DNA of 26,249 nt from Sporisorium sorghi (taxonomy: Eukaryota > Basidiomycota > Ustilaginomycetes > Ustilaginales > Ustilaginaceae), in the NCBI GenBank assembly GCA_023212695.1, contig JALCCG010000290.1:1-26249 (forward strand), given 5' to 3'. Both the position numbers and the translations under genes were made by a program. Under the pieces are notes generated by a model, which was not told where the DNA came from, made no database searches, and worked only from the letters and a program-made list of their open reading frames with translations. How positions within the stretch are numbered: the stretch's first letter is position 1; each line of letters opens with the position of its first letter. Shown here in pieces: positions 1 to 26,249 of this stretch.

Positions 1-88
1 CCACCGCAGTACTGACTAGGCGATACCCTGCTTAACTTCGCAGATCGGACGGGATGCGGTGCTTTCAAGGTTCTATGGCCGCAGATGT
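1..88 (-). rRNA. 5S ribosomal RNA, 5' part (cut by the window edge)
   Basis: Read on the minus strand from about 86-88 down to 1, the sequence starts ATCTGCGGCCATAGAACC. It then carries the 5S core GAAAGCACCGCATCCCGTCC and CGATCTGCGAAGTTAAGC, which includes the internal control region bound by TFIIIA. Fungal 5S RNA is about 118-120 nt, so roughly the last 30 nt lie beyond position 1. The gene stands alone, with no 18S, 5.8S or 28S sequence beside it, which fits fungi whose 5S genes are dispersed. The exact 5' end is uncertain by 1-2 nt. Confidence 0.93.
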
Positions 89-375
89 GAGAGAACCGAA
101 AGAAGAGCATTGTTGATCATGCTGCTAATTGTCTATGAGCACCTGCAAATCGTCGCCGCCTGCTAGAGCGGCCGATAAAAACGCTCGTTCTGATAGGCGA
201 CGACCGCTTACTTTGCGCTACTGTAGTTGGCCAAACAAACGAAAGGCAGCAGCGACGAGGAAAGAGTTCGACAAAAGTTTCCTAAAAGCTCGGCAAGTTT
301 GATTGGCGAATCGTCGGCTATTCCTGACAGGAGTGCCGCTGCGGTGCTTCATCACGCCACAGAGAAGGAGAATTG

Positions 376-409
376 AAAAAAAAAAAAAAAAATCAAAAAA
401 AAAAAAAAA
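376..409. repeat. Paired poly(A) tracts
   Basis: Seventeen A, then TC, then fifteen A. This is low-complexity sequence, possibly an old poly(A) insertion or a nucleosome-depleting promoter element. There is no flanking duplication clear enough to show an insertion. Confidence 0.8.
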
Positions 410-513
410 TCTGTTTTTTCCGACATGTCACACAAAATGAGGCGTAAATTTATTTAAATTACTGTAAATTCACTCTCTCACACGGCGTTATAATTTACAA
501 TTTAGCCGACAGA

Positions 514-545
<32 letters not shown>
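514..545. repeat. (GCT)n trinucleotide microsatellite
   Basis: About ten and a half uninterrupted GCT units. On the minus strand it reads as AGC and produces a spurious poly-Ser run. It is non-coding as judged here. Confidence 0.9.
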
Positions 546-945
546 ACCTTGTCACACCACGCTGCTCCGCTGCTTTCACGGCACTAATTTGCAAACGAAC
601 CTCCTCCTCGCCTTTGCTCGCTCGCGATGCCGTCCGAAGGTGACCGACCGCTCTCGCTTCAGCATGATGTTGGCTCGCCAAGAGTGTCTGATGGCTGCCT
701 GTCAAAGCTCGGAGAATTGCGAGCCCTCGCCTCATCTTGACCGTCGAACGTTCTGACTTCCGAGCTTCGGTTGGCCTCCGCAAGCAAGCATATCACCATC
801 ACATCGTTGGCGTTCGTCACAGTATTCATTCACCGTTCTTGTATGACTCAACAGAAGATCGACCTGCTATCATCACAAGAGCTTTGCCTCTGAGATCAAC
901 CTCAGACCCTGGTTGACAGCTCCAGTCCTCCTCTTCTCTGGCCCA

Positions 946-2784
946 ATGTCCTCCTCTTCGACACGAACCATGTCGTCGCCCAGCCATGAACAGCGCCCAT
1001 CGCCACGCTCAGACCGCGCCTCGTTCTCCGCCATGCACACTGCCGTCGCAAACTCAATCAACTCCTCACAAGCGCCCACGCGCGTCAACTCGCTCGACTT
1101 TTCTCCCACAGAGCAGTTCATGCTCCAAAAGCTTCACGCCCAAGTCGAAAAGGGCGACCCAACCGCAATTGCCGAGTACGAGAAGCTTGCCCATCTTCAC
1201 CAGCTGCCACCTCGTGAACACCACAAGCTGCATTGGCATCTCCATTCGCTCAAGTCTGATGAGGAGCAACGAGCTTCGTCACAGGACACGGCCGCCTTGG
1301 AAGAAGGCCGTGCCTCTTCCAATGCAAAGGCTTCCGAAGAGAAGCCAACAGACGAAAAGGAGCAAGTGCCTGCCGTCACCTTGACCGAACAAGAAGATCC
1401 CACCAAGTGGAGCAGCCGTCGAAAGTGGACCGTCACAGCCCTCGTGTCGTGCCTCTACTTCAACTCAACCATCACCTCGTCCATCGGCACCGGCGCTACG
1501 CAGCAGTACCTTTACCAATTCTCCATCTCACAAGAGGTCGCAGCGCTCGTCCTCTCCGTCTACATGATCGGCTTCTGCATCGGCCCTCCGCTCTGGGCTC
1601 CCCTCTCGGAGCTCTACGGTCGTCTCATCGTCAACTACATCTCGGTGCCCGGCTACTTTTTCTTCAACATCGGATGCGCATTGGCACCCAACATCCAGAC
1701 TCTGCTCGTCTGCCGCTTCCTCGTCGGTCTCTTTGCTGCTGCGCCCCAGGCCAACTCGGGTGGAACCATCTCGGATATCTGGCTGCCACGCGTCCGACTC
1801 TGGCCCATGTTCACCTACTCCTTGGCGGCTTTCATGGGTCCAACGCTGGGTCCGCTTGTGGGAGGTTTCATCGCCGGCAGCAACGTCCAGTCGCACCGAT
1901 GGGGGCGGATCTATTGGGTGCTGTGCCTCCTCTCGGCAGTATCCATGGCGCTGGTCTTGGTCATCCAGAAAGAGACGTACGCTCCCGTTCTACTCAAACG
2001 TAAAGCACGCCGCATGCGCGCCGAGACGGGTCGCAACGACATCCTTGCTCCTGGAGAAAAGCTCGGGCCCAACGGAAGCGTGGCGCCCATCGCCTGGTCC
2101 GAGATCCTCCGCGTCCACGTCGGCCGACCTTTCCACATGCTCTTCACCGAGGCGCCGCTCATGTACGCCACGCTCTGGACCTCGTTCTGCTACGCCGTCA
2201 TCTTTATCTTCTTCGAGGCGTACCCCGTCGTCTTTGGAGGCACGTACGGCTTCAATGCCGGCGAGGTCGGTCTCGCCTTCCTGGCCATTGGAGTCGGTAT
2301 CGGTGCTTCGGCGCCCATCGTGGCATTCTTCAATAAGCGCTCGCTCAAGGCTCGCGCCGCTGCTGGTGGCAAGCCCGTGCCCGAATCGCGTCTTCCTCAG
2401 GTCGGCTTCTCGGCGCCGCTCTTGTCCATCGGATTCTTCTGGTTTGGATGGACTGCGCGTGCATCGATTCACTGGATCGTGCCCGTTCTCGCAGGACTGC
2501 CGATCGGCCTCTCGCTCATGCTCGCGTTCAACTCGCTGGCGGCGTATGCAGCCGAGTGCTACCACATCTACACCGCCTCGGCGCTGGCGGCAATGGCGTT
2601 CTCGAGGTGTCTCTTTGCCATCTTTGTGCCGCTGTTTGGACGGCAGATGTTCGAGAATCTCGGCTCAGGCTGGGCGGCGAGCGTGCTCGGCTTTGTGTCG
2701 ATCGCCGCGATTCCTGTGCCGTTTGTATTCCTCAAGTGCGGCAAGGCGATTCGACAGAGGAGCAAGATGTGTATCAATGCGTGA
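946..2784 (+). CDS. MFS transporter, DHA1 (drug:H+ antiporter-1) type
   Basis: Encodes a 612-residue intronless polytopic membrane protein of the major facilitator superfamily. The first 150 or so residues are hydrophilic, Ser-rich and charged, as in fungal polyamine/multidrug exporters of the Tpo1/Flr1 type. About 12 hydrophobic segments follow. The loop after TM2 reads WAPLSELYGR, matching MFS motif A, and TM5 carries the GPTLGPLVGGF motif typical of proton antiporters. Expected role: proton-coupled export of drugs or polyamines at the plasma or vacuolar membrane; the substrate cannot be read from sequence. The frame opens upstream at 913 with TTG, but the first ATG is 946; a second in-frame ATG at 970 has a better Kozak context (A at -3) and could be the true start. 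The stop codon lies 36 bp from the stop of the convergent acyltransferase-like gene. Confidence 0.9.
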   Translation: MSSSSTRTMSSPSHEQRPSPRSDRASFSAMHTAVANSINSSQAPTRVNSLDFSPTEQFMLQKLHAQVEKGDPTAIAEYEKLAHLHQLPPREHHKLHWHLHSLKSDEEQRASSQDTAALEEGRASSNAKASEEKPTDEKEQVPAVTLTEQEDPTKWSSRRKWTVTALVSCLYFNSTITSSIGTGATQQYLYQFSISQEVAALVLSVYMIGFCIGPPLWAPLSELYGRLIVNYISVPGYFFFNIGCALAPNIQTLLVCRFLVGLFAAAPQANSGGTISDIWLPRVRLWPMFTYSLAAFMGPTLGPLVGGFIAGSNVQSHRWGRIYWVLCLLSAVSMALVLVIQKETYAPVLLKRKARRMRAETGRNDILAPGEKLGPNGSVAPIAWSEILRVHVGRPFHMLFTEAPLMYATLWTSFCYAVIFIFFEAYPVVFGGTYGFNAGEVGLAFLAIGVGIGASAPIVAFFNKRSLKARAAAGGKPVPESRLPQVGFSAPLLSIGFFWFGWTARASIHWIVPVLAGLPIGLSLMLAFNSLAAYAAECYHIYTASALAAMAFSRCLFAIFVPLFGRQMFENLGSGWAASVLGFVSIAAIPVPFVFLKCGKAIRQRSKMCINA

Positions 2785-2820
2785 TTCTTGCCTCACTTTG
2801 TATTCTAGGCATTGACCTGC

Positions 2821-4368
2821 TCACAACATGGAACAAAACTCAACACAGTCTCCCGCTGCTGAAAGATGAACTAGATACGCTGCATTGCAAGACACGATTC
2901 GACCAAGACTATAAACTATCAACAAGTCCCAAAGCAGGAAAAACAAAGAAGCGGCGAGGGTATAGAAGAAGAGCCTCTTCTGGTGCGGGCCGTAGAAGTT
3001 GGCAATCGCGTTCCAGAACATCAAGATGAAATGACCGAGCGACACAAACAGACACGCAAACCCACGCATGCCGTCAAGGTAGTCGATACGCGCATCACCG
3101 GACGCCGTCTTCATCCCATCGCCCGAGATGAAGAAGAAGTTGTAGATGCGTTGGTAGATGACCGTAATGAACGAGTGGCCGTTGTTGGGCGCCGGGTTGA
3201 CCACCATCGACAGACGACGCGCGGCGTTCTTGTCACCCATCGCCGGCTGCGCGAGCTGACCGACAGTCAAGTCAACACCCATGCTCTTACGCTTGTTCCA
3301 CTGGATGATCTTGGGCTCCGTCTCCCAGTCGATGTTGACCGAAGACGAGTAACCGTGGCCGGCACCGACGTTGTTGTTGTTGCCGCCGCCCGTGCCGCTG
3401 TAGTTGAGGAGCGACGCGGTCGAGCCGGCCGCCGAGTGCAGTCCACCGGAGGCCGCGTACTTGGGAGCGATGTACGGCAGGCTCACGTTGCTGCTGCTGT
3501 CCTGGAGGTAGCGCTGGGTACGCGCGACATCGTGCGAGTTGGTGGGCACCTGGATGTCCGACTCGTACGAATCGAAACGGTTCAGATCGGGACGCTGAGG
3601 AGGATAGCTGCTGCTGTTGGTGCTGCTGCGGTCACCCGCGTCTTCGTTGGCCAGCTCCTCGGTGTACTGGTCGAAGCGAGGGCTGCTGCCGACACCGCCG
3701 GTGCCCGGGCCCATGTTGCCCGCACCCGTGTTGTACGGGTTGTTGCGGTTCATGCGGCTCGCCAGCTGCTGACGCATGTTGGAGTTCTCACGCGGGAAGT
3801 TGGGACGGTTAACGAGGTTGAACTGGTTGGCAGCGGGCACGCGGTTGGCGCTGTTGCTGCGACTGTGCCCGCCCCAGCCGCCGGCGTCGGTGCGGGGAGT
3901 CGGAGCGGTGTTGGTGTTGTTCGGGGGAGGAAACTTGTAGCTGTCGAGACTCTCGACGCTCGCCGTGGGTTTCAGGGCAGTGGCGTCCTCGAACTGCGGC
4001 AGACCAGGCTGGTTGGCCTCGCGGTCCTCCCTGTAGTCCTTGCTGCGCATGACGTCGACCGACTCCCAGAAGCGCTCGTCGTCCTCGTCGATGTCGCTCT
4101 CGTCGTCGGAACCCCAGTCGTCCATGAGCTCGGGCACGGCCCAGATCTGCTTGTACGGCTTCTCAAAGTCGGCGGCGGCCTTGGAGCGAGGCGAGTCGGT
4201 GCGCTCGTCGACGTCGTCGTACTGCATCAGAGCGGCCTGCTTCTCCTCTTCTTCGGCAAGAGCGAGCGCGGCGGCTTTGCGCTTCTTCTCGGCATCCTTG
4301 ACCTTGCGGATGTAGAGACCATGCACTAGCGTCACGGTCAGCACAAGCAGGAAGAAGAGCTCGATCAT
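2821..4368 (-). CDS. Membrane protein with a truncated acyltransferase-3 (OafA-like) domain
   Basis: A 515-residue frame on the minus strand with good start context (AAGATG). Residues 3-20 form a signal anchor, followed by a basic/acidic helix (about 21-50) and about 350 residues of low-complexity sequence rich in Asn, Ser, Gly and Pro. From residue 428 it reads IDYLDGMRGFACLFVSLGHF, the start of an acyltransferase-3 (PF01757) domain, with the conserved Arg (R435) and His (H446). This family moves acyl groups onto sugars or lipids across membranes and normally spans 350-400 residues with about 10 membrane segments. Here only about 88 residues remain: TM1, then a hydrophobic stretch (RLFFYTLAASLFFLLWDLL) I cannot match to the family, then stop. 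No room is left for further exons before the convergent transporter gene. It may be a pseudogene or a reshaped anchor protein. Confidence 0.7.
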   Translation of the reverse strand: MIELFFLLVLTVTLVHGLYIRKVKDAEKKRKAAALALAEEEEKQAALMQYDDVDERTDSPRSKAAADFEKPYKQIWAVPELMDDWGSDDESDIDEDDERFWESVDVMRSKDYREDREANQPGLPQFEDATALKPTASVESLDSYKFPPPNNTNTAPTPRTDAGGWGGHSRSNSANRVPAANQFNLVNRPNFPRENSNMRQQLASRMNRNNPYNTGAGNMGPGTGGVGSSPRFDQYTEELANEDAGDRSSTNSSSYPPQRPDLNRFDSYESDIQVPTNSHDVARTQRYLQDSSSNVSLPYIAPKYAASGGLHSAAGSTASLLNYSGTGGGNNNNVGAGHGYSSSVNIDWETEPKIIQWNKRKSMGVDLTVGQLAQPAMGDKNAARRLSMVVNPAPNNGHSFITVIYQRIYNFFFISGDGMKTASGDARIDYLDGMRGFACLFVSLGHFILMFWNAIANFYGPHQKRLFFYTLAASLFFLLWDLLIVYSLGRIVSCNAAYLVHLSAAGDCVEFCSML

Positions 4369-5067
4369 CTTGACATTTGACTGGCAGTCACCATGTCACT
4401 ACCTTTCCTGCTTTGCGATGCGAGATCTGAAAGAGTCTTCCAGCCAAAAGAAGCTTGATATGGCCCGTCGTGTCTATGTGTAAAGCGTACGCCTATCCGC
4501 CCATTCGGTCCAGAACTCTTTCCGTATCGATCGCGTGGGCCTCGCTGTTGCTTGAGAAGAACGTGAAAGCTTCGCAGGATCAGATGCAACGTGTGGGGAC
4601 ACGAGGCAGTAGCAAAGGTGCGGTGTGAACAAAAAGGCGCACTGTTTGCCCACGTTGAACTTGGCGACGCCACACCGAGCTTCCGATGGACTGGGTTGGT
4701 GGGAGACAAAGATATGAGCTGGGAAGATGGCATCCGACTGAGCGGGTAAAATCGGCGAGCAAACGATGTGAGCAAGGAGCAACAGCAGCAGCAGAGCAGC
4801 GGCAAAGGTGTGCAACAACCGCCGGCCAACTGTGCTTTATCCCCGCACTGCAGCTGGTGAAAGGACTGTGCGTCGCTCTCCTTTCTCGTCATCGTCGTGC
4901 TACTCCTTATTCTCGCCATCTGCTTTGGAGCGCTCGTATTCGAGCTGACTATCGATCACAACTCGAAGAGGCGTTCATCCAAGATCGAAGAATTCAGTCC
5001 TCAGCGAGCATCCTAGTCGTCCATCAGCCTTCCAAATTGTCTCTAGCGTCTCTACGACACCGCAAGC
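4369..5067. promoter_or_regulatory. Divergent intergenic region between the acyltransferase-like and ligase-like genes
   Basis: About 700 bp between two genes that start in opposite directions, so it should hold both promoters and leaders. Overlapping frames on both strands (for example 4365-4919 minus and 4686-5240 plus) are low-complexity, Cys/Leu- or Gln/Ala-rich and unlike any family I know. No clear TATA box or other named site was identified. Confidence 0.45.
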
Positions 5068-6395
5068 ATGCTGTCCAGATCGTCAACACGAGCGATGACG
5101 GCGGCGCGGCGATGTGCAGCGATACCGCCGACGGTCCGCCTTGCACGAGACTTCCACCTACAGGCCAAAGACATCCCTGCCTTCCTGTCGAAAGCGAGCC
5201 CGAGTTTCCCAACTTCTGTCGACATCGTCCCCGCTGCTAGCCCGGAAGTTCGAAGCGGCGGCGAGGGCATCGCGGTGCTGATCTCAGCCGACCGCGACCC
5301 GCAAGCATCGTGGACAGCCGAAAGCAGTGCAAGCAAAGGCAAGTTCTACGGGCCCAGCATCCTCTCTGCGCCCTTATCCTCGCTCACATCGCTTGACAGC
5401 ACCTACTTTGGCAAAGGCGGGCTCGGACTGCTCAAGCTGCGCCGACAGTCTCCGGGGTCGATCGCACACGCCGCTGTGCGATCCAACACCTCCGCCCTCC
5501 CCGCTTCTTCTCTGCAGTCCCTCGTTCACGGCTTGACCGCCAAAGATGCCCCTGCGGTGATCGAGGCGATGTGGACGATCTTTGACGCGTTCGAAGGGCT
5601 GTGGTTCAGCTTCACCCTCGTCCCCTCCGCCAACGGCTCGGTCAAGCTCATCGCGCCGTATCTGGAGTTCGACGACTTTGCCGTGCGTCGCCAGCCGCTG
5701 CTCCAGGCGTACTTTGCGTCGCGCCCGCGCAACGCCAACACGGCACGCGCCGAGGACGGCGGGCTGTTCTACGTCAAGCTCGCGGACGTGGATGCGCCGA
5801 CACCGACGCAAGCGCAGGCAGGGGAGAGGCTGCCGGACGGCAACGTGGGCTGCTTCGGATACGGTGCAGGTAATGCGATGGCGACGATGGATGGGCTCAA
5901 CGTGGCAGGCGGCAGACGGGCGAATTTTTTGGATGGCGGAGGCGGGGCGAATAGGACCAATGCCAAGCTGGCGGTCGAGACGCTCAACAGGGACCCGGCG
6001 GTCAAGGCTATCTTTGTCAACACGTTTGGCGGCATTACCAGGACCGAGTAAGTGCATCGTAGCGCTGAGATGAGGAAAGAGCGAGAGTACTGACGCAGTG
6101 CGGGTCGAACAGCATCGTATCGCAAGGCATCATCGATGCGGTTAGGGACGACAAGATCACAAAGCCCATCGTGGTGCGGATGAAGGGTACCGGCTCAGAG
6201 GACGCTGCCAAGGTCGTAAGTGTTTTGCCGCACCTGCTGGAAAGCGGATCGACTCGACAGATGACTGACACTGCAGCTCTATTTGTTGGAATGTGCAAAC
6301 AGCTGCAAGCGTCTGGACTCGAGTTTGCGTTTCACGACGACTTTAACGCTGCGGCTGCGCATGCTGTCAAGGCTGCTAAGCAGGGGCACCTGTGA
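5068..6395 (+). CDS. Succinyl-CoA ligase beta subunit-like protein, mitochondrial, divergent (3 exons)
   Basis: Exons 5068-6047, 6113-6215 and 6303-6395 join into 391 residues. The N-terminus (MLSRSSTRAMTAARRCAAIP) is Arg/Ser/Ala-rich without acids, as in a mitochondrial presequence. The C-terminal ligase-CoA domain (about 258-385) is clear: GAGNAMATMD, GGRRANFLDGGGG, AIFVNTFGGITRTDIVSQGI and VVRMKGT match the beta-subunit family. Splicing at 6216/6302 gives AAKVLQASGLEF, with the spacing expected for the family. The N-terminal ATP-grasp half is strongly diverged: no GGRGKG-type loop is seen, and in an ungapped motif comparison the EINP metal-binding motif is replaced (F180, F182) and the Asp of the DAK motif is A196. 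ATP/GDP-dependent succinyl-CoA synthesis is therefore doubtful. It may be a regulatory or structural paralogue of the TCA-cycle enzyme. Confidence 0.82.
6048..6112 (+). other. Intron 1 of the ligase-like gene
   Basis: A 65-nt GT-AG intron with donor GTAAGTG, branch site CTGAC near 6090 and acceptor AACAG. It splits an Asp codon (GA|C) and removes the TAA at 6049-6051 that otherwise ends the frame. The joined sequence GGITRTDIVSQG fits the family. Confidence 0.9.
6216..6302 (+). other. Intron 2 of the ligase-like gene
   Basis: An 87-nt GT-AG intron with a perfect GTAAGT donor, CTGAC at about 6264-6269 and acceptor AAACAG. Its length is a multiple of three and it holds no in-frame stop, so retention would insert 29 residues without breaking the frame. 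The acceptor was chosen because it restores family spacing; an AG at 6276 would shift the frame and lose the conserved C-terminus. Confidence 0.75.
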
Positions 6396-6521
6396 TGAGC
6401 CTCGTGCGTGGATCAAGCTGTGGCACAGATCGGAGGATGTGCAACCAGAGTGGATGCCGAGCATCAGGCAGCGGTGGTGGTCAAGTTAGATGTAAGCCAT
6501 TCTGAGGGTGTTTGCATCAAA

Positions 6522-7331
6522 TCAGTCGAGCGAGGGTCCAAGGGCGATCAGGTTGAAGTTGACCTCGTCCGGGTTGAGTGCCATCTAAGCAATCGTTGCG
6601 AAAAAAATGCAAATCGGTCAGACGTCAGCGTCTCGAAGCAGGCCGTTGTCCTCTTTTCAAGCACTTACGTAGTTGTCCTTGACATACTCGACCGCGACCG
6701 GCAAGAGATCCTCTTGCGACGCCACCTTCTTGCCCCTCTTCAGCGGGCCCTTCCTCCCACCCGAGCCATCCAGCTCCACGAGCTCGCCATCCTTGCTCCT
6801 GACAAAGCACACAAAGTGCAGTATGACATTGTCCAGGTCCTCGGGAGCCTGGCTCTGTCCCTGGCTCGCCGTTGCCTCGTGAACCGTCTGGAGCTCTTTC
6901 GAGTTGACCAAGATATCCGCCCTCTCGTCTGCGTCCTGTGTTGATCGTGCCTTTTGAAACAAAGTATCGAGCGGCGAGCCGGGTTTGATGGCGGAGGAGG
7001 CGGACGAGTTGGCGAGCGCATGCAGCAGACCGATGGTGCCACAGGCATTGCCGATGGTCTGCTTGAACCAGAGGATGTCGTTGGCCTCGGACGCAGTGGG
7101 CTGCGCAGATGCATTTTCGGTCTGACGCAGCTTCTCCATGGACTCGGTGATGGGGAAGAGGAGGAGTACCGCAGCGACGGGTTGCGGCACCATGGCAAGC
7201 AGGTCAGGGTCGGTGCCGTAGATGTCGTGGAAAGCGAACTGCGACGTGTCCATGCCCATGGACGAGCACCAGCTGGTGAAGAGCTCGGGGTTGGACTCGA
7301 GCGGTACCCATTTCGTCCTTGTTGCGGTCAT
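6522..7331 (-). CDS. Ubiquitin C-terminal hydrolase, UCH-L3/Yuh1 type (peptidase C12), 2 exons
   Basis: A cysteine protease that removes small adducts from the ubiquitin C-terminus. Exons 7331-6669 and 6584-6522 (minus) give 241 residues, close to the 230 of human UCH-L3. Family signatures run from the start: KWVPLESNPELF, DIYGTDPDLLAMVPQPV and AVLLLFPITE. The active site is complete: Q91 and C97 in KQTIGNACGTIG, H172 in NVILHFVCF and D188 in LVELDGSGG. The short second exon supplies NPDEVNFNLIALGPSLD, matching the family C-terminus. I chose the ATG at 7331 because homology begins there; an in-frame ATG at 7448 would add a 39-residue hydrophobic extension not expected in this cytosolic family. 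It is convergent with the ligase-like gene (126 bp between stops) and divergent from Med10 (288 bp between starts). Confidence 0.93.
6585..6668 (-). other. Intron of the UCH gene
   Basis: An 84-nt GT-AG intron on the minus strand, phase 0: donor GTAAGTGC right after the Tyr221 codon, two CTGAC branch candidates mid-intron, then a T-run and acceptor GCTTAG. Without splicing the protein would end two residues later, after SA, and lose the conserved last 20 residues. Confidence 0.9.
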
Positions 7332-7619
7332 TGTTGGTGCTGTGTTTACGACTAGATCGAGGCTCCTGCTGTGGTGGGGAATGGTCTTGAAGGAAGGCAG
7401 TAGGTGGTGGAGGAGAGGGAGGAAGAGGATGGTCCATGCGAGCGTCATCCGAATTTTTTCGAGCTCAGTTTTGTTAAATTGCCTAGCCGAGATCGGAACT
7501 CGGATTTGACGTTTGTGACTGTCAAAGAGAAGACCCTTTCGTGCCACTTTGACATGATCACCTCGACCATCAAAGCCAGTGGCATCGTTCGAACCACGTC
7601 ATAGCTTTGTTGGATCGAA
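7332..7619. promoter_or_regulatory. Shared divergent promoter region, UCH / Med10
   Basis: The 288 bp between two opposite starts must hold both core promoters and leaders. The left half is pyrimidine-rich when read on the minus (UCH) strand, as expected for a leader. No specific factor site is claimed. Confidence 0.5.
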
Positions 7620-8216
7620 ATGTCTTCAGCAGCCGGAAACCGCAAACCGCGTCAAATCACGCCAACGTCCCCCTCGCCCTCTCCCGAACCGCAACCCGGC
7701 ACAGGCACTACCAACGGCTCCTCCTCCACAACCGCTCCTCCGCCTGCCTGGACCCTCACCCACGCACCACCACCATCCGATCCCTCCTCGACCTCCGCTC
7801 CCACCGACCCGACCGAAGCCGTGCGCGCCAACCTCGAAACGCGCGTCCGCTCCGTCGTCGACCTGCTCTACCAGCTCGCCGTGTGCGCCGCCGACGTGCA
7901 AGAAGGCTCGCAGCACCTGGTGGCGAACAAGGTCAACGAGTGCATCCAAGCGCTTGCCGCTCTCGACGCTACGAAGGACGAGGTGCACAGGGCGCATATG
8001 ATGATCCCGCAGGACGTGCTCGAGATGCTCGACACGGGCAAGAATCCGGACATTCACACGAGGAACTTTGTGAACAGGCTGGCGAGCGAGAACCAGTACA
8101 GCTACGGACAGCATAGGGCGGTGGAGAGTTATAAGAGTAGGTTGGATGCGGCGCTGGATCAGGCGTTTCCGGAGTTGGCGCAGGCGCAGGGTGAGGTAGG
8201 GGAAAAGAGCGAGTAG
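7620..8216 (+). CDS. MED10: Mediator complex subunit 10 (Med10/Nut2)
   Basis: A 198-residue intronless protein. The first 65 residues are Pro/Ser/Thr-rich and probably disordered. Residues 72-120 form the helical Med10 core (LETRVRSVVDLLYQLAVCAA, then KVNECIQALAALD). Residues 129-155 carry the family signature IPQDVLEMLDTGKNPDIHTR followed by NFVNRLASENQ, and about 167-182 the closing helix AVESYKSRLDAALDQ. Med10 is an essential subunit of the Mediator middle module, which links activators to RNA polymerase II in the nucleus. Start context is good (G at -3). The disordered N-terminal extension makes it somewhat longer than yeast Nut2. The gene is convergent with the oxygenase-like gene, 202 bp between stops. 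Confidence 0.92.
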   Translation: MSSAAGNRKPRQITPTSPSPSPEPQPGTGTTNGSSSTTAPPPAWTLTHAPPPSDPSSTSAPTDPTEAVRANLETRVRSVVDLLYQLAVCAADVQEGSQHLVANKVNECIQALAALDATKDEVHRAHMMIPQDVLEMLDTGKNPDIHTRNFVNRLASENQYSYGQHRAVESYKSRLDAALDQAFPELAQAQGEVGEKSE

Positions 8217-8418
8217 GAGGGAGGTGCGCAGACCAATATACCCTCGCCGTCGATGGAATGGTGGCGATCCAGGTCTCGCGCTGTCATCTCAGTGTATGCA
8301 CGCGCATGGGCAAACTCGAATGCACGACAATCAATACACAGGCATCGATTGTTCCTTCCAAGACAAATTGAATTGAGCACGACAAACGAGAACCACATCG
8401 ACAAACCGCGTCACAACG

Positions 8419-9945
8419 TCAGGGATCAAAGCTCCACCTGCCTTCGATCTTGCCACCGTGCAGCTTCTCTGCGTTCTCGAGCACTTCTTTACGGCCCTTG
8501 AACTCGAGCCCTTTCGGACCCAGCTCTTCCAGCCTAAACCCGCCAAGCCCTTGCACCGGCTCGGCCTTCTCAGTCGCGCTCTGCGTTTTGCCAGGCACGG
8601 GCAGCGTCACCGGCATCCACCTCGCCGCACCCCTCCTGTCTTCCCTCTTCAACAGGCCGATCGCGATCTTGACCTCCTCGGCCCACCATCCAGCCGAGCG
8701 CGGTGGGAAAGGGCGCGAGTAGACCGGCTCGTTCTCGTACCACAACAGCTCCATGCGCCAGGGTGCTGGTTGGAATCCGTTTCCGGCCTCAGCGGTTGGA
8801 GGAGCGGCGGCGGCGTGTAGGTGCCCACCTACGGGGCATACTTTGCCATCCTGAGCCCGAGCGCCCGAAGCTGGGCAGACGGCAGGAATACCGTCCGACA
8901 GCAGATGTTCAACAGAAAACACGTGGCCCCTCTCGTCGGCGGCGATGGGGATGTTGCTCAGCGGCTTGCGCCTCGGCAGCATCAGCGCGCGTGTCACCAA
9001 CGCACGGACACCGAACATCGTATCTTTGAGCGACACGATCCAGCCGGGCGCACGCGGGTAGCCCATCGCCTCTCGCAGCCGGTCATCCATCAATGAAGCC
9101 ACCAGCTTGCGGGCGAAACCGTGCAGGAAGGAGGGGAGTGCATACATGAGCAGATCGGTCGTGTGATCCGCCACATCCTTGTTGCACTGCTGGAAGAGCA
9201 TGTGGTTGCGTTCGTACGTCTCGCTCCATTCGAGGAACTCGTCGAGGGTGTCCGGGATGGCTCGAATGCCCATGCATCGGCCAAGGTGGTAGAAGAGCGC
9301 GAACAGGGCTTCTTTCTCGAGAGCGCTTAGCTGGCGCCATTCGTACCGGTCGATCCACTTTGCTGGCTCTTTGACGAACGTGCTGAGCGTATAAACGAGG
9401 TCGTCGTTCGAGATCTTGTTCTTCCATCTGCCGTGTAAAAAGTTGATCCTTGCCAGAGCGAAGGCGGCACGTGGATCGTCCGGGTCTTCGCCAAAGTGCT
9501 CCCACCCTTCACCTTTGCTTTCCGACTCGCCGCCGTCGGGCAAGTCGAACCGCGGCACGGGGAACGTCATGAACGCCTGGATCAGGCTCGACGTATCCAC
9601 GTACCTGCGCCCCGCATTCTCCGCCTTGCCAAGTTGTCCCGTATGCAGCAGCAGCGTCGAGATCGTCGCAATGCCGTACGTGCGAAACAGCGCGAACTCG
9701 AGCGACTTGGTGAAGATGAAGGGGAAGTCCATGCTGGCTGATAGGCGCACGATGCGCTGCGCATCGCGAACGCCGCGGTACGTGTCGATCATGCGCGGCT
9801 TGTCCGGGTTGGCTCCGGTGCTGGGCAGGTGGTAGCGCGCGCCATAGCGGCGGTGGATGTGGCGGAAGCGTGAGAAGCGCTGGAGCTGGACGCGCAGAAG
9901 GTGGATGACGAGCAGCGCTGCCGCGCAGATGGCGTAGGTTTGCAT
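8419..9945 (-). CDS. ER-bound oxygenase mpaB / DUF2236 family protein
   Basis: A 508-residue intronless protein on the minus strand. Residues 3-20 (TYAICAAALLVIHLLRVQ) are a membrane anchor with a basic flank, so it should sit in the ER membrane facing the cytosol. The core (about 32-345) shows the fungal family pattern: YGARYHLPST, FPFIFTKSLEFALFRTYGI, RYVDTSSLIQAF, ARINFLHGRW (H171), NDDLVYTLSTFV, EPAKWIDRYEWRQL and SLMDDRLREAMGYP. Relatives include MpaB of mycophenolic acid synthesis, which cleaves a prenyl chain oxidatively, and more distantly bacterial latex-clearing proteins. Substrate and cofactor cannot be read here. The roughly 150-residue C-terminal tail is less conserved. No terpene or polyketide synthase lies nearby, so a secondary-metabolite role has no local support. 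Confidence 0.85.
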   Translation of the reverse strand: MQTYAICAAALLVIHLLRVQLQRFSRFRHIHRRYGARYHLPSTGANPDKPRMIDTYRGVRDAQRIVRLSASMDFPFIFTKSLEFALFRTYGIATISTLLLHTGQLGKAENAGRRYVDTSSLIQAFMTFPVPRFDLPDGGESESKGEGWEHFGEDPDDPRAAFALARINFLHGRWKNKISNDDLVYTLSTFVKEPAKWIDRYEWRQLSALEKEALFALFYHLGRCMGIRAIPDTLDEFLEWSETYERNHMLFQQCNKDVADHTTDLLMYALPSFLHGFARKLVASLMDDRLREAMGYPRAPGWIVSLKDTMFGVRALVTRALMLPRRKPLSNIPIAADERGHVFSVEHLLSDGIPAVCPASGARAQDGKVCPVGGHLHAAAAPPTAEAGNGFQPAPWRMELLWYENEPVYSRPFPPRSAGWWAEEVKIAIGLLKREDRRGAARWMPVTLPVPGKTQSATEKAEPVQGLGGFRLEELGPKGLEFKGRKEVLENAEKLHGGKIEGRWSFDP

Positions 9946-10863
9946 GGCGGTGTTTGCAGTTGGTGTTGCGATTGGAGGGAAAGATGGAGTTCACATGCGA
10001 TGGATGAGGAGAGGCCGAGACTGCGACGGTAACGCTGAGATGAGGTTGAAGGAGATGATCGTCGAAGCAATGCGGGGTGCACGGGAAAAGATTAAGACCC
10101 TGTCAGCGATGGCTGAACCGGCACGCACGACCAGCAAGCATCACCTGGATTCGGGTCTCTCTCGCTTAGCTGCTCGTCTACATACGTGTGCCTTTCTCTG
10201 CCAGACGAAGGTTGCTCTTCTGTCTCTCGGCACGCGCTGTCAGGTGTTCAATGCATCTCAGAGTCGGGAAGTCGCTCATCCTCTCGCCTTTCACGCAGCG
10301 TCTACCTTGGCGAAGGAGGTGGCCCGCGGTCTTTGCTCGAAATGGCGTTGCCGGGCAGCATGCTCACGACACTTTTTGGCGGTACAGAGGCACGGAATGA
10401 AAGCGGAAGAACCTTGTTTCCCCGCATTCTCGAGCTTTTTGAATTAACGTTTCTGACACTGGAGAGGCTCGGGATCGCTTTACGACACAGAGCTGCACGG
10501 CTGCAGGGTTGTGGAAGAGGCGCTTCGTTGCCGCCCTTGCTTGTGCATGAGCTCGCATTCCAGTCTTTCGTCCAGAAAGAAAATTAGCGCCAAGTAATGA
10601 GGCTCGTTCATTCAACCTTAACTCGAATCAGCATCTCCATGCATCTTGTCAGATCTCGGACCGGGATTGACGGCATTAAACGAAAAGGATGTGATGGTAC
10701 AAGGGGTTGGCATTATCGAGTCACAAGCGATGGGAACCTTAGAGCTCGTTCCGACAGTGTACAAGGGATGATGGTACATGTATTCCAGGAGTCAATTCCG
10801 ATCCGAACGAAAGAGGTGATATCGGTGCGAGAAAGCAGAAACGATGAAACGGTGCGTAATCCA
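9946..10863. other. Intergenic region between the oxygenase-like gene and HAP5
   Basis: About 920 bp between the start of the oxygenase-like gene and the stop of HAP5 (both minus). The left part should hold the oxygenase promoter, the right part the HAP5 3' UTR. Frames such as 9944-10447 plus have no recognisable family features. No RNA gene or repeat of note was seen. Confidence 0.45.
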
Positions 10864-11958
10864 TCAGAAGCCAGAGAAAGTTTGCGACCAAGCGCCGCCA
10901 CTGTGGCTACCGGCACCGATGCTGTTGGGCGTGCCGGCGTTGGAAGGTGTGACGTAGTCGAGAGGCGAGTGATGATGCGAGTGGTGACCACCGGCGTGGT
11001 GGTGGTGTCCGTGATGATGCTGCTGCGCGTGATGATCGTGCGATGGATGTGATGCGCTATGGTGATGCGCATGCGATGACAGGTCGGGCTGCGACGAGTG
11101 CTCGTCTGCCGAGCTGTCGTGGATCCAGTGCGCCATGCTGCTGCTTTGAGCATTTCCGACGTCGAGATGTGGGCTGTCGACAGCGGTGTGTGGGATGTTG
11201 AACGAGTCCGAGGCGGCCGCTGCTGCTTCTGCGACTGCTGCGGCGGAAGCGTCTGCGTCGCCGTAGGCGTTCGAGAAGCCGTGCAGGAGGTGATCGTCGT
11301 GCATTTCTTCTGGCTGCTGCTGCGCCTGCTGCTGCCTCTTGCTACCACTCGCAGCGGCGCTTGCTCGACCAACGCCCTTGCCCTCGCCCGTCTTCTCGCG
11401 CTTCGCAGCCCCTCCACCAGGCAGCCTGCTACTGGGCACACTCTCGTGCCGCGGCACAATGTCGATCAAAAAATCAAACAGATCCGACCTTCCAATCGAA
11501 CCCGCAATATCCGACCTCTGGATCGTCCGCCTCTTGTGCTCCTCGGCAATCAAAAACGCACGACACGTAAGGTCCGAGATGAAAATCTCGCACATCCTCG
11601 CAAACAAGATGGGCGCCTCGGCAGAGATCATCTTGACCTGGTCGTCGGACTTCATGACCTTTTTGATGCGCGCCAGCGGCAGCTGACCTTGCGTGGGCAA
11701 GCCGGATTTGAAGTCGACAATGTTGCCGTCGGCATCGCCGCCCTGCTCGACGAGGTCCATCTGGTAGCGCCAGAAGGAGGCCTGGAAGTCGTCGAGGTCT
11801 TGCGAGGCGTGGACGAGGGGGCCGGAGGCTGGCAAGGTACCCGTGGTGCGACTGGATGAGGCAACAGCACCGCCGCTGCCGCCAATGCCCTGCGACATGT
11901 GCGCTTTCACGTCTTCGGATGTGGTCGACGAGGCTCGCGAGCGCTTCTTGGGCGACAT
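10864..11958 (-). CDS. HAP5: CCAAT-binding factor subunit C (HAP5 / NF-YC)
   Basis: A 364-residue intronless nuclear protein on the minus strand. Residues 93-168 form the histone fold: LPLARIKKVMKSDDQVKMIS, EAPILFARMCEIFISDLT and HKRRTIQRSDIAGSIGRSDL. An upstream helix (FWRYQMDLVEQ, about 62-72) is also typical of HAP5. It pairs with HAP3/NF-YB, and the dimer recruits HAP2/NF-YA to bind CCAAT boxes in promoters of respiratory, iron and nitrogen genes. The C-terminal half is low complexity: a Gln-rich patch (about 211-220), an Ala run, and a His-rich stretch (about 302-340) with clusters of up to four histidines. Fungal HAP5 proteins often have a HAP4-recruiting segment; I did not identify one with confidence. 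The N-terminal KKRSR may help nuclear import. Confidence 0.94.
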   Translation of the reverse strand: MSPKKRSRASSTTSEDVKAHMSQGIGGSGGAVASSSRTTGTLPASGPLVHASQDLDDFQASFWRYQMDLVEQGGDADGNIVDFKSGLPTQGQLPLARIKKVMKSDDQVKMISAEAPILFARMCEIFISDLTCRAFLIAEEHKRRTIQRSDIAGSIGRSDLFDFLIDIVPRHESVPSSRLPGGGAAKREKTGEGKGVGRASAAASGSKRQQQAQQQPEEMHDDHLLHGFSNAYGDADASAAAVAEAAAAASDSFNIPHTAVDSPHLDVGNAQSSSMAHWIHDSSADEHSSQPDLSSHAHHHSASHPSHDHHAQQHHHGHHHHAGGHHSHHHSPLDYVTPSNAGTPNSIGAGSHSGGAWSQTFSGF

Positions 11959-12618
11959 GTCGATGGTATGGTTTTCGAAGCCGTTTGGCTAGTCCGGTGA
12001 ATCTGTGCACGGTTCTTTCGGTCGTAGCTCGTTGAGTCGCCCCTTTTCTGCTGCAGGTATCGGCAATGCTGTCGGTTGATGGTGAAGATGGTGATGGAAG
12101 TGAAACAGCGTTGTCGCGATCCAGAGGTTGATGGCAGCATAGCATTGCCCACCTCGACTTTTTTCGCAGCAGAAAAAAGTTCGCTTCCTGCAAAACTTTT
12201 GAAATTTTAGGCTCCATTGCCGAGTTCCGAGTGTGATCCAACGGCGATTTGGGCTATCAGATAGCGTTTCGTGCAGCTGGCTGAAGCGAATTTTGCAATT
12301 TGTTAGAGCCTACAGGCGAACATTTGACGAGGGGCTCGTCGTGCATCGGGAACAAACGCTGGGCGATTCCAGAAGCACGTTGCCAGCGACGATCCTTGCC
12401 CACGGGTCGTGGCAAGGCTGTTTTGACAGGTGCGCAGACGAGCTCGAGATCACGAGTCGCCGGATGGGATTGCACGAGCGAAGACCGCGCACTGCTTGTC
12501 AGAGTCGCTCACGAGCAGCTTCGGATTTCTGAATCCGCGATTCGGAACGTCGCAGCCGATCGCGTCCCAAAAACTAATTTTTCTTGCACAGTGACGTCGA
12601 CTTGCGCTTTTTTTGCAT

Positions 12619-12619
<1 letters not shown>

Positions 12620-12649
<30 letters not shown>
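12620..12649. repeat. (CAGC)n tetranucleotide microsatellite
   Basis: About seven CAGC units, immediately followed by CAATCG so that the end reads GCCAATCG, a CCAAT pentamer. Non-coding. Confidence 0.85.
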
Positions 12650-12882
12650 ATCGAGCGAACGTCCGGAATCCAGCTTGCCGTCGACCCGCACGTTCTGTTC
12701 GGAAAATGAAGCCCTCGCTCTGGGTAGATGTTGGTGGGTTTTGCCGATTGGAAAGGGCGCCGCAGATCAAAGCGTCAAGAAAATGCTTGCCGTGCAGCAA
12801 CGGTGGGTCATGCCGTCGTCAAGCGTCGATTGTTCTACATCAAAAGGATGGAAGCGATGGCAACAGATCTAATCACGGAAAG

Positions 12883-12907
12883 AAAAAAAAAAAAAAAAAA
12901 AAAAAAA
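12883..12907. repeat. 25-nt poly(A) tract
   Basis: Uninterrupted A run followed by A-rich GGGAAAGAAAAAGAAAAAAGG. Low-complexity sequence; no flanking duplication was recognised. Confidence 0.85.
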
Positions 12908-13644
12908 GGGAAAGAAAAAGAAAAAAGGTCCGGCTAGGAGGTCACTCGACGTTGCCCAAAAAGCGAAAAGAGACCCTGGATTTGCGTCTCTTCTTGGCGC
13001 TGTCGCTGACTGAAATTTGGCTATTTTGTGCCTCTCCGGCGGGACAGGGACAGAGGCTGATCCGAAACCACTAGAGAGGGCGTCTGCCCCCAAAAAGTGA
13101 CTCAGCTCAGCAGCACTGGCATCAGAGCACAGCAAGAATAGGGACAGGCCACGGGAGCAGAGACTCTAGGCTAACCGCTCGTCGTCGGTCACTGATTTGC
13201 TTTAAACCTCCGCGGCTGCCATTTTCCGAAAGGTCGGATGGTCCGTCGCCTTGCATTTCCTTGGCCATGCTAACTTAGCTGCTGCTGCTGCGGCGGCGGC
13301 GGCCTTGTCTAGACCGAGAGGCTCGAGGGAAACGCCAGCAAAGACAATAACATCGGAAAGCGGCTCCGGCTCAATAGCGACAAGCGTGAGTGCAACTCGC
13401 TGAGATGACTGTGCAAAAGGGGGAAAAAGGCGCGGGAGTGGCATCGCAGCTGATTGATGCGACAAACGCTTTCATTGCCCGCTAGTGAAGCTGCAAAGCT
13501 GCACTTTGGGCTCGCTGCCCGACTGACGCTATCACAAAAGGCTCGTGTGTCATACAGTCGCTCATATCATCATTGTCTTTTCCTGCGTTCGCTTGCTGCT
13601 CAGTTCGCCTGTTTCGGAAAGGCCCTTTGGCTTGAAAGGGTCCT

Positions 13645-13700
13645 TGCTTTTGCCTTTGCCTTTGCGTTGCCTTTGCCTTGCTTTTGCCTTGCTCTGCCTA
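13645..13700. repeat. Imperfect CTTTGC/CTTTTGCC repeat in a pyrimidine-rich leader
   Basis: Repeated CTTTGCC, CTTTTGCC and CCTTGC units about 290-340 bp upstream of the AspRS-DUF2156 start, inside a long C/T-rich stretch. Such tracts are common in promoters or leaders of highly expressed fungal genes; no factor is assigned. Confidence 0.6.
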
Positions 13701-13987
13701 TCTCTCCCGCGTACTTTGGCTGCAAAGGTGTCTCCCCTCTCGCTTGCTCCTCGCCTGCTCCTCGCCGTCACCGTCGGTCTCAAAATGTCCTTTCTCTGAT
13801 TCGCCTTTCCCTCTTCCCACCCTTTCCTCCCCTCCTCATCACCATCATCCGTTGATCTCCCTCAACGCTTCGGTAACACCTCCACGTCCAGTCTCGACTG
13901 TGTGGGCTGCTATCGCCGACCTCAAACCACCACTTCAACTGCTCACCCTAAAATCCAAGGCAGAAAACGCCTCGACTCGCTGCCACC

Positions 13988-16255
13988 ATGCTCAAGCGCG
14001 CTGTTGCTACGCTCACCAAGGATTCGTCCGGTGAAAACGGCCATTCCAAATCACCCAGCGCACCCGCACCCGCAACCGGACAGACCACGCCCAATGCTTC
14101 TCCCTCGGCCAAGTCGACCATCGACTCGCAGCACACTGGCGCCGAAACTCCGGACAAGAAATGGCGTCTCTCGCATATCTTCTCCGGCCACTCGCTTCCT
14201 GGCAGGTCCACCTCCCGCGCTGGCAGCCTCGATGAACCGCGTCCCAGCGCCGTGAAAAAGGCGCAGCGCATCGAGGAAAAGGAGCGCAAGGCCATTGAAC
14301 AAGAAAAGCTCAAGGAGAGGATCGCGCTCGCCCGCAAGCAGTCCGACCTTCGAGCTGCTCAGATCGAGACGCCAGACCAGCGTGCCCGATACGGCGAAGA
14401 GTATCCCTCCGAGTGGAACAAAAGCCACGACAAATGGGCCGACATTTTCACCATCTGCGACGATGCGCAGATCGGCGACACGGTCACGCTGCGCGCGCGT
14501 GTCCACACCATCCGAGACGTCAGCTCGCACCTCGTCTTCATCGTACTGCGACAGCAGATTTCCACCATCCAGGCGGTTCTTGCCGAGGAGAGCGACGTCA
14601 TCACCGGTCACATGGTGCGATGGGCCAAGCGTCTGCCGCTCGAGTCGATCGTGCTCGTGCGCGGCAAACTGCAAAGACCACGCGAGCCCATCACCGGCGC
14701 CACCACCCAGCAAGCCGAGATCAAGGTGCAGCAGCTCTACCTCGTCGCTGCGCCCAAAGAGACGCTCCCCTTCAACGTCTACGATGCCGAGCTCGTGCTC
14801 AAAAAGAGCGACGATGTCGACAGCGACCAAGGCGTCGAATCGTCGTCCGATGGCGAGGGCCCACCGCGCGACGAAAACCACTCGATCGAGCGACACGAGG
14901 GCGCCGTCATCACCCAGCGCGTTCGCCTCACCAACCGCATCGTCGACCTGCGCACCCCCACCGCCCAGGCCATCTTCCGCATCAACGCCGCCATCTGCAG
15001 CAGCTTCCGCTCGCATTTGGATAAAGAGGGATTCATCGAGATCCACACGCCCAAGCTGCAGGGCGGTGCTTCTGAGTCTGGCTCGAGCGTGTTTATGCTC
15101 GACTACTTTGGTCGCCCTGCCTTTTTGGCACAGAGCCCGCAGCTGTTCAAGCAGATGTGCATCGCCTCGGACTTTAAGCGCGTCTACGAGATCGGGCCTG
15201 TCTTCCGCGCGGAGAACTCCAACACGGCTCGTCACCTGACCGAGTATACGGGTTTGGATATCGAGATGGAGATCGTCCACTACTACGACGCCATCCGTGT
15301 CATTGACGGCATGCTCAAGAGCATCTTTACCACGCTCAAGAACAACTTCAAGGCCGAACGCGAGCTCATCAAGCGTCACTTCCCGCACGAAGACCTCGTC
15401 TACCCGGAAGACACGCTGATCCTGCCGTTTGCACAGGGCGTGCGGCTGCTCAAGGAGTCGGGCTACGTCGAGGAGGACGGCAGCATCCCCAGGGAGGACG
15501 AGGATCTGCACACGCGCGCCGAGATCCGCCTCGGCGAGCTGATCAAGGAGAAGTACAACACGGACTACTACATCCTCGACAAGTTCCCCACCTCGGTGCG
15601 ACCGTTTTATGCCATGGAGGACAAGGAGGACGCCAAGGTGACCAACTCGTTTGACATTTTCATCCGCGGACAGGAGATCTGCACGGGTGGACAGCGTATC
15701 CACGACATTGAGGAGCTCGAGCGCAAGATGCAGCGCCTGTCGATCTCGGCCAAGGGCATGCAGGACTATCTCGAGGGCTTCCGGCTCGGTGCGCCGCCGC
15801 ATGCGGGATGCGGTATCGGACTGGAGCGTCTGGTGATGCTGTATCTCAGCCTGGGCGACGTTCGCTACGGCACGCTGTTCCACCGTGATCCGCGCAGTCT
15901 GCCGTTGCAGAAGAACGACGCGGACGAGCTGCGTCACCCTGAAGCGGGCACGAACCCGCCGCCCTGGAAGCATCCGCGCACGGCGCTCAAGGCCGACGGC
16001 GAGAGCGAGCTGCGCGACATGCAGCCGTTGGAGAAGCTCATCGCCAACTACGGCGACGCCTCGAACACGGCGTGGCTCGACGATCGGTACAAGGTGTGGC
16101 GCCACGCCGACACGGGCGCAGCGGTGGGCTATTCGCCGTTCAAAGGGTATGCGATGATCGTTGGCGATCCGCTGTGCGACAAGACGCAGATGACGCAGGT
16201 GATCGCGGCGTTCCTGCAGTTTATCAAGAAGGACGCCAAGCTCAAGCCCATTTGA
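13988..16255 (+). CDS. Aspartyl-tRNA synthetase with the first half of a DUF2156 domain (ErdS-like), ending at an in-frame UGA
   Basis: 755 codons with an excellent start (GCCACCATG). Residues 1-150 are a charged extension. The OB-fold anticodon-binding domain is about 155-265 (GDTVTLRARVHTIRD, FIVLRQQ), with an acidic insert near 275-308. The class II catalytic core shows motif 1 (IHTPKLQGGASESG, about 350), motif 2 (VYEIGPVFRAENSN, R407), the Asp-binding region GQEICTGGQRIHD and motif 3 (GIGLERLVMLYL, R614). LFHRDPRSLP then leads into a DUF2156 transferase fold from about 670 (VGYSPFKGYAMIVGDPLC). AspRS-DUF2156 fusions (ErdS) charge tRNA-Asp and pass Asp to ergosterol in other fungi. The frame ends in UGA just after KLKPI, in the middle of DUF2156. 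The AspRS half looks intact. Whether this is the only cytosolic AspRS cannot be told from this window. Confidence 0.93.
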   Translation: MLKRAVATLTKDSSGENGHSKSPSAPAPATGQTTPNASPSAKSTIDSQHTGAETPDKKWRLSHIFSGHSLPGRSTSRAGSLDEPRPSAVKKAQRIEEKERKAIEQEKLKERIALARKQSDLRAAQIETPDQRARYGEEYPSEWNKSHDKWADIFTICDDAQIGDTVTLRARVHTIRDVSSHLVFIVLRQQISTIQAVLAEESDVITGHMVRWAKRLPLESIVLVRGKLQRPREPITGATTQQAEIKVQQLYLVAAPKETLPFNVYDAELVLKKSDDVDSDQGVESSSDGEGPPRDENHSIERHEGAVITQRVRLTNRIVDLRTPTAQAIFRINAAICSSFRSHLDKEGFIEIHTPKLQGGASESGSSVFMLDYFGRPAFLAQSPQLFKQMCIASDFKRVYEIGPVFRAENSNTARHLTEYTGLDIEMEIVHYYDAIRVIDGMLKSIFTTLKNNFKAERELIKRHFPHEDLVYPEDTLILPFAQGVRLLKESGYVEEDGSIPREDEDLHTRAEIRLGELIKEKYNTDYYILDKFPTSVRPFYAMEDKEDAKVTNSFDIFIRGQEICTGGQRIHDIEELERKMQRLSISAKGMQDYLEGFRLGAPPHAGCGIGLERLVMLYLSLGDVRYGTLFHRDPRSLPLQKNDADELRHPEAGTNPPPWKHPRTALKADGESELRDMQPLEKLIANYGDASNTAWLDDRYKVWRHADTGAAVGYSPFKGYAMIVGDPLCDKTQMTQVIAAFLQFIKKDAKLKPI
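16253..16255 (+). other. In-frame UGA inside the DUF2156 domain (candidate Trp position)
   Basis: Codon 756 of the fusion reads TGA between CCC ATT and ATG GGG. The frame is unchanged on both sides, and the protein homology continues without a gap. By comparison with DUF2156/MprF-type domains, where an aromatic residue follows a K/R-P-I/V element, a TGG to TGA change is the simplest reading. This could be a real mutation, a base error, or a codon that is read through or edited. Confidence 0.85.
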
Positions 16256-16975
16256 ATGGGGGTGTGCGAAGAGGTCGAAGAGATCTTGGGAGGAAGGCTC
16301 AACTGGTGCTCGCTCTCGTGTCTGGCCGAGGAGCGTGTCGAGGACCCGGCCAAGAATCCTGCGCGCCACGACCAAGAGGTGCAGAAGAAGGTGCGCCACG
16401 CACGCAAAGAGGGGGTCAAGATTCAGGACTACGGTCTCAGCGAGCATGTGCCCGAAGAAGTGATGCGCGAGACGGACGAGCGCATCGACGACTGGCACAA
16501 GAACCGCAAGGGCGAGCAGGTGCACCTGACGGATGTGCACCCGTGGCGCGACATGGCGCACCGCGTCTACTACATCGCGCGCGACTCGTCCGGTAAAGTG
16601 TGCGCCATGGTGGTGCTGCACCAACTCTCGCCGCAGCACGGGTGGCACATCAAGTGGGCGCTCGATTTCCCCGGTGCGCCGAACGGCACGATCGAGTATG
16701 TGATCCTGCATGCGCTCGAGAACAACGCGGGCAGCAAGATGACCTTTGGAGTGTCGGCGACGTCGAAGCTGTTGGCCAAGCACGGGTTGAGCAAGGTGAC
16801 GAACAAGTGGTTGACCAAGGCGTACAACTCGCTGGCCGAGCACAATCGGTTGACGAACAAGGGCGAGTTTAGGCAGAAGCTCGGCGCGGTCGAGGACAGG
16901 GTGTACATTTGCTATCCGCGACACGGTCTTTCGCCTGCGGGTATCCAGGCGATCATTGGATTCTTCAAGCAGTAG
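16256..16975 (+). CDS. Second half of the DUF2156 transferase domain, in frame after the UGA
   Basis: 239 codons in the same frame as the AspRS, beginning with ATG directly after the UGA. It completes the acyltransferase-like fold: EEILGGRLNWCSLSCLAEER, PWRDMAHRVYYIARDSSGKV, VVLHQLSPQHGWHIKWALDF, GTIEYVILHALENN and MTFGVSATSKLLAKHG, with the C-terminus HGLSPAGIQAIIGFFKQ. These match the phosphatidylglycerol lysyltransferase C-terminal (DUF2156) family used by fungal ErdS to transfer Asp from tRNA to ergosterol. Codon use is like that upstream and the second half has no further stop or frameshift, which suggests either a very recent nonsense change or continued selection. Translation alone would need reinitiation at the adjoining AUG or readthrough. 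Total fused length would be 995 residues. Confidence 0.85.
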   Translation: MGVCEEVEEILGGRLNWCSLSCLAEERVEDPAKNPARHDQEVQKKVRHARKEGVKIQDYGLSEHVPEEVMRETDERIDDWHKNRKGEQVHLTDVHPWRDMAHRVYYIARDSSGKVCAMVVLHQLSPQHGWHIKWALDFPGAPNGTIEYVILHALENNAGSKMTFGVSATSKLLAKHGLSKVTNKWLTKAYNSLAEHNRLTNKGEFRQKLGAVEDRVYICYPRHGLSPAGIQAIIGFFKQ

Positions 16976-18058
16976 AACTCAAGGTGGGGTTGGATGTAGA
17001 TATGGTTGGAGAAAGAGAGAAGTTCGAGGTGGATCTGTAACGTTACTTGCGCATGACTTGTTAATGATTACCATTGCTACTTTTGGAGCTCTTGGAGCTG
17101 AAGGGTCTGGAATCGGTTCCTGAGTCGAGTTGGGGGTTAGAGTTGACCGGTCGGTCAAGGGTGTTGTAGGATGTGCATAACTGGACACGTTCTGTCGGAG
17201 CAATGCGTCGATGAAATGTTGGAATGCTTTGACAGGTGTAGCCATTCAGTGGAACCGGTGGGACGATCGCATGGAAGCTTGGTCTTCGCAGATGTGACGG
17301 GGGGGTGTTTGGTGTGGGACCGGTGAATAGGCGTTAGATTTTCCCGCTAGCGAATGGCTCGCAGAACGGTGAGCAACGTTTTCGACGTGACAAAACGTGC
17401 GCCCGCTCGCGTTTCTCTTTCCCGCATGAAGCGCTGCTGGCTCTCGACATGGTCGAACTGCATCGAGGTAGCATGGTTGTGGACAGTGTCGGAGGTGGCT
17501 CGGTCTGTCGGTGTGTCGGTTGATTTGCGAGCGAGAGGTGGGTTGCATAAACGAGGTTCTCTCTCACAGAGCTTCTTGGCAAGGGTCTGGTGTTTATGCA
17601 GCGAGAGAGGTTGGCTTGCGATGACGGTTGGTTTCGCAGCGGTTGGTTAGTTGACACCCTGAAGTGCCTTGCGCCTTGCGCCCCACCCATCTCCGCCGAC
17701 GACGCCGCCGGTCACGTCGCACGCCCTTGTTTTGTTTCTTCTTGATCTTCTCGACTCTCACACCACTTCTGCAGCGACAAGGCACACACTGCACTTGCAT
17801 CTCGGCTACAACACTGCAGAGGAGATCGCTCGGTCCGCCGTCTTCCGTTTCGCTTTGTACGCCGCCCGCACGTGGACCACACGACGCACATCGCACTTTC
17901 CCGTCGTAGTCGCTTGCTTAATCAACACCAACCACTCTGCGTTTGCTTTTGCTCGCTGGTCGAGCTCGAAAAAGACATATACACACACGCCTAGGTAGGT
18001 GCAGATGTCTCTTGTTCACTCGGTCCAACCACTCACACACCTCCCAATCTTCTCGACC
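16976..18058. other. Intergenic region before the secreted phosphatase gene
   Basis: About 1.1 kb. The left part is the presumed 3' UTR of the fusion gene; the right part (from about 17660) is C/T-rich, with short CA repeats near 17977-17987, and looks like a promoter and leader. A minus-strand frame at 17334-17690 and several short plus frames show no family features. An upstream in-frame ATG at 18005 belongs to this leader. No RNA gene was seen. Confidence 0.45.
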
Positions 18059-19163
18059 ATGGTCTCGTCTTCCGCGTTCCTCGCTCTGCTCGCCGTCGCC
18101 GCTTCGGGCGTTCAGGCCGCCCCTGCATTCGTCATTCCCTTCTGGAAGCCGCTCGCCATGCCGGCCAAGTCGTACAACTTCACCGTAAGTTCCCCCTTCC
18201 CCTCTGCTTCGATCGCTTACCCCAACTCGACTCTAACCCTCATTGCTCCGTTTGCAGACGTACACGGGCTACTTCAAGTACGACACGGTCGAAGGCACCA
18301 CGCTGCCCGCCGTTGCGCCCAACTTTGGTCTGCGCGACAACGCGACCTGGTCGGACCTCACTGCCAAGCTCTTCGAGCTCAACGCCCAAGGTGCGCTGCA
18401 GGATGGGTCGTCGTACAAGCTGCTCTTCGCGGGTCGTCACGGGCAAGGTGTGCACAATGTCGCCGAGAGCAAGTACGGTACTCCTGCGTGGGACTCGTAC
18501 TGGTCCGAGCTGACCACGGACGGCACGCTTGTGTGGGGGCCGGATGCGAAGTTGACGGCGCTGGGGGTGGAGCAGGCGCAGGCGGTGAACGATGCGTGGA
18601 AGGCGATGCTGCAGCAGAAGGATGCGGCGCCTTTGCCGAGCCGGCTGTTTTCGAGCCCCTTGAGCCGCGCGCTGTCGACGCTCGAGATCTCGTTCGATGG
18701 GATTTTGGTCAGCAACCCGAACAACACGGCGCCGGCGCAGAAGCAGCCGGGACTGGGCGGGTTGTTGGGCGATGTGACGGGCGCGATCGGCAAGGCGCTC
18801 CAGCCGAAGCTCATGCCGGAAGTCAAAGAGCTCTTCCGCGAGGAGTACGGCGAGCACACGTGCGACGAGCGCACCACCAAAACGCAGCTGCACAAGACGT
18901 ACCCCAACGTCGCGTTCGAACCTGGTTTCACGGAGAAGGACGAGTTGTGGACGACGACGCGCGAGACGGACGCCCACTTGGACGGAAGGATCCAGCAGGC
19001 GCTGACGCAGATGTGGAACGAGGCCCAGCCAGACCAGGTCGTCTCGCTGACGAGCCATTCGGGTGTCATGCAGAGCATCTTTAGGGTTGTGGGGCATTAC
19101 CCGATCCACCCGCCGACGGGAGCGCTCATTCCGCTGATCATCAAGGCGACGCCGCAGAAGTGA
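18059..19163 (+). CDS. Secreted histidine phosphatase superfamily protein (phosphoglycerate mutase-like, PMU1 type), 2 exons
   Basis: Exons 18059-18184 and 18258-19163 give 343 residues. The start at 18059 (ACCATGG) opens a clear signal peptide, MVSSSAFLALLAVAASGVQA, so the protein should enter the secretory pathway; an in-frame ATG at 18005 would add 18 residues and bury that signal. Branch-1 histidine phosphatase motifs follow: LLFAGRHGQGVHNVAE with catalytic H103, FSSPLSRAL (R179), the acidic FREEYGEHTCDER (about 235-247) and LTSHSGVMQS with the second His, H309. These enzymes form a phosphohistidine and hydrolyse or move phosphate groups. The pattern resembles yeast PMU1 and related phosphomutase-like proteins, which are not normally secreted. 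A Gly/Pro/Ala-rich insert lies at about 193-225. The substrate is unknown. Confidence 0.87.
18185..18257 (+). other. Intron of the secreted phosphatase gene
   Basis: A 73-nt GT-AG intron, phase 0: donor GTAAGTT, branch-like CTCTAAC near 18231-18237, pyrimidine-rich tail and acceptor TTTGCAG. Joining gives KSYNFTTYTGYFKYDT, whose second part is the family's first conserved block. Confidence 0.9.
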
Positions 19164-19313
19164 GGCGTGCTCGATGCTTTGCTGTTGATATGGGCTTTTG
19201 TCACACACTTTCTCGCTCTCTCACACTCTCTTTCTCTCCCTTTCACTCCTCGCTGCGCTGTAAATCGCTAGACAACTCGCTTCCAATTACCAAAAGAATG
19301 AACCACCGCCCCT

Positions 19314-20429
19314 TCACTGCCACACCTTGGCCCCGTCCATCTGCTTCTTCAAGTTCCACTTCTCGGCCCTCTCCGTATCGATCAGCACCGCCACTTTGCC
19401 CTGATTCTCGCCCGTGAACAACCGCAAAAACGCATCCTCGGCACCGTACACGCCAAAAGTCACATCCTCCCGATTCTTGATCTTGCCCTCTGCCAACATC
19501 TTTGGCACCTCTTGCATAAACTTGCCGATCCATTTCGGAATGTACGAGCTGACGAGGAAGCCCTGGTACTTGATCTCCTTGGTGACGATGTTGAACAGGT
19601 TCTTCGGATAGACCACTTTGTCGGGGGAGTCTGCGCTGTAGCCGGAGATGTAGCCGCAAGCGACGATGATTCCGTAGCGCGCGGCGTTGTCGATGTAAGC
19701 CTCGAGTTGATCGCCGCCGACGTTGTCGTAGTAGTAGTGGATGCCTGTTTCGCCTGCGAAAGATTTCAGTTTGGCGGGGTGGTTTTCGGTCTTGTAGTTG
19801 ATAGTCTCGTCTGCGCCGAGGGAGCGGACGAAGGAGCATTTCTCGTCCGATCCGGCGGACGCGATGACTTTGACACCAGCTTGATGAGCGAGCTGTACGA
19901 CGAGCTGGCCCACGGCACCTGCTGCGCCGGAGACGAACATCTTATTGCCCGGCTTGAGATCGCCGATGATCTCCTTGAGCGACATGTACGCCGTCATGCC
20001 CGCCATGCCCGCCGCACCGAGGTACGTGGTGATGCTCAACCCGTTGGACAGCTGCGCCGGGTCAAACTTGCGGAACGTCGCCGCCGCAGCTGCAGTGTGC
20101 ACAGTGTACTCCTCGATCCCCATCGACCACGCGTACACGACGTCGCCGGGCGCGAAACCGTCGACTTCGGAACGCACCACTTCGCCGATGCCGATGGCGG
20201 TCACGGGCTGACCCACGACATAGGGCGGGGAAAAGTAGCCAATGTCGCCCTTCATCCGGTTACGCATGGTGGGGTCGAGCGAGACGGCGATGTTGCGGGT
20301 GAGGACGCCGCCGTTGAGCGGGATGGTGGCGGGGTCGAGGGTGGTGGAGGAGCGCGTGGTGGTCTCGGCCGGCTTGGGCAGGCCCGTGGGCGTCACTTTG
20401 TTGAAGAGGACTTGGTGGTTGGTGACCAT
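19314..20429 (-). CDS. NADP-dependent alkenal double-bond reductase / prostaglandin reductase-like (MDR superfamily)
   Basis: A 371-residue intronless cytosolic oxidoreductase on the minus strand of the zinc-free medium-chain group (curcumin reductase CurA, leukotriene B4 dehydrogenase, plant double-bond reductases). Signatures: VSLDPTMRNRMKGDIGYFSP (about 49-68), where MDR double-bond reductases carry a DP-x-MR block; TAYMSLKEIIGDLKPG (146-161); the nucleotide-binding loop VSGAAGAVGQLVVQLA (166-181); SAGSDEKCSFVRSLGAD; and IHYYYDNVGGDQLEA. The family reduces the C=C bond of alpha,beta-unsaturated aldehydes and ketones with NADPH, a detoxification reaction. No Zn-binding Cys/His set is present. 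The length is slightly above the usual 340-350 because of a short N-terminal Thr-rich stretch. It is convergent with the phosphatase gene, 150 bp between stops. Confidence 0.9.
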   Translation of the reverse strand: MVTNHQVLFNKVTPTGLPKPAETTTRSSTTLDPATIPLNGGVLTRNIAVSLDPTMRNRMKGDIGYFSPPYVVGQPVTAIGIGEVVRSEVDGFAPGDVVYAWSMGIEEYTVHTAAAAATFRKFDPAQLSNGLSITTYLGAAGMAGMTAYMSLKEIIGDLKPGNKMFVSGAAGAVGQLVVQLAHQAGVKVIASAGSDEKCSFVRSLGADETINYKTENHPAKLKSFAGETGIHYYYDNVGGDQLEAYIDNAARYGIIVACGYISGYSADSPDKVVYPKNLFNIVTKEIKYQGFLVSSYIPKWIGKFMQEVPKMLAEGKIKNREDVTFGVYGAEDAFLRLFTGENQGKVAVLIDTERAEKWNLKKQMDGAKVWQ

Positions 20430-20810
20430 GTTTGCTAGAGTGGTAAGGCGGAGTTGGATGGATGGGGAGGGTAAGACGACAGATGGATGTGGATCGTTTT
20501 ATATTGAGCGTAGAGGAAGCGAGGCGACTGATCGCAAAGCTTTGCTCGCTGACTGTACCTCAGGCTGCTTGCGCTCATCACGGCTATCCAAGCTTTGCAC
20601 ACACCACACGAGTCTAAAGTCCGAATCTCAACATCTTGCCCACAACAAAACAACACTCGTGGCTGATTCCAGCGCTCTCCTTTCTTCTACAGCATTCGGC
20701 AAGCGAAGCTCTCAAATGGCCGGTGCCAGTTTAACCGCATCCGACACAAAAAGTTTGGCAGTTGAGTGGCATGACAATAGGGATGGTCAACGAGATGTGA
20801 GTGACAAAAG

Positions 20811-21104
20811 CACTTAATCTAAAGTGAATGGGGTTGCTCAGTAAAACCTGTTTTTTTCTGTCACTTTAGCTTGGAGGATGATCCTCTCATAACACCAATT
20901 GAGAACCAAAAAGTTGGAAAAAAGGCAAAAAGTTGGGGGAAAAAAAAGAATTTTTTCTGCTAAGTTCTTTAGAGTAAAGAAGTGTCTTGGATGGTGCTTT
21001 ACGGATCTAAAGTTTTTGCCTGCCAAATTTTGCTTTAGTACTAAAGTGCTTTAGCCTAAAGTGCCCTAAAGTGCCCTAAAGCGCGACGTTGACCGTCCCT
21101 AAAG
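20811..21104. repeat. Cluster of CTTTAG / CTAAAG inverted hexamers
   Basis: Hexamers CTTTAG or CTAAAG start at 20819, 20864, 20967, 21007, 21033, 21041, 21049, 21056, 21066, 21076 and 21099. Several pair into short palindromes: CTTTAGTACTAAAG is perfect at 21033-21046, and CTTTAGCCTAAAG at 21049-21061 and CACTTAATCTAAAGTG at 20811-20826 are near-perfect. Two CCCTAAAG units sit 10 bp apart. The island is AT-rich against GC-rich neighbours. It may be a decayed small transposon or a multi-site factor-binding region; no transposase or complete terminal repeat was found. Confidence 0.65.
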
Positions 21105-21190
21105 ACACACCGTTCGACACATTTGCAGCAACAGCGACAAAATCGCCGACTTCCGAGCTGACGACAATGCATTGCCGATCCTCCACTTTT

Positions 21191-21217
21191 GAGAGAGAGA
21201 GAGAGAGAGAGAGAGAG
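21191..21217. repeat. (GA)n dinucleotide microsatellite
   Basis: About 13 uninterrupted GA units, about 510 bp upstream of the SYLF-HAD start. Non-coding. Confidence 0.9.
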
Positions 21218-21358
21218 CTCCGCGGATGCATCTGCGAGATCGACAAGATCGGGCTTTGTCGTGAAGAAGGGCGAGCACGAGAAACAAAAAGCTCAACGCT
21301 CTCTCGAGGTGTCGCACTGCAACATCCCGCGTGTCAGCCAGCCACTGCTCTCACCATG

Positions 21359-21384
21359 CTCAAAGCTCAAAGCTCAAAGCTCAG
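21359..21384. repeat. Short AGCTCAA-type tandem repeat
   Basis: Three to four copies of a 7-bp unit (GCTCAAA) in direct tandem. Small and non-coding; likely slippage. Confidence 0.7.
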
Positions 21385-21729
21385 CCAAGTTGTAGAACAT
21401 TGCATCTCACACCACTCGGAGTGACGGTTCATCGCTCGAAGCTCATTCAGTTTGTGCAACACTCTGCCAACTCGTGTGTCCGGCACATGCCCAAACCTCG
21501 ATAGCATCGTAATCTTTGCCTCTTCGCCTGGAACGAGCACAGCCGTAAATCGCCGGAAGCTTGATCCGAGTGCCGCATCCGTGATAAAAATTTAGAGCGT
21601 TCCTCCGCCTTCTGAACGGACGTTCGAAATCACTGTGACTGCTGCTGACTTGCCTGCCCTCACAATCACCTTCCTTCGCAACTATCACTTTCTCGAAACG
21701 ACTTGCAACTACAGCGACTGGCGGGCATC

Positions 21730-24345
21730 ATGTCGGATCCACCTCCTCCTGCACGACCCTCCACCAACGCTGCTGCCTCCTCATCCTCATCCAACACCGC
21801 CGAGGAAAGCCGATGGAGGCGATGGGGCAAGACCGCTTTCGATAAGTCGATTGTCGTCTCGGACTGGGCGTCGGGCTATGCGAATTCTGCATCAGCCAAA
21901 ATCGGCGGCGAGCGTTTCTGGCCCAAATCCAACGACTTCCCGGAAGAAGTGCTCAAATGCGAGCGCATCCTGCGCGCCTTCACCGTCGAGGGCATCGAGA
22001 CCAAGCCCAAACAAGCTCCCAAAGGGACGACGAGCGACGACGACACCATCGTCGAGCACGACGCCAAGCAGAACAGCTTCATCCACAAAAAGCGTAAAGT
22101 GCTGCGCAAAATCCCGCCTGCTGTCATCAAGCGCGCCAAAGGCATCGTCATCTACACGGCGATGCGCAGCGGCATTGCGCCCTTTGGCGGCGCCGGCGGT
22201 GCTGGGCTCATGCTCGCTCGCTTACCGGATGGCAGCTGGAGTGCGCCCTCCGCCATCAGCCCCAACAACTTGGCCGTGGGCCTGCTGTTGGGTTTCGACA
22301 TATTCGACGTCATCCTCGTCGTCAACACCGAGCGCGCCATGGAGTCGTTCAAGTCGCACAAGGTCACGCTTGGCGCCGAGACGGCTGTAGCGGCCGGTCC
22401 GTTTGGGACCGGCATCAGTGGCGAGATGGGCATCGATCGCAGTCCTGTATTTTCGTACGTGCGCTCGCGCGGGCTGTACGGAGGTGTCGAGGCCATGGCG
22501 CAGGCGTTTTTGCACCGGTTTGACGAGAACGAGCGTATATACTACTGGCCGGGTATTACCGCACGGGATATCTTGGAGGGTAAAGTGCGCAAGCCCCCGC
22601 TGGTGGATCCGCTGTATAGGGCGTTGCGCGATGCAGAGACGGGTGTCGCGCAGGGCGATTCTCTAGAAAGAACCGTGTACGAGACCGTGCACGCCCCGCC
22701 GAATGTCGCCGTCAAGCAGCTGCAGCAGGAAGAGTCGGCGGAGCTGTTGCACGATGGAGAGCGGTTGAAGCTCCCGCCTACGCCGGAGGAGTTGGAGGCG
22801 ATGGAGGAGGCGGGCATTCCGGACGAGTTTGATTTGGCGCTCGAGAAGCAGGAGCGTGAAGAGGCGCAGAGGAGGGCGGAAGAGGAGAAGAGGGAGATCA
22901 TGGCGCTGCCACCGCCGCCGAAGCATAAGAACGTGGTCGGGTACTGGCAGTCGAGGGGTACGACGCCGGGTGGCAAGCGACGTGTGGCTCCGTCGCCGTT
23001 GCATCTGCAAAGTGGGGCTGAGGAGGAGGAGAAGACGCTCGATGTGGACGGCGAGGAAGGGGAAGGGAAGATGGACTTGATTGATCTAGACGAGCCGAGT
23101 AGACCGCCTTTGCCGCCTCGCCGTCCGCCATCGTACGACGAGGGCGCGCTGGCGGAGGATCTGGAGGGTACGACGCTCGACACGCCCTTCGAGACGGCCA
23201 AGGAGCTCAGTGCTCACGAAGCGAGTGCGAGTGCGATCGACGGTGAAGCAGTGACGTTGATCGCAGCCGACCCGGCCAGCTCTCGACCCAGCACACCCAA
23301 ATCAGCCATCCCCGTCGAACTGACCCAATCGACCGAATCGCTCTCCCGAACCACCTCGCTCACTCGACCCTCTCGTCCACCACGTCGAGCCGCCGCTGCT
23401 GCCACAAGCGCACCTCGCACACCCACCACCACTTCCTCTCCTCAACTCCACCTCTTTTTCGACTGGGACGAAACCATCACCGCCTCCGACACGCTCCACC
23501 TCATCGCTCCACCCGAAGACACCCAACTCCACGGCCCGCCGTTCTCATCCTACACCTCGGCCTACCTCTCCGACCTCTCCGCTTTCGAATCTTCATTCGG
23601 CGAGCGTTCGACGTGGGACGCGCAGCTCGAGTTTTTAGCTGGAATCGACGCGGTGGAGCGTGCGTCCGTTGCGCGTGTTGAACAGGGCGGCTTGTTCAAG
23701 GGTACATCCGGCGCTGCGATGCTCGAGCGTGCCGAGCGGCAAGTCTCATTCCGCGCGGGCTGGGCGGCGTTCTACACGTGGCTAGCAGAGCAGGTGAGCG
23801 CGGGAGCGGCGGTGGCGGATATCATCAGTGTCGGGTGGAGCAGTGCGTTTATACGGCGCGCTATCGAGCACCACCAGCCTACCAGCGGCGCGGTGATCGG
23901 CACGGTGTACGCGAACGAGGTCGAGCTGGACACCGACGGGCTGGGCACGGGCAAGCTGACCAAGTCGACGAGCGAGGGTGCAATCCGTACCGCGCACGAC
24001 AAGCTGCGTGTCCTGCGTGCGCACCAATCTTCCTCGGAAGTGAGTGTCTACCTTGGCGACTCGACCACCGACCTCCCCTGCATGCTCGCCGCGCAGTACG
24101 GGCTCATCGTCAAGCCACAGGCCGAGTTCGAAGGCGCTTCCATCAGTAAAGTCATCGCCCAGACCAAGCCGCCCATTCGCAAGCTGTATCGCGACGCTCA
24201 AGAGTTTGTGGAGAGTTTTACGCGCGACGATGCCGAGGCACGCAAGGAGGGCGAGGGACTGCTGATCCGCGTAGACGATTGGACACAGGCGCTCGAGGTG
24301 GTTCGACACATTCAGCAGATGCATCAGCCGCAGCAACAGTCGTAG
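21730..24345 (+). CDS. SYLF domain (Ysc84/SH3YL1) fused to a HAD-family phosphatase
   Basis: 871 residues in one uninterrupted frame; the first ATG is 21730 (the frame itself opens at a TTG, 21703). Residues about 68-300 are a SYLF domain: FPEEVLKCERILRAF, IPPAVIKRAKGIVIYTAMRS, GGAGGAGLMLARLPDGSWSA, SPNNLAVGLLLGFDIFDVIL, AVAAGPFGTGISGEMG and SRGLYGGVEAMAQAF. SYLF proteins bind phosphoinositides and actin at endocytic sites. Residues 352-392 are a charged helix, and 455-470 carry PPLPPRRPPSY, which could bind SH3 and WW domains. From about 573 a HAD domain starts: LFFDWDETIT with D578 and D580 as nucleophile and acid/base, SVGWSSAF as motif II, and YLGDSTTDLP (D777) as the metal-binding motif, like phosphoserine phosphatase-type HADs. 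It could be a membrane-directed phosphatase; the substrate is unknown. Confidence 0.88.
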   Translation: MSDPPPPARPSTNAAASSSSSNTAEESRWRRWGKTAFDKSIVVSDWASGYANSASAKIGGERFWPKSNDFPEEVLKCERILRAFTVEGIETKPKQAPKGTTSDDDTIVEHDAKQNSFIHKKRKVLRKIPPAVIKRAKGIVIYTAMRSGIAPFGGAGGAGLMLARLPDGSWSAPSAISPNNLAVGLLLGFDIFDVILVVNTERAMESFKSHKVTLGAETAVAAGPFGTGISGEMGIDRSPVFSYVRSRGLYGGVEAMAQAFLHRFDENERIYYWPGITARDILEGKVRKPPLVDPLYRALRDAETGVAQGDSLERTVYETVHAPPNVAVKQLQQEESAELLHDGERLKLPPTPEELEAMEEAGIPDEFDLALEKQEREEAQRRAEEEKREIMALPPPPKHKNVVGYWQSRGTTPGGKRRVAPSPLHLQSGAEEEEKTLDVDGEEGEGKMDLIDLDEPSRPPLPPRRPPSYDEGALAEDLEGTTLDTPFETAKELSAHEASASAIDGEAVTLIAADPASSRPSTPKSAIPVELTQSTESLSRTTSLTRPSRPPRRAAAAATSAPRTPTTTSSPQLHLFFDWDETITASDTLHLIAPPEDTQLHGPPFSSYTSAYLSDLSAFESSFGERSTWDAQLEFLAGIDAVERASVARVEQGGLFKGTSGAAMLERAERQVSFRAGWAAFYTWLAEQVSAGAAVADIISVGWSSAFIRRAIEHHQPTSGAVIGTVYANEVELDTDGLGTGKLTKSTSEGAIRTAHDKLRVLRAHQSSSEVSVYLGDSTTDLPCMLAAQYGLIVKPQAEFEGASISKVIAQTKPPIRKLYRDAQEFVESFTRDDAEARKEGEGLLIRVDDWTQALEVVRHIQQMHQPQQQS

Positions 24346-24371
24346 GATGGATCGTAGATGTAAGAGAGCAT

Positions 24372-25961
24372 TCAATGATGAAACCCGAGCTTGGAGAGGA
24401 TCGCTTTGCCCTTGCCCACTTTCTCTCCGTTGGGCGATGCTGCCTGTTGCTGTTGCGGTGGCGACGCGTGCTGATGCGACGATGGCGATACGGGCCGGCT
24501 GGGCACCTTTGGCTTCGCGGGCACAGTCAACGTGTTCTGACTCCCACTTCCGGCAGTTACACCCTGTGCAGGGGCCGCCTCGTCGCCATGCTTCTTCGGC
24601 TCCAGCTCAGCAATGCGCTCCTTGGAAAGTATGATCTTGAGCTTGTCCGGGGGCGTATACGCCGCGCCTCGACTCGAACCACCCCTCTCAGCGCCATCCT
24701 CAGCCGTCGTGGGGGCATTGAGCCTGATAACGCGTCTCTTGGGCGTCGTCTCCGCACTCGCCGGCTCGTCGAGCGTCTGCACGTACTGATACAGCTCGTC
24801 TTCAATCTCCCCGCCACCACCGGCACGACCGTACACCGTGCCCTTGGCGTCGTCCGGGAGGCGGTAGTAGGCGGCCTTGATCGCAGCGGCGACCTGGACG
24901 GCTTTGGGTGTCGTCTCTGCCGAATCCGAAAGCAGGGCGATGAGGTACATCGACTGGCCGCTGTCGGAGCGTAGGAGGTGGAGCGCGTGGTTGACGTATT
25001 CGTCGGTGGGGCGCCATTTTGTGATGAGCAGCTCGTTTGGGTCTAAATTGGCGATGCGGTCGGCGGTGGTTGCGTCGAGGTCGTCTGGGTTCTGAAGTGT
25101 GGGTGTGGTGGTTGGCTCGCCGGGTTGCTGTGTGGGGGAGACGGCGCGGTGTCGCGCCTCGGCCTGCTGCCACGCCGCGCTGAACGGCTGCGTGCTCAGA
25201 TCGGTCGGTATCCCACTGCTGCAAACGTACACATTACGCTCACCCCTCGCAGCGATCTTCTCGTCGTACTCCTGGTCGAGCAGCGCACTGAGCGTCATGA
25301 CGAGCGCCACCTCCAGCCCTTTTTTATCCTGCACCTCGAGCCTTTGAATATTGTAGTCCATGATCTGTAATGCCCCTGGCTTCCCCCTCGCTGCAGGCGG
25401 GCGGTACTGTGCAGCGAGGACGCTGGGGTCGGGTTTGCGGATCACCTCGCACGTGTACGCCGACGAGCCTCGTGCAGATCCACCCTCGCGCTTCCAGCAG
25501 AACTCCTCGGCGTTGCGCGACGCAGCGTCGCCAAAGTGGAACCGCCACGACTGCTGAAACGTCATGCTGCGCTTTTCGAGCTCCACTTTGCTGTCCGGGC
25601 TGTACAGTAGCACGTGCTTCTTCTTGCTCGTATACGGCTGTGAGATCGAGGCTAACAGGCAGTCGGGAACGAGACCGTCGAGCAGGATGGTCGCGTAGTG
25701 CGCGTGGTTCGTCGCACGTACCCGGGTATAGCTGGGGGTTTGCCGCGAAAAGTCATTGGACTCCAAAGCGAGCGCGCGCTGTGCAGCCACGTCCGGGATG
25801 GTGCCTGTGAACGCGGTTGGTTTGGAAGAGGAAGATGGACCGTCTTTGGAGGGTACCGGTGGAGCTGTGACGGCGACAGCGGTGGGGTAGATGTCGACGA
25901 TCCATGGTTCGTTTCTGCGCCGAAGAAAGTGGAGTGTGAAGAGCGCTGCGTCTAGGGTCAT
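24372..25961 (-). CDS. Unassigned protein, possibly with a tubby C-terminal-like fold
   Basis: 529 residues on the minus strand from the ATG at 25961 (A at -3). The frame extends to an ATG at 26072, but the 37 extra codons translate a C/T-rich leader, so I prefer the inner start. Residues about 1-250 look folded: MTLDAALFTLHFLRRRNEPW, HYATILLDGLVPDCLLASIS, SWRFHFGDAA, EEFCWKRE, YTCEVIRKPDPSVLAAQY and GALQIMDYNIQRLEVQDKKG. The W-K-R, cargo-like strand and D/E-K pattern faintly recalls basidiomycete tubby C-terminal-like proteins; this is a weak guess. After about 280 it is Thr/Pro/Gln-rich, with a helical piece (NHALHLLRSDSGQSMYLIAL) and a basic tail (GKGKAILSKLGFHH). No signal peptide or membrane segment is seen. 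It is convergent with the SYLF-HAD gene, 26 bp between stops. Confidence 0.72.
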   Translation of the reverse strand: MTLDAALFTLHFLRRRNEPWIVDIYPTAVAVTAPPVPSKDGPSSSSKPTAFTGTIPDVAAQRALALESNDFSRQTPSYTRVRATNHAHYATILLDGLVPDCLLASISQPYTSKKKHVLLYSPDSKVELEKRSMTFQQSWRFHFGDAASRNAEEFCWKREGGSARGSSAYTCEVIRKPDPSVLAAQYRPPAARGKPGALQIMDYNIQRLEVQDKKGLEVALVMTLSALLDQEYDEKIAARGERNVYVCSSGIPTDLSTQPFSAAWQQAEARHRAVSPTQQPGEPTTTPTLQNPDDLDATTADRIANLDPNELLITKWRPTDEYVNHALHLLRSDSGQSMYLIALLSDSAETTPKAVQVAAAIKAAYYRLPDDAKGTVYGRAGGGGEIEDELYQYVQTLDEPASAETTPKRRVIRLNAPTTAEDGAERGGSSRGAAYTPPDKLKIILSKERIAELEPKKHGDEAAPAQGVTAGSGSQNTLTVPAKPKVPSRPVSPSSHQHASPPQQQQAASPNGEKVGKGKAILSKLGFHH

Positions 25962-26175
25962 CGTGGTACAGCTTAATGAGAGGTTAGAGTGGTGGTGCGA
26001 AGAGAGGGGAGAGAGAGAGAGAAAAGTGCAGGATGAAGGCGCAGTCAAGAGCGAGCAAGCAAGCACCGCCATGCCACGCTTTCATCCTCGACGTGGTTCA
26101 GGGTCCAACCGCTCTAACAAAGCTGTGCTGCAGGAAAATGACGCACAGCCCTTTCGCGCGAGATCTAACAAAGTA

Positions 26176-26177
<2 letters not shown>
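25962..26177. promoter_or_regulatory. Upstream region of the unassigned gene
   Basis: Presumed leader and promoter of the minus-strand gene. It contains a GA-rich run near 26005-26025 (CT-rich on the coding strand) and no other recognised element before the terminal T tract. Confidence 0.4.

Positions 26178-26249
<72 letters not shown>
26178..26249. repeat. 72-nt poly(T) tract at the window end
   Basis: Seventy-two consecutive T run up to the last base. This could be the poly(A) side of a minus-strand retroelement or retrocopy lying beyond the edge, or an artefact of a sequence end. What follows is not visible. Confidence 0.9.

What the first reader, a model, noticed from the sequence alone, without database searches (positions are those of the whole stretch)
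16190..16330. A single in-frame UGA splits an ErdS-like AspRS-DUF2156 fusion inside its transferase domain
Seen: 755 open codons, one TGA at 16253-16255, then 239 more codons in the same frame that finish the DUF2156 fold. Known: AspRS-DUF2156 fusions (ErdS) make ergosteryl-aspartate in fungi. Inferred: the UGA replaces a Trp (TGG), because an aromatic residue after K-P-I/V is usual at this place in the domain. The second half shows no other damage, so the break is very recent, an error, or the codon is decoded as an amino acid. If the UGA is real and decoded as a stop, the strain keeps an AspRS but loses sterol aspartylation. If it is read through, a minor full-length form would couple aminoacylation to lipid modification at a controlled ratio.
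Basis: partly seen in the sequence, partly recalled or inferred. Interest (0 to 1): 0.87.

Follow-up and report, generated by a model that had tools for sequence, protein, structure and literature searches.

The report
Smut ErdS-like gene with premature stop
In one smut-fungus assembly, a known enzyme gene that joins aspartate to sterols carries a stop codon inside a tight cluster of base changes; this is most likely a fresh loss-of-function mutation (or an assembly error), not a new way of reading the code.

Summary
The gene is an ErdS-like AspRS-DUF2156 fusion. Relatives match both halves with one residue between them; it is Trp in 114 of 118 placed homologues of the 120 listed and in 14 of 14 closest ones. 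So the UGA is not conserved, and no intron fits.

Two corrections. The stop is not the only damage: codon 758 is Gly where 120 of 120 homologues have Leu, Met or Ile. Because Trp and Met have one codon each, at least three bases differ within six. That segment (16255-16260) is the exact reverse complement of 16247-16252, two bases upstream, as a single short template-switch mutation would leave. Second, the genome has a separate stand-alone AspRS.

Nothing found favours readthrough: the context is UGA-AUG, not the leaky UGA-CU of Ustilago, and Gly758 would remain. Best reading: recent natural null allele (0.6). Main rival: local sequencing or assembly error (0.3); the assembly also contains Paenibacillus DNA. 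Reads over the site would decide. Ordinary; interest 0.25.

The parts
13988..16252 (+). First open piece, 755 codons: N-terminal extension, AspRS, and the first part of the DUF2156 (LPG_synthase_C) domain
14483..14740 (+). OB-fold anticodon-binding domain (PF01336), residues 166-251
   Evidence: 5.2e-08
14915..15883 (+). Class II D/K/N synthetase core (PF00152), residues 310-632
   Evidence: 1.9e-74; one search gives the same coordinates
16058..16252 (+). Start of the DUF2156 domain before the stop (from profile position 13), residues 691-755
16253..16255 (+). In-frame TGA at codon 756, where homologues have Trp, in a core beta strand
16259..16261 (+). Codon 758, Gly; all 120 listed homologues have Leu, Met or Ile
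16247..16252 (+). Upstream arm of the perfect 6-base inverted repeat
16255..16260 (+). Downstream arm: runs exactly from the first to the last of the three differing bases; reverse complement of 16247-16252, spacer 2 bases
16256..16972 (+). Second open piece, 239 codons: rest of the DUF2156 domain; begins with an ATG that also codes Met in most of the closest relatives
16973..16975 (+). TAG stop of the full frame

Best explanation
The window carries a single-copy ErdS-like gene (AspRS fused to a DUF2156 aminoacyl-tRNA transferase) that suffered a recent local mutation. Homologues imply that at least three bases within six changed together (16255, 16259, 16260). The changed segment copies the neighbouring six bases in reverse complement, as happens when a polymerase briefly switches template between the arms of an imperfect inverted repeat. 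One event would thus have made a stop in place of Trp and put a Gly two residues on, both in a core strand of the transferase domain. The product ends 240 residues early, without the rest of the first GNAT-like fold and the second one, and the allele is expected to be null for sterol aspartylation; the cell still has a separate AspRS. Shown: the stop, the Trp and Leu/Met/Ile conservation, the clustering, the exact inverted copy, the second AspRS. Inferred: that the base calls are right, that one event did it, that the enzyme is dead and that the gene's activity was that of ErdS.
For: Exactly one residue between the two pieces in the closest relatives. Trp in 114 of 118 placed homologues; the four others show Trp shifted by one or more residues by alignment slips. 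14 of 14 closest homologues (8 named smut relatives, 6 unnamed) have Trp at the site and Met two on. Gly at 758 in 0 of 120. Against S. reilianum, 4 of 993 three-codon windows hold 3 or more minimum changes, and this is one; 22 of 982 other neighbouring codon pairs hold 2 or more. Segment 16255-16260 equals the reverse complement of 16247-16252; triples of changes at random places reach such a copy within 10, 20 or 50 bases in 0.2%, 0.9% and 2.3% of trials, and 1 of the 27 possible triples here does. Yeast quasi-palindrome mutations make perfect repeats of 5-8 bp across a short spacer (PMC3820800, passages). Recent: apart from the site, no never-seen residue in the second half, codon bias kept. 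Dispensable: stand-alone AspRS on C198. The other family searches of the genome gave a stop inside 1 of 200 matches (TAA), so this is isolated.
Against: No reads, no second strain and no DNA of a close relative were available, so the base calls are unverified; ancestral bases are inferred from residues. The inverted repeat was noticed after the fact, and such hairpins (arms of 6, loop 0-4) are common: 43 in the window and 5 in this gene. In the yeast study, events with arms of 7 bp were significant in only 8 of 42 genes (PMC8604942, passages); 6 bp is shorter. One of the three changes also fits a run of G as a base-calling artefact. Some lineage-specific changes occur in the second half (5 of 183 sites besides 758, against 2 of 184 for S. 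reilianum), too few to show either relaxed or maintained constraint.
Confidence: 0.6

Rival explanations
1. Sequencing or assembly error: the strain has a normal gene, and the assembly is wrong over about six bases, for example by a fold-back chimeric read or low-quality calls in low coverage.
For: The rest of the gene is pristine. The assembly is mixed: an AspRS on C298 is 100% identical over 592 residues to Paenibacillus glucanolyticus and a 1000-base stretch of C331 is 100% identical to that genome, so the fungal share may be thinly covered. Two of the three changes are to G next to a G run. A fold-back read would also give an inverted copy.
Against: Three changes in six bases are unusual for isolated consensus errors; in-frame stops are otherwise rare in conserved domains (1 of 200 matches; part of these are bacterial, and MFS and ABC searches scored only 9 of 163 and 19 of 273 candidates). 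The locus is single-copy, so there is no collapsed repeat.
Confidence: 0.3
2. Functional stop-codon readthrough, or decoding of UGA as Trp, makes a minor full-length enzyme at a set ratio.
For: UGA is the leakiest stop; readthrough isoforms are real in Ustilago maydis (PMC4207609, passages); the second half is intact apart from 758.
Against: UGA is not conserved. Context is UGA-AUG; in U. maydis efficient readthrough needs UGA followed by CU. No stable RNA structure downstream (z 0.88 and 0.10). Gly758 would remain in a strand where 120 of 120 homologues are Leu/Met/Ile. No other TGA inside 200 domain matches. The one Sec-tRNA hit over threshold is in Paenibacillus DNA.
Confidence: 0.03
3. A-to-I mRNA editing turns the UGA into a Trp codon at some stage of the life cycle (premature stop correction).
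For: Editing the A of UGA would give a Trp-type codon, the residue of the relatives; the predicted fold of 16230-16275 puts that A in a four-base hairpin loop, and fungal editing prefers loops (PMC11156358, passages).
Against: Fungal editing strongly prefers U before the A; here it is G. A 2020 review says premature stop correction was not reported in basidiomycetes (PMC7306014, passages). The hairpin is no better than shuffles (z -0.29). Gly758 cannot be put right this way.
Confidence: 0.03
4. Termination-reinitiation: the ribosome stops at UGA and restarts at the adjoining AUG, giving AspRS and transferase as two chains.
For: AUG at 16256-16258 follows the stop directly and opens the whole 239-codon second half.
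Against: That AUG codes an ordinary Met in 12 of 14 closest relatives, so its place is inherited. The split falls inside a beta strand. None of 17 second-half-length proteins starts at this Met. Reinitiation after long ORFs is described as very rare outside viruses (PMC5972666, passages).
Confidence: 0.02
5. An intron removes the UGA.
For: 45 of 173 GT..AG pairs of 35-250 bases across the site keep the frame.
Against: 0 of 173 have a CTRAY branch site (none lies in 16001-16500). Any of them would delete residues that relatives keep, since homologues have exactly one residue between the pieces.
Confidence: 0.01

Closest known systems
ErdS, ergosteryl-3beta-O-L-aspartate synthase of fungi (AspRS-DUF2156 fusion)
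   Same: Domain order OB fold, AspRS, DUF2156; about 50-95% identity of each piece with fungal fusion proteins, several of which sources call ergosteryl-3beta-O-L-aspartate synthase; solved homologues 9w9e, 9w9f, 9w9g cover residues 74-992 of P0001.
   Different: An in-frame TGA and a Gly two codons on break the transferase domain; activity not tested.
Quasi-palindrome template-switch mutations of yeast
   Same: Clustered changes that make a perfect short inverted repeat from an imperfect one, short spacer (PMC3820800, PMC8604942; passages).
   Different: Only one strain, unverified reads, 6-base arms; result is a nonsense codon.
UGA-CU readthrough isoforms of Ustilago maydis
   Same: In-frame coding sequence after a UGA in a related fungus (PMC4207609, passages).
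   Different: Known cases extend a complete enzyme by a targeting signal with UGA-CU context; here the stop cuts a conserved domain and is followed by AUG.
Premature stop correction by A-to-I editing in Fusarium and Neurospora
   Same: Stop inside a conserved domain of an otherwise intact gene (PMC11156358, PMC7306014; passages).
   Different: Known cases edit UAG after U, in ascomycetes; here UGA, after G, in a basidiomycete.

Membership tests
ErdS (AspRS-DUF2156 fusion) | AspRS with OB fold fused N-terminally to DUF2156 in one gene | tested here: met
   both pieces in one frame, separated by one codon
ErdS (AspRS-DUF2156 fusion) | Homology to full-length fungal fusion proteins along both halves | tested here: met
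   of 513 hits the best 120 were listed and used
ErdS (AspRS-DUF2156 fusion) | Uninterrupted reading frame for the transferase domain | tested here: not met
   TGA at 16253-16255
ErdS (AspRS-DUF2156 fusion) | A separate canonical AspRS in the genome (duplicated synthetase) | tested here: met
   L005 on C198, 592 codons, TIGR00458 at 514 bits, 44.5% identical to piece one
ErdS (AspRS-DUF2156 fusion) | Makes ergosteryl-aspartate | not testable with these tools
   needs lipid analysis
Functional UGA readthrough | Stop conserved among relatives | tested here: not met
   Trp in 14 of 14 closest homologues
Functional UGA readthrough | Leaky context (UGA-CU in Ustilago) | tested here: not met
   sequence is TGA ATG; motif from PMC4207609
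Template-switch mutation | Clustered changes all explained by an inverted copy of a neighbouring segment | tested here: met
   ancestral bases inferred from residues only
Template-switch mutation | Change seen as derived in a strain tree with DNA of close relatives | not tested
   no DNA of close relatives in the collections reached (one search found none in viral contigs)
A-to-I premature stop correction | U before the edited A; A in a hairpin loop | tested here: inconclusive
   G precedes it (not met); predicted loop position (met)

The most novel reading that the evidence does not exclude
The same change that made the stop also made a small hairpin with the stop's A in its loop, and the transcript is edited there in some stage, so that the smut switches sterol aspartylation on by correcting a premature stop: editing-controlled lipid modification in a basidiomycete.
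Probability: 0.03. Interest if true: 0.8.

Novelty: new member of a known kind. Interest (0 to 1): 0.25.

Why it matters
If the stop is real, this smut strain is a natural knock-out for sterol aspartylation with an intact second AspRS, useful for asking what ergosteryl-aspartate does without engineering. It would also be one more case of a whole cluster of changes, including a nonsense codon, made by one template switch. If it is an error, it warns that gene models from this mixed assembly need checking. Neither outcome is a surprise to a specialist.

Tried and rejected
Intron over the site: no branch site, would remove conserved residues. Conserved UGA: absent. Second gene copy or allele in the assembly: none. 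Selenocysteine: the one tRNA-Sec hit over threshold lies in DNA 100% identical to Paenibacillus; no SECIS or other Rfam hit near the site, only a cut-off 5S rRNA at the window edge. Downstream RNA structure: not above shuffles. Relaxed constraint in the second half: too few changes to tell. Species: not identified; the closest named proteins are Sporisorium, and a fast-evolving neighbour gene reaches only 69-74% with Pseudozyma hubeiensis and Sporisorium species among its best hits. The primary ErdS papers (PMC7334510, PMC8913301) are not held; ErdS facts come from passages of PMC9437257 and PMC10449517. The fold search listed only synthetases in the 50 rows shown, so it adds nothing on the transferase domain.

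Controls that turned out weaker than planned: the MFS, ABC and some PF00152 matches are wholly or partly from the bacterial contaminant; the kinase, TCP1 and SNF2 matches are the more relevant ones (1 of 118, 0 of 11, 0 of 27). The one kinase stop (C233, TAA) lies in a short 66-position match beside another exon.

Full report
What is there. From ATG 13988 the frame is open for 755 codons, meets TGA at 16253-16255, and runs on for 239 codons to TAG at 16973-16975. The first piece holds an OB fold, a class II AspRS core and the beginning of the DUF2156 domain (Pfam LPG_synthase_C); the second piece holds the rest. The genome (23.17 Mb, 469 contigs; the window is contig C216) has one DUF2156 place, and the locus has no second copy.

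Homologues. A protein search with residues 640-755 gave 513 hits, of which the best 120 were listed. S. reilianum P0001 (993 residues) matches piece one at 94% and piece two at 92% with exactly one residue between. That residue could be placed in 118 of 120: Trp in 114; in the other four the alignment slipped and a Trp follows one or more residues later; two could not be placed. In an alignment of 45 of the 120, this Trp is invariant. In the 14 closest homologues (8 named: Sporisorium reilianum, Kalmanozyma brasiliensis, Pseudozyma hubeiensis, Ustilago tritici, Testicularia cyperi, Ustilago nuda, Pseudozyma flocculosa, Violaceomyces palustris; 6 unnamed) it is Trp 14 times, followed by Met (12) or Leu (2), then Met (14). 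A search with the second half found 17 proteins of similar length; none starts at our Met. So no relative seen has the stop or a split gene.

The stop is part of a cluster. Codon 758 is Gly; the column holds Leu 82, Met 26 and Ile 12 among 120 homologues. It is the only residue of the second half never seen in a homologue; the first half has one too (Arg500), and seven control homologues have 0 to 11 each over their whole length. Trp and Met each have one codon, so the residues of relatives fix the older bases: at least three bases differ, at 16255, 16259 and 16260. Against S. reilianum 4 of 993 three-codon windows hold three or more minimum changes, this one among them, and 22 of 982 other neighbouring codon pairs hold two or more.

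The cluster has a form. The segment from the first to the last differing base, 16255-16260, is the exact reverse complement of 16247-16252, two bases upstream. Of the 27 possible triples of changed bases at these places, only the one observed gives such a copy. With random triples at random places in the gene, a copy appears within 10, 20 or 50 bases in 0.2%, 0.9% and 2.3% of 20,000 trials. Mutations of this kind, which perfect an imperfect inverted repeat by a template switch, are known from yeast, with perfect repeats of 5-8 bp across a 3-bp spacer (PMC3820800, passages) and in evolving coding genes (PMC8604942, passages). Against this: I saw the repeat after the fact; hairpins of this size are frequent (43 in the window, 5 in the gene); and in the yeast survey only 8 of 42 genes with 7-bp arms were significant.

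What the stop does. In a model of the intact S. reilianum homologue (mean pLDDT 75.4, pTM 0.45, so domain packing is not reliable), the Trp and the residue two on lie in strand 751-757, in a block with mean pLDDT 95. The truncated chain would lose the rest of that fold and everything after it. Solved relatives exist: 9w9e, 9w9f and 9w9g. The cell does not depend on this gene for Asp-tRNA: contig C198 carries a stand-alone AspRS of 592 codons, 44.5% identical to piece one. Loss of sterol aspartylation is an inference from ErdS as described in reviews (PMC9437257, passages); the primary papers are not held.

Age. The second half keeps its codon bias (0.228 against -0.304 and -0.419 in shifted frames). 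At sites where six other relatives agree, our lineage has 6 of 522 private changes in piece one and 6 of 184 in piece two (758 included); S. reilianum has 1 and 2. The numbers are too small to show relaxed constraint, and fit a recent event or an error.

Readthrough, editing, reinitiation, introns. In Ustilago maydis efficient readthrough needs UGA followed by CU (PMC4207609, passages); here AUG follows. Downstream RNA is no more stable than shuffles (z 0.88 and 0.10). Gly758 would remain in any readthrough product. A-to-I editing could give a Trp codon, and the predicted fold puts the A in a hairpin loop, but fungal editing prefers U before the A (PMC11156358, passages) and premature stop correction was not reported in basidiomycetes by 2020 (PMC7306014, passages). 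The adjoining AUG is an inherited Met codon, and reinitiation after long ORFs is described as very rare (PMC5972666, passages). No GT..AG pair over the site has a branch site (0 of 173).

Real or error. Six family searches of the genome other than DUF2156 gave 200 matches with a stop in one (TAA): PF00152 0 of 11, PF00069 1 of 118, PF07690 0 of 14, PF00005 0 of 19, PF00118 0 of 11, PF00176 0 of 27. So stops in conserved domains are rare, and UGA is not widely reassigned. But part of these matches are bacterial: an AspRS on C298 is 100% identical over 592 residues to Paenibacillus glucanolyticus, and 1000 bases of C331, holding the only tRNA-Sec hit over threshold, are 100% identical to the same genome of about 6.1 Mb. 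The assembly is thus a mixture, and fungal coverage is unknown. Reads could not be examined, so an error remains possible (0.3).

Verdict. An ErdS-like gene with a premature stop, most likely a recent null allele made by one short template switch. A new instance of known things. Interest 0.25.

Noticed in passing
G000 contigs C298 (26409-27719) and C331 (about 31857-31948): The assembly contains Paenibacillus DNA: an AspRS 100% identical over 592 residues to P. glucanolyticus and a 1000-base stretch with a tRNA-Sec-like hit 100% identical to the same genome. L003 and L006 have similarly low GC (0.46, 0.50).
   Followed up: partly
window 1-86, minus strand: A 5S rRNA gene cut off by the start of the contig (Rfam RF00001, 73 bits), which suggests the contig ends in an rRNA gene.
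   Followed up: no
window 16230-16275: The predicted RNA fold puts the A of the UGA in a four-base loop of a five-pair hairpin formed by the same changed bases.
   Followed up: partly
G000:C233:5754-5948 (-): The only other domain match with a stop inside (protein kinase fragment, 1 TAA), beside a second match of the same gene; possibly intron sequence.
   Followed up: no
window 5068-6051, plus strand: CoA-ligase frame in which the Pfam match ends at profile position 66 of 128 where the frame ends; the gene probably continues beyond an intron.
   Followed up: no
window 913-24345: Neighbours by Pfam: MFS transporter, ubiquitin hydrolase (C12), Med10, mpaB-like oxygenase, CBF/NF-Y histone-fold protein, histidine phosphatase, zinc-type dehydrogenase, Ysc84 plus HAD fusion.
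   Followed up: no
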